From assembly GCA_013178015.1 (NCBI GenBank), contig JABLXR010000035.1, positions 1 to 43,264 of the forward strand: DNA of 43,264 nucleotides, given 5' to 3'. The notes under the pieces were generated by a model. That model saw only the letters and a program-made list of their open reading frames with translations, made no database searches and had not been told where the DNA came from. Below are positions 1-43,264 of the stretch, in pieces; the first letter of the stretch is position 1, and every line of letters starts with the position of its first letter. Both the position numbers and the translations under genes were made by a program. This DNA is from Anaerolineae bacterium (GTDB taxonomy: Bacteria; Chloroflexota; Anaerolineae; DRVO01).

Positions 1-2
1 AT

Positions 3-101
3 TGGACTCCGGCCGACGAGCAGTGGTGGTGGTCCATCAACAATCCCGACGTGGGCTCGCCCCGGGCGGCCTACATCGAGTTGCAGCGGATGGAGAAGTG
101 A
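3..101 (+). CDS. C-terminal fragment of an unidentified protein
   Basis: An open frame enters from before the window and ends at TGA 99-101. The visible 32 residues are rich in Trp (a WWW run) and end in YIELQRMEK. The fragment is too short to assign to a family. It is followed by 8 nt and then a CTGAT-type inverted repeat, the arrangement seen behind several other genes here, which supports this being a true gene end. Function is not recognisable. Confidence 0.5.
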   Translation, partial: WTPADEQWWWSINNPDVGSPRAAYIELQRMEK

Positions 102-108
102 GGGCATA

Positions 109-186
109 GAACGCTGATGACGCTGATCCTCGCTGATGAAGGAAGACAATGGGGGATCCGCGTAGATCAGCGTCTCATCGGCGGCC
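109..186. repeat. CTGAT-family inverted repeat, copy 1
   Basis: The left arm iterates an ACGCTGATG-like unit three times (109-142). The right arm (160-180) reads as its reverse complement when inverted (CGATGAGACGCTGATCTACG against CTGATGACGCTGATCCTCG). Related copies lie at 21160-21260 and 29061-29120. It sits just after the stop codon at 101. Confidence 0.75.
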
Positions 187-215
187 CCCACTCGGCCAAT
201 TGCGGGAGGGAACGC

Positions 216-530
216 ATGGATCCGTACGCAAGAGCCTATCGTGAGCGACCGGAGCGGTCTGGCTTGGGCATAGCTAGCTTTGTCATGGGGCTGATGTCGC
301 TGGCGGGCGCGTTCGTCGTCTTCGTGCTGATGCTGGCCCGAGTGGGGAGCAGGGTGCTTGTGGGCCTGGGGCTGTGCGGTGGCGGCATCTTCGCCCTGGT
401 GGGACTGGGCTTGGGCATCGCCGGCGCCATCCAGAGCCGAAACCGAGGGCTCGCAGTGCTGGGAGCCGTGTTCAACGGCCTGTTCATCTCCATCGGCAGC
501 ATTCTCCTCCTGGTGCTCCTGCTCCAGTAG
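216..530 (+). CDS. Small DUF4190-like membrane protein
   Basis: The protein has 104 aa with three hydrophobic segments (about residues 14-36, 42-64 and 76-102) separated by short polar stretches. The pattern of a Gly-rich helix, then LGLGIAGAIQSRNRGLAVLGAV, resembles the DUF4190 type of small membrane proteins, whose function is unknown. ATG 216 is chosen because GGGAGG at 204-209 is well spaced from it. An in-frame extension to 117 would run through the upstream CTGAT repeat and is unlikely. The next gene downstream has its own promoter. Confidence 0.7.
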   Translation: MDPYARAYRERPERSGLGIASFVMGLMSLAGAFVVFVLMLARVGSRVLVGLGLCGGGIFALVGLGLGIAGAIQSRNRGLAVLGAVFNGLFISIGSILLLVLLLQ

Positions 531-855
531 AGGATGCGACCTCGATTGCTCGCCATCACGTTCCCCCTGAGAGGCTGACGCCGAGAAAGATCAGCCGAAG
601 GAGCCGACGACGGCTAAGGAGTTCGCGCGCCCACGCGCGAGCGCGTCCTGGCGGCAGACGTTCCCGTCTCGGCGCTGCCGCGTCTGGGGCGCGGGTTTGT
701 GAGGTGAGTGGCTTGAGCCCAGCGAAGGACCCGAGTAGGGATCTGGCACGAGGACTCGTTTCCCGATCGCGAACCCTTGTGGGGCTTGAATCCGCCGCGC
801 TTTCCCCCTATGATGTGGCCCGTCCGCTATCATCCATTCTCAGGGGGGATCATAC
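531..855. other. Intergenic region with promoter, no gene seen
   Basis: No reading frame here has a convincing start, RBS or family resemblance. The 3' part carries the promoter at 786-814. The region around 619-643 is rich in GCGCG. Confidence 0.5.
786..814 (+). promoter_or_regulatory. Sigma70-like promoter of the 856 gene
   Basis: TTGAAT at 786-791, a 17-nt spacer and TATGAT at 809-814 make a near-consensus pair. The predicted transcription start near 821 leaves a leader of about 35 nt before ATG 856. A second TATCAT lies at 828-833 without a clear -35 box. Confidence 0.6.
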
Positions 856-1590
856 ATGTCCACACGAATGACCAGATACCTCGCGCTCTTCGCCGGCCTG
901 GCGCTGATCGTGGCCGGGCTGACCGTGCCCGTCTGGATGGCCTCCCCCGGCATCGGCGACATTCAGGCAGCGCAGATCCTCTACGATAGCCAGGCATTTC
1001 ACTGGTTATACGTCATAACCGTCATCGTTAGCTGCGTGCTCATCGCCCCGGTGATCGTGCTACTGGCCGTTCGCTTGTATCCTCTGCGTCCGGAGCTCTC
1101 TCTGGTGGGGGCTAGTGCCTTCCTTCTGGGCCTGATCTTGGAGGCGGCTGGCTCTGCGTCCTCTCTGGCCCGTTTCGGCGGAGCGGTGACCGGCGCCATG
1201 GAGGCCGATCCCCTGTGGATCTCCATCTACCACAGCCTGACGTCGCTCTACCTGGCGGTGGACTTTGCCGGGGTGGCGCTGATCTACGTGGCAGGGGTAC
1301 TGCTGGCTCTCGCCCTCTGGCGCCATCACCTCATCTCCTCTATCCTCCTTCTGCTGGCCGCGGTCGTCTTCGTGGTGGCCCTCTTCCTCCCGAGCTTCTA
1401 CAGCACCTTCACCCTGGCCGGCTCCATCGTCATCTTCGGCCTGGCCTATGGCGCCCTGGGCTATGCCACCGCAGACCTCGACAGCCGCGAGGAAGCCCTG
1501 CAGGAGACGGAGACCGAGGCCGCTGGCTTAAGGTCCTCAACCACGAGCCGCAGCCGCCGCTCGCGTCGTAGCAGCCGGCGCCGTCGCTGA
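856..1590 (+). CDS. Six-helix integral membrane protein with Arg/Ser-rich tail
   Basis: The protein has 244 aa. About six transmembrane segments span residues 8-215 (near 8-30, 50-75, 83-105, 128-155, 158-178 and 182-203). A polar, acidic stretch follows, and the end is strongly basic: the last 18 residues are nearly all Arg and Ser. The overall look is like DUF4386-type membrane proteins, but no diagnostic motif is seen and the assignment is weak. ATG 856 follows a GGGGGGAT Shine-Dalgarno and a good promoter at 786-814. The amidohydrolase gene begins 19 nt downstream with its own RBS, so the two probably form one operon. The basic tail would face the cytoplasm if the helix count is even. Confidence 0.75.
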   Translation: MSTRMTRYLALFAGLALIVAGLTVPVWMASPGIGDIQAAQILYDSQAFHWLYVITVIVSCVLIAPVIVLLAVRLYPLRPELSLVGASAFLLGLILEAAGSASSLARFGGAVTGAMEADPLWISIYHSLTSLYLAVDFAGVALIYVAGVLLALALWRHHLISSILLLLAAVVFVVALFLPSFYSTFTLAGSIVIFGLAYGALGYATADLDSREEALQETETEAAGLRSSTTSRSRRSRRSSRRRR

Positions 1591-1609
1591 CACGTCAGGA
1601 GGGCAAACG

Positions 1610-2497
1610 GTGAAGATCTGGGACTGCCACTGCCACGCCCAGGGCAACGAGACGGGCGATCAGGTCCTGAGGTGGATGGACGAGGCTGGGCTGGACCGCA
1701 TCTGCCTGTTCAGCCAGTATCCTCCGGGACGCTCCGCCGGCTCAGGCGTAGGACATAGTTCCTTCCGCCTCACCGGGCACCTGCGTCCCAACGATCGGGC
1801 TCAGGTCACCTATAGGCGGGAGGACGTCCGCGCCGCGGCCGACCACATCGCCGCCGTGCAAGCAGCCGACCCTGACCGCATCTTCGGGCTGCTCTGGGTC
1901 GAGCCCCGGACGCCGGGCATCCTGGAAGAGATCGAGTATGCCCTGGGGGACAGGAACCTTCGCGGGGTGAAGATGATCCCCGATCACTGGTCGCCCCTGG
2001 ACGAGATGATGTACCCGATCTACGAGAAGATGGAGGAGATGGGCAAGCCCATCCAGTTCCACTCGGGCATACTGTACGGGTTCGACGACAGCTCCCGCTT
2101 CTGCCGCCCTGTCCTCTACGAGGTGCTGGTGCACTTCCCCAAGCTCCGCTTCAGCCTGGCTCACATTGGCTGGCCCTGGGTGGACGAGTGCCTGGCGGTG
2201 TTCGGGCGCTTCCGTGCCGCCCGACGGGGCACCGATGAGGAGCCACAGATGTGGGTGGACACCTGCCGCGGCACCCCTGACGCCTGGCGCGAGGAGGCTC
2301 TGGCCAAAGCTGTGCCCTTCTGCGGCATGGACCACCTCATGTTCGGGGTGGACGCCTCACCTGAGCGGCTGCCTGAGAACGCGCCCGTGCATGTAGCCAA
2401 GGACCTGACCATCCTGCGCGGGGTCATGGGGCTGTCACAGGAGCAGATCGAGACCTTCTTCTGGGGCGCAGCGGCGAAGTTCTACGGTGATACGTGA
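1610..2497 (+). CDS. Amidohydrolase-2 family metal-dependent hydrolase
   Basis: The protein has 295 aa with a TIM-barrel amidohydrolase signature: DCHCH near the N-terminus (His7, His9), FHSG (His151), LAHIGWPW (His185) and GVDAS (Asp248). This set matches Amidohydro_2 enzymes, which hydrolyse or decarboxylate small cyclic or acid substrates; the substrate cannot be told. GTG 1610 is chosen for the AGGAGGG at 1597-1603. The last codons GGT GAT ACG TGA are part of the left arm of the inverted repeat 2486-2567, so the natural C-terminus has been set or altered by that element. It lies 19 nt after the membrane protein gene and is probably co-transcribed with it. Confidence 0.88.
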   Translation: MKIWDCHCHAQGNETGDQVLRWMDEAGLDRICLFSQYPPGRSAGSGVGHSSFRLTGHLRPNDRAQVTYRREDVRAAADHIAAVQAADPDRIFGLLWVEPRTPGILEEIEYALGDRNLRGVKMIPDHWSPLDEMMYPIYEKMEEMGKPIQFHSGILYGFDDSSRFCRPVLYEVLVHFPKLRFSLAHIGWPWVDECLAVFGRFRAARRGTDEEPQMWVDTCRGTPDAWREEALAKAVPFCGMDHLMFGVDASPERLPENAPVHVAKDLTILRGVMGLSQEQIETFFWGAAAKFYGDT

Positions 2498-2567
2498 TGC
2501 GTGACGCGTGATCCACCGCGCGCCGCGGCGCAGGATCACCTACCACGCGTCACGGGTCACGCATCAC
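2486..2567. repeat. GTGAYRC heptamer palindrome between convergent genes
   Basis: Heptamer units GTGATAC, GTGATGC, GTGACGC in the left arm (2487-2510) pair with the right arm (2544-2567). The 24-nt arms differ at three positions. The TGA stop of the upstream amidohydrolase (2495-2497) and the stop of the convergent deacetylase gene (2550-2552, minus strand) both lie inside the arms. A larger copy of the same family is at 41208-41315. Confidence 0.85.
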
Positions 2568-3446
2568 TTCCCGCGGTCTCCGGTAGCCGATCGAGATCAC
2601 CCCTGCTTCCTCCAGCGCGCGGGCCAGGTCGGGGTCGCTGAAGGTCTCCCAGTCGCCGGCTCTCTGCGCCAGGCGCGTCTCTCCCAGGATGGCGCGCGAC
2701 TCGGGCGTGGGCCGGCAGGGATGGTAGATCAGGTGGGTGAGCCCGGGCTCCAGGTTGCGCAGCACCTCGTGGTAGCGGGCACGGATGTCCTCCCCCGGCT
2801 GCATGTGCGGCATCACCAGGTGATCCACCAGGAGCAAGTCGCTAGTGCTCTCCAGAAGGCGCAGCCCGTGTACCAGGGCCTCCGCCTGCTGCGCCGGTAC
2901 ACCCTGTGCCATCACGGCCTCCTTGGTCAGGCGAGGCAGCATCACCGGAAGCCCAAACTCCCGGCCGAGGCCAAGGTACGGTTCCAGCAGCGATGGGTGA
3001 GCGATGGCGCCCATGTGCGTGTCTATGTGGGTGACGTCTATGCCCGCCCTCAAAGCGTGCTCCACCTGAGCCCGCATCTCTGCCACGGCGGCTCCGGGGT
3101 CCATGTGCGCGTGCAGCGGAGGTAGGTCAGGCCAGAGGTAGCCCTGGTCATCGAGGAGGCCACTGGTGGCGTCACGGGTGGAGACAGGCCCCCAGCGGTA
3201 GGTCTGCCACTCGCTGGTGAGGGTGAGGTGCACGCCTATGTCGGCCTCCGGATGGGCCTGGGCGAGTTGCGACAGGTGCAGGAACCAGGGGCAGGGAACC
3301 ATGACCGAGCCGCAGTTGACCACCCCTGCCGCCAGGATGTCCTCGAAGGCAGCGTTGGCGGCATGACACATCCCCAGGTCGTCGGCGTGAGCGATGACCA
3401 CGCGTTGTGAGGGATCGAATCCCAGCCTCTCCAATGCCGATGCCAT
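2550..3446 (-). CDS. YdjC/ChbG-like carbohydrate deacetylase
   Basis: The protein has 298 aa. The N-terminal AHADDLGMC gives the metal- and catalysis-linked Asp pair (Asp22/Asp23) of the YdjC/ChbG family; GVHLTLT (His73) and VTHIDTHMG (His140, His144) supply the His ligands. Family members deacetylate N-acetylated oligosaccharides such as chitobiose. ATG 3446 is preceded by GGAGG; a longer frame to 3677 lacks support. The last five residues (VMRDP) and the stop are encoded by the right arm of the 2486-2567 repeat. It may be expressed with the nitrilase and URO-D genes upstream, although 357 nt separate it from the former. Confidence 0.88.
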   Translation of the reverse strand: MASALERLGFDPSQRVVIAHADDLGMCHAANAAFEDILAAGVVNCGSVMVPCPWFLHLSQLAQAHPEADIGVHLTLTSEWQTYRWGPVSTRDATSGLLDDQGYLWPDLPPLHAHMDPGAAVAEMRAQVEHALRAGIDVTHIDTHMGAIAHPSLLEPYLGLGREFGLPVMLPRLTKEAVMAQGVPAQQAEALVHGLRLLESTSDLLLVDHLVMPHMQPGEDIRARYHEVLRNLEPGLTHLIYHPCRPTPESRAILGETRLAQRAGDWETFSDPDLARALEEAGVISIGYRRPREVMRDP

Positions 3447-3803
3447 GTTGACCTCCGACTGAACCGCGTAAGGTGTGTAGCGTCGGCGCAGTAGCCCTCG
3501 ACCGAGGTCGGGGCTAGTGGACCTGGCGGCCGGGTGTCCGCCTACGCGGACACGGGGCGGCAAGGGTCCCAGCGCGGGGGCGGGCCCCACAGGCATGGTA
3601 GTCCGTCGGCGGGGCGAATGCCCGGGGGTCGCCTTGACGCCGGCAGGCGCGATCTTTCGGCTGTGGGTCCGCAGCAATAGTTGCGGCCGCGCCGTTTCCG
3701 CTGGCCCCCTCTACGGCGAGCCCCCAGCCCACGAGCAGCGGGCTGTGCCTGAATGCTCGGGGGTTTTGGGGCGCGAGCTCGACCCGCGTCGCCTGAGCGG
3801 AGG
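3447..3803. other. GC-rich intergenic region, no convincing gene
   Basis: The open frames here have low-complexity, Arg/Pro/Ala-rich translations and no RBS-supported start. A short hairpin-like stretch (GGCGAATGCCCGGGGGTCGCC-type) lies near 3616-3637. On the minus strand TACACA near 3473-3478 could be a -10 box for the deacetylase, but the -35 is weak. Confidence 0.4.
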
Positions 3804-4682
3804 TCAATCCGTGGGCCGCACCAGGGCCCCGAAGACCTCCGGTCTGCGCGTCTGGAGGTTGAAGCAGGCCTGCCGCCGCCGCTCCGCCACCAGATCACCG
3901 TCCAGCTCTACCACCAGCAACTCCTCGGCGATGTCCTCGCTGCTCGACTCGGCCACCACTTGCCCCTTGGGGTCCACCACCAGGCAGCCGCCGGCGTGGT
4001 TGGCTTCCACCCCCTCGATGTCTAGAGCAGAGCGGCCCGCGGTGTTGCACACGGCGGCGTAGACGCCGTTGTCGTAGGCGCGGCAGGAGTGCACCATGCG
4101 CCAGTTCTCCTTCACCCGCCGCACCGCCTGCCTGCGCCCCTCCTCGTCCTCCGGCCAGGCGCCGAAGCGGGCGGCGTGGGGCGCCAGGATCAACTCCGCC
4201 CCGTCCACCGCCAGGCAGCGCGCCATCTCGGGGAAGTTGTTATCGTAGCAGATGATGATCCCGACCCGGGCAAAGGGCAGGTCGAGGACGGGCAGCTTCG
4301 TTCCCCCGCGGAAGAAGAAGTACTCGTCCGCCGAGAGGTGCACCTTGCGCTGCTTGCCCAGGTAACCCTCGGGGCCGACGATGAACTGGGTGTTGTAGTG
4401 GATGCCGCGGCCGTCCTCGGCGATGCCGGCGCAGATGAATAGGTCCAGGTCGCGGGCCAGGTCGACCAGGGAGCGGACGGCGTCGCCATCCGGCACCGGT
4501 TCCGCCTCCGCCACCATGCGGGCGTGTCCGGCGTGCCCGGTGATGCCCAGCTCCGGGAAGCAGACCAGGGCCGGTCCCTGCTCCTTGGCCCGGCGGGTCC
4601 ACTGGATGGTCGCCTCCAGGTTGGCGGCCTTTTGCCCCACTGGGCTGGCGTGCTGTACCAACGCGAGCCTGAACGTACGCAT
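3804..4682 (-). CDS. Carbon-nitrogen hydrolase (nitrilase superfamily)
   Basis: The protein has 292 aa. The Glu-Lys-Cys triad of the nitrilase superfamily is present: CFPELGITG (Glu44), QRKVHLS (Lys113) and IIICYDNNFPE (Cys145). Such enzymes hydrolyse amides, carbamoyl compounds or nitriles in the cytoplasm. The layout is most like N-carbamoyl-type amidases, but the substrate cannot be fixed. ATG 4682 is chosen because AGGGGGCGAA precedes it and the family core starts with FRLALVQ; a 15-residue extension would be made from repeat DNA. A palindromic repeat (4707-4791) separates it from the upstream URO-D family gene on the same strand. Confidence 0.88.
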   Translation of the reverse strand: MRTFRLALVQHASPVGQKAANLEATIQWTRRAKEQGPALVCFPELGITGHAGHARMVAEAEPVPDGDAVRSLVDLARDLDLFICAGIAEDGRGIHYNTQFIVGPEGYLGKQRKVHLSADEYFFFRGGTKLPVLDLPFARVGIIICYDNNFPEMARCLAVDGAELILAPHAARFGAWPEDEEGRRQAVRRVKENWRMVHSCRAYDNGVYAAVCNTAGRSALDIEGVEANHAGGCLVVDPKGQVVAESSSEDIAEELLVVELDGDLVAERRRQACFNLQTRRPEVFGALVRPTD

Positions 4683-4706
4683 TTCGCCCCCTGGGGGAGA
4701 GGGGGT

Positions 4707-4806
4707 GACACGGAGAGGGGGAGACACCGCACACCGTCAGTGCCCAGTGTCACGCCGTCTCCCTATCTCCCTCTCTCCCCCTCTCCGTGTCTCCGCGTCT
4801 CTGTGG
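4707..4806. repeat. GGAGACACGGAG-type inverted repeat
   Basis: An 18-nt arm at 4707-4724 (GACACGGAGAGGGGGAGA) has its exact reverse complement at 4774-4791. The right half continues to 4806 with GCCACAGAGACGCGGAGAC on the minus strand, ending directly at the TAG stop of the 4807-5925 gene. Related GAGACACGGAG pieces occur at 38822-38850 and 38929-38946. Confidence 0.8.
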
Positions 4807-5925
4807 CTATCCCGGCCGACCGCCCAGGCTGCTCACATCGAAATCCCGGGCGGCGTGGAAGCAGGCGATGATGTTCTCCACCGAGGTGTCGGGCTGGATC
4901 ACGTTGGACGGGAAGACCACCAATCCGCCATTGTAGCCGCACTTGCGGATGAGGTGCAGCACCTCCTGGCGCACTTCCTCCGGGGTGCCGTAGGGGAGGG
5001 TGCGCTGCAGGCTGATGCCGCCATGGATGGTGATCTTGTCGCCCCAGCGCCGCTTGACCTCGACTGGGTCCATGCACTCCGGCTGCACCGGGTTGATGAC
5101 GTTGAACCCGATCTCTACCAGGTCATCCATCAGGTCCATGACGTTGCCATCGCTATGGATGAAGAAGAAGACGTCCGGGTTGATGGCGCGGCAGTCCTCG
5201 ATCAGCTTGGCCATGCGAGGCTTATCCACTTCACGCCATGATTTGGGGCCCATGATGATGCGGTCCTGCATGGCGATGTCCCCGGTGACACCGATCTGGT
5301 CCACCCCGGCGCGCACGGCCCGCTTACAGATCTCGCCGTAGAGGGCGTAGAAGCGGTCGTAGATGGCTTCCAGGATGTCCCGGTTGATGAGGTAGTCGGC
5401 CAGGAGGTTATCCATGCCCCGCAGCTCCCAGGCGTCGCGGTAGGGGTTGCCGACGCCGGCGCTCACGTAGAACTGCTGCTCCTTGAGCTCCGCCACCCGC
5501 TGGGCGTAGTTCTCGGGCTCCACGATGTCGTCTAGGCTGGGCCAGGGATAAGCCTCCACGTCCGCCACGGACTGGGCGTTCTCCAGGGGGCCGCTCATCC
5601 ACTCGGAGTACCAGCCGCCCTCGCCGATACGGTAGCGCACGCCCCAAGGGTCCTCGTAGGTGCGATCATCTATCCAGACCACGGGCCGGCCCGGCAGGGG
5701 GCCCGGCCGCAGTTCGGCCCGCTTCTCGTACTCGGGCCTGGCAATCCAGGGAGTGAGGCCGGCCCACCCCTCGATGCCGAGTTCCTTGAGGACCACGTCC
5801 CAGTCGTCGGTATGGTAGTGCTCCTTGAGGCGCTGCTGCACTTCGTGGTGGAACCAGCCATCGGTAGGGGTGTGGTCCGGGATCTCGTGATTGAGCGCCG
5901 CTAGAATCCGCTCTCTCGGGGTCAT
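4807..5925 (-). CDS. Uroporphyrinogen decarboxylase (URO-D) family protein
   Basis: The protein has 372 aa and starts MTPRERILAALNHEIPDHTP, the usual start of the URO-D/MtaA branch, which includes corrinoid-dependent methyltransferases and proteins unrelated to heme synthesis. FFFIHSDGNV and INPVQPEC supply a His and a Cys in the positions where the methyltransferase branch binds zinc, and IHGGIS follows. No heme genes are nearby, so a methyltransferase-like or unknown role is more likely than true heme synthesis. ATG 5925 has GAGGAG 5 nt upstream. A TACAAT box on the minus strand at 5979-5984 is a candidate -10. Confidence 0.87.
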   Translation of the reverse strand: MTPRERILAALNHEIPDHTPTDGWFHHEVQQRLKEHYHTDDWDVVLKELGIEGWAGLTPWIARPEYEKRAELRPGPLPGRPVVWIDDRTYEDPWGVRYRIGEGGWYSEWMSGPLENAQSVADVEAYPWPSLDDIVEPENYAQRVAELKEQQFYVSAGVGNPYRDAWELRGMDNLLADYLINRDILEAIYDRFYALYGEICKRAVRAGVDQIGVTGDIAMQDRIIMGPKSWREVDKPRMAKLIEDCRAINPDVFFFIHSDGNVMDLMDDLVEIGFNVINPVQPECMDPVEVKRRWGDKITIHGGISLQRTLPYGTPEEVRQEVLHLIRKCGYNGGLVVFPSNVIQPDTSVENIIACFHAARDFDVSSLGGRPG

Positions 5926-5978
5926 CTTTGCTCCTCTCTGGGACCAGGAGGCCTGGGTCGCATTCCAGACTTATCCCC

Positions 5979-5984
5979 ATTGTA
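5979..5984 (-). promoter_or_regulatory. Candidate -10 box for the URO-D family gene
   Basis: TACAAT on the minus strand lies 54 nt before ATG 5925. The -35 region (TGGCAA with a 16-nt spacer) is weak. Confidence 0.35.
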
Positions 5985-6089
5985 TCGCCGTGGGCCCTGG
6001 TTGCCAGTGAGGGGCAGCACACCTGGGGATGGTAGGTGACCGAGTGATGTAGCCAGGAATGTGAACATCCATGTACAGAGACAGTGCCA

Positions 6090-6413
6090 CTAGGCACTCC
6101 GTCTCTGCTTCAGTTCACGCAGCCGAGCCATCACCGGTGGTCCGCCCAGCTCCTGACGCAGTCGCTCAACCTCAGATGCCTGCCGCGCCAACTGACTCTC
6201 GATATCCTCGGCGTGGTCGCTGTAGTACGCCAGCGCTGAGAACACCTGGCCTAAGGTGAGGTATGGGCGCTGGTACTGGAGCTCCCAAGGGCTCCAGCCC
6301 CAGGCGATGTGCTCTGCCACCAGCTCGATGACCTTCATAGTCGTGCCGGCGATAATGGGCACGCCTTCTTCGTCCAACACTATGTGCTTGCAGCCGGTCT
6401 CTGGCATTGCCAT
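6090..6413 (-). CDS. DUF433 domain protein, orphan antitoxin-like
   Basis: The protein has 107 aa. Residues 10-70 match the DUF433 pattern: IVLDEEGVPIIAGTTMKVIELVAEHIAWGWSP, then a Tyr-Leu-Thr-Leu step and a helix with ALAYY. DUF433 is a winged-helix-like domain found in antitoxins that often pair with a PIN-like DUF5615 toxin. The C-terminal 40 residues look like a charged helix. GGAGG lies 9 nt upstream of ATG 6413 (ATG 6407 is an alternative). No toxin gene is adjacent: the downstream 164 nt have no gene and the next frame is the URO-D family gene. It may be a solitary regulator. Confidence 0.8.
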   Translation of the reverse strand: MAMPETGCKHIVLDEEGVPIIAGTTMKVIELVAEHIAWGWSPWELQYQRPYLTLGQVFSALAYYSDHAEDIESQLARQASEVERLRQELGGPPVMARLRELKQRRSA

Positions 6414-6743
6414 GCGCCGCCACCTCCAATCCGGCCCACGCTAGGACCTGACTGCATAGTATCACCTATGAGCACCGGCCGCCACGGCTCAGCTTATCAG
6501 GGCGATTCCGTCTTCGCTGGCTCAGGTGCCCCTTTGAGAAGTCCGCGCCTCATAGGCGCGGGTTGATGCGCCCTCTACATCTCCAAGCGGCGCCCTGGCG
6601 CGCGTGGGCGCGCGCACCCCTCAGCGATTTGGGGCGGCCGAGGCAGAAGGTGCAGTCGGCCTGCTCTACGCGGTGAGTTTCCCCCGGCGAGCGTGCTATA
6701 ATGCGCCCCAAGAGCCGTGGTGGCACAAGGAACAGGAGCGCAC
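6414..6743. other. Divergent intergenic region
   Basis: The region lies between the divergent DUF433 and asnS genes. It holds the asnS -10 box at 6697-6702 and a small hairpin CGCGCC-TCATA-GGCGCG near 6544-6560. No gene is seen. Confidence 0.5.
6697..6702 (+). promoter_or_regulatory. -10 box of asnS
   Basis: A perfect TATAAT, preceded by GTGC, lies 41 nt before ATG 6744, giving a leader of about 35 nt. The -35 region (TGAGTT, 17-nt spacer) is weak. Confidence 0.55.
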
Positions 6744-8039
6744 ATGGACAAACAGACCTACATCCGCGACGTGGCGGAGCACGTGGGGGAGGAGATCGTC
6801 GTCAGGGGCTGGCTCTACAACCGCACCGATAAGGGGCGCCTCCAGTTCCTTCAGGTGCGCGACGGCAGCGGCGTCATCCAGGCCGTCGTCTTCCAGAAGA
6901 ACGTCTCCGCCGAGGCCTTCGAGGCCGCCGCTCGGCTCACTCAGGAGTCCTCAATCGTGGTTCGGGGCACCGTCCGCCAGGACGAGCGCGCCCCAGGGGG
7001 CTACGAGCTGGACGTCTCCGACCTCCGGGTGGTGCACCAGGCTCAGGAGTACCCCATCCAGCCCAAGGAACACGGGGTGGACTTCCTCATGGAGTGGCGC
7101 CACCTGTGGATCCGCACCCCCACCCAGGCCGCCATCCTGCGGGTGCGCGCCCACATCATCCGTGCCATCCGGGAGTACCTGGACACTCACGGGTTCATCA
7201 ACGCCGACACCCCCGTGATCACCCCCTCGGCCTGCGAGGGCACCACCACCCTTTTCGGGCTGGAGTACTTCGACACCTCCGCCTACCTCACCCAGAGCGG
7301 GCAGCTCTACAACGAAGCCACCGCCATGGCCCTGGGCAAGGTCTACGCCTTCGGCCCCACCTTCCGGGCGGAGAAGTCCAAGACCCGCCGGCACCTGACC
7401 GAGTTCTGGATGGTGGAGCCGGAGATGGCCTACGTGGACCTCGAGGGCAACATGGAGGTGATGGAGGAGTTCGTCACCCACGTGGTGCGCAGCACCCTGG
7501 CGAACTGCGCCGCCGAGCTCAAGGAGCTTGGGCGCGACACCACCGCCCTGGAACGCATCGAGCCGCCCTTCCCCCGCCTCCAGTACGACGAGGCGGTGAA
7601 GCTGCTCAACCAGTGGGGCGTGCCTATGGAGTGGGGCGATGACTTCGGCGCCCCCCAGGAGACGGCCATCGGAGAGCATTTCGACAAGCCGGTGATGGTG
7701 CACCGCTACCCCAGTGCCATAAAGGCCTTCTATATGCAGCCCGACCCCGACCGGCCCGAGCTCTCCCTTTCGGTGGACATGATCGCCGCCGAGGGCTACG
7801 GGGAGATCATCGGCGGGGGTCAGCGCATCCACGACCTGGAACTCCTGGAGAGGCGCCTGGAGGAGCACAACCTCCCCCGCGAGCCCTATGAGTGGTACCT
7901 GGACCTGCGACGCTACGGCTCCGTGCCCCACTCCGGGTTCGGGCTGGGCATCGAGCGTACGGTGGCCTGGATCACGGGCGTGCACCACATCCGAGAGACT
8001 ATCCCCTTCCCCCGGACCCTGGGGAGGGTGTGGCCGTAG
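6744..8039 (+). CDS. asnS: Asparaginyl-tRNA synthetase
   Basis: The protein has 431 aa, the usual bacterial AsnRS length. It charges tRNA-Asn with asparagine in the cytoplasm. An N-terminal OB-fold anticodon-binding domain (about residues 1-105, with [13 protein letters not shown] and FLQVRDGSG) is followed by a class II catalytic core: motif 2 [21 protein letters not shown], then GEIIGGGQR, and motif 3 [15 protein letters not shown]. It ends in [11 protein letters not shown], typical of AsnRS rather than AspRS, and no GAD insertion is present. ATG 6744 follows CAGGAGCG; an in-frame GTG at 6717 would start inside the leader. A clear -10 box lies at 6697-6702. Confidence 0.97.
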
Positions 8040-8328
8040 AGAGCAGCCGCCACCTGGAGGAGGACCGTCCCCCTCCGGCGTACCGTCATCCCGCCCACCC
8101 AGACACAGGGGCCGACGAAGGTTGACCGTTGCCTCTTTCGCCTGTAGGATCGTCGGCAGTGCCGCTGGGCTGTGACCCAGGCAGCACGGCTCGGTCCCAT
8201 GTGGGCGCCGGACGACCTTGGGAGCCGGTGGCACGAGCCTCTATCCCTCGGGGCTACAGGGGCAGAGCCTGATCCGTGGTTCGGTCCGTAGGTAGATCTA
8301 GTTGGCAGCAATGTAAGTGGAGGCAGGC

Positions 8329-8613
8329 ATGTTTGCTAGAGTAGGCAGGATACAAGCACGGCCGGAGCAACTGGATGCGGCGGTGAGCTATCTCGATGAA
8401 CAGATCATCGGGGGTGAACGCGGGCTCAAGAATGCCTACGCCCTGATAGACCGCCAGAGCGGCAAGCTCATGACCCTCACCCTTTGGGAGACTGCCCCCG
8501 ACCTTCAGGCCACTGCCGACTTGGCGCTGGACATTCTCCGGGAGGCCAGCCGGAGAGCCGGAGCCTCGGCCGAGCCGGTGGTCGAGACTTACGAGGTGGT
8601 ACTCACCGAGTGA
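8329..8613 (+). CDS. ABM-domain-like small protein
   Basis: The protein has 94 aa and looks like a dimeric alpha/beta-barrel (antibiotic biosynthesis monooxygenase-like) domain: MFARVGRIQARPEQLDAAVSYL, a helix, LMTLTLWET, a second helix, and VVETYEVV. Members act as small heme- or quinone-related oxygenases, or as stress proteins of unknown role. No catalytic residue can be singled out here. ATG 8329 is chosen over the in-frame GTG 8317 because GGAGG (8319-8323) is ideally spaced. It stands alone, 290 nt after asnS. Confidence 0.75.
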   Translation: MFARVGRIQARPEQLDAAVSYLDEQIIGGERGLKNAYALIDRQSGKLMTLTLWETAPDLQATADLALDILREASRRAGASAEPVVETYEVVLTE

Positions 8614-8843
8614 CGCCGCCCGGGGGTTACTGAGGCCCCTTGGCCAAGAGTGAGACGGGCGGGGCAGCGCCTACATTTCGCTGCTGTCTCGCCCCCATGG
8701 CCCAGCCGGCATGCCCACGCTGGCTCGGGCACCAACGGCCGCAGCCTCAGCGCATCAGTTGGAGCAGTCCTCGTGGGTGACTCATCAGGGGATGCTCTTG
8801 GTCACAGCTCGGACGCGATGGGACTGCTGAGGAGTCATAGAGT

Positions 8844-9380
8844 ATGCCCCGTGAGAGAGCAACGTTAGGCGGCGGGTGCTTCTGGTGTCTGGAGGCGGTG
8901 TATGAGCTGCTCAGAGGGGTGGAGAGGGTCGAGCCCGGCTACTCCGGCGGTGCCACCCCCGCTCCCACCTACGAGCAAGTGTGCACCGGCAGGACGGGCC
9001 ACGCCGAGGTAGTGCAGATCACCTTCGACCCGGACGTCATCAGTTACCAGGACCTGCTGGACGTCTTCTTCACTATCCACGACCCCACCACGCTGAACCG
9101 CCAGGGGGCGGACGTGGGCACGCAGTATCGCTCCGTGATCTTCTACCACTCCCCGGAGCAGGAGAGCGTGGCTCGAGAGACCATCGCCCATCTCACTCGC
9201 GAGGAGGTGTGGGACGCGCCCATCGTGACGGAGGTGCGGCCGTTCGAGGCTTTCTACCCGGCGGAGGAGTATCACCGGGAGTACTTCCGGAGGAACCCGG
9301 AGCAGGGTTACTGCCGGGCGGTGGTGGCCCCGAAGGTGGCCAAGTTCCGGAAGGAGCATTTGGCGCGGCTGAAGGAGTAG
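8844..9380 (+). CDS. msrA: Peptide-methionine (S)-S-oxide reductase MsrA
   Basis: The protein has 178 aa. The hallmark GCFWC (Cys12 nucleophile, Cys15) is followed by GYSGG, a conserved VCTGRTGHAEVV (Cys47), FFTIHDPTTLNRQGADVGTQYRS and EQGYCR (Cys157). It reduces methionine-S-sulfoxide in proteins using thioredoxin. Length and motif order are standard. GAGGAG lies about 10 nt before ATG 8844. The region upstream (8614-8843) has no recognised gene. Confidence 0.96.
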   Translation: MPRERATLGGGCFWCLEAVYELLRGVERVEPGYSGGATPAPTYEQVCTGRTGHAEVVQITFDPDVISYQDLLDVFFTIHDPTTLNRQGADVGTQYRSVIFYHSPEQESVARETIAHLTREEVWDAPIVTEVRPFEAFYPAEEYHREYFRRNPEQGYCRAVVAPKVAKFRKEHLARLKE

Positions 9381-9483
9381 GGGGAGCCTCACGCAAAGGC
9401 GCCGAGGGGCAGACACACAAAGAAGGAGTACGCGGCTCGGCAGCGGCCGCAGTGCCGCGGGTTCAGACCGGCGGTGCCCTGGG

Positions 9484-10068
9484 GTGAGAGATCGAGTGGG
9501 GCGTAGTAGAGCAGTGTTCCTGGACCTCCGTGGTACTCCTGGTGAGGGCGGTCGGGGAGATATCATGGACTTGGCTCTATGTCCCTTTGCCGCGGAGGCC
9601 ATCAAGCTTCTCAATGAGGCCGGACTGCTGGCCATCGTGATCACTAACCAGAGCGGGATCGCCTGGTACCGCTTCACCCACCAGGAGTGCTAGGAGCGGA
9701 TCGCCGAGGTCCGGCGGGAGCTCGGCCAGCAGGGCGCCAGACTGGATGGGTTCTGCCACTGCCTTCATTCCCGAGAGGACGGCTGCTCCTGTCGCAAGCC
9801 CGCTCCCGCCCTGGTACATGAGGCCCAGCGCGACTTCGCCCTGGACCTGGCGGAGTGCTACGTGGTGGGCGCGTGGGACATGATCCTGGCCCGCTCGATC
9901 GCATGCAGAGCGGTGTCGGTGCGAACCGACGCTGGTATGGGCTACCTCGGGGAGTACCGTCACACATGGGCAGACACCGAGCTCGACTTCGTCGCTGCCG
10001 ACGTGTTCGACGTGGCTCGTTGGATCGCGAGTGGGCGTCCGGGGTGCGCGGGGGGCCGCGCGGAGTGA
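9484..10068 (+). pseudogene. Decayed GmhB/HisB-N-like HAD phosphatase
   Basis: Read from GTG 9484, the frame gives a HAD phosphatase of the histidinol-/heptose-bisphosphatase type interrupted by an in-frame TAG at 9691-9693; the same frame continues to TGA 10066-10068. Family landmarks remain: RAVFLD, VITNQSGIA, a DGFCHC...EDGCSCRKP zinc-loop stretch and YVVG. But the DxD motif reads FLDLRGT instead of FLDRDGT, and the later VGD is VGA. Two catalytic losses plus a stop on a colinear frame argue for a pseudogene rather than a sequencing slip. No RBS-supported restart is seen after the stop. Confidence 0.8.
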
Positions 10069-10100
10069 GGCTGCGAGCACACGCGCGGCCGGCCGCACGG

Positions 10101-10211
10101 GCTAAAGCCGGGTGCTAGAGATGCGAAGCCGGCCCTTCGGCCGGCTGGGGAGATCTCTCAGCCCGCCGGAGGGCGGGCTTCGCCTAGGTAGCCGGGGGGT
10201 TCAGCCCCCGG
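10101..10211. repeat. Triple-hairpin intergenic element, copy 1
   Basis: Three consecutive hairpins occur: AGCCGGCC-CTTC-GGCCGGCT (10127-10146), AGCCCGCC-GGAG-GGCGGGCT (10160-10179) and CCGGGGG-GTTCAG-CCCCCGG (10192-10211), preceded by GCTAAAGCCGGG. The order GCTRAAGCCG, GAAGCC, GGCTTCGCCT, TAGCC, GGTTCA recurs at 16723-16835, so this is a repeated element rather than three chance terminators. Confidence 0.75.
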
Positions 10212-10362
10212 TGCACCTGGCCCGCTGCGTCCGTGCCCGGCGCATCCGCGGCCCCTGTTACGTTCACGGCCGCCCCCCTCCCGCTCCCCCACTTGACACC
10301 ACCGCCCCATCCCCTAACGTACACGCACACCCGCCGCACCGCTTCGCCTGAGAGGGACCACC

Positions 10363-13053
10363 ATGAGACTAGCCTGCCTCCGACCCGCCTTCACCTTCAT
10401 CGTCCTGATCACCGCCCTGGCACTCCTTAGCTCTTGCGCCTCCGCGCCGGCTACACCCATCCCCACACCGACCACCTCACCCACGGACACGCCCACAACG
10501 GCGCCTACCACGCCGCCTTCCCCCACCGACACACCCGTCCCCACGGCCACGGCGCCCCCCACTGAGCCCGCCCCGGAACAAGAGGCGCCGCGCGTGTCCT
10601 TCGCCTCCTTCTATGAGCGTCCGGTCCAGACCACCCCAGCCATGCAGCACGAGCCCATCGCCCCCGACCTGAGCAACGTCACCGTCCCCTTCGTCCTCTC
10701 GCCGGCCCAGCGGGAGCGCCTCGCCGCGGATGGCTTCGTGGTCAGCCCGGGGACGGAGAAGGAGTTCTTCACCGTCTACGAGCGGGCTCGCTACGACAAC
10801 CAGCCTATCTTCGTCACCAGCGACTCCCTCCTGCACGTCTACCACCTCCTCTTCGACAAAGTCCTCCGTACCGCCGAGGTTCGCTACTTCATCCCCCTCC
10901 TGCGCGACCTCAACGCCGCTCTCCTGGCCCAGGCAGACGCCCAGTACCAGGCCCTACAGCACACCAGCTGGGAGGACGCTGCCCGTCGCACCGTCGCCTT
11001 CGTGGCGGTGGGCTCACGCCTGCTGGACCCCGACGTAGCCGTGCCCGACTACGCCGCCGACCTGGTCCAGGCCGAGGTCAGCCTGGTCATGGACTCCGCC
11101 GGCATATTGCCCTCACCCCTCTTCCCTGGCCTGGAGTACGGCGAGGACTACACCCAGTACATCCCCCGCGGCCACTACACCAAGTTCGAGGAGTTGGAGG
11201 CCTACTTCCGCTCCATGATGTGGTACGGCCGCATGACCTTCCGGCTGGAAACGGAGGACCCGGAGGTGGGGCGGGCGGAGACGCGCTCGGCCCTGCTTCT
11301 GGTGCGGGCCCTGCGCTCCGCCCAGGTCAACGGTCGGCCCGCTCTGGACGCCTGGGCCGACCTGTACGACCCTACCGCCTTCTTCGTCGGCCGCAGCGAC
11401 GACCTTACCGTGACCCAGTACATCGCAGTGATGGACGCCGTCCACGGCCCCGACCCGTCCCTGGAAGCCGTCGCCGACGATGCCCTCCTGGACCGGTTCA
11501 TCGCCGAGGCGGGCAAGCTGCCCCCACCCCGCGTCCTGGGCATGATCATCTTCGAGACCGACGACGTGGAGCAGCAGACCAAGGGCATGCGCTTGATGGG
11601 GCAGCGGTTTGTGCCCGATGCCTACATCATCCGCCAGCTCATCTACCGCAACGTAGGCACCAGCACTGAGCGCCGCGGCCTTCCCAAGGGGCTGGACATC
11701 CCGGCCGCCATGGGCTCCGAGCGGGCCTACCAGCACCTGGAGCAGATGGGCGAGACCAGCTACCTCAACTATGCTGAACAGATGGCCAAGATGCGCGCCT
11801 GGATCGCGGGGCTGACGGTGGAAGAGTGGACGGAGACCCTCTACAACTCCTGGCTCTATTCCTTCCTGCCCCTCCTCCGGCCCACCGTGGACGAGCCTGG
11901 CTACCCCGCTTTCATGCGCTCGCTCGCCTGGGCGGACAAGCAGCTCAACACCGTCCTGGGCAGCTGGGCCGAGCTCAAGCACGACACCATCCTCTACGCC
12001 AAGCAAGCTTACGCCGAGCTGGGCGCCGGACCCATGCCTCCCGAGCCGGTGCCGCCCAAGGGCTACGTCGAGCCCGTCCCCCAGTTCTACGCCCGGCTGG
12101 CCGCCCTCACCGCCATGACCCGCGAGGGCCTGAGCCAGCGCGGCATGCTGGACGAGCGCGACGGCGACAGCCTGCAGCGGCTGGAAGAGCTGGCCGTCGC
12201 CTTCCAGACCATGGCGGAGAAGGAGCTTCGGGGCGAGCCCCTCACCGAGGAGGAGTACCGGCGCATCCGCTTCTACGGCGGGGAGCTGGAGCATCTCACC
12301 ATGGCCGCCGCCGACACGGAGGGGGAGGATGGCGGCCGGACCTACATGGAGGAGCAGCCCCAGGCGGCCGTCATCGCGGATGTGGCTACCGACCCCTGGC
12401 CGGTGCCCCGAGTGCTGGAGGTGGGGGTGGGCCGCATCAACGTGATCTACGCCGTGGTGCCGGTGGTGGAGGACGACGGCACGCTCTACCTCCAGGTGGC
12501 CAAAGGCGGCGTCTTCTCCTACTACGAGTTCCCTTGGCCCCAGGACGATCGGCTCACCGACGAGAAGTGGCGGGCCATGCTGGACGAGGGCCAGGCGCCG
12601 CCCCTGCAGGAGTGGATGGGCAGCTTCATGGAGGAAGAGGGAGAGAACAGCGACCTCACCTCCGCCATCCACGCCTGGCATCAGGCGCTCACCAGCGCCT
12701 ACTGGCACGTCTACGCCGAAGGTGCCGCCTACCTGGCGCAGGGCGACGCCCTGGATCAGCTCCGGGCCGCTCTGGAGCCGCTGCAGGCGGAGGGGCACAT
12801 GGTGGGTCATCAGTTGGTGAGCAGTGGCTTTCGCTCCTTCGACCGCCAGGCCGATGACCTGGCCCTGGTCACCGTGCGCGAGGTGTGGCAGGATGAGCTG
12901 TACCAGGTGGGCGAGTACCCCGGGGATGCGGTAGGTGAGCCTCTGGCGGAGCGCGGCCCTTACACCCTGGACGTCACTTACACCCTGAAGAGGGACGAGG
13001 GCGCCTGGAAAGTCATCCGCGCCGTCTACGCCAACGAGCCACCGGCATGGTAG
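10363..13053 (+). CDS. DUF3160 domain lipoprotein
   Basis: The protein has 896 aa. It begins with a lipoprotein signal (hydrophobic 9-22, LLSSC lipobox with Cys25), then a Pro/Thr-rich linker (residues 30-72), then a long DUF3160 region (about 90-760) recognisable from FVLSPAQRERLAADGFVV, YDNQPIFVTSDSLLHVYH and FLPLLRPT. DUF3160 proteins are extracellular and of unknown function, common in Chloroflexota and some archaea. The C-terminal region (about 760-896) is a separate alpha/beta segment ending in a beta-rich DVTYTLKRDEGAWKVI. ATG 10363 follows GAGAGG. It is a single-gene unit closed by the hairpin at 13073-13097. Confidence 0.9.
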   Translation: MRLACLRPAFTFIVLITALALLSSCASAPATPIPTPTTSPTDTPTTAPTTPPSPTDTPVPTATAPPTEPAPEQEAPRVSFASFYERPVQTTPAMQHEPIAPDLSNVTVPFVLSPAQRERLAADGFVVSPGTEKEFFTVYERARYDNQPIFVTSDSLLHVYHLLFDKVLRTAEVRYFIPLLRDLNAALLAQADAQYQALQHTSWEDAARRTVAFVAVGSRLLDPDVAVPDYAADLVQAEVSLVMDSAGILPSPLFPGLEYGEDYTQYIPRGHYTKFEELEAYFRSMMWYGRMTFRLETEDPEVGRAETRSALLLVRALRSAQVNGRPALDAWADLYDPTAFFVGRSDDLTVTQYIAVMDAVHGPDPSLEAVADDALLDRFIAEAGKLPPPRVLGMIIFETDDVEQQTKGMRLMGQRFVPDAYIIRQLIYRNVGTSTERRGLPKGLDIPAAMGSERAYQHLEQMGETSYLNYAEQMAKMRAWIAGLTVEEWTETLYNSWLYSFLPLLRPTVDEPGYPAFMRSLAWADKQLNTVLGSWAELKHDTILYAKQAYAELGAGPMPPEPVPPKGYVEPVPQFYARLAALTAMTREGLSQRGMLDERDGDSLQRLEELAVAFQTMAEKELRGEPLTEEEYRRIRFYGGELEHLTMAAADTEGEDGGRTYMEEQPQAAVIADVATDPWPVPRVLEVGVGRINVIYAVVPVVEDDGTLYLQVAKGGVFSYYEFPWPQDDRLTDEKWRAMLDEGQAPPLQEWMGSFMEEEGENSDLTSAIHAWHQALTSAYWHVYAEGAAYLAQGDALDQLRAALEPLQAEGHMVGHQLVSSGFRSFDRQADDLALVTVREVWQDELYQVGEYPGDAVGEPLAERGPYTLDVTYTLKRDEGAWKVIRAVYANEPPAW

Positions 13054-13072
13054 GGAAGAGCTAGACCCCCAT

Positions 13073-13097
13073 CCCCCTTCCCTGCAAAGGAAGGGGG
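13073..13097. terminator. Hairpin after the DUF3160 gene
   Basis: CCCCCTTCC and GGAAGGGGG pair perfectly around a 7-nt loop, 20 nt after the stop codon. No T run follows. A second looser hairpin (CTCCCCTCTCC ... GGAGAAGG) follows directly. Confidence 0.6.
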
Positions 13098-13220
13098 AAG
13101 CTGGGCTCCCCTCTCCCACAAGGAGAAGGGCCGGGAGTGAGGGCCCATCGGCCGGCGTGCCGTCCCCTTGCCCGATCGTGTATCATGCCGGGGCGATTCT
13201 GGTATTAGCGGGGAGAGAGC

Positions 13221-14453
13221 ATGTCAGAGGGAGAGCAGGCAGGCTCTCGGGCCAGGCCCCTGGCCGGGAAAGTGGCGGTGATAACAGGGGCGGGAAGGGG
13301 CATCGGTCGTGCCCTGGCGGCCGAACTGAACCGGCTGGGGGCGACGGTGGTCCGGGCCGACATCTCGACGGACGCGGACGACGAGAGTCGCGCCGATTCT
13401 GTCTTCGTGCTCGCGGACGTGTCCGACCCCCAGGAGGTGGATGAACTGCGTCGCCAGACGCTGGAGCGCTTCGGCCCGCCTGACGTCCTGGTGAACGGGG
13501 CCATGATCTCGCCCGTGGGCTCAGTGGTGGAGACCGATCCGGACACCTGGGATCGGGTCCTGGCCGTCAACCTCAGGGGCGCCTTCCTCACCTGCCGCGC
13601 CTTTCTCCCTGACATGCTGGAGCGGGGATCGGGCACCATCGTGAACATGGTGTCCACCGACGCCATGCCATTCCTCTCCGCCTACATCGCCTCCAAGCAG
13701 GGGCTAGTGGGGTTCAGCCAGTCCCTGGCGGCGGAGGTGGGCGAGCGAGGGATACGGGTGATCGCCTTCGCCCCCGGCCTGGTGGACACTCCCGGCCTTC
13801 GGGACGTGGCCCGGGACCTTGCTCCTCGGCTGGGCATGTCCTGCGACGAGTTCATGGCCATGGCCATTCCGACCGCGCGCGCCGCTTGGGCCGGGGTCCA
13901 GCTCCTGCTACGTTTCGCCGACGAATACCACGGCGAGACGGTAGATGGCTACACCATCCTGGACCGGGCCGAGGCCACCGAAGAAGAGACTCCACCTCCA
14001 CCTGAGCCCACGGCCGCGCCGCCGGACTCCAAGACCAGGGAGGAGTACCTGCGCGAGGCCCAGCGTCTCACCGCCCGCCTCCAGGCCATCATAGATCAAA
14101 CGGCAGCGGAGCTGAGGCGACTGCCGGTGTTCGTGCGTCCCCTGGCGCGGCGGGGCTTTCGCCGCAAGACGGGGCAGGACATGGAGCGCTGGTCGCGCAC
14201 CCTGTCCGACCTGCAAGGCCACCTGCGCCAGATGGACCGCCTGGACTCGGTGGTGGTGGCTGCCTTCCGAGCCGAGCACCCGGAGGTGGAGGAGCTGCTG
14301 AAGGGCTTGCTGCGCTACTACCGCGAGGCCCCTGGCGAGTTCGCTCGCTTCACCCGGGACGAGTCGGCCGTCCGCTACGTCACCGAACTGAACGCGGAAA
14401 GGGAGCAGGTGGTGCGCTCCCTCATCAACACCCTGGCGCGAATCCAGGACTGA
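13221..14453 (+). CDS. SDR oxidoreductase with unusual C-terminal extension
   Basis: The protein has 410 aa, against about 250 for classical SDRs. Residues 15-250 are a Rossmann SDR: VITGAGRGIGRAL for NAD(P) binding, Ser145, and Tyr155-x-x-x-Lys159 (SAYIASK). The usual NNAG reads VNGAM. After residue 250 comes an acidic, Pro-rich hinge, then about 140 residues of mostly helical, charged sequence with coiled-coil character (for example EYLREAQRLTARLQAI), with no recognised family. Substrate is unknown. ATG 13221 follows GGGGAGAG, and TATCAT at 13181-13186 may be its -10 box. The stop TGA is immediately followed by the GTG of the next gene, implying co-translation. Confidence 0.88.
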   Translation: MSEGEQAGSRARPLAGKVAVITGAGRGIGRALAAELNRLGATVVRADISTDADDESRADSVFVLADVSDPQEVDELRRQTLERFGPPDVLVNGAMISPVGSVVETDPDTWDRVLAVNLRGAFLTCRAFLPDMLERGSGTIVNMVSTDAMPFLSAYIASKQGLVGFSQSLAAEVGERGIRVIAFAPGLVDTPGLRDVARDLAPRLGMSCDEFMAMAIPTARAAWAGVQLLLRFADEYHGETVDGYTILDRAEATEEETPPPPEPTAAPPDSKTREEYLREAQRLTARLQAIIDQTAAELRRLPVFVRPLARRGFRRKTGQDMERWSRTLSDLQGHLRQMDRLDSVVVAAFRAEHPEVEELLKGLLRYYREAPGEFARFTRDESAVRYVTELNAEREQVVRSLINTLARIQD

Positions 14454-14795
14454 GTGGCGCCGGTGGGCGACGTCTCCGAGGGGGAGTGGCAATTCGTGAG
14501 CGAGGAGGTCCGGCCCGACCCGGACAGCATCGCCCTGGGTAGGATGGCCCTGGGCGAGCCGGGACTGCCCTGCCGGTTTCGGTGGCGCGACCACATCTAC
14601 ACCGTGGCCGAGGTGGTGGCTTCCTGGAAAAGCACCGCCAGGGAAGGAGGGCGTCCCGCCGGCGACGCCTACGTGCGGCGGCACTGGTTGGACGTGCGCA
14701 CCACCTCCGGCGAGCGAATGGTGCTCTATTGCGAGAGGCAATCTCGGGGTGCGCGTCGCTCCCGCTGGTGGCTATACCGCATCTGCCGGGTGTAG
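14454..14795 (+). CDS. DUF6504-like small protein
   Basis: The protein has 113 aa. The core FRWRDHIYTVAEVVASWKS ... AYVRRHWLDVRTTSGERMVLYCER ... RWWLYRI resembles DUF6504, a small beta-rich protein of unknown function often found near DNA-repair polymerase genes in other bacteria. The start is GTG 14454, directly abutting the SDR stop (TGAGTG), with AGGA about 6 nt upstream. GTG 14463 is an alternative. The pairing with the extended SDR suggests shared expression, not a known shared role. Confidence 0.7.
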   Translation: MAPVGDVSEGEWQFVSEEVRPDPDSIALGRMALGEPGLPCRFRWRDHIYTVAEVVASWKSTAREGGRPAGDAYVRRHWLDVRTTSGERMVLYCERQSRGARRSRWWLYRICRV

Positions 14796-14817
14796 GGGCA
14801 GGCCACTGCGCCTTCCC

Positions 14818-14841
14818 AGGGCGGACGCGGTGGTCCGCCCT
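14818..14841. terminator. Bidirectional hairpin between convergent genes
   Basis: AGGGCGGAC and GTCCGCCCT pair perfectly (9 bp) around GCGGTG, 22 nt after the DUF6504-like gene. The last base coincides with the stop codon of the convergent PA14 gene (TAA, 14841-14843 on the minus strand). It could end both transcripts. Confidence 0.65.
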
Positions 14842-15857
14842 TACTGCGTCGGCGTTCCCAGGATGCTGCCCCACTCCACGATAGCGCGGGCCTCTCCGGT
14901 GGCCTCGAAGTACTCGACCCGGACCTGGTGCCGGCCCTGGCTCAGGTGCACCATCACCTCATGGGTGCTGCTGCCGGGGTGCCACTCGTCCACCAGCAGT
15001 TCGTCGTCCACCCACAGCCTGACGCCATCATCCACCCGCAGAGTGAAGCGATACTGCCCCTCGTCTAGGTCCAGCTCCCGCGTCCAGCGGACGCTGAAGT
15101 TATCCACGCCCACCCCTGGAAGCGGATAGCCCTGCCCCCAGTCGAAGTTGATGCTGGGGTCGTCGCGGACTGCCGCCGGCGTGCCGCTGAGCTCGGTGTT
15201 GTTGAAGTACTCCCCCTTCCAGCCCAGGAACACCGAGGGCGTGGCCACCGGCGTGGGGGTGACGGTGGCAGTGGCAGTGGCCGTAGCGGTGGGTGTGGGC
15301 ATGGGCGTGAACGTGGGAGTGGGCGGCGGCGTCTCCGTGGGTGTTGCCGTGGGGCCCACCTGGGAGGGCGTAGGCTGCGGCGCCGCCGTGCCGGCGGGCA
15401 CGGTGGGGCCGAGCGATCCCGGAGTCAGATCGAAGGGCACCCTGACCTCCAGATTCCCGGAGCGGGCCAGGAGTTCGGTGCCGGGGCCGGAGGGGTAGTC
15501 GTTGTGCCAGGCTACGTCCCGGCGGAAGGAGCCTGTCGAGTCGGCCAGGAGACGGCCCAGCCAGTAGTCGGCGCTGCTTCGGTCCGACGTGAGCGATAGG
15601 GACACAGCGGCGTCGGAAGGCCAGCCCTCACCCACGATGGTGAACCCCCCGGCGCTATGTCCCTCGAGGCGCACCGAGGGAGCGCTCGGACGCTGCTCTC
15701 TGGTGGGGGCCGGCTGCCCGTCCCGGCCTCCTCGCAGCAGGCGCGCGGCCAGAAACGTGCCCACCACGAACGCCACCGCCGCGATCAGGCCCACCGCCAG
15801 TATCCAGGTACGGCCGCTGTCGTTCTCTGAGTATGTGTCCATGCTGCTTTTGCTCAT
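14841..15857 (-). CDS. Membrane-anchored PA14-domain surface protein
   Basis: The protein has about 338 aa. A short cytoplasmic N-terminus is followed by one transmembrane segment (about residues 12-36), a beta-rich domain (50-145), a Thr/Pro/Ala linker (about 150-198) and a C-terminal PA14-like domain: GWKGEYFNNTELSGTPAAVRDDPSINFDWG, VRWTRELDLDEGQYRFTLRVDDGVRLWVDDELLVDEW. PA14 domains bind carbohydrate. The protein would be exposed on the outside, tethered by its N-terminus. The start is uncertain: ATG 15857, ATG 15842 and GTG 15875 all lack a clear RBS. It converges with the DUF6504-like gene. Confidence 0.82.
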   Translation of the reverse strand: MSKSSMDTYSENDSGRTWILAVGLIAAVAFVVGTFLAARLLRGGRDGQPAPTREQRPSAPSVRLEGHSAGGFTIVGEGWPSDAAVSLSLTSDRSSADYWLGRLLADSTGSFRRDVAWHNDYPSGPGTELLARSGNLEVRVPFDLTPGSLGPTVPAGTAAPQPTPSQVGPTATPTETPPPTPTFTPMPTPTATATATATVTPTPVATPSVFLGWKGEYFNNTELSGTPAAVRDDPSINFDWGQGYPLPGVGVDNFSVRWTRELDLDEGQYRFTLRVDDGVRLWVDDELLVDEWHPGSSTHEVMVHLSQGRHQVRVEYFEATGEARAIVEWGSILGTPTQ

Positions 15858-16309
15858 CAGGCCAGAAGCTCGCACTCGCTCGCGCAGGCTCGGGCGGTGG
15901 GGGCGACGTGCCCGCCTTCCCGATCACCGACCGCCCCTGGCGAGAGAGGCAAGCTGCTCCTCCTCTCCTCGCCTATGACGACGCTCCTGGATCCAGCCCA
16001 GTTCCCCACCGTCGTCGCTAGGCATCGGCGTACGCATAACATAACACCGGACGATGCTTCACGCATCATCGGCTAGAGCCGGGGGCCGAGTCGGGCTCGG
16101 CGCTGGGCCGCTCGTGGCGCGCCGTTCGGCCTGCTGGTCGCCTCGGGCCCGCCGGTGCAGCCGACCGCTCCCCATCGGTGGTGTCGGGTCGGATGGCCTC
16201 TGCTACAATCCCCTCTGCAGCGGGAACGGCCGTGCTGCTACACTCGCCCAAGGAGGGCCCATGCCACACTGCGCGATCGCGCCTGGTGGCTCGTGCTGGA
16301 GGCACCGCC
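15858..16309 (+). other. Intergenic region with candidate promoters and a leader ORF
   Basis: Extended -10-like TGCTACAAT (16201-16209) and TGCTACACT (16236-16244) precede a 20-codon ORF at 16261-16323. Apart from this the region holds only GC-rich, low-information frames. Confidence 0.4.
16204..16209 (+). promoter_or_regulatory. Candidate extended -10 box (TGCTACAAT)
   Basis: TACAAT with the TGN extension lies 52 nt upstream of the leader ORF at 16261. No -35 is evident, which is tolerated for extended -10 promoters. Confidence 0.35.
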
Positions 16310-16323
16310 ATGCCTCCCCCTGA
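16261..16323 (+). CDS. 20-codon leader ORF overlapping the next gene
   Basis: ATG 16261 is preceded by AAGGAGGG (16250-16257), the strongest Shine-Dalgarno in this stretch. The product starts MPHCAIAPGG and ends HRHASP. Its TGA (16321-16323) lies 14 nt inside the following gene in another frame. It may couple translation of the downstream gene or act as a leader peptide. Its small size makes it uncertain. Confidence 0.35.
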   Translation: MPHCAIAPGGSCWRHRHASP

Positions 16324-16711
16324 ATCGCCATCCGGCCCCTGGGGGCGCTGGGAGGTGCGGGGCGAATGCTGGGACCTGGCCGATCTGGCCGCCTTCGCTG
16401 CCGTCCGCGATCTCCTGGACCGGGCGGAGCTCATCCCTGACGTAGTCGCTATTGGCGTCTCCTCAGAAGGCAGGAAGCTCATCGTCCGAGCCTGGTCCGC
16501 TTCCCTCTCGGCCGAGATCAGGCGTGCGCTCGACGAGGTCCAGGCGGCTCATCCCGACGTGGTGTTCCTCGGCCTCCGAGCCACGTGGGAGCCGGGGGCG
16601 GGCCCGGCCGAGGAAGAGGGTACCGCGCTCTTCCTCCGGCCACGCCAGTGCGACCGCTCCCGATCCACCGCTGAGAGTGCAAGACCTCACGATCAGGGCG
16701 GAGAGCCTTGA
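16310..16711 (+). CDS. Hypothetical protein, 133 aa
   Basis: ATG 16310 has GGAGG ending 7 nt upstream, inside the leader ORF 16261-16323. The product has a compact alpha/beta core: WEVRGECWDLADLAAFAAVRDLLD, LIPDVVAIGVSSEGRKLIVRAW, a helix, and DVVFLGLRATWEP, followed by a disordered acidic then basic tail. No family is recognised. The core has amphipathic helices and strands, so this is probably a real protein and not a chance frame. A triple-hairpin repeat begins 12 nt after its stop. Confidence 0.55.
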   Translation: MPPPESPSGPWGRWEVRGECWDLADLAAFAAVRDLLDRAELIPDVVAIGVSSEGRKLIVRAWSASLSAEIRRALDEVQAAHPDVVFLGLRATWEPGAGPAEEEGTALFLRPRQCDRSRSTAESARPHDQGGEP

Positions 16712-17110
16712 GCCGCAGTATCGCTCCGGGCTGAAGCCGCGGAGCCATAGGTGAGTGAAGCCCGGCTGCGCGGGCCAGAGAGCTCTGGCAGCCGGCGAAG
16801 GCCGGCTTCGCCTTGTCGTAGCCCCTGGTTCACCCCTGAGCGGCGATGGTGCTGCGAACCCGTCCCTCCGATCCCAGACTGCTACCGGAGTTGACGCCGG
16901 CCCCATTAGCGGCTAACCTTTTAGCACTGGTGGCACCTCGCCCCAGGGTACCTCTAAGGAGAGACACCAAACCATGACTACCCTCCTCTGGGTCTAGCCT
17001 CCGTCTGAGCTTCGTCTGGCGGCATGTCCTGGCGGCCGCAGCCGTCCGTCCGAGAGCATCCGCTCCGGCCGGCCCGTCGGTCGCACCAGCTACACCCAGG
17101 AGTACAAGTC
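16712..17110. other. Intergenic region with repeat, no larger gene
   Basis: The first part is the repeat at 16723-16835. The second part contains AAGGAG (16956-16961) followed after 12 nt by a seven-codon ORF (ATG 16974, TAG 16995), too short to judge. Confidence 0.4.
16723..16835. repeat. Triple-hairpin intergenic element, copy 2
   Basis: The motif order of the 10101-10211 element is kept: GCTGAAGCCG, GAAGCC, AGCCGGC-GAAG-GCCGGCT hairpin (16790-16807), GGCTTCGCCT, TAGCC and GGTTCA. Many substitutions keep pairing within the stems, which suggests the structure matters or that the element spreads as a hairpin. Confidence 0.7.
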
Positions 17111-17965
17111 ATGGTTTCTCCCTCGCGACGAACCCCCGCGCCCGAGTCCTCGTCGCGCTCGAACAACTGGCGCTGCTGGGACCGCCTGGCCGATTGGTAC
17201 GACGGCTGGGTGGGCCCCACGGGCAGCGAACACCACCGGAAGCTGGCCCTGCCGGCCGCGCTGGAGTTGCTGCGACCCCGGGCCGGAGAGCGCATACTGG
17301 ACGTCGGCGCCGGTCAGGGCGTGCTGGCGCCTGCCATCGTCCAGGGCGGGGCGCGTTACGTCGGAGTAGAAATGAGCCCCCGGCTGCTGCGTCACGCTCG
17401 CCGCCATCGCGGCCGCCTGGGCAAGTTCGTCCGCGCGGACGCGCGCTGCCTGTGGCAATGCCCCTCCCTCGGGCCCGGCTCTTTCGACGGCGTGGTCTTC
17501 CTGCTCAGCATCCAGGACATGGATCCTTTGACCGACGTATTGAGGTCGGCGGCCTGGGCCCTCCGGCCCGGCGGGCGGCTGGTCATGGTGATGACGCATC
17601 CTTGCTTCCGCGTCCCCCGGCAGAGCGGTTGGGGGTGGGATGAGGACCGGCGACTGGTCTACCGCCGGGTAGACTCCTACCTGACCTCCCGGTCCGTGCC
17701 CCTCACACCGCAACCGCTAAAGCGCCGTCGCCAGGTGGTCTGGAGCTTCCATCGGCCCCTGCAGGAGTACGTGAACGGCCTGTCGTGCCAGGGCTTGCTG
17801 GTGGAGCGCATAGAGGAACTGGCCACCCACAGCCACAACCCGGACTCCGCTGGCCGCGCCAAGGCTCACAGGCTGGCCGACCGGGAGATTCCTCTCTTCC
17901 TCGGCCTGAAGGCAGTCAAGCTCGCGGAGACGGAGGCGGGCAAGGAGCAGGTCAACCGACGTTGA
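17111..17965 (+). CDS. Class I SAM-dependent methyltransferase
   Basis: The protein has 284 aa. The SAM-binding glycine motif ILDVGAGQGVLAP lies at about residues 62-74, with the acidic residue VGVEMS at the end of strand 2 and FDGVVFLLSIQDM at motif post-II. RPGGRLVMVMTHPCFR follows, as in UbiE/Methyltransf_11-type enzymes. The C-terminal part (about 180-284) probably forms the substrate cap; the substrate is unknown. ATG 17111 is chosen for AGGAG 9 nt upstream; the frame is open to 17024 without further support. Its last 14 nt overlap the convergent glycosyltransferase gene. Confidence 0.87.
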   Translation: MVSPSRRTPAPESSSRSNNWRCWDRLADWYDGWVGPTGSEHHRKLALPAALELLRPRAGERILDVGAGQGVLAPAIVQGGARYVGVEMSPRLLRHARRHRGRLGKFVRADARCLWQCPSLGPGSFDGVVFLLSIQDMDPLTDVLRSAAWALRPGGRLVMVMTHPCFRVPRQSGWGWDEDRRLVYRRVDSYLTSRSVPLTPQPLKRRRQVVWSFHRPLQEYVNGLSCQGLLVERIEELATHSHNPDSAGRAKAHRLADREIPLFLGLKAVKLAETEAGKEQVNRR

Positions 17966-20324
17966 CCCGCCCCAGGTCCACCTGTCCCCGGCCCTCCCCC
18001 GCTTCCACCTTCATGGAGAGGATGTAGCTGCCCGGCGCTAGGTCGGCGGGAAGGAAGATGATGCGCGGGTCCCGATAGGTCTGCCCGATGGCCCAGGCCT
18101 CCGGCCCGAGGGCCTCGGCGAGGGCCTCGCCCGTGGCAATGGTCCTGAGCTGCCCGCCCGTCTCCAGCACGAACTCGAGTTGTACTCTCTGCCTCTCCTG
18201 TACCCGCCAGAAGAGGGCGATGGACAGCGGCTGCCCGGCCGACAGGGCGATCTCGCGGGCACGCTCGCCCCCCAGCGGTGAGAGGTCCCAGCCCATGAGC
18301 CGCATGGGCCCCAACCCCACCTGCTGGCGGACTACCGTTCGCAGGGCTGCTGCATCCAATAGCTGAGGCATGGGCACCACCTCGATCTGCCCCAGGACCA
18401 GATGGTCGGACCCATCGGGAAGCCTCAGGCGGGCGCCGGTGACCACATCGTACAAGCCCGCCACCACCGTGTAGTTGCCGGGGGGAGTGCCCAGGAGCAC
18501 CGGCACCGCCTGCCGGTCCACCACCGTCACCCCCGGCGCCCACCGGCTGACGGGAAGATGCCCCGAAACGGGTAGCGTATCTCGCTGGCCCACTATGTTG
18601 CTCCTCCCATCCAGCGCCTGGATGAAGAGGGCATACTCGCCGACGGCAGGGCCACTCAGCCGCCAGTGGAACTCGACCGGAACCGCGGCTCCAGGGGTTA
18701 CGCCACCGCCGCCCAGGGCATAGGCTTCCAGGGCGATGCGGTCGCCGAAGATGGCGTTGGCCTGGCGGAGCCGAAGATCCGGCGGAGCGAACTCGTGCTG
18801 AGTCAGGCGCACGTTGCCGTACCAGGTATCAAGGGCCTTATGTGCATTCAAGTCTAGCCAGCTCTCCACCACCCCATCGGGATCGCTCTCGGCCGTGGCC
18901 CAGAGCACGGAGAAGGCGCGCGAGTGCCGCCGGGCGATGGCCGCCAACTCCGCTTCCAGCCGCGCTCTATCAGGGGGCCTGGTGTCGGGCAGGGGATAGA
19001 GGCGGGCGGCGCCTCGGTAGTAGTAGGAGAAGACCTCGACCTGGCCCGGGGCATTCAGGATGACAGCATCCTCCGGTCCTGCTGCCGCCTCGATGTAGGC
19101 GGCCAGTCCCCGGTAATCATCGCGGGAGGCTCCCTGGCCGCCGTAGTAGGCGCTCAGTCCGCCGTACGCCGCCAGGCCGGCCGGCGCCATCACTGCCAGG
19201 GCCGCTGCCACGCCCACCACTGCGCCTGCCCGGCGGGCCCCCGCTGAGGCCAGCCAGGCCGTACCGGCCCCAGCCAGCAGGTGGTAGGCAGGCAGGCCGA
19301 TGAGCAGGAACTTAGCTCGGTACATGGGCCGGAGGAGAGAAATGGCCCAGAGCGATACCGCCGGCCAGATGGCTGCCGTGGCCGCCAGCCCCCAGAGCAG
19401 CCGGTGGCGGGCTCGGGCGGGCGCCAAGGCCAGCCCCAGGACGGCGGGCACGAGCGCCACCCAGCCGACCATCGAGGTAGCCTGGGCTGCCGGCCCCAAG
19501 GAGTAGAGCCGTGCCGCTTCCTCCAGGTAGAACCAGAGGGGCTCCCGGGCGCTGATGGCGGGCCAGCCCCCGGCACTGCGGAGCATGACCGGCAGCCAGG
19601 GCAGGAAGAGCAGAGCTACCGCACCCTGCGCGATGACCCAGTCCCGTACCTCCCCACGCACCGTGCTCCGCGCCGACCGGTAGCGCCCGGCCAGCCAGAG
19701 GGCCAGGGCCAGGTTGTGGAGCGCCAGCACCATCAGCCCCAGGTAGTGCGACCACAGCAGCCCGGCAGCGGCCAGAACGTAGCCGGCGGCCCAGCGGCGC
19801 GCCCGGAAGCCCTGCTCGCGGGCCAGCAGATACTCGCTCAGCGCCCAGGTGGAGACCGCCGCCAGCAGCGCCACCAGAGCGTACGCCCTGGCTTCCTGGG
19901 AGTAGTAGACCGCGAATGGGGAAACCACCGCCAGAGCTCCCGCCGCCACTGCAGCGGCCTCACCTGCCAGCCGGCGAGCCCACAGGTAGGTAACCAGCAC
20001 CAGCAGGCAGCCAATGACGGCCGAGAGGGACCTCAGCCCCGCCTCGGAGGTGCCGAACAGACGGGCCCACAAGTTGAGCAGGTAGTAGTACAGCGGCGGA
20101 TGGATGTCGGCTCCGGCGGCGGGGGCGATGTCCGCCAGGGAGCGAAGGGTCATACCCCAGGAGTTGCCCTCGTCGGCCCACAGGCTCTGCCGGCTGAGGC
20201 CCTCGAAGCGGAAGACGACTGCAGCCACGAATAGTGCCGCCGGCACCATCGCCCGCGAGAGCCCCCCGGCCCGGAACTGGCGAGCCCTGTCCGACGTCCA
20301 TATGATGGAGCCGTGGGCAGACAT
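17952..20324 (-). CDS. GT39-like polytopic membrane glycosyltransferase
   Basis: The protein has 790 aa. The N-terminal half has about ten transmembrane helices with the ArnT/PMT hallmarks LWADEG (Asp51-Glu52 in the first extracytoplasmic loop) and DIHPPLYYY (73-81). Such enzymes use polyprenyl-phosphate sugars to glycosylate lipids or proteins outside the membrane. The C-terminal half (about 440-790) is a soluble extracytoplasmic region with two beta-rich modules, unusually large for the family. ATG 20324 is chosen because the frame before it is repetitive and a TATAAT box sits 7 nt upstream of it, implying a leaderless mRNA. The 3' end overlaps the methyltransferase gene by 14 nt. Confidence 0.88.
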   Translation of the reverse strand: MSAHGSIIWTSDRARQFRAGGLSRAMVPAALFVAAVVFRFEGLSRQSLWADEGNSWGMTLRSLADIAPAAGADIHPPLYYYLLNLWARLFGTSEAGLRSLSAVIGCLLVLVTYLWARRLAGEAAAVAAGALAVVSPFAVYYSQEARAYALVALLAAVSTWALSEYLLAREQGFRARRWAAGYVLAAAGLLWSHYLGLMVLALHNLALALWLAGRYRSARSTVRGEVRDWVIAQGAVALLFLPWLPVMLRSAGGWPAISAREPLWFYLEEAARLYSLGPAAQATSMVGWVALVPAVLGLALAPARARHRLLWGLAATAAIWPAVSLWAISLLRPMYRAKFLLIGLPAYHLLAGAGTAWLASAGARRAGAVVGVAAALAVMAPAGLAAYGGLSAYYGGQGASRDDYRGLAAYIEAAAGPEDAVILNAPGQVEVFSYYYRGAARLYPLPDTRPPDRARLEAELAAIARRHSRAFSVLWATAESDPDGVVESWLDLNAHKALDTWYGNVRLTQHEFAPPDLRLRQANAIFGDRIALEAYALGGGGVTPGAAVPVEFHWRLSGPAVGEYALFIQALDGRSNIVGQRDTLPVSGHLPVSRWAPGVTVVDRQAVPVLLGTPPGNYTVVAGLYDVVTGARLRLPDGSDHLVLGQIEVVPMPQLLDAAALRTVVRQQVGLGPMRLMGWDLSPLGGERAREIALSAGQPLSIALFWRVQERQRVQLEFVLETGGQLRTIATGEALAEALGPEAWAIGQTYRDPRIIFLPADLAPGSYILSMKVEAGEGRGQVDLGRVNVG

Positions 20325-20330
20325 GCGACG

Positions 20331-20360
20331 ATTATAGGCAGCCGCAGAACCGGGCGGCAA
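20331..20360 (-). promoter_or_regulatory. Leaderless-type promoter of the glycosyltransferase gene
   Basis: On the minus strand, TTGCCG (20355-20360), an 18-nt spacer and TATAAT (20331-20336) are followed 7 nt later by the A of ATG 20324. The transcription start would therefore fall on the start codon. No Shine-Dalgarno is present, in keeping with leaderless translation. Confidence 0.6.
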
Positions 20361-20395
20361 CAACCCGCCGGTCAGGGCGGAGTGAGAGGTGCAGC

Positions 20396-21160
20396 GTGAG
20401 AGGGAGCAACCCTCTGTACGGTCTCCTGTTTCTGCTGGTGATCGGCGTGGCCGTTGTGGCTGGATACGTCGTAGCCAGCAGCGTCCGCATCGGACCTCTT
20501 CGCCCGCCCGACATCCTGGCCCACCTCTCTTCGCCCACGCCCACACCCGGGCGAGTCGAAGCCCGTCTGGTGACCCCTTCGCCCACCGGCGACCATCCCG
20601 AAGCGGACGCCACTCCTGCCGCCTGGCCCACCGTGCCCCTGCCCACGGAGCGCCCGGCGCCCACCGTGATCGTCCCCACCTTCGCTCCCGCCCCCACCGC
20701 CACCTCCGGCTCGAGCTCGCTAGGGCCCACCGCTGCCCAGCCCGCGGAAGAGCGAGGGACGCCCACGCCAGCGGCCACCGGCCAACTGGAACCGCCTTCG
20801 CCCACGCCCACCCGGCCGGCCTACCTGTTCGTACCCGCCGGCGCTCCCACTATGGCCGAAGACCGGGGATGCTTCGTGGGCGCCGTCTTCGGCTACGTCA
20901 AGGACGAGAGAGGCAATCCGCTGCCCGGAGTGCAACTTCGGGTCTACGATCCCTGGAACCACAACTTCCCCGCCATCACCAAGCAGCCTCCCGACACCGG
21001 CTACTACGACGTCATCCTGGGGACGGGCCCGGCGACCTACTACGTGGTGGTGGTGGACTCCCTGGGCAACCAGATCTCCCCGGTGGTGGAGGTACAGCAC
21101 CGGGAGGGCGCCAAAGGTTGCTGGTACCAGGTGGACTTCCTGCGCACCCGCCCGCAATAG
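20396..21160 (+). CDS. Membrane-anchored protein with Pro-rich linker and carboxypeptidase-regulatory-like domain
   Basis: The protein has 254 aa. One transmembrane segment (about residues 6-28) is followed by a long Pro/Thr/Ala linker (45-145) and a C-terminal beta-sandwich of the carboxypeptidase-regulatory/SdrD-B type (FGYVKDERGNPLPGVQLRVYD ... GYYDVILGTGPATYYVVVVD). Such domains are structural modules of surface proteins. GTG 20396 has GAGAGG at a suitable distance. It is divergent from the glycosyltransferase gene, 71 nt away, so the two may share a control region. The G of its TAG stop is the first base of the CTGAT palindrome at 21160. Confidence 0.82.
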   Translation: MRGSNPLYGLLFLLVIGVAVVAGYVVASSVRIGPLRPPDILAHLSSPTPTPGRVEARLVTPSPTGDHPEADATPAAWPTVPLPTERPAPTVIVPTFAPAPTATSGSSSLGPTAAQPAEERGTPTPAATGQLEPPSPTPTRPAYLFVPAGAPTMAEDRGCFVGAVFGYVKDERGNPLPGVQLRVYDPWNHNFPAITKQPPDTGYYDVILGTGPATYYVVVVDSLGNQISPVVEVQHREGAKGCWYQVDFLRTRPQ

Positions 21161-21260
21161 GACGCTGATGGCCCTGATACTGCGCTGATTCTCGCTGATC
21201 TTCGTTCGTCACTCTTCAGGATCAGCACCAATCTGCGCAGTATCAGCGGCATCAGCGTTT
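21160..21260. repeat. CTGAT-family inverted repeat, copy 2 (long)
   Basis: Arms of 41 nt (21160-21200 and 21220-21260) match at 33 positions when one is inverted, around a 19-nt loop. Each arm iterates a CGCTGAT-containing unit four times. It lies between convergent genes, beginning at the stop of one and ending 10 nt before the stop of the other. Confidence 0.85.
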
Positions 21261-21270
21261 CATTCCCCGC

Positions 21271-22164
21271 TCAGGCGAGAGCAGTCTGGGCGAACTCCAC
21301 CTGCGAGCCGGCACCGAAGGGCCGCACCAGGTCGGGCATCAGATAGCGGAGGTGGAAAAGGGAATCGGCGCCGGTACAGTGGTTGAGATACAGCTGGGGA
21401 GAGCCCCAGGCCTGCAGGCGCTGAGACAACTCGCGAAGGTGCTCTTGGGGAACTCCCGCCAGGTGAGTGCCCCCTATCACCGCCACCAGAGGGACATCGA
21501 GGCGCTCCCTGACGGCCTCCAGGATGTTGAGCACGCCGGCATGGGCACAGCCCAGCAGCACCACCACCCCGTCTCGTACCTTCAACACCAGCGACAAATC
21601 GTCGCGGTAAGGGTCGGGAGCGAAGCTGTCGCCCACTTTGACCACGTGAAGCTTCCCCCGTCCTTCCGGGTAGGGACGCTGCCGGATCTCACCGGTGGTC
21701 CACACTCCCGGCACCACTTCGGTGGGCTGATCGCTCAGCCGCGGAAGGAAAGCGTGCTCCAGGACCTGCTGCCGCTCGCGGTTCATGCCAATGGACCGCC
21801 GTTCGGGGCCAGAGAACCTTTCCTCGAAGATCCCGGGGTGAGCCACCAGCGGCCTGCGGCTCAGGAGAGGGGCCAGTGCCTCCAGCCCTCCAGTGTGGTC
21901 GGTGTGGCCGTGGCTGAGCACCACCGCGTCCGGAACGGCCGCCCTGAGGGCCTTGAGATTGTGCCTAACCACCGCGCCGCTCTCCCCGGTGTCGAACAGA
22001 ACGCGACCGCCCTGCGCCTCCACCAGAAGCGACAGCCCGTGCTCGGCCAATAGGCCGCCACGAGAGACGCAGTTGTCCACCACGCAAGTAACTCTCAAGC
22101 CTTGCCCCTTGCCGACGCTTGGCGCGCCGGCACCACCGAGCTTATCCCCGGATGCCCGCGGCAT
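21271..22164 (-). CDS. MBL-fold metallohydrolase, DHPS-like branch
   Basis: The protein has 297 aa. The zinc-binding SHGHTDH (His85, His87, Asp89, His90) is present, with FDTGESG before it and GCAHAGVLNI, GGTHLAG and YLNHCTG after it, giving further ligands. The sequence VTCVVDNCVSR ... GLSLLVE matches the branch often named 7,8-dihydropterin-6-yl-methyl-4-(beta-D-ribofuranosyl)aminobenzene 5'-phosphate synthase-like; real substrates in bacteria are uncertain. ATG 22164 lies 7 nt after GGAGG; TTG one codon earlier is less likely. It is divergent from the solute-binding protein gene. Confidence 0.88.
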   Translation of the reverse strand: MPRASGDKLGGAGAPSVGKGQGLRVTCVVDNCVSRGGLLAEHGLSLLVEAQGGRVLFDTGESGAVVRHNLKALRAAVPDAVVLSHGHTDHTGGLEALAPLLSRRPLVAHPGIFEERFSGPERRSIGMNRERQQVLEHAFLPRLSDQPTEVVPGVWTTGEIRQRPYPEGRGKLHVVKVGDSFAPDPYRDDLSLVLKVRDGVVVLLGCAHAGVLNILEAVRERLDVPLVAVIGGTHLAGVPQEHLRELSQRLQAWGSPQLYLNHCTGADSLFHLRYLMPDLVRPFGAGSQVEFAQTALA

Positions 22165-22228
22165 CAAGTCGCCTCCAGAGCGGGGGTTACCGGTTCGCCG
22201 TCCGGGGCGTCAGCGCTCCGACGCCACT

Positions 22229-22257
22229 TTGACCGGCAAGGACCGGCCCCCTAGAAT
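22229..22257 (+). promoter_or_regulatory. Promoter of the solute-binding protein gene
   Basis: TTGACC (22229-22234), a 17-nt spacer and TAGAAT (22252-22257) precede the GTG start by 60 nt. Confidence 0.65.
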
Positions 22258-22316
22258 GGCGCGAGCTAGCCGAGCGTGGCCTGAACCCCGCCATACGCGA
22301 CCAAGGAGTCTCACCC

Positions 22317-24023
22317 GTGACCGGCAATCGCTCGCCTCTCATCGTTCTGCTGGTGATCGCCGTTGCCTGCAGCTGCATCGCCCTGCTCCTGGGTTGCGCC
22401 GGAGTAGGCTACGTCGCGTGGCGCGGTGAGGAGGTAGTGTCCGGAGGCATCCAGCGCCAGGCAACCGCCGTCATCACGCGGGTGCCTGCCTCTCCCACCG
22501 CGCAGGGACCGGACGGCCGACCCTTAGGGGGTGAGCTGCGGCTGCCCGGCGCCATGCCGCCTACTCTGGACCCAGCCCTCAGCCAGGACAGCACCTCCGC
22601 CCAGTACATCGTGGAGATCTTCAGCGGCCTGGTCACCGCTGGGCCCGACCTGGAGCTGGTTCCTGACATCGCCGAGGACTACGAGATCAGTGACGATGGC
22701 CGGGTGTACACCTTCCATCTCCGTCGCAACGTCCGCTTCCACAACGGAACGCCGGTCACCGCTGACGACTTCAAGTTCTCCCTCGAACGATCCTGTGACC
22801 CTGCCACCGGCTCGCCCATCGCGGCCACCTACCTGGGGGATATCGTAGGAGCGAGAGAGATGCTCGCCGGCCGGGCCCGGGAGCTGGCCGGAGTGCGCGT
22901 CGTGGACGACTACACTCTGGAGATCGAGATAGACGCGCCGCGGCCCTCCTTCCTGGCCAAGCTGTCCCATCCGGTGGCCTTCGTGGTAGACCGCCGCAGT
23001 CTCCAGTCCGACGACATCTTCCAACGCTTCACCGGTACCGGCCCCTTCAAGCTGGTCGAGGTCATACCGGGGGATCGCATCGTCCTGGAGGCGAACCGGG
23101 ACTACTACCGCGACCCTCGGCCGGCACTAGACCGAGTGGTGTACCGGCTGGGTGGGGGAGATCCGGTCACCATGTACGAGAACGACGAGCTGGATGCCAC
23201 TCTGGTTGGTACTGCTACTCTGCCCCGCATAACCGATCCGGCTAGCGGCCTCGCCTCCGAGCTCACCGTGAGCGAGCAACTGGCTACTTTCTACGTGGGG
23301 CTGAACTGCGAGACCCCGCCCTTCGACGACCTCGAGGTTCGACGAGCCTTCGCCCTGGCGCTGGACCGGCAGAAGATCGTGGACATCCTTTACGAGGGCA
23401 CGGTGCCTGCGGCCAAGACGGTGGTACCCCCGCAAATGCCGGACTACGACAACGAGGGGCTGGCCGCGCCCGCGTTGGACGTAGAAGAAGCCCGGCGGGC
23501 GCTAGCCCGGTCCTCCTACGGGAGCGCCGGAGCCCTCCCGCCCATCACTCTTTACGTGGCTTCCGCTACTCCCCAGACGGATCCCGTGGCCGAGGCGATC
23601 GCCGTCATCCTGGAGGAGAACCTTGGGGTGACCCTGGAGGTGGAGCAGAGCGACTGGTCTACCTTCCTGGACGGTCTGAATTACAGCGCCCATCCCTATC
23701 AGATGTACATTCTGGGCTGGATTGCCGACTACGCTGATCCGGAGAACTTCCTGAATGTGCTTTTCTCCAGCGGTAGCCACGACAACCACAGCGGCTACTC
23801 CAATCCAGAGGTGGACCGGCTGCTGGCCGAGGCGGGCCTGGAGATGGATCAGGAGGAGCGCCACCGCTTGTACCTGGAGGCGGAGGAGGTGATCCTCTCC
23901 GAGGTCCCGGTCATCCCCCTGTACCACGACGTGGAGTACTGGCTCACCAAGCCCTACGTCCGCCAGCTGCCCCATCCGGCCATGGTAGTCCCTGTGCTCC
24001 AGTATGCCTACATCCAACCCTGA
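22317..24023 (+). CDS. Family 5 extracellular solute-binding protein (ABC importer)
   Basis: The protein has 568 aa. An N-terminal hydrophobic segment (7-27) ends in LLLGC, a possible lipobox at Cys27. The SBP_bac_5 domain starts at about residue 75 (PPTLDPALSQDSTSAQYIVEIFSGL), followed by PDIAEDYEISDDGRVYTFHLRRNVRFHNG, and ends with EVPVIPLYH. Family members capture peptides, nickel or glycosides for ABC import. GTG 22317 follows AAGGAG and a good promoter at 22229-22257. No permease or ATPase gene is adjacent, which is unusual; the partner transporter must be elsewhere if it functions in uptake. The amidohydrolase starts 26 nt downstream. Confidence 0.9.
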   Translation: MTGNRSPLIVLLVIAVACSCIALLLGCAGVGYVAWRGEEVVSGGIQRQATAVITRVPASPTAQGPDGRPLGGELRLPGAMPPTLDPALSQDSTSAQYIVEIFSGLVTAGPDLELVPDIAEDYEISDDGRVYTFHLRRNVRFHNGTPVTADDFKFSLERSCDPATGSPIAATYLGDIVGAREMLAGRARELAGVRVVDDYTLEIEIDAPRPSFLAKLSHPVAFVVDRRSLQSDDIFQRFTGTGPFKLVEVIPGDRIVLEANRDYYRDPRPALDRVVYRLGGGDPVTMYENDELDATLVGTATLPRITDPASGLASELTVSEQLATFYVGLNCETPPFDDLEVRRAFALALDRQKIVDILYEGTVPAAKTVVPPQMPDYDNEGLAAPALDVEEARRALARSSYGSAGALPPITLYVASATPQTDPVAEAIAVILEENLGVTLEVEQSDWSTFLDGLNYSAHPYQMYILGWIADYADPENFLNVLFSSGSHDNHSGYSNPEVDRLLAEAGLEMDQEERHRLYLEAEEVILSEVPVIPLYHDVEYWLTKPYVRQLPHPAMVVPVLQYAYIQP

Positions 24024-24049
24024 GAGGCAGGCGCCAGCGGAGGACAGGA

Positions 24050-25180
24050 TTGACCTACGATCTGCTCATCACCGGCGGGCGAGTGATCGACCCGGCCCAA
24101 GGCCTAGATGGTCCCGCCGATGTGGCCCTGCTTCAGGGCAGGGTGGCTGCGGTCGAAGCTGACCTCTCGGGCTTTGAGGCCGTCTCCCGGCTGGACGCTA
24201 CCGGCTGCCTGGTGGTGCCGGGACTGATAGACCTTCACACCCACGTGGCTTTCCGCCTGGACGCCATCAGCATCGAGGCCGATCGACATGCCCCCTCCTC
24301 GGGCGTCACTACTTGGGTAGACGCCGGCAGCGCCGGAGCCGCCAACTTCGCTGGCTTTCGGCACTACGTCATCGAGCCCTCGTGCGTCCGCATCCTGCCC
24401 TTCCTGAACGTCTCCGAGCCCGGGCTGACCTGCCTGGAGGTGGTCCACGGCGTCATCGAGCACCTGGACGCCGACTCCGCCTTCCGTGCGGTGGAGGAGA
24501 ACCGGGACCTGATGAAGGGCATCAAGGTGCTGAGCTGCGCCATGCGCGTAGGCCCTACCGGCCTCACCCCACTCCGGGTGGCACTAGAGGTGGGGCGGGC
24601 CACCGATCTGCCGGTGATGTGCCACATCGGCGCGCCACCCCCGGGCCTGGGAGACATGCTCCCTTTGATGCGCCCCGGCGACATCGTCACCCACATCTAC
24701 AAGGGGCGGAAGGGCTGTCTGATGGTGGGGAACGACCGCGTGCGGCCGGAGGCCTGGGAAGCGCGCCGACGGGGGGTGCTGTTTGACGTGGGCCACGGCG
24801 CTGGCAGCTTCTCCTGGGAAGTGGCCCGCGCCGCTCTCGACCAGGGCTTCCCCCCGGACTTCATCTCCAGCGACCTGCATCGGTCCAGCGTGGGCTCCGG
24901 CGCCTTCAGCCTGCCCTCGGTGATGAGCAAGTTTCTGCATCTGGGCTTGCCCCTGCAGGAGGTAGTGCAACTGGTCACCGACGCGCCCGCCCGGGTGCTG
25001 GGGCTGCAGGGCGAGGTCGGTTGCCTTCGACCTGGCGCTTGCGGCGATGTGACCGTGTTGCGGCTGGAAGAGGGCCGGTTCCCACTGGCGGACTGCGAGG
25101 GCGTGCAGGAGGAGTTGCACCAGCGCCTGGTCGCGGTCCGCACCGTGGCGGCGGGTGTGGAGCTGGACGCCTGCTCCTGA
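24050..25180 (+). CDS. Amidohydrolase (dihydroorotase/deacetylase-like)
   Basis: The protein has 376 aa of the cyclic amidohydrolase superfamily: DLHTHV (His63, His65), GIKVLS with the candidate carboxylated Lys159, CHIGAPP (His192), THIYKG (His215) and SSDLH (Asp275). This set of metal ligands is complete. It resembles the amidohydrolase/deacetylase branch related to D-aminoacylases and EF0837-type enzymes; the substrate is unknown. The start is TTG 24050, strongly supported by GGAGG (24039-24043) six nt upstream. Coupling with a solute-binding protein suggests use of an imported amide-containing compound. Confidence 0.86.
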   Translation: MTYDLLITGGRVIDPAQGLDGPADVALLQGRVAAVEADLSGFEAVSRLDATGCLVVPGLIDLHTHVAFRLDAISIEADRHAPSSGVTTWVDAGSAGAANFAGFRHYVIEPSCVRILPFLNVSEPGLTCLEVVHGVIEHLDADSAFRAVEENRDLMKGIKVLSCAMRVGPTGLTPLRVALEVGRATDLPVMCHIGAPPPGLGDMLPLMRPGDIVTHIYKGRKGCLMVGNDRVRPEAWEARRRGVLFDVGHGAGSFSWEVARAALDQGFPPDFISSDLHRSSVGSGAFSLPSVMSKFLHLGLPLQEVVQLVTDAPARVLGLQGEVGCLRPGACGDVTVLRLEEGRFPLADCEGVQEELHQRLVAVRTVAAGVELDACS

Positions 25181-25352
25181 CGGCGACAACACCCGCTTGT
25201 GTAGGGTGGCAGCGGCGGTCTCCGCGGGCAGGCTCAAAGCCTCGCCGTGGTGCCACGGCTGGCGGTCCCGCCCCTGGGGCGAGCTCTTGGGATGCACGTC
25301 AGGAACAGCGAAAAGCCACGGTCGTGACCGTAGCTTGTGTCGATGATATGGA

Positions 25353-25431
25353 AGGCCTCGCCCTTCAAACCCGGAGCTAACCCTCGACTTGCCTAACTGA
25401 CATTACATCACCGACGACTCGGGCGAGGCCT
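25353..25431. repeat. 11-bp perfect inverted repeat enclosing 57 bp
   Basis: AGGCCTCGCCC (25353-25363) and its exact reverse complement (25421-25431) flank a 57-nt interior without coding signs. Both arms were read directly. Confidence 0.6.
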
Positions 25432-25897
25432 GCGCAACCGCCCCTGCGGGCTTTCGGTCTTCATGGCTGACGCGTGCCGCCGGGGGATCGGCCTGCTTTC
25501 TCCGCTCCTGCCTGCCCCCTTGGTGCCTTCACCCCTGAGAAAGAGAGGCGAGGAGCCCCCGGGGTGAGGGCTCCCCAGAACTCCAGTGGCAAGAAGAGGA
25601 GGGGAATGGGGGGACATGTAGCAGTGGGGGGATCACTGCAGGAGAGTATGTGAGCTATTCGCTTGTTCCACCGGACAGTATGCATGTGGTGAGTTAAACG
25701 GTCATAAAGCGTCTCTCAGAGATTCATCAGAAGGAGAGGGTAATCTGATAGGAGAACTCCGCACGATCGTTCGGCCTCTGCTTGGCCCTTGGCCGAGCTG
25801 GAACTTGGCAGGCAACACCGCGCCTGCGCCTATGTCTCCACCGCACCCGGCGCAAGCTCTGTCCGGTCGCCAGAATGGCGGGAACAGCACAGCGAAG

Positions 25898-25925
25898 TTG
25901 ACTGGACAGACATAACAGTTAAGAT
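25898..25925 (+). promoter_or_regulatory. Promoter of the sixA-kinase operon
   Basis: TTGACT (25898-25903), a 16-nt spacer and TAAGAT (25920-25925) lie 72 nt before ATG 25998. Confidence 0.5.
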
Positions 25926-25997
25926 GCCGGCACATAGGCGGTTCCCGCCGGGCGATGGGGCTGCGTCGCCACCGGGTCCGGAGGACGGAGAGAGTAG

Positions 25998-26534
25998 ATG
26001 GAGCTGTACCTGTTGCGACACGCCATTGCCACTAAGCGCGACGTGGGTGGCTACCAGGACGACGCCGAGCGCCCACTCACGCGTCGGGGCGAGCGCAGAA
26101 TGCGGCGCATCGCTCGCGGCTTGCTCTCTCTCGGTTTTCGGTGCGATGCTGTGCTAACTAGCCCATATCTCCGTTCACGCCAGACGGCCGACATCCTTGT
26201 CGACGCCTTGAATGATGGACCCGAGCCGCTGACCCTCGATGCCCTGGCGCCGGGCGGAAGCCACCAGGAATTGGTGGCTCAGATCAGTCGCCTGCATGGC
26301 CCCGACGAAAGCTTGGTGCTGGTAGGCCATCAGCCGGACCTGGGCCAGCTGGCCTCGGTGCTGTGCACCGGAGGTCTGAGCCTGGACCTGAACCTGCGCA
26401 AAGGCGGAGTGTGCCGTCTCGCTGTGTCCGAGCTGAGTTACGGGCGGTGCGCCACCCTTGAATGGCTGCTGGCGCCGAGTCAGTTGATCCAGTTGGCTGG
26501 AGGAAAGGACTCGCGAGCTGGTGAGCGCTGGTGA
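25998..26534 (+). CDS. sixA: SixA-type phosphohistidine phosphatase
   Basis: The protein has 178 aa of the histidine phosphatase superfamily. LLRHA gives the catalytic Arg7-His8, SPYLRSRQTA a conserved Arg, and VGHQPDLG the second catalytic His111. SixA enzymes remove phosphate from phosphohistidine, as in HPt domains. The protein is slightly longer than E. coli SixA (about 160). GGAGAGAG precedes ATG 25998. It heads a three-gene operon with two thymidylate-kinase-like genes, starting 24 nt after its stop. No HPt domain is encoded nearby, so the physiological target is unknown. Confidence 0.85.
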   Translation: MELYLLRHAIATKRDVGGYQDDAERPLTRRGERRMRRIARGLLSLGFRCDAVLTSPYLRSRQTADILVDALNDGPEPLTLDALAPGGSHQELVAQISRLHGPDESLVLVGHQPDLGQLASVLCTGGLSLDLNLRKGGVCRLAVSELSYGRCATLEWLLAPSQLIQLAGGKDSRAGERW

Positions 26535-26558
26535 GAGCTCGACGATCGGGGAGGAGGG

Positions 26559-27296
26559 ATGAAGACTCCTGGTTTGAACCAGGCGCATGACTATCCGGGC
26601 AAGCTCATCGTGGTGGAGGGCATTGACGGGTCGGGCAAGTCCACCCAGGCTCAGTTACTGCAGAAGTGGCTGATGAACCGGGGAGTGCCTGTCTTCTTCA
26701 CCGAGTGGAACTCCTCTCCCCTGGTACGGCGAGCCACTCGGGTGGGCAAGAAGAAGAATCGCCTCACTCCGACGACCTTCAGTCTTCTTCACGCCACCGA
26801 CTTCGCCGACCGGCTGACCTATCAGATCATTCCGCCCCTGAAGGCGGGCATGATGGTCATCGCCGACCGATACGCCTACACCGCATTTGCGCGGGACGTG
26901 GCCCGGGGGGTGCATCCTGAGTGGGTGCGCGAGGTGTACAGCTTCGCTGTGTGCCCGGATGTAGCCTTCTATTTCAAGGTCCCGGTGGAGTGCTCGCTCA
27001 ACCGGCTGCGAAGCGCTCGGGCCAAGATCAAGTTCTACGAAGCGGGCATGGATCTGAAGCTTAGCCCCGACTTGGAGGAATCCTTCCGCCTGTTCCAGGG
27101 GCGAGTGCTGCAGGAGTACGATCGTATGGCGGAGGAGTTTGGCTTCCGGGTCATGGATGCTGAGCTCCCCATAGACGTGCAGCAACAGCAGTTGCGCAGG
27201 ATCGTGGAGGAGACGGTGGCAGAGTACCTGGAGCCCTTTGCTGCCGGATTCACCTCCCGCACCGCTGCCGTCCCTCTTCCGGGGTTGGATCGATGA
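26559..27296 (+). CDS. Thymidylate kinase-like P-loop kinase, paralogue 1
   Basis: The protein has 245 aa. A canonical P-loop GIDGSGKST (Lys27, Ser28) follows VVE; the DRY motif (IADRYAYTA) and a tail of TMPK style (FYEAGMDL ... FQGRVLQEYDRMAEEFGF) are present. Thymidylate kinases phosphorylate dTMP to dTDP. GAGGAGG precedes ATG 26559. The end overlaps the start of the second paralogue in an ATGA arrangement (27293-27296), so their translation is coupled. Pairing of two TMPK-like genes with sixA hints at a dedicated function beyond housekeeping dTMP supply, which is inference. Confidence 0.85.
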   Translation: MKTPGLNQAHDYPGKLIVVEGIDGSGKSTQAQLLQKWLMNRGVPVFFTEWNSSPLVRRATRVGKKKNRLTPTTFSLLHATDFADRLTYQIIPPLKAGMMVIADRYAYTAFARDVARGVHPEWVREVYSFAVCPDVAFYFKVPVECSLNRLRSARAKIKFYEAGMDLKLSPDLEESFRLFQGRVLQEYDRMAEEFGFRVMDAELPIDVQQQQLRRIVEETVAEYLEPFAAGFTSRTAAVPLPGLDR

Positions 27297-28036
27297 GCGA
27301 ACGGCGTGCCTTCATGGGTAAGGGGCTGCCTTACGTGGACACCAGTGGTCTGTCGGGGTGCCTCATCGTCATCGAGGGCAGTGACGGCGTCGGGCGCACC
27401 ACTCAGATCCGCCTCCTGCGCGGTTGGCTGGAGTATCAGGGCTATGGGGTGGTGGACACCGACTGGACCTCCTCGCCCTTGGTGTCTTCCACCATAGACC
27501 TAGCCAAAGAAGGCCACACCATGAACGTGTGGACCTTCAACCTGCTCTATGCCACCGACTTCGCCGACCGGTTGGAGCACGAGATCATCCCCGCGCTCCG
27601 GGCCGGGTTCGTGGTGCTCTCGGACCGCTACGTGTACACGGCTATCGCCCGTGCCTGCGCCCGCGGAGCCGACCGCGCCTGGGTGCAGGAGCTGTTTGGT
27701 TTCGCCCTCGAGCCCGACGTGGTGTTCTACTTAGAGGCCGACGCCGAGACGCTGGTCCGGCGGGCTCTGCTCGCCGATGGGCTGGACTACTGGGAGTCGG
27801 GGCTGGATCAGAACCCCGGTCTCGACCCGTATGACAGTTTCATCCGCTACCAGCGAAAGCTACTGCAGGAGTATGCTCGGCTCGCGCGCGAGTTTGGCTT
27901 CGTCACCATTGATGCCACGTCCCCCATTGCGACGGTACAGCGTAGCCTGCGCCGTCACTTGGTCCCACTCCTGACCCGAAGCAGTCCGCCGGACCCGGCC
28001 CCTTCAGTTGAGCCTCCTGGCTTCGCCCCGGCTTAG
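27293..28036 (+). CDS. Thymidylate kinase-like paralogue 2 with altered P-loop
   Basis: The protein has 247 aa and is clearly related to its upstream neighbour: EGSDGVGRTTQ, TDWTSSPLVSS, ATDFADRLEHEIIPALRAGFVVLSDRYVYTA and YWESGLDQN all align with paralogue 1. The P-loop Lys is replaced by Arg35 (codon CGC), which in P-loop kinases usually impairs ATP hydrolysis or phosphate transfer. It may be a regulatory subunit or have shifted chemistry. ATG 27293 overlaps the TGA of paralogue 1 by ATGA. The first 20 residues are poorly conserved. The C-terminus is a Pro-rich tail. It could heterodimerise with paralogue 1. Confidence 0.82.
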   Translation: MSERRAFMGKGLPYVDTSGLSGCLIVIEGSDGVGRTTQIRLLRGWLEYQGYGVVDTDWTSSPLVSSTIDLAKEGHTMNVWTFNLLYATDFADRLEHEIIPALRAGFVVLSDRYVYTAIARACARGADRAWVQELFGFALEPDVVFYLEADAETLVRRALLADGLDYWESGLDQNPGLDPYDSFIRYQRKLLQEYARLAREFGFVTIDATSPIATVQRSLRRHLVPLLTRSSPPDPAPSVEPPGFAPA

Positions 28037-28096
28037 GGGGAAGCCACTGCACCCAACCGAACCTACGGCAGTACCCGGCCCCCGAGCCGAGGGCGG

Positions 28097-28125
28097 TTGA
28101 GGGCGCCGCCCGAGCGCCCTACAAT
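28097..28125 (+). promoter_or_regulatory. Promoter of the DUF4097-like gene
   Basis: TTGAGG (28097-28102), a 17-nt spacer and TACAAT (28120-28125) precede ATG 28184 by 59 nt. Confidence 0.65.
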
Positions 28126-28183
28126 GGGTGCGGCGCGTATCGATAGCTGCTGAGTTGAGCGTGAAGTCCATAGGAGGAATCGG

Positions 28184-29047
28184 ATGAAGTCGTCTACACT
28201 TGTGATCCTGTTGGTGGTGCTGGCAGTGCTGTTGCTGTGCTGCTGCGTCGCCGTCGCTCTGGGGGCTGTGGCCATCTATGGCGGCGGTGGTCCCACAATA
28301 TCCAGTGGCTGGTCCATCCTGGGCCGAGGCTCCTGGGAATCCACCACCTCCTATAGCCGTGAGTTGGTGGTCCGGTCGCCCGCGGTGGTGACAGTGATGA
28401 ACGAAGTAGGTCGGGTGAACGTGCGCGGCGGCACGGGCGACGGCGTCAGCGTCCGGGCGGAAGCCAGGGCGCGGGCTTCCACCCAGGAGGCGGCCAATCG
28501 GCTCCTGGAAGAGGTGCTGTTCGATGCCTCCGCGAGCGGCAACCAAGCCGAGATTCGCGTAGACGTGCCCAGCAGCCTGGTGAACCAGTCCCTGAGCGTG
28601 ACCCTGGACATTACGGTGCCCCGTTCCTCTAGCCTGAACGTGCGCTCCAACGTGGGCGAGATCCGTATCGAAGGCGTGGAGGGTGTGGTCACGGTGACCG
28701 GCGACGTGGGTGACATCGTCCTGCACGACGTAGCTCTCACTGGCGACAGCGAGATCCGCTCTGGCGTGGGCGACGTGACCTTCGACGGGCAGCTGCCTGA
28801 ATCGGGGCAGGTGAGTGTCAACTCAAACGTGGGCTCGATCCGGATCGTCTTGCCCAGAGGCAGCCAGTTCCTCTTGGATGCCTCCACCAACGTGGGCGAG
28901 ATAGACGTGGCCTTTGACGTGCAGGACCGCGAGACCGGCGGCGAGCGGATAGTCCGGCGGGAGCTACGCGGACGGGTGGGTGCCGACCCACAGGTGACCC
29001 TGATGGTGCGCTCTGGCACCGGCGGAATCGAGATCGAGGGCCGCTAG
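28184..29047 (+). CDS. Membrane-anchored DUF4097-like beta-repeat protein
   Basis: The protein has 287 aa. A single N-terminal membrane segment (about residues 5-32, with a CCC run) is followed by a short Gly/Ser linker and a domain of repeating beta turns. Six units of the form (S/T/G)xVGxIxI occur (NVGEIRIEG, DVGDIVLHD, GVGDVTFDG, NVGSIRIVL, NVGEIDVAF, GTGGIEIEG), as in DUF4097/adhesin-like beta-solenoids. Such proteins sit at the cell surface and are of unknown function. GGAGGAATCGG precedes ATG 28184, and the promoter at 28097-28125 is near consensus. A CTGAT palindrome follows its stop. Confidence 0.85.
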   Translation: MKSSTLVILLVVLAVLLLCCCVAVALGAVAIYGGGGPTISSGWSILGRGSWESTTSYSRELVVRSPAVVTVMNEVGRVNVRGGTGDGVSVRAEARARASTQEAANRLLEEVLFDASASGNQAEIRVDVPSSLVNQSLSVTLDITVPRSSSLNVRSNVGEIRIEGVEGVVTVTGDVGDIVLHDVALTGDSEIRSGVGDVTFDGQLPESGQVSVNSNVGSIRIVLPRGSQFLLDASTNVGEIDVAFDVQDRETGGERIVRRELRGRVGADPQVTLMVRSGTGGIEIEGR

Positions 29048-29060
29048 CCGGCGGGAAGGG

Positions 29061-29120
29061 GATGCTGATGACGCTGATCTACGCTGAGCTTCTCCGATCG
29101 GCGTGAATCAGCGTCATCCA
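29061..29120. repeat. CTGAT-family inverted repeat, copy 3
   Basis: GATGACGCTGATCTACGC (29067-29084) and the reverse complement of 29101-29118 agree at 16 of 18 positions around a 16-nt loop. It separates the convergent DUF4097-like and C39-peptidase genes. Confidence 0.8.
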
Positions 29121-29156
29121 CGGGCACGTCGGTGTCCGCAACGTTCTGTCGTGTCC

Positions 29157-30386
29157 CTACTGCAGGGCCTCCCGGGGCGGGGCGTAGCTGGGACGAAGCG
29201 AGAGCGACCGCTCGAACGCCTGGCGGGCGGCGTCGGCCTGCCCCAGTGCCCGGAGGGCCATCCCTCTCCAGTACCAGACCTCCTCCACCTGATTGGTCTG
29301 TCGCATCACCTGGTCCGTCAGGGCGATCACCTTGTCGTAGGCGCCCACGTGGTAGTAGGCCTCCATGGGGCCGACCTGGTACCATAGCATTCGGCGCGGC
29401 CACCCTATGGCCTCCGCCCGGCGGTAGGCTTCGACCGCCTCCTCGTAGCGACCGAGGTGGGTGAGGTTGGTCCCCACGTTGAACCAGGCATACACATCGT
29501 CCGGATGGGCCTGAGCGTGCTCCTCGGCGCGGGCCAGGGCCGCCTCCCACATGGCCGGGGTGCCCGCTTCGGGCCCGAGGATGCCGTCCACCACCGGCTC
29601 CTGGTCGGCAGTGTAGACGACCACGAACGCCCGGTTGAATACCGTCCACATGGATTCCAGTTCGTCGTAGGGCAAAGCCAGGCCCAGGTACGGATTGGCC
29701 CCGCGCAGACCGACGGTGTCGTAGGAATCGAAGACGATGTAGTAACCCTGGGCGTCTTCGTAGCCGGTGAGCAGGCGATAGTGGCCCATGCCATCGTCGG
29801 GCTCGGGCTCGTGCCAGGTGGCGATGAGCACCGGGAGTCCATTGCTGAGGAGCAGTCGCAGGGTATCCCGATCTCCCTGGACGCCTACCACCGCTCTCAG
29901 GCCCTGAGAGATGGCGAAGGCCGCCAGTTCCTCGGGATCGGCGTTCTTGTCATCGTAGTTGGGCCGCAGGACGGCGGCGATGTCGCCCTGGCTGAGGCGG
30001 CTGCCGTAGTAGCTTAGGAGCATGGCCAGAGTGGCCGGCCCGCAGTTGTTCCAGGTCTGCCAGCTATGGGTGAAGCCAGTGAGCTCCACCGCCGGCGCGG
30101 CTGGCTGGTAGGCCGGCGTGGCCGTGGGAGTGGCGGTAGGGATGGGGGTGGCGGTGGCTGTCGCCGTCAGTGATATGGTCTCGGTAGCGGTGGGGCAGGC
30201 CAGCTTCTCCGCATCCGCGGTAGCGGTGGCGGGCGCCGGCTGCACGGCGGCAGCCTCCGTCTGGGGCCCACCGTTGGTGGCAGGCGGGAGCGCCGCCCCT
30301 GCCCTGAGAGCCATAATCGTGGACACTCCCGCCACCAGAATCACTGCTGATAGAGAGAAGGACAACCAGGCCAATCGTCTCACCAC
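29157..30386 (-). CDS. C39-like cysteine peptidase with TPR tail
   Basis: The protein has 409 aa. An N-terminal membrane segment (about residues 6-28) and a Thr/Ala/Pro linker (45-97) precede a papain-like C39_2 domain: NNCGPATLAMLLSYYG (Cys115), GHYRLLTGY (His202) and VFDSYD (Asp220). The C-terminal part (about 285-409) has three TPR-like repeats (AWFNVGTNLTHLGRYEEAVEAYRRAEAIG and similar). It would act outside the membrane on a peptide or protein substrate. Start: GTG 30386 or GTG 30383, both behind AGGGGAG; no ATG fits. A TATAAT box at 30428-30433 precedes it. Confidence 0.87.
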   Translation of the reverse strand: MVRRLAWLSFSLSAVILVAGVSTIMALRAGAALPPATNGGPQTEAAAVQPAPATATADAEKLACPTATETISLTATATATPIPTATPTATPAYQPAAPAVELTGFTHSWQTWNNCGPATLAMLLSYYGSRLSQGDIAAVLRPNYDDKNADPEELAAFAISQGLRAVVGVQGDRDTLRLLLSNGLPVLIATWHEPEPDDGMGHYRLLTGYEDAQGYYIVFDSYDTVGLRGANPYLGLALPYDELESMWTVFNRAFVVVYTADQEPVVDGILGPEAGTPAMWEAALARAEEHAQAHPDDVYAWFNVGTNLTHLGRYEEAVEAYRRAEAIGWPRRMLWYQVGPMEAYYHVGAYDKVIALTDQVMRQTNQVEEVWYWRGMALRALGQADAARQAFERSLSLRPSYAPPREALQ

Positions 30387-30427
30387 GACTCCCCTGGGCC
30401 GGCCGCGCCAGCCGCGTCTGAGTTCGC

Positions 30428-30433
30428 ATTATA
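30428..30433 (-). promoter_or_regulatory. -10 box of the C39-peptidase gene
   Basis: Perfect TATAAT on the minus strand, 42 nt before the start codon; the -35 region is weak. Confidence 0.5.
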
Positions 30434-30598
30434 TTGACATAAGGGCACGCTGGCGGCCAATCCTTGCCTTTCTGGCCGGCTTTGCTGATGGAAGGCCCGT
30501 CAGAGGGGGTGCGGCAGATGCCCGGCTCTTTCGATGGGGAGCGCCGATCGCGTGACGCCGCGGGTCGCATTCCCTGGCTGTTGAGGGTTGGCGCCTGA

Positions 30599-30636
30599 GT
30601 GGATGAGCGCGGGCGCCCGCACGCGCCTCAGTCCAC
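30599..30636. terminator. Long hairpin overlapping the stop of the 85-aa gene
   Basis: GCGGGCGCCCGC (30609-30620) is a perfect palindrome, flanked by pairing stretches GTGGATGAGCGC (30599-30610) and GCGCCTCAGTCCAC (30623-30636). The TGA stop of the minus-strand gene (30628-30630) lies within the arm. Confidence 0.5.
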
Positions 30637-30885
30637 CGAGACGATGGAGCGCTGCTGGCGGGCGAACGCGAGAGGGGGCCGGGGCAGGCGCAGAGCCAAG
30701 GCCTGCCGACTCTGGGCGGCGGCTATGCGGGCGCAGACCGCGAAGGCATCGCCCAGGGGGCGCCGAGCCTGTGCTTCCAACGGCAGCTGCCTGCTCACGA
30801 GACGAAGAGCCTCAGCCACGACGCTGCACTCGGCAGCATCGAGCTGGACGGTTACTCGGCCTTGTTCAAAACCCACGATCCTCAT
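30628..30885 (-). CDS. Hypothetical 85-aa protein
   Basis: The product begins MRIVGFEQGRVTVQLDAAECSVVAEALRLV and continues as a predominantly helical, Arg-rich sequence. No family is recognised. ATG 30885 has GGAGG 5 nt upstream, and a good promoter (TTGACT-17-AATAAT) lies at 30915-30943, so it is very likely expressed. A longer start at 30897 would bypass the RBS. It is transcribed away from the aminotransferase gene, 283 nt away. Confidence 0.65.
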   Translation of the reverse strand: MRIVGFEQGRVTVQLDAAECSVVAEALRLVSRQLPLEAQARRPLGDAFAVCARIAAAQSRQALALRLPRPPLAFARQQRSIVSVD

Positions 30886-30914
30886 GTAATCCTCCAAACA
30901 CCACCCTAGAGGTC

Positions 30915-30943
30915 ATTATTCCTGTCACACTTGGGCAAGTCAA
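30915..30943 (-). promoter_or_regulatory. Promoter of the 85-aa gene
   Basis: On the minus strand TTGACT (30938-30943), a 17-nt spacer and AATAAT (30915-30920) lie about 30 nt before ATG 30885. Confidence 0.55.
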
Positions 30944-31168
30944 CTCTGGACTGGAACGAGGGTCGCCAGCCGACTGAGCTCCGCTCAGCGGGGGCGCTCC
31001 CGGTGCCGGGGCAGCCCACCTTCTCGCGCGGAGACTGGCTCGTCGCGGGGGTGATTGGCGAAGAGGCGCCGAGCGTTGTCGCCAGAGGCACCTGGGGTTA
31101 GGATTCGGTTCCACCTGGCGTGGGAGCGGCGCCGTGAGTGTACCGTAGCATTGGGGAGGAAATGAAGG

Positions 31169-32338
31169 ATGAAGGGTCGCAGTCTGTTGATGATACCGGG
31201 GCCGATCGAGTTCGAGCCCGTGGTCTTGGCCACCATGGCCGAGCCTACTACCAGTCATGTAGCCGGCAACTTCATCGAGGTGTTCGGGCAGGCCCTCGAG
31301 CGCACCCGCAGGGTCTTCCTGAGCGAGGATGGGCAACCATTCGTGGTGGCCGGCTCGGGCACCCTGGCCATGGACCTGGCAGCGGCCAACCTCACCGAGG
31401 AGGGTGACCGGGCCCTGGTGGTGAATACCGGCTACTTCGGGGACCGGTTCGGCGCTCTCCTTGAACGCTATGGCGCCCAGGTGACTCACGTCCGCGCCCC
31501 GGTGGGCTCGCGACCGTCGCTGGAAGAGATCGAGGCGGAGCTAGGACGGGCCCAGTACAAGCTGGTGACGGTCACCCACGTGGATACCTCTACCGGCGTC
31601 ATAGCCGACGTTCCCGGGGTAGCCCGCCTGGCCCGGGAACACGGGGCGCTATCGGTGGTGGACGGGGTGTGCTCGGTAGCGGGCGAGGAGCTGCGCCTGA
31701 GCGACTGGGGGGTGGACGTGGCCCTGACGGCGTCCCAGAAAGCGGTGGGCGTGCCCCCCGGCTTGGCCCTGTTGGTGGCTGGGCCGAGAGCGCTGGAGGT
31801 CTTCCGCCGGCGCCGCTCGCCCGTCCGCAGCTACTACGCTGACTGGGACAACTGGCTCCCTATCATGGAAGCGTACGAGGCCCGGAGGCCCAGCTACTTC
31901 GGTACCCCGCCGGTCAACCTGGTGGCTGCCCTGAACGTGAGCTTGGGCCTAATCCTGGCTGAGGGCCTGGAGCGACGCTTCTCCCGTCACCGAGCTTTGA
32001 GCCGCATGTGCAAGGCAGGCGTACAGGCTCTGGGGCTGGAGCAGGTGCCCGAGCGGCCCGAGTACGCTGCGCACACCATGACCGCCCCTCGCTACCCTGA
32101 GGGTGTAGACGGAGCCAAGTTCCTGGGTTACGTCCGGGAGGCTGGCGTGATCCTGGCAGGTGGACTGCACCCACTTATCCGGGACCAGTACTTCCGCATC
32201 GGCCACATGGGGCCCAACAACATGGGAGACGTGATGGCGACGGTGGCAGCGATCGAGGCGGGGCTGGAGATGGCCGGCTACCGCTTCGAGAGAGGGGCCG
32301 GCCTGGCGGCGGCTGGAAGGGCAGTGGCTGGTGGGTAG
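31169..32338 (+). CDS. Class V aminotransferase (alanine-glyoxylate type)
   Basis: The protein has 389 aa, the family's normal length. MIPGPIEFEPVVL is the typical start of alanine-glyoxylate/serine-pyruvate aminotransferases; VVDGVCS (Asp165) and LTASQKAVG (Lys191, PLP Schiff base) are the cofactor-binding motifs, and GTPPVNL follows. It transfers an amino group to glyoxylate or pyruvate. GGGGAGGA lies about 8 nt before ATG 31169. The next genes on the same strand are an M19 dipeptidase and an isochorismatase-like hydrolase, giving a possible amino-acid or peptide catabolic group. Confidence 0.92.
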   Translation: MKGRSLLMIPGPIEFEPVVLATMAEPTTSHVAGNFIEVFGQALERTRRVFLSEDGQPFVVAGSGTLAMDLAAANLTEEGDRALVVNTGYFGDRFGALLERYGAQVTHVRAPVGSRPSLEEIEAELGRAQYKLVTVTHVDTSTGVIADVPGVARLAREHGALSVVDGVCSVAGEELRLSDWGVDVALTASQKAVGVPPGLALLVAGPRALEVFRRRRSPVRSYYADWDNWLPIMEAYEARRPSYFGTPPVNLVAALNVSLGLILAEGLERRFSRHRALSRMCKAGVQALGLEQVPERPEYAAHTMTAPRYPEGVDGAKFLGYVREAGVILAGGLHPLIRDQYFRIGHMGPNNMGDVMATVAAIEAGLEMAGYRFERGAGLAAAGRAVAGG

Positions 32339-32425
32339 TGGCTAGCTCTCCGGGCAGTGCATCCCGGTCCTGTTGGCTAGGGGCTATCCCCTCGTCACTA
32401 TGGCACTACTGAAGGAGCACCGAGC

Positions 32426-33508
32426 ATGATAGTGGTGGATTCGCACCTGGACTTGGCCATGAACGCTCTGAACTGGAATCGCGATCTGCGCCTGAGCGCC
32501 CACGAGACTCGTGCTCTCGAGGCCGGCATGACGGAGAAGGGCCGAGGTGCGGGCACCGTCGGCTTCCCCGACATGCGCCGGGGCAAGGTGGCCCTCTCTT
32601 CAGCCACCCTCATCGCGCGGGTGGCGTGGCCGGGCACCAACGTTCCCGGTTACCGTACTGCGGAGATTGCCTACGGCCACGCCCAGGGGCAGTTGGCCTT
32701 CTACCGCCTGCTGGAGGAGCAGGGCGACGTCCGCATCATCGCCGATCGGGCGGGCTTGGAGGAGCACCTGGCCCGGTGGCAGGAACCACTGCAAGACGAG
32801 CCGCCCCTGGGCTTCTTCCTCAGCATGGAAGGAGCCGACCCCATCGTCTCTCCCGAGCAGGTCGGCCGCTGGTGGGATGAGGGCCTGCGGGTGGTGAGCC
32901 TGTGTCACTACGGCATTAGCGCCTACTCTCACGGAACCGGCATGCCAGGGGGCCTACTGCCAGCGGCCTACGACCTCCTGGCCGAGATGGAGAAGGTAGG
33001 CATGGTGCTGGACGTCAGCCACCTGGCGGATGAGGCCTTCTTCCAGGCTCTGGACGCCTTCGGCGGGAGGGTGCTGGCCAGTCACCACAACTGCCGCGCC
33101 CTGGTGCCGGGAGACAGGCAGCTCACCGACGAACAGATTCGGCTGATGATCGAGCGCGACGGAGTCATCGGGGCGGCCCTGGACGCCTGGATGATCGTGC
33201 CGGGATGGGTCAAGGGGGAGACGAAACCCGAAGCGGCGAGCATGGAGGATTACGCGGATCACATAGACCACGTCTGCCAGATCGCTGGGAATGCCCGGCA
33301 CGCCGCCATCGGCAGCGACCTGGATGGGGGCTACGGAAAGGAGCAGACCCCTCACGACCTGGACACCATCGCCGATCTGCAGAAGGTGCCGGACATCCTG
33401 CGACGGCGGGGATATGCCGAGGAGGACGTGGAGCTCATCATGCACGGCAACTGGGTCCGGCTGTTGAGAGAGGTGCTGCCGGAGCCGGGCTCCCATTGCG
33501 CACCATAG
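32426..33508 (+). CDS. Membrane dipeptidase (peptidase M19)
   Basis: The protein has 360 aa. The M19 zinc ligands are visible: DSHLDL (His7, Asp9), the bridging Glu135 in FLSMEGADP, then DVSHLAD and ASHHNC for the His ligands, and GSDLDGGYG. Renal dipeptidase-type enzymes cleave dipeptides, often with D-residues. AAGGAG precedes ATG 32426. The next gene starts 10 nt after the stop, so they are co-transcribed. The length and motif order are ordinary. Despite the family name no membrane segment is present. Confidence 0.9.
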   Translation: MIVVDSHLDLAMNALNWNRDLRLSAHETRALEAGMTEKGRGAGTVGFPDMRRGKVALSSATLIARVAWPGTNVPGYRTAEIAYGHAQGQLAFYRLLEEQGDVRIIADRAGLEEHLARWQEPLQDEPPLGFFLSMEGADPIVSPEQVGRWWDEGLRVVSLCHYGISAYSHGTGMPGGLLPAAYDLLAEMEKVGMVLDVSHLADEAFFQALDAFGGRVLASHHNCRALVPGDRQLTDEQIRLMIERDGVIGAALDAWMIVPGWVKGETKPEAASMEDYADHIDHVCQIAGNARHAAIGSDLDGGYGKEQTPHDLDTIADLQKVPDILRRRGYAEEDVELIMHGNWVRLLREVLPEPGSHCAP

Positions 33509-33518
33509 AGGAGTTGCC

Positions 33519-34334
33519 ATGAGCACCGTCACCGTTCCCGCTCACTACTACCAACAGTTCGACGCCGACCTGGCTCTGGAGGTTCCAGCCGAGGGCTATG
33601 GGGGCTGGCGAAAGGGGGACATCCCTCTGTCACTGGACCACAGCGCCCTGGTGGTGATGCACGCCTGCGACACCGGTACCCCCCAGCAGTTCCCTGGCTG
33701 GCACCGGGCGGTGGAGTACATGGGCCGAGCCAATGCCATCGCCAGGGACGTCTTTCCGCCGCTCCTGGCGGCCGTGCGTCGCTCGCCTCTCAGGCTCTTC
33801 CACGTGGTCGGCGGTGGCGACTACTACAAGGAGCTGCCCGGCTACCAGCGAGCGCTGGCGTTGGCTGGCCCGGAGCCGGAGGCTTTGCCCAGCGTCGAGG
33901 CTGACCCGGTCCTGGAGCGGCTGCGGGAGTTCCGTCGGCAGCACGTCTTCGTGGGCCCTCATAACGAGGCCGATGTAGAGGCCGGGTTCGCGCGGGTGGA
34001 CTTTATGCCCCAGGCGCGGCCCCAGAGCGACGAAGGGGTGGCCGAGAATGGGCGGCAGCTCTTCGCCCTCTGTCGCGAGGAAGGGGTGAACCACCTCATC
34101 TACGTCGGCTTCGCCATCAACTGGTGCCTGCTGCTCTCTCCTGGAGGCATGTGGGAGATGCAGAAGTACGGTCTGCTGTGCTCCACCATCCGGGAGGCAA
34201 CTACAGCGGTGGAGAATAAGGAGACGGCCAGGACGGAGACAGCGAAGCAGATTGCGCTGTGGCGCGTGGCGCTGGCCTTCGGCTTCGTGTTCGATCTGTC
34301 GGACTTCCTCGGAGCACTGGGCAGCAGGGGGTAG
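33519..34334 (+). CDS. Isochorismatase-like cysteine hydrolase
   Basis: The protein has 271 aa. The sequence LVVMHACDTGTP near residue 44 and GVNHLIYVGFAINWCLL with Cys203 match the isochorismatase fold, in which that Cys is the nucleophile of amidases such as N-carbamoylsarcosine hydrolase. The usual DMQN-type Asp near strand 1 reads MHACDTG, so the catalytic Asp is displaced or altered. An insertion (about 85-145) is larger than in typical members. GAGGAG precedes ATG 33519. It follows the dipeptidase by 10 nt. Assignment rests on fold-level resemblance only. Confidence 0.68.
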   Translation: MSTVTVPAHYYQQFDADLALEVPAEGYGGWRKGDIPLSLDHSALVVMHACDTGTPQQFPGWHRAVEYMGRANAIARDVFPPLLAAVRRSPLRLFHVVGGGDYYKELPGYQRALALAGPEPEALPSVEADPVLERLREFRRQHVFVGPHNEADVEAGFARVDFMPQARPQSDEGVAENGRQLFALCREEGVNHLIYVGFAINWCLLLSPGGMWEMQKYGLLCSTIREATTAVENKETARTETAKQIALWRVALAFGFVFDLSDFLGALGSRG

Positions 34335-34392
34335 CAGGCGGTTACGACCCCGAGCACGGCGGCCCCGGCTGTGGATACCGAGATGGCGCCTC

Positions 34393-35088
34393 TCACGGCT
34401 CGCGAAAGCGGTAGCCCTCGCCACGCACGTTGGTGATGTAAGTGGGATGGCTGGGGTCGTCGCCCAGCTTTTGCCGCAGGTAGCGAACGTAGACGCGCAG
34501 GTAGACGCTCTGATCCTTGTGTTCCGGCCCCCACACCTGGGTGAGCAACTCCTCGTAGGACAGGAGCCGGCCCGGGTGGCGGAGGAAGTACGCCAGGAGC
34601 CGGTACTCCTTGGGCGTTAGCCCCAGAGGCCGGCCCTGCTTGTGTACCTCGTGTCGGGTGGTGTCCAGCACTAGATCCAGGTTGGTGAGCACCCTGGGCT
34701 CGGAACCGGCGCCGCCGGCCGCCGAAGCAACTCGCCGCAGGAGGCTGCCCGCCCGCGCCTTCAGCTCCGCCAGGCTGAAAGGTTTGCGCACATAGTCGTC
34801 CGCTCCGCAGCTGAAGCCCTTGAGCACGTCGTCCTCGGTGACTCGGGCGGTGAGCATAAGGACCGGGATACCGCTCGCGGCCTTCAGCCGGCGGCAGACC
34901 TCCCACCCGTCCAAGCCGGGCAACATGATGTCCAGAATCACCAGATCGGGCTGCTCGTGCCCGACCATCTCCAGGCCCAGAACCCCGTCTTCCGCCAGGA
35001 GCACACGGTAGCCCTCTCTGCTCAGGCTGACCTCGATCAGCCGGGCGAGGTTGGTGTCATCTTCTATCAGCAGGATGCACTGATCCAC
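34393..35088 (-). CDS. OmpR/PhoB-family response regulator 1
   Basis: The protein has 231 aa. The receiver domain has the acidic pair in LLIEDD, the phosphoacceptor Asp53 (VILDIMLPG), the Thr of LMLTAR and the conserved Lys in VRKPFS. The C-terminal winged-helix DNA-binding domain ends with VRGEGYRF. GTG 35088 is chosen since it lines up with the start of the paralogue 35416-36111 (also 231 aa) and has GAGAG upstream; an open extension to 35268 is not supported. No histidine kinase gene is present on either side. Confidence 0.9.
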   Translation of the reverse strand: MDQCILLIEDDTNLARLIEVSLSREGYRVLLAEDGVLGLEMVGHEQPDLVILDIMLPGLDGWEVCRRLKAASGIPVLMLTARVTEDDVLKGFSCGADDYVRKPFSLAELKARAGSLLRRVASAAGGAGSEPRVLTNLDLVLDTTRHEVHKQGRPLGLTPKEYRLLAYFLRHPGRLLSYEELLTQVWGPEHKDQSVYLRVYVRYLRQKLGDDPSHPTYITNVRGEGYRFREP

Positions 35089-35415
35089 TGGCTTAACTCT
35101 CAACCAGACTGCCGGTGGGCTGTGACTGCCCATCGGCCAGAGCACGGAGGGCACCCCGTCGGCTGCCTGGTTGCAGCGCTCGGGGGAGTCGCCTTCGAGG
35201 TCACCGGCTTGGGGCCTGAGTGCCGGACAGCGGACGCGTGAGGGACGGATGAGGCGGATCTGGTCCACTGATCCTCTCGTGGAAGGATACCACCGAGACT
35301 GCCGTGTGGCGATAAACGCCGGGTTAGAATGGTATAAGGGTTGGATAAGAAATGCTCGCCAGTGCCCGGCGAGAGGAGGAGATCTGGGACTTCCGGCTAT
35401 GGCATCCAGCTGCCC
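35089..35415. other. Intergenic region between two regulator genes
   Basis: No gene is seen. On the plus strand TTAGAATGGTATAAG (35324-35338) resembles promoter -10 sequences, but no plus-strand gene follows; its reverse complement TATACC could serve regulator 1. Confidence 0.35.
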
Positions 35416-36111
35416 TCAGGACTCGCGGAAGCGGTAACCTTCTCCCCTTACGTTGAAGATGTAGGACGGGTTGGCGGAATCGTCCTGGAGCTTCTGGCGC
35501 AGGTAGCTCACGTAGAGGCGAAGGTACTGGTCCTCGTCCGAGAACTCCGGTCCCCACACGTGAGTGAGGAGCTCGCTATGGGTGAGCAGGCGGCCGGGGT
35601 TCTGGAGGAAGTAGCTGAGGAGGCGGAACTCGAGTGGAGTCAGCTCCACGGGCACGCCGCCCTTGGTGACCTGATGGCGCGCCAGATCCACCTGAAGGTC
35701 ACCGTTGTGGAGCACGTTCCCCTGAGTTGAAGTGGCGCCGTAGAGCTCCGCCCGCTTGAGCAATGCCTTCACCCGAGCGGCCAGCTCTGCCAGGCTGAAA
35801 GGCTTGCGCACATAGTCGTCGGCTCCGGAGTCGAAGCCCTGGAGCACATCCTCCTCAGTGGCCCTGGCGGTAAGCATGAGTACGGGGGTGTTGGACATCT
35901 GCTTGAGGCGGCGACACACTTCCCAGCCGTCGAGCCCGGGCAGCATCACGTCCAGGATCACCAGGTCGGGGTGTTGCTCGTAAGCTCGCCTCAGCCCGAG
36001 GTCGCCGTCCCGCGCAGTGAAGACCTCGAAACCCTCGCGGGACAGTGTGATCTCTACCACCTTAGCGAGGTGCTCGTCATCTTCGATAAGGAGAACTCGC
36101 TTCGTGCCCAT
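35416..36111 (-). CDS. OmpR/PhoB-family response regulator 2
   Basis: The protein has 231 aa and is closely related to response regulator 1: the segments HPDLVILDVMLPGLDGWE (Asp54), VLMLTARATE, GADDYVRKPFSLAEL and NVRGEGYRFRE are nearly identical. The DNA-binding half is more divergent, so the targets probably differ. ATG 36111 follows GGTGAG. The two genes lie in tandem, 327 nt apart, in an arrangement that suggests a duplication. A long non-coding leader region (36112-36707) precedes this gene. Confidence 0.92.
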   Translation of the reverse strand: MGTKRVLLIEDDEHLAKVVEITLSREGFEVFTARDGDLGLRRAYEQHPDLVILDVMLPGLDGWEVCRRLKQMSNTPVLMLTARATEEDVLQGFDSGADDYVRKPFSLAELAARVKALLKRAELYGATSTQGNVLHNGDLQVDLARHQVTKGGVPVELTPLEFRLLSYFLQNPGRLLTHSELLTHVWGPEFSDEDQYLRLYVSYLRQKLQDDSANPSYIFNVRGEGYRFRES

Positions 36112-36707
36112 GCCAACTCACCCTGAGAACCGTATCACAGTGGTAGGGCTCCATACCACGCCTATCCCGCCTAACAGCCTGTCGGGCGGTCGCCCTCCGG
36201 CGGCCGAGGTTCGGGCCGGCCCCCGGGCGGAGAGGAGCCAGGCCGCCGCACGCGCATCCGCCCACTCTCCCTCGGAAGGTGGCCCCTCGCCGCTTGGGAC
36301 CATTGTACTACGCGGCACCGGTCTGTCCAGCGGCATGGGCAGCAGACTCGGTCTCCCTCGGTCTTGGCGCCTGCGGGCGAGCGGTGACTCGGAAGGGAGA
36401 GGGGAACGCCAGAGGCTGGCCTTTGTGGACGCTGCTGGGGAGTCACGTACACGACGCAACCGAAGGAGTCGCAGGCGTCGGTGCGCTCTCCCCAGCAGCC
36501 TTAGCAGAGCCCCAGAGCAGGCAAGACAGCCCTGCTCCTACACGTGGGTCATGTCTCCACCCGGCTCCGCGGCGCCCCTGGGCCGGTCATGTCCCGGCGC
36601 GGCCCGGCGTCGCTCCCACGCTTGGGTTATGTTTGAATCCGGCCCTGGCGCCAAGGTCCGAGCTTGACTGTGTGTGGAGCTGCTGCCGCCGTGCCGGCCG
36701 CGTGCTT
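36112..36707. other. 596-nt non-coding region upstream of response regulator 2
   Basis: It contains a 12-bp perfect inverted repeat (GCTGCTGGGGAG 36431-36442, with 36488-36499) and three GGTYATGT words at 36547, 36585 and 36625, each followed by a CCGGC word. No convincing gene is present. Confidence 0.45.
36431..36499. repeat. 12-bp perfect inverted repeat
   Basis: GCTGCTGGGGAG (36431-36442) and CTCCCCAGCAGC (36488-36499) flank 45 nt. A recombinase site, terminator or chance pairing are all possible. Confidence 0.5.
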
Positions 36708-37871
36708 CTACACCACCTCCACCGTCGGTGGGTTGATGAAATCGTGGTAGCGGGCGGCCACATGGCCCAACTGGGCGTCGCCGCGGTGGATGAGCAGCCG
36801 GTAACGGAACACCAGGTCCTGCCCTGCCTCCAGCAGCAAGGATCCGTCCAGACTGGCGTCCGCCTTGTAGTCGTGCCAGGCGAAGGGGTTGGCCGTCATC
36901 AGTCCGTAGTTGCGAACGTGGTACTCGGTGGGGTAGCGGACGTTGTCGGGGTGATCCATGATGGCGATGCCCACGAAGCGATCGGCCACCGGACCGGAGT
37001 AATCACACCACTGGGCCTTCTTGCCCCAGTTCTCCTTCTCGTTGATGCCCCCGTAGGCGTTCTCGATCTTGCCGCCCAGGCCCGAGGCCACGTCCATGGA
37101 GGTGGCCACCCGCACCGAGAGGATCCCTCCTTCCTTGGTGTCCCCGAACTTCACTGGCCCCATGTCGGCTCGGAAGTGCACCGTGTAATCCACGATCTTC
37201 TCGTGGTTGGGGAGCAGGTTGTAGAAGACCATGGTCCGCTGCTCGTACATCACCTTCTCGCCCCGGTTGCTGACCCAGTCGTTGTCGGCCTGGATCACCC
37301 CCAGCACAGGCCCGCTCACTAGCTGCCTGAAGCCCCGATGCAAGATCCGCCCATGCCCGGGCGTCTCGCTCCAGTTGTCCACTCCGTTTACGTCGCCGTG
37401 AGCGGTGTAGATGGACTTGTGGTGCGGATGGTCGTGCTTCTCGCCTTCGATGTCCTGCACCATGGGATAGTTCCGGGTTACGTTGTCGCCATACGGGCCC
37501 ACTACCGGCCACAGAAACGGCCGCGCCCAGTGGTCGGCGTAGTTGTAGGCGGTGAAAAGGTGGTTGCCGATCTGGACCCGAACCCGCCCGTCCTGATCCT
37601 CCAACACGACGCCGCGGCGGGCCTCCTCCTCGGTGCTGGTCTCCAGCAGATACTCCCGGGTACCGCCTGCCGCGAGCACGTCTACTACCCAGTGGACCCA
37701 CAGGTTGCCCTGATCGTCCAGGCCACCCTGGCAGGTCACCGGACGGCCGGTGGCAGTCTCAGTCAGTCTGAGCGAGCGCGGCTTGCCGTCGGCCCGACCC
37801 ACGTTCACCTTCACCGGGCAGTCCACCCGGCAGTGCTCGCCCGCGTGCAGCCTCAGTCTCCATTCTGGCAT
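36708..37871 (-). CDS. DUF6807 (PmoA-like) family protein
   Basis: The protein has 387 aa, beta-rich, with PFLWPVVGPYGDNVTRNYPM, DHPHHKSIYTAHGDVNGVDNW and FRYRLLIHRGD. This is the DUF6807/PmoA-like family, often mislabelled a methane oxygenase; members occur with Gfo/Idh dehydrogenases and xylose-isomerase-like enzymes in sugar degradation clusters, as here. The HPHH cluster could bind metal. GGAGG precedes ATG 37871. The isomerase and dehydrogenase genes follow upstream on the same strand, separated by palindromic repeats. Actual reaction unknown. Confidence 0.87.
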   Translation of the reverse strand: MPEWRLRLHAGEHCRVDCPVKVNVGRADGKPRSLRLTETATGRPVTCQGGLDDQGNLWVHWVVDVLAAGGTREYLLETSTEEEARRGVVLEDQDGRVRVQIGNHLFTAYNYADHWARPFLWPVVGPYGDNVTRNYPMVQDIEGEKHDHPHHKSIYTAHGDVNGVDNWSETPGHGRILHRGFRQLVSGPVLGVIQADNDWVSNRGEKVMYEQRTMVFYNLLPNHEKIVDYTVHFRADMGPVKFGDTKEGGILSVRVATSMDVASGLGGKIENAYGGINEKENWGKKAQWCDYSGPVADRFVGIAIMDHPDNVRYPTEYHVRNYGLMTANPFAWHDYKADASLDGSLLLEAGQDLVFRYRLLIHRGDAQLGHVAARYHDFINPPTVEVV

Positions 37872-37883
37872 GTAGACACCTCC

Positions 37884-37990
37884 AGTTAGGTTACAGGTTA
37901 CAGGGGACAGGTTGCAGGGAATGCCTCCGAGTAGCCTCTCTCTGTCCGCCGTAACCTGTTCCCTGTAACCTATCCCCCATAACCTACTCT
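37884..37990. repeat. TTACAGG-family inverted repeat, copy 1
   Basis: Arms at 37895-37915 and 37951-37971 agree at 19 of 21 positions after inversion, with the unit (T)AGGTTACAGG iterated. The TAG stop of the 37984 gene (37984-37986, minus) is the first triplet of a TAGGTTATGG unit. Confidence 0.8.
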
Positions 37991-38790
37991 CTGCTCTTGA
38001 GGTACTCTATGCTCTCCCGGGCAATGCGCTCGGCACCGGGGGAGAAGTCGAAGACCTCCACCGATATCCAGCCACCGTAGCCGATGTCCTTCAGGGCCTG
38101 AAGGATAGGCCGATACTCTATGGGACCCATCCCCGGCCCCAACTTGCCGTCATTGGCGTGGAAGTGGCCCAAGTGGTCCTTCGCTTCCCGGATGATGTCG
38201 GGGATGGGCCGGCCTTCGTCCGACATGGCCTTGACGTCCAGGTGAAGGGCCACGCTGGGGTGATCCACCAACTCGACCAGGCGCACGCCCTGGTCCTTAG
38301 TGTAGATGAAGTTGGTGTCGTCTCGGGCTAGGGGCTCGATGCAGATCAGGATTCCCTCTTCCTGGGCCACCGGCGCTACTCTCTGGAAGAAGTGCGCGGC
38401 CCACTCCCAGGCGTCCTCCTCGGCCACGCCGGGGAGCACGTTCCGCTGCTGGGGAGAGCCGAACACCATGATCTTGCCCCCCATGTCGCCGGTGCGACGG
38501 ATGAGGGTAGTCATGTAGGCAGCGGCCCGATCCCGGGCCTCGCGGTCGGCAGAGGTGATATGCAGGCCCTCAGTGCGGGCCAGCAGCCAGTGCATGCCCA
38601 CCACTTCGAGCCCGTGAGCCCGAATCTGGTCGCCCACGCGCCTGGCCTCTTCCGGGCTCATCTGAGCCACGTGGGTGTCGAAGGCGAAAGGGGCCACTTC
38701 TAGGCCGGTATAGCCCAGCCGGGCCACCAGGGGCAGGTATTCCCCTAGGGGCTGGCCTTCGAAGAGCTCGTTACAGATCGCGTACTTCAC
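37984..38790 (-). CDS. Sugar phosphate isomerase/epimerase (xylose isomerase-like TIM barrel)
   Basis: The protein has 268 aa from GTG 38790 (271 from GTG 38799). Core motifs fit the AP endonuclease-2/xylose isomerase-like barrel: CIEPLAR (Glu), LHLDVKAMSDEG (Asp), GHFHANDG (His) and ISVEVFDF (Glu), the usual metal ligands. GTG 38790 is favoured since GGAGT lies 9 nt upstream; GTG 38799 has it only 1 nt away. The gene is flanked by TTACAGG-type palindromes and lies between the DUF6807 and Gfo/Idh genes, a combination seen in sugar catabolism clusters. Confidence 0.85.
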   Translation of the reverse strand: MKYAICNELFEGQPLGEYLPLVARLGYTGLEVAPFAFDTHVAQMSPEEARRVGDQIRAHGLEVVGMHWLLARTEGLHITSADREARDRAAAYMTTLIRRTGDMGGKIMVFGSPQQRNVLPGVAEEDAWEWAAHFFQRVAPVAQEEGILICIEPLARDDTNFIYTKDQGVRLVELVDHPSVALHLDVKAMSDEGRPIPDIIREAKDHLGHFHANDGKLGPGMGPIEYRPILQALKDIGYGGWISVEVFDFSPGAERIARESIEYLKSRE

Positions 38791-38821
38791 GAGTTCCACT
38801 CCGTAACGCTGGTTCGGATCT

Positions 38822-38946
38822 CACCGCGGAGATCGCAGAGACCGCAGAGCGGGTCACAGGTTACAGGGGATAGGTCATAGGGATGTGCATCCAGCTATGC
38901 TACTCTATCCTCTGTAACCTGTTCCCTTCTCCGTGTCTTGGTGGCC
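38822..38946. repeat. Composite nested inverted repeat (TTACAGG copy 2 inside GAGACACGGAG arms)
   Basis: Inner arms CAGGTTACAGGGGATAG (38857-38873) and 38905-38921 match at 16 of 17. They are flanked by CACCGCGGAGATCGCAGAG (38822-38840) and, inverted, by GGCCACCAAGACACGGAGAA (38927-38946 minus), units of the other family at 4707-4806. It lies between the isomerase and the Gfo/Idh gene. Confidence 0.7.
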
Positions 38947-38951
38947 AATCT

Positions 38952-40028
38952 CTAGAGGGGCAACTTGACCTCTCTATGGGTGCGGGCGGCCCTGTAGATG
39001 GCCAGCATTATCTCCACCGGCTTGCGAGCGCTCTCCCCGGTGATGAAGGGATCGCGATCTTCGCGGATGGCCTCGATCATGTCGGCAAAGATGGGCTGGT
39101 GCCCGTGAAGGGCGGTCGCCCGCGGGTCGGTGGCGACGGAGACGCCGCTACCCTCCTCCCGCGGACCATACATGGCCTTGATCTCTTGCTCCTCCTTGCC
39201 TTCAGGATCGTCGCGCAGCTTCCATACCTCGATGGTGTCGCGCCTCTTCCCCGTGGCGATGGTACCATTCTCGCCGTGAATGGTGAGGGTATCGCCTCCG
39301 CCAGGCCAAGCGGCAGTAGTCGTGTTGATGCTGCCGATGGCACCGTTCTCGAACTGGAGCACCGCGGAGACCTTGTCCTCGGCCTCGATATCATGGGCGT
39401 AGCGACCCATGTAGCCGAAGACGGAGGAGACCGGGCCAGCCAACCACTGCACCAGGTCCATGGTATGGATGCCCTGGTTGGCGAGGGAGCCGCCCCCATC
39501 CATGGCCCAAGTGCCCTTCCACTTGCCGTGCTTCTCATCCTCGTAGTAGCTCTGCTCGCGCCACCAGAAGAGGTCGGCGTGAATGCCGTAGAGCTTGCCC
39601 AGCCGGCCGCTGTCTATGATCTCCTTGAGGCGCTGGTAGAGAGGGTTGTAGCGCGACTGGAAGACGGCGCCCAGTTTCACTCCTGCCTTGTCGGCCTCCT
39701 CTATGAGTCGGTCTATGGCGCGGAGGTTGATGTCAATGGGCTTCTCTACCACGATGTGCTTGCCGGCGCGGGCAGCACGGATGCCGAACTTGGCGTGCAT
39801 TCCGCTCGGCAGCGCGATGCTGACCACCTCTACATCCGGGTTGCGCAGCATGCGCCCGAAGTCCTTGTACTTCTTGGCCCCGTAGCGATCGCCTACGGCG
39901 TTGAGGCGCTCCTCATCGATGTCGCACACGGCGACCAGCCGAGCACCCGGCAGGTCATATATGTCGCGTGCGTGCCCGGCCCCCATGCCCAGGCCGACCA
40001 CGGCGAAACCGATCTCACGTTCAGCCAT
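38952..40028 (-). CDS. Gfo/Idh/MocA-family oxidoreductase
   Basis: The protein has 358 aa. The N-terminal NAD(P)-binding Rossmann fold (FAVVGLGMGAGH, residues 8-19) is followed by EKPIDIN with the catalytic Lys, and the C-terminal domain carries GGGSLANQGIHTMDL, including the His usual in this family. Such enzymes oxidise or reduce sugars or inositols. ATG 40028 has GAGGAGG about 10 nt before it. The gene sits upstream of the isomerase and DUF6807 genes in the same direction, suggesting a common pathway; the precise sugar is not known. Confidence 0.92.
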   Translation of the reverse strand: MAEREIGFAVVGLGMGAGHARDIYDLPGARLVAVCDIDEERLNAVGDRYGAKKYKDFGRMLRNPDVEVVSIALPSGMHAKFGIRAARAGKHIVVEKPIDINLRAIDRLIEEADKAGVKLGAVFQSRYNPLYQRLKEIIDSGRLGKLYGIHADLFWWREQSYYEDEKHGKWKGTWAMDGGGSLANQGIHTMDLVQWLAGPVSSVFGYMGRYAHDIEAEDKVSAVLQFENGAIGSINTTTAAWPGGGDTLTIHGENGTIATGKRRDTIEVWKLRDDPEGKEEQEIKAMYGPREEGSGVSVATDPRATALHGHQPIFADMIEAIREDRDPFITGESARKPVEIMLAIYRAARTHREVKLPL

Positions 40029-40149
40029 TTCCCCAGTCCTCCTCGCGATGCATGGCCGGCATACCCAGGCCGGCAGGCGGCCCAAAGCGCAGGCTTGGCT
40101 GCTAGAGCCGGCCTTATCTTCTTGCATATGGGTTCGTCTGACAAGGGCA

Positions 40150-40262
40150 ACGGCAGAGGGCAGGGTACAGGGGATAGGTTACAGGGGTCAGGGATTGCCT
40201 ATTCAGGGCCTCTATCCTGCTCCCCTGCGACTTGCCCCCTAATACGTATGACCTACGCCCTG
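40150..40262. repeat. TTACAGG-family inverted repeat, copy 3 (degenerate)
   Basis: The left side reads ACAGGGGATAGGTTACAGGG (40167-40186); the right side (40212-40262) is a looser reverse complement. The stop codon of the epimerase (TAG, 40253-40255 on the minus strand) starts a TAGGTCATACG unit, nearly the same as TAGGTCATAGG in copy 2. Confidence 0.6.
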
Positions 40263-41185
40263 TTCCTGAACCGGTCGTCCTCACTCAGCATCCGCCGCAG
40301 CCCATCCTCTAGGCTCACTTTGGGGGTGTAGCCCAGCAGTTGCGAGGCGAGGCTGATGTCGGCCACCGAGTGGGAAACGCCCCCCTCTTGAGAGGGGTTG
40401 TGGATGGGGCTTGTGCGCCGGCCGCTGGCGTCCTCCACTAGGGCCACCAGCTGCCTGATGCTGCACTCGCGACCACTGCCTACGTTAATGACCTGGCCGG
40501 CCAGGCCGGGGCGTTCTCCCGCCGCCACCAGGGCATCGGTCACGTCGTCTATGTAGACGAAGTCCCGCGTCTGGTTGCCATCGCCGAAGATGACGATGGA
40601 GCCGCCATTGATGGCCCGGCGGAGGAACAGAGGTATGACTGGCGCGTGCGAGGCGGGAAGGGGCTGCCCGGGGCCGTAGGTGTTGAAGATGCGCAGGACC
40701 ACCGTCTCGAACCCGGCTAGCCGGCCCACGGTTCGGCAGTAGTACTCAGCGGCCAGCTTGCTGACAGCGTAGGGCGAGCCCGGATTGGGCACGGCAGCCT
40801 CGCTTATGGGCATCTGTGTCTGCTCGCCGTACACGGCACCGGAGGAGGCGAGCACTACTTTGGGCACCCCCACGTCCCGCACCGCCTCCAGAAGGCAGAC
40901 AGTCCCCCCTACGTTGACGTCGTTGTAGTCCCGCGGGTACAAGTTAGAGGCGGGCACCGAGACCTTCGCCGCCAGATGGTAGACGCAGTCGGTGTCCTGG
41001 AGCAGTGACCAGAGCTTCGGCACGTCCCGCACGTCGCCTCGGGTGAAGAGCACTTCGTCGCGCAGGCGAGAGGGATCACCGGCGCTAAGGTCGTCCAACA
41101 CGTGGACCTCGTGCCCCGCTCCCGCCAGTCGGTTGGCTAACGCCGTTCCCAAGAAGCCGGCGCCGCCCGTGATCAGATAACGCAT
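40253..41185 (-). CDS. NAD-dependent sugar epimerase/dehydratase
   Basis: The protein has 310 aa of the extended SDR family (GalE/RmlB type): TGGAGFLG at the N-terminus, ASSGAVYGE, SPYAVSK (Tyr-x-x-x-Lys) and RIFNTYGPG, with a substrate-binding GDGNQTRDFVYIDD. It acts on a nucleotide-sugar such as UDP-glucose. ATG 41185 has TTGGAG 6 nt upstream; the extension to 41281 crosses the palindromic repeat 41208-41315. It lies between the PBP gene and the dehydrogenase on the same strand, separated from each by an inverted repeat. Confidence 0.92.
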   Translation of the reverse strand: MRYLITGGAGFLGTALANRLAGAGHEVHVLDDLSAGDPSRLRDEVLFTRGDVRDVPKLWSLLQDTDCVYHLAAKVSVPASNLYPRDYNDVNVGGTVCLLEAVRDVGVPKVVLASSGAVYGEQTQMPISEAAVPNPGSPYAVSKLAAEYYCRTVGRLAGFETVVLRIFNTYGPGQPLPASHAPVIPLFLRRAINGGSIVIFGDGNQTRDFVYIDDVTDALVAAGERPGLAGQVINVGSGRECSIRQLVALVEDASGRRTSPIHNPSQEGGVSHSVADISLASQLLGYTPKVSLEDGLRRMLSEDDRFRNRA

Positions 41186-41207
41186 AGCGTACTCCAACGA
41201 AGAGAAT

Positions 41208-41315
41208 ATGACACGTGACACGTGATGCGTGATACGTGATGCGTGATACGTGACGCGTGACACACCTGCCTCGCGTATCACGCATCACGTGTCACGTATC
41301 ACGCATCACGTATCA
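41208..41315. repeat. GTGAYRC heptamer palindrome (long copy)
   Basis: The left side (41208-41263) holds about eight heptamers of the form GTGAYRC; the right side (41272-41315) holds about six on the other strand. Pairing of GTGACACGTGATGCGTGATA in both orientations is exact. The TGA stop of the PBP gene (41313-41315, minus) is the start of a TGATACG unit. Confidence 0.85.
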
Positions 41316-43264
41316 TCCCGTCACTGTCACCTGCACATGTTCGGTCTCGGCGCTGTTGCCGGCGGCATCATAGCCGATGGCCCAGACCTCGTGCTGACCG
41401 GCTGGCACGTCTGTCAGCATCACCTTGAAGGCATAGGGTGTGACCGTGCTCATCCCGATCTGGGCGCCGTCCAGGTAGAACTCTACTCTATCCATCCGGA
41501 GGTTGTCCACAGCATCCACCTGAATGGTGAACCAGGCCCCTTCCACGTCGCTGCGGGAGTGCTTGCTGCCTGGGTAGGGATGGTTGAGCTTCACCTGGGG
41601 TGGCTCGTTGTCTACCGTCACTTGCACGTTGGCGAGCCACTCTGCGTGGTTGTGGTCCACCACCGAGAGCTGGATGGTGTAGAGGCCCGATAGCCCGGTG
41701 GTGTCCCAGTATTCGAGGGTGCCATTGTCCACCTGATGGCCGTGTTCGGACCCGATGGTCATCCAGGCTGACGGATTGAGCCCCTCCCCGTACTTGAGCC
41801 GGTAGACAGCCTGGTTGGGCACTCGGGCATTGCCCGCGATCTCCACCACACCGCGGACATACTGGTAAGGGGCGGGGCGAAGGATGGCTGCCTCTTGGGC
41901 GGCGGAGCCTTCCTCCGGCAAGGGGTCGTATTCGGTGGGCGGCTGGGGTATCCCGGCCATGCGCACCCAGTCGGCTGCCTCAGGTGGGTAGATCTCGTAC
42001 ACGCGCTCTTCCACCAGTTCCGCCGGCGTGTATACCGTGGCCAGCCGGCCCGTCTCCCGGTTCACCCGAAAGACCTGATGCATGGTGCAGTAGCCGGTGG
42101 GTTCAGTCCCCTCGACGAAGATCTCGGTTCTGGTGTGGGGGCAGTGATCGGTAGCCAGCTGGCCCGAGAGGGCGCACACCTTCTCCTCAACGATGCCGGG
42201 CGGTCGCTGGAACTCCATCACGGGCAAACCCTCGTGCAGCTTGAGCATGATCTCGTGGTAGATAGGGCCGGCACCAGTGGAGCCGAGCAGCCGGTTCATC
42301 TTGGTGCGGTCTGCATTGCCGATCCACACGCCTACGGCGTACTGGGGGGTGAAACCCATGGTCCAGGCATCGCGATTGTCGTTGGTCGAACCGGTCTTGG
42401 TGGCCACCGGCCGGTCGGGCAGGACCAGGTTAGCAGCGCTGGCCCCGAAGGCAGGCGCGCGCGCTGCCGTGTCCGAGAGGATGCTTTGGAGCACGTAGGC
42501 GTACTGCGGCTCCACCACCCGGCGCACTTCTGGCTGGGTGTACTGCTTGAGGATGTTCCCCTCCGAGTCCTCCACCAGCAGGATGGCCACGGGGTCGAGC
42601 TCGCGGAATCCGGGGCGGCGCTCCCAGGCAGGCACGGGCTGCCCGGCCATGTGTCCCCCGTTAGCCACTACGCTGTAGCCGTAGGTATGGTCCAGTAGCT
42701 TCACCTCTCGGGCCCCCAAGGCCAAGCTCAGTCCGTAGTAGTCGTCCGTGAGGGTGGTGATGCCCATCCTTCGGGCCATGGCTACCACATTGGGTATGCC
42801 CACCATGTCGAGGAGCTTGACCGCTGGTATGTTGTAGGAGCAGGCCAGGGCCGAACGGAGCGTCTGGGCTCCGTGATACTGCATGTCTATGTTCATGGGT
42901 GAGTAGGGCTCGTTGGGCGGGTCGGGGAAGGTGGTGGGGATATCCATCACCACGGTGGCGGCGGTATAGCCCTGCTCGAAGGCGGTCAAGTAGACGTAGG
43001 GCTTGAAGGAGGACCCCGGCTGGCGAGGCGCCAGGGCCATGTTGACCTGCCCGTCTATCGCCTCGTTGTAGTAGTCCACGCTGCCCACCATGGCTAAGAT
43101 CTCGCCCGTCTGGGGCCGGAGGATCACCACAGCGGCGTTGTTGGCGTTGTTGGGCACGCCGTACTCCGCGATCTTCCGGGCGGCCACCTCCTGAGCCATG
43201 TTCTGGATGTCCAGGTCCAGGGTGGTGTAGACCCGAAGGCCACGGCGATACATGGCCTCGCCGT
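41313..43264 (-). CDS. Penicillin-binding protein 1A family (N-terminus outside window)
   Basis: At least 650 aa are visible, entering from beyond 43264. The transpeptidase domain shows GSSFKPY (SxxK), SYNIPAVK (SxN) and ATKTGSTNDNRDAW (KTG), so it cross-links peptidoglycan in the periplasm. The glycosyltransferase domain would lie in the missing part. After the transpeptidase come about 220 residues with two Ig-like beta domains (YRLKYGEGLNPSAW and VKLNHPYPGSKHSRSD), a C-terminal extension known in some PBP1A/PBP1C proteins. The gene ends inside the heptamer repeat. Partial because of the window edge. Confidence 0.92.
   Translation of the reverse strand, partial: GEAMYRRGLRVYTTLDLDIQNMAQEVAARKIAEYGVPNNANNAAVVILRPQTGEILAMVGSVDYYNEAIDGQVNMALAPRQPGSSFKPYVYLTAFEQGYTAATVVMDIPTTFPDPPNEPYSPMNIDMQYHGAQTLRSALACSYNIPAVKLLDMVGIPNVVAMARRMGITTLTDDYYGLSLALGAREVKLLDHTYGYSVVANGGHMAGQPVPAWERRPGFRELDPVAILLVEDSEGNILKQYTQPEVRRVVEPQYAYVLQSILSDTAARAPAFGASAANLVLPDRPVATKTGSTNDNRDAWTMGFTPQYAVGVWIGNADRTKMNRLLGSTGAGPIYHEIMLKLHEGLPVMEFQRPPGIVEEKVCALSGQLATDHCPHTRTEIFVEGTEPTGYCTMHQVFRVNRETGRLATVYTPAELVEERVYEIYPPEAADWVRMAGIPQPPTEYDPLPEEGSAAQEAAILRPAPYQYVRGVVEIAGNARVPNQAVYRLKYGEGLNPSAWMTIGSEHGHQVDNGTLEYWDTTGLSGLYTIQLSVVDHNHAEWLANVQVTVDNEPPQVKLNHPYPGSKHSRSDVEGAWFTIQVDAVDNLRMDRVEFYLDGAQIGMSTVTPYAFKVMLTDVPAGQHEVWAIGYDAAGNSAETEHVQVTVTG

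Follow-up and report, generated by a model that had tools for sequence, protein, structure and literature searches.

Arrays of heterogeneous 7-nt units with both fixed and free positions (GGGAATC and GGGGA(C/T)T) have been described in Xanthomonas and Nostoc, where they are rare between divergent ORFs and show high turnover between species, and in Xanthomonas about 70-75 convergent inverted pairs per genome lie in intergenic regions, nearer to the upstream ORF (PMC4692102). Another heptamer, TAACTGA, is repeated in Beggiatoaceae, Cyanobacteria and Bacteroidetes, a patchy occurrence over distant phyla (PMC4679880). REPs, which include the GTAG palindromes, are dispersed and intergenic, are found between convergent or co-oriented genes, are avoided between divergent ones and frequently supply a TAG stop codon (PMC3733652); they are also targets of IS elements (PMC1525189).

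The element studied here, at positions 2487-2567 of a 43,264-nt stretch from an Anaerolineae bacterium (Chloroflexota; contig JABLXR010000035.1, the whole stretch being called the window below), is built of GTGAYRC heptamers in two convergent arms with an 18-nt loop between them, and both of the convergent genes that meet there end in it (Table 1). Our literature search found no mention of a repeat with the string GTGATGCGTGAT, no link between Chloroflexi/Chloroflexota and heptamer repeats, and no description of this array family. Arrays of this kind offer a clean, frame-independent test of whether repeats at gene ends are tolerated, targeted or selected.

The element in the window

The preliminary description of this DNA had reported an inverted repeat with two 24-nt heptamer arms. 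The inverted arrangement holds, but the arms measure 28 and 35 nt when the inner, imperfect units are included. The ORFs bear out its placement of one stop codon in each arm, and its count of three repeat-derived terminal residues for the amidohydrolase and five for the YdjC-like protein is equally correct. Double heptamers with at most two mismatches occur 22 times in the window, against 3.6 expected, a number reached in none of 100 shuffles.

Table 1. GTGAYRC arrays of the window and the genes that end in them
Feature	Position	Strand	Details
Amidohydrolase (PF04909)	1610..2497	+	stop 2495-2497 = TGA of left-arm unit 2; array-coded tail (G)DT
Left arm	2487..2514	+	GTGATAC GTGATGC GTGACGC GTGATCC
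Loop, G+C-rich	2515..2532		from sequence and RNA fold
Right arm	2533..2567	-	GTGATGC GTGACCC GTGACGC GTGGTAG GTGATCC (minus-strand reading)
YdjC-like protein (PF04794)	2550..3596	-	stop 2550-2552 = TGA of right-arm unit 3; array-coded tail VMRDP; start codon uncertain
Second, larger element copy (units 8 + 7)	41208..41316		abuts 3' end of the minus-strand gene reaching the window's right edge

Genome-wide catalogue and structure of the unit

The genome (4.57 Mb, 97 contigs) holds 218 perfect double heptamers, whereas the reversed control pattern gave none. They fall into about 43 array sites, 34 of which, each with a cluster of three or more perfect units, were catalogued. Array loci were retrieved with 3 kb flanks, and the context statistics refer to 38 stretches plus the window (266 kb), in which genes were called with a home-made hexamer-based caller; apart from the two Pfam-tested proteins (amidohydrolase and YdjC-like), gene names were read off the sequences. 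Intact arrays are typically 75-146 bp long with about six units per arm, and the arms always point inwards (40 matches against 0 arms-out), an orientation that also predominates in a second genome rich in arrays (27 against 4).

Within the unit, positions 1-4 are constant at 95-99% and position 7 at 87%, while position 5 is nearly only T or C and position 6 nearly only A or G, so that the free step is almost always pyrimidine-purine. At these two positions the arms of one element match no better than shuffled arms (58 observed, 57.5-58.8 expected), and thus no pairing constraint is visible there. Adjacent units of mixed arrays are no more alike than chance (lag-1 similarity 0.278 vs 0.304 by chance here, 0.474 vs 0.471 elsewhere); an excess at lag 3 (21 bp) in this genome (P 0.0025) was not replicated elsewhere (P 0.17). 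Different elements have no runs of units in common beyond the shuffled level, the catalogued copies share no flanks or loops but only the heptamer, and among the array copies we found no terminal sequence, no target-site duplication and no near-identical pair. Simple slippage, arm-to-arm copying and fixed-copy transposition are therefore poor accounts of the arrays, and three candidate processes were rejected: copying of the palindrome from one arm to the other, or covariation, because mirror identity is at chance, plain slippage because neighbouring units lack excess similarity, and spread as identical copies because shared unit runs do not exceed those in shuffles.

Further repeat families are present. 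Heptamers resembling AGGTTAC or AGGGGAC form similar inverted arrays at 37884-37990, 38852-38881 and 40150-40250 of the window and at loci L083, L094 and L099; inverted octamer arrays resembling GGAGACAC or GGAGAGGG lie in intergenic gaps (window 4693-4811; L091:4328-4472; L104:54-180), and nonamer arrays (CGCAGAGAN) have inverted partners (window 38820-38854; L098:103-1059; L094:3407-3584). The genome thus contains families with units of 7, 8 and 9 nt that share one architecture.

Placement at gene 3' ends and supply of stop codons

All 28 assessable arrays overlap a gene 3' end or lie within 10 nt of one. Of the non-coding bases in convergent and tandem gaps, only 9.8% lie 12 nt or less from a 3' end, and the chance probability of such an outcome is about 1e-28. 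Inside genes there were none among the 28, and divergent gaps, which make up 32% of the non-coding bases, hold at most one of 30 arrays and none of the assessable ones (P 1.3e-4); in the sole divergent-looking case (L096) an IS copy sits within the array and the right-hand neighbour belongs, according to the sister genome, beside another gene. Between co-oriented genes the array occupies the gap as far as a ribosome-binding stretch, in most cases 15-75 nt ahead of the following start codon. Among the matches listed from other genomes, which form an independent set, 72 of 94 convergent or tandem arrays are no more than 12 nt from a 3' end, and no array lies inside a gene.

Each unit contains a TGA, which recurs every 7 nt. 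As this period shifts the frame from one unit to the next, a reading frame that enters the array from either side runs into a stop within about 21 nt, whichever of the three it is. At 33 of the 41 contacted gene ends an in-phase TGA of the array is the stop (1/7 expected, P 4e-21), the remaining eight contacts having no in-phase array stop. The suspected enrichment of these repeats at gene ends, and their coincidence with stop codons, thus extend from the window to the whole genome. The array stops divide 10:11:12 over the frame classes, and this even use indicates that placement is blind to the reading frame. TGA accounts for 36 of the 41 stops at array-contacting ends (88%), compared with a background of 48% in the same stretches (P 1e-6). 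Where the second or third unit provides the stop, the protein acquires an array-coded tail such as -RDA, -RDT, -GDA or -VMRDP. In this way a non-coding repeat rewrites protein ends, supplying stops for dozens of genes, including the widespread pheT and fmt.

Comparison with relatives

Junctions were compared with a sister species (G025) and a member of the same family (G060), and those that lack the array in relatives include the following. At pheS/pheT the sister species has an 18-nt gap where the array lies here, and a tldD/tldE-like pair that nearly touches in G025 is separated here by an array, later split by an IS. The argC and purD/purM junctions are free of arrays in both relatives, which indicates that the arrays were gained in this lineage. 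At the YbaK/RelA junction both this genome and G025 carry a GTGAYRC array with differing units and G060 has none, pointing to a gain in the ancestor of the genus followed by turnover of the units. At the convergent junction of pheT with a peptidase gene, G025 has an intrinsic-terminator-like hairpin (GGGCGGGTCC...GGGCCCGCCCTTCTAGTTTG) and the array stands in this genome. Another orthologous junction (L084 2940-3170; L151 1200-1420 in G025) carries in the sister species an inverted array of AGTGGYC-like heptamers, as though one word had been swapped for another at this site, and at L093:2960-3180 the array loop holds a separate G+C-rich hairpin (GAGCGGGGCGTGATG...CATCACGCCCCGCTC), with a terminator-like hairpin at the end of that gene in the sister.

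In G025 the two genes of one convergent pair (L074) overlap tail-to-tail by about 49 nt; in the present genome an array lies within the overlap and both proteins have array-coded ends, YVGGDA and EVIRDA. This is direct evidence that both stops came from the array. The amidohydrolase of the window ends in FYGDT, its counterparts in FFGE (G025) and FYSGPA (G060); the YdjC-like protein ends in GYRRPREVMRDP, and its distant homologues, no close orthologue having been found in G025 or G060, end in GYRRLRDLIRGQA, GYRRLRDLLA and others. These different ends in array-free orthologues indicate that the stop moved by a few codons only and that new terminal residues arose. About 20 orthologous ends, read by eye, show stop shifts of roughly -9 to +3 codons.

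For the two genes of the window, then, the prediction of altered C-termini was borne out, with the YdjC comparison confined to distant homologues, and the outcome named as fatal to it, identical ends without the repeat, did not occur; at several other loci, however, the native stop position has been kept. The broader proposal, that the repeat replaced natural stops or is selected at gene ends, agrees with the 3'-end placement, the supplied stops and the altered tails.

RNA folding

Transcripts of the arrays are predicted to fold stably from both strands, at -50 to -79 kcal/mol. Fold z-scores for the two strands are -4.6 and -4.3 for the window copy at 2487-2567, and -10.6 and -9.2 for the larger one. 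In the window region no terminator-like T-run follows the stem, and no Rfam family matched in the window. The hairpin had been proposed to serve both transcripts as a bidirectional end; as put, this is not supported, given the missing T-run and the copies between co-oriented operon genes (pheS/pheT, purD/purM, tldD/tldE), where a terminator would make termination polar. Both points favour a tolerated REP-like element over a selected terminator. An effect of the arrays on mRNA decay is quite possible.

Distribution and mobile elements

In a survey of the class, double heptamers were present in 106 of 199 genomes, in very unequal numbers: two members of one genus have 315 and 4, and the present genome 218 against 4 in the sister species. 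A scan of bacteria and archaea with one genome per species returned, among the matches listed, mostly Chloroflexota (Anaerolineae, Oscillochloris), but also arrays of the same word labelled Bacteroidetes, Acidobacteria, Bacillota, Gammaproteobacteria and Limisphaerales; single taxon labels may be wrong, because most of these records are MAGs. The patchy presence of one word across distant lineages raises the question of its maker. Long homogeneous, microsatellite-type (GTGATGC)n runs occur in G123, G085, G175, G192 and G107 and contrast with the mixed, paired arrays of this genome. The inverted pattern was also seen on three viral contigs (L301, L302, L303), too few for a viral origin, which was rejected.

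Y1/RAYT transposases are encoded in 23 of 26 genomes, array-poor ones included, and a single Y1_Tnp in this genome; their presence showed no correlation with array number, which speaks against a RAYT as the mover. For the arrays themselves we found no transposase, no end sequence, no target duplication and no recent copy pair, so mobility of the arrays can be deduced from the gains only. The arrays are themselves used as targets. An IS481-like transposon of 1337 bp (NCBIfam transpos_IS481, 5e-16, below the cut-off) is present at L096:3081-4417 and on contigs C58, C76 and C87 of this genome (G000); the visible ends of the copies at C27, C58, C76 and C87 lie inside heptamer arrays, and the only copy elsewhere, at C46, has a 6-bp duplication (GCTGAG). 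Comparison with the sister locus (L145 of G025) suggests that recombination between IS copies split the tldD/tldE-like pair.

Why arrays persist at gene ends

We favour, at about even confidence, an explanation in which the built-in stops of a REP-like, non-coding inverted heptamer array account for its persistence at gene ends. The dispersed element consists of two convergent arms of about 4-9 degenerate GTGA-YR-C heptamers around a variable loop and is a passive universal stop in any frame and from either side; on this view it has been gained repeatedly at many loci and retained only at the least harmful sites. Insertion into the last codons, or later loss of the native stop and spacer, could be tolerated with the array closing the frame, and over time the array would come to abut coding ends, the ribosome-binding stretch surviving before a downstream gene. 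Its RNA is predicted to form a stable hairpin in 3' UTRs or between cistrons, lacking a T-run, and would more probably influence decay or spacing than act as a terminator. We infer that the tight placement results from purifying selection, which purges arrays elsewhere, together with spacer erosion, and we regard the RNA effect in the same conditional light. This would also offer an explanation for the abundance of heptamer repeats in bacteria, as stop-bearing units of a length not divisible by three would be safe at gene ends. Against tolerance it must be held that the contact is tighter than purging alone predicts, for insertions into the gap that leave the native stop in place ought to be frequent, yet an in-phase array stop is missing from only 8 of 41 contacts, and that the constancy of unit positions 1-4 and 7, with positions 5-6 free within YR, is unlike neutral debris.

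Selection for a bidirectional 3'-end element, in which the hairpin or a heptamer-bound protein ends or protects transcripts in place of ordinary terminators, could draw on the very stable folds of both strands (z -4.3 to -10.6), on the terminator-like hairpin that G025 has at the pheT/peptidase junction and on the heavy use of convergent gaps; it seems unlikely nevertheless, with the T-run absent, arrays inserted between operon genes that are 0-18 nt apart in the sister (pheS/pheT, tldD/tldE), and arms matching at positions 5-6 no better than shuffled ones. The close contact, with most arrays over the coding end rather than in the gap, would be expected if a mobile element or enzyme were actively aimed at stop-codon regions, terminator hairpins or transcript ends, and so might the frame-blind placement, the many gains in one lineage and the patchy copy number between congeners (315 vs 4, for example). 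We consider such aiming improbable, as the copies share no flank, target duplication or terminal sequence, Y1/RAYT transposases are found in 23 of 26 genomes whatever the arrays, and 22 of the 94 elements elsewhere, among the matches listed, are more than 12 nt from a 3' end. Growth in situ, by which short TGA-containing seeds near stops would expand into two arms through replication slippage or template switching, is quite improbable: pure (GTGATGC)n arrays of microsatellite type do exist in some other genomes, and the outermost units are often xTGAYRC starting at the native TGA (e.g., at the YbaK and RelA ends of both species), yet lag-1 similarity is at chance, the lag-3 excess is unreplicated, the arms are not mirror copies, and slippage explains neither two convergent arms nor the same word in distant families. 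Finally, a trans-acting system that writes or maintains GTGA-YR-C arrays throughout the Chloroflexota as programmed end punctuation, combining a frame-independent stop with an RNA- or protein-bound transcript end, is a very improbable conjecture.

Comparison with known repeats

The Xanthomonas heptamer arrays are the closest precedent, being likewise degenerate tandem 7-nt units in convergent pairs that are intergenic and near the 3' end of the upstream ORF. Their unit is G-rich, whereas GTGAYRC lacks G tracts of three or longer and does not form G-quadruplexes; moreover, the units here contain TGA, the arrays extend over the coding end, for which they supply the stop, and nearly all are paired arms-in. 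With REPs the elements have in common that they are multi-copy intergenic palindromes, mostly between convergent or co-oriented genes, but they possess neither a GTAG/CGTC foot nor a conserved single palindrome of 20-40 nt, form instead a tandem 7-nt array of variable length, and RAYT presence does not track their number. TAACTGA repeats are also heptamers that stop all three frames and are patchy over distant phyla; they differ in being direct rather than inverted and in lying mostly just upstream of start codons in Maribeggiatoa. Intrinsic (Rho-independent) terminators similarly place a stable hairpin after the stop codon, also one common to convergent genes, but the arrays have no T-run, have stems of up to about 50 bp and occur inside operons. 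The fixed terminal inverted repeats and target-site duplications of MITEs or transposon remnants are not seen, the ends having only heptamers in common. The array family resembles known bacterial repeats and is new in its word, in its near-constant pairing and in mostly overlapping the coding end.
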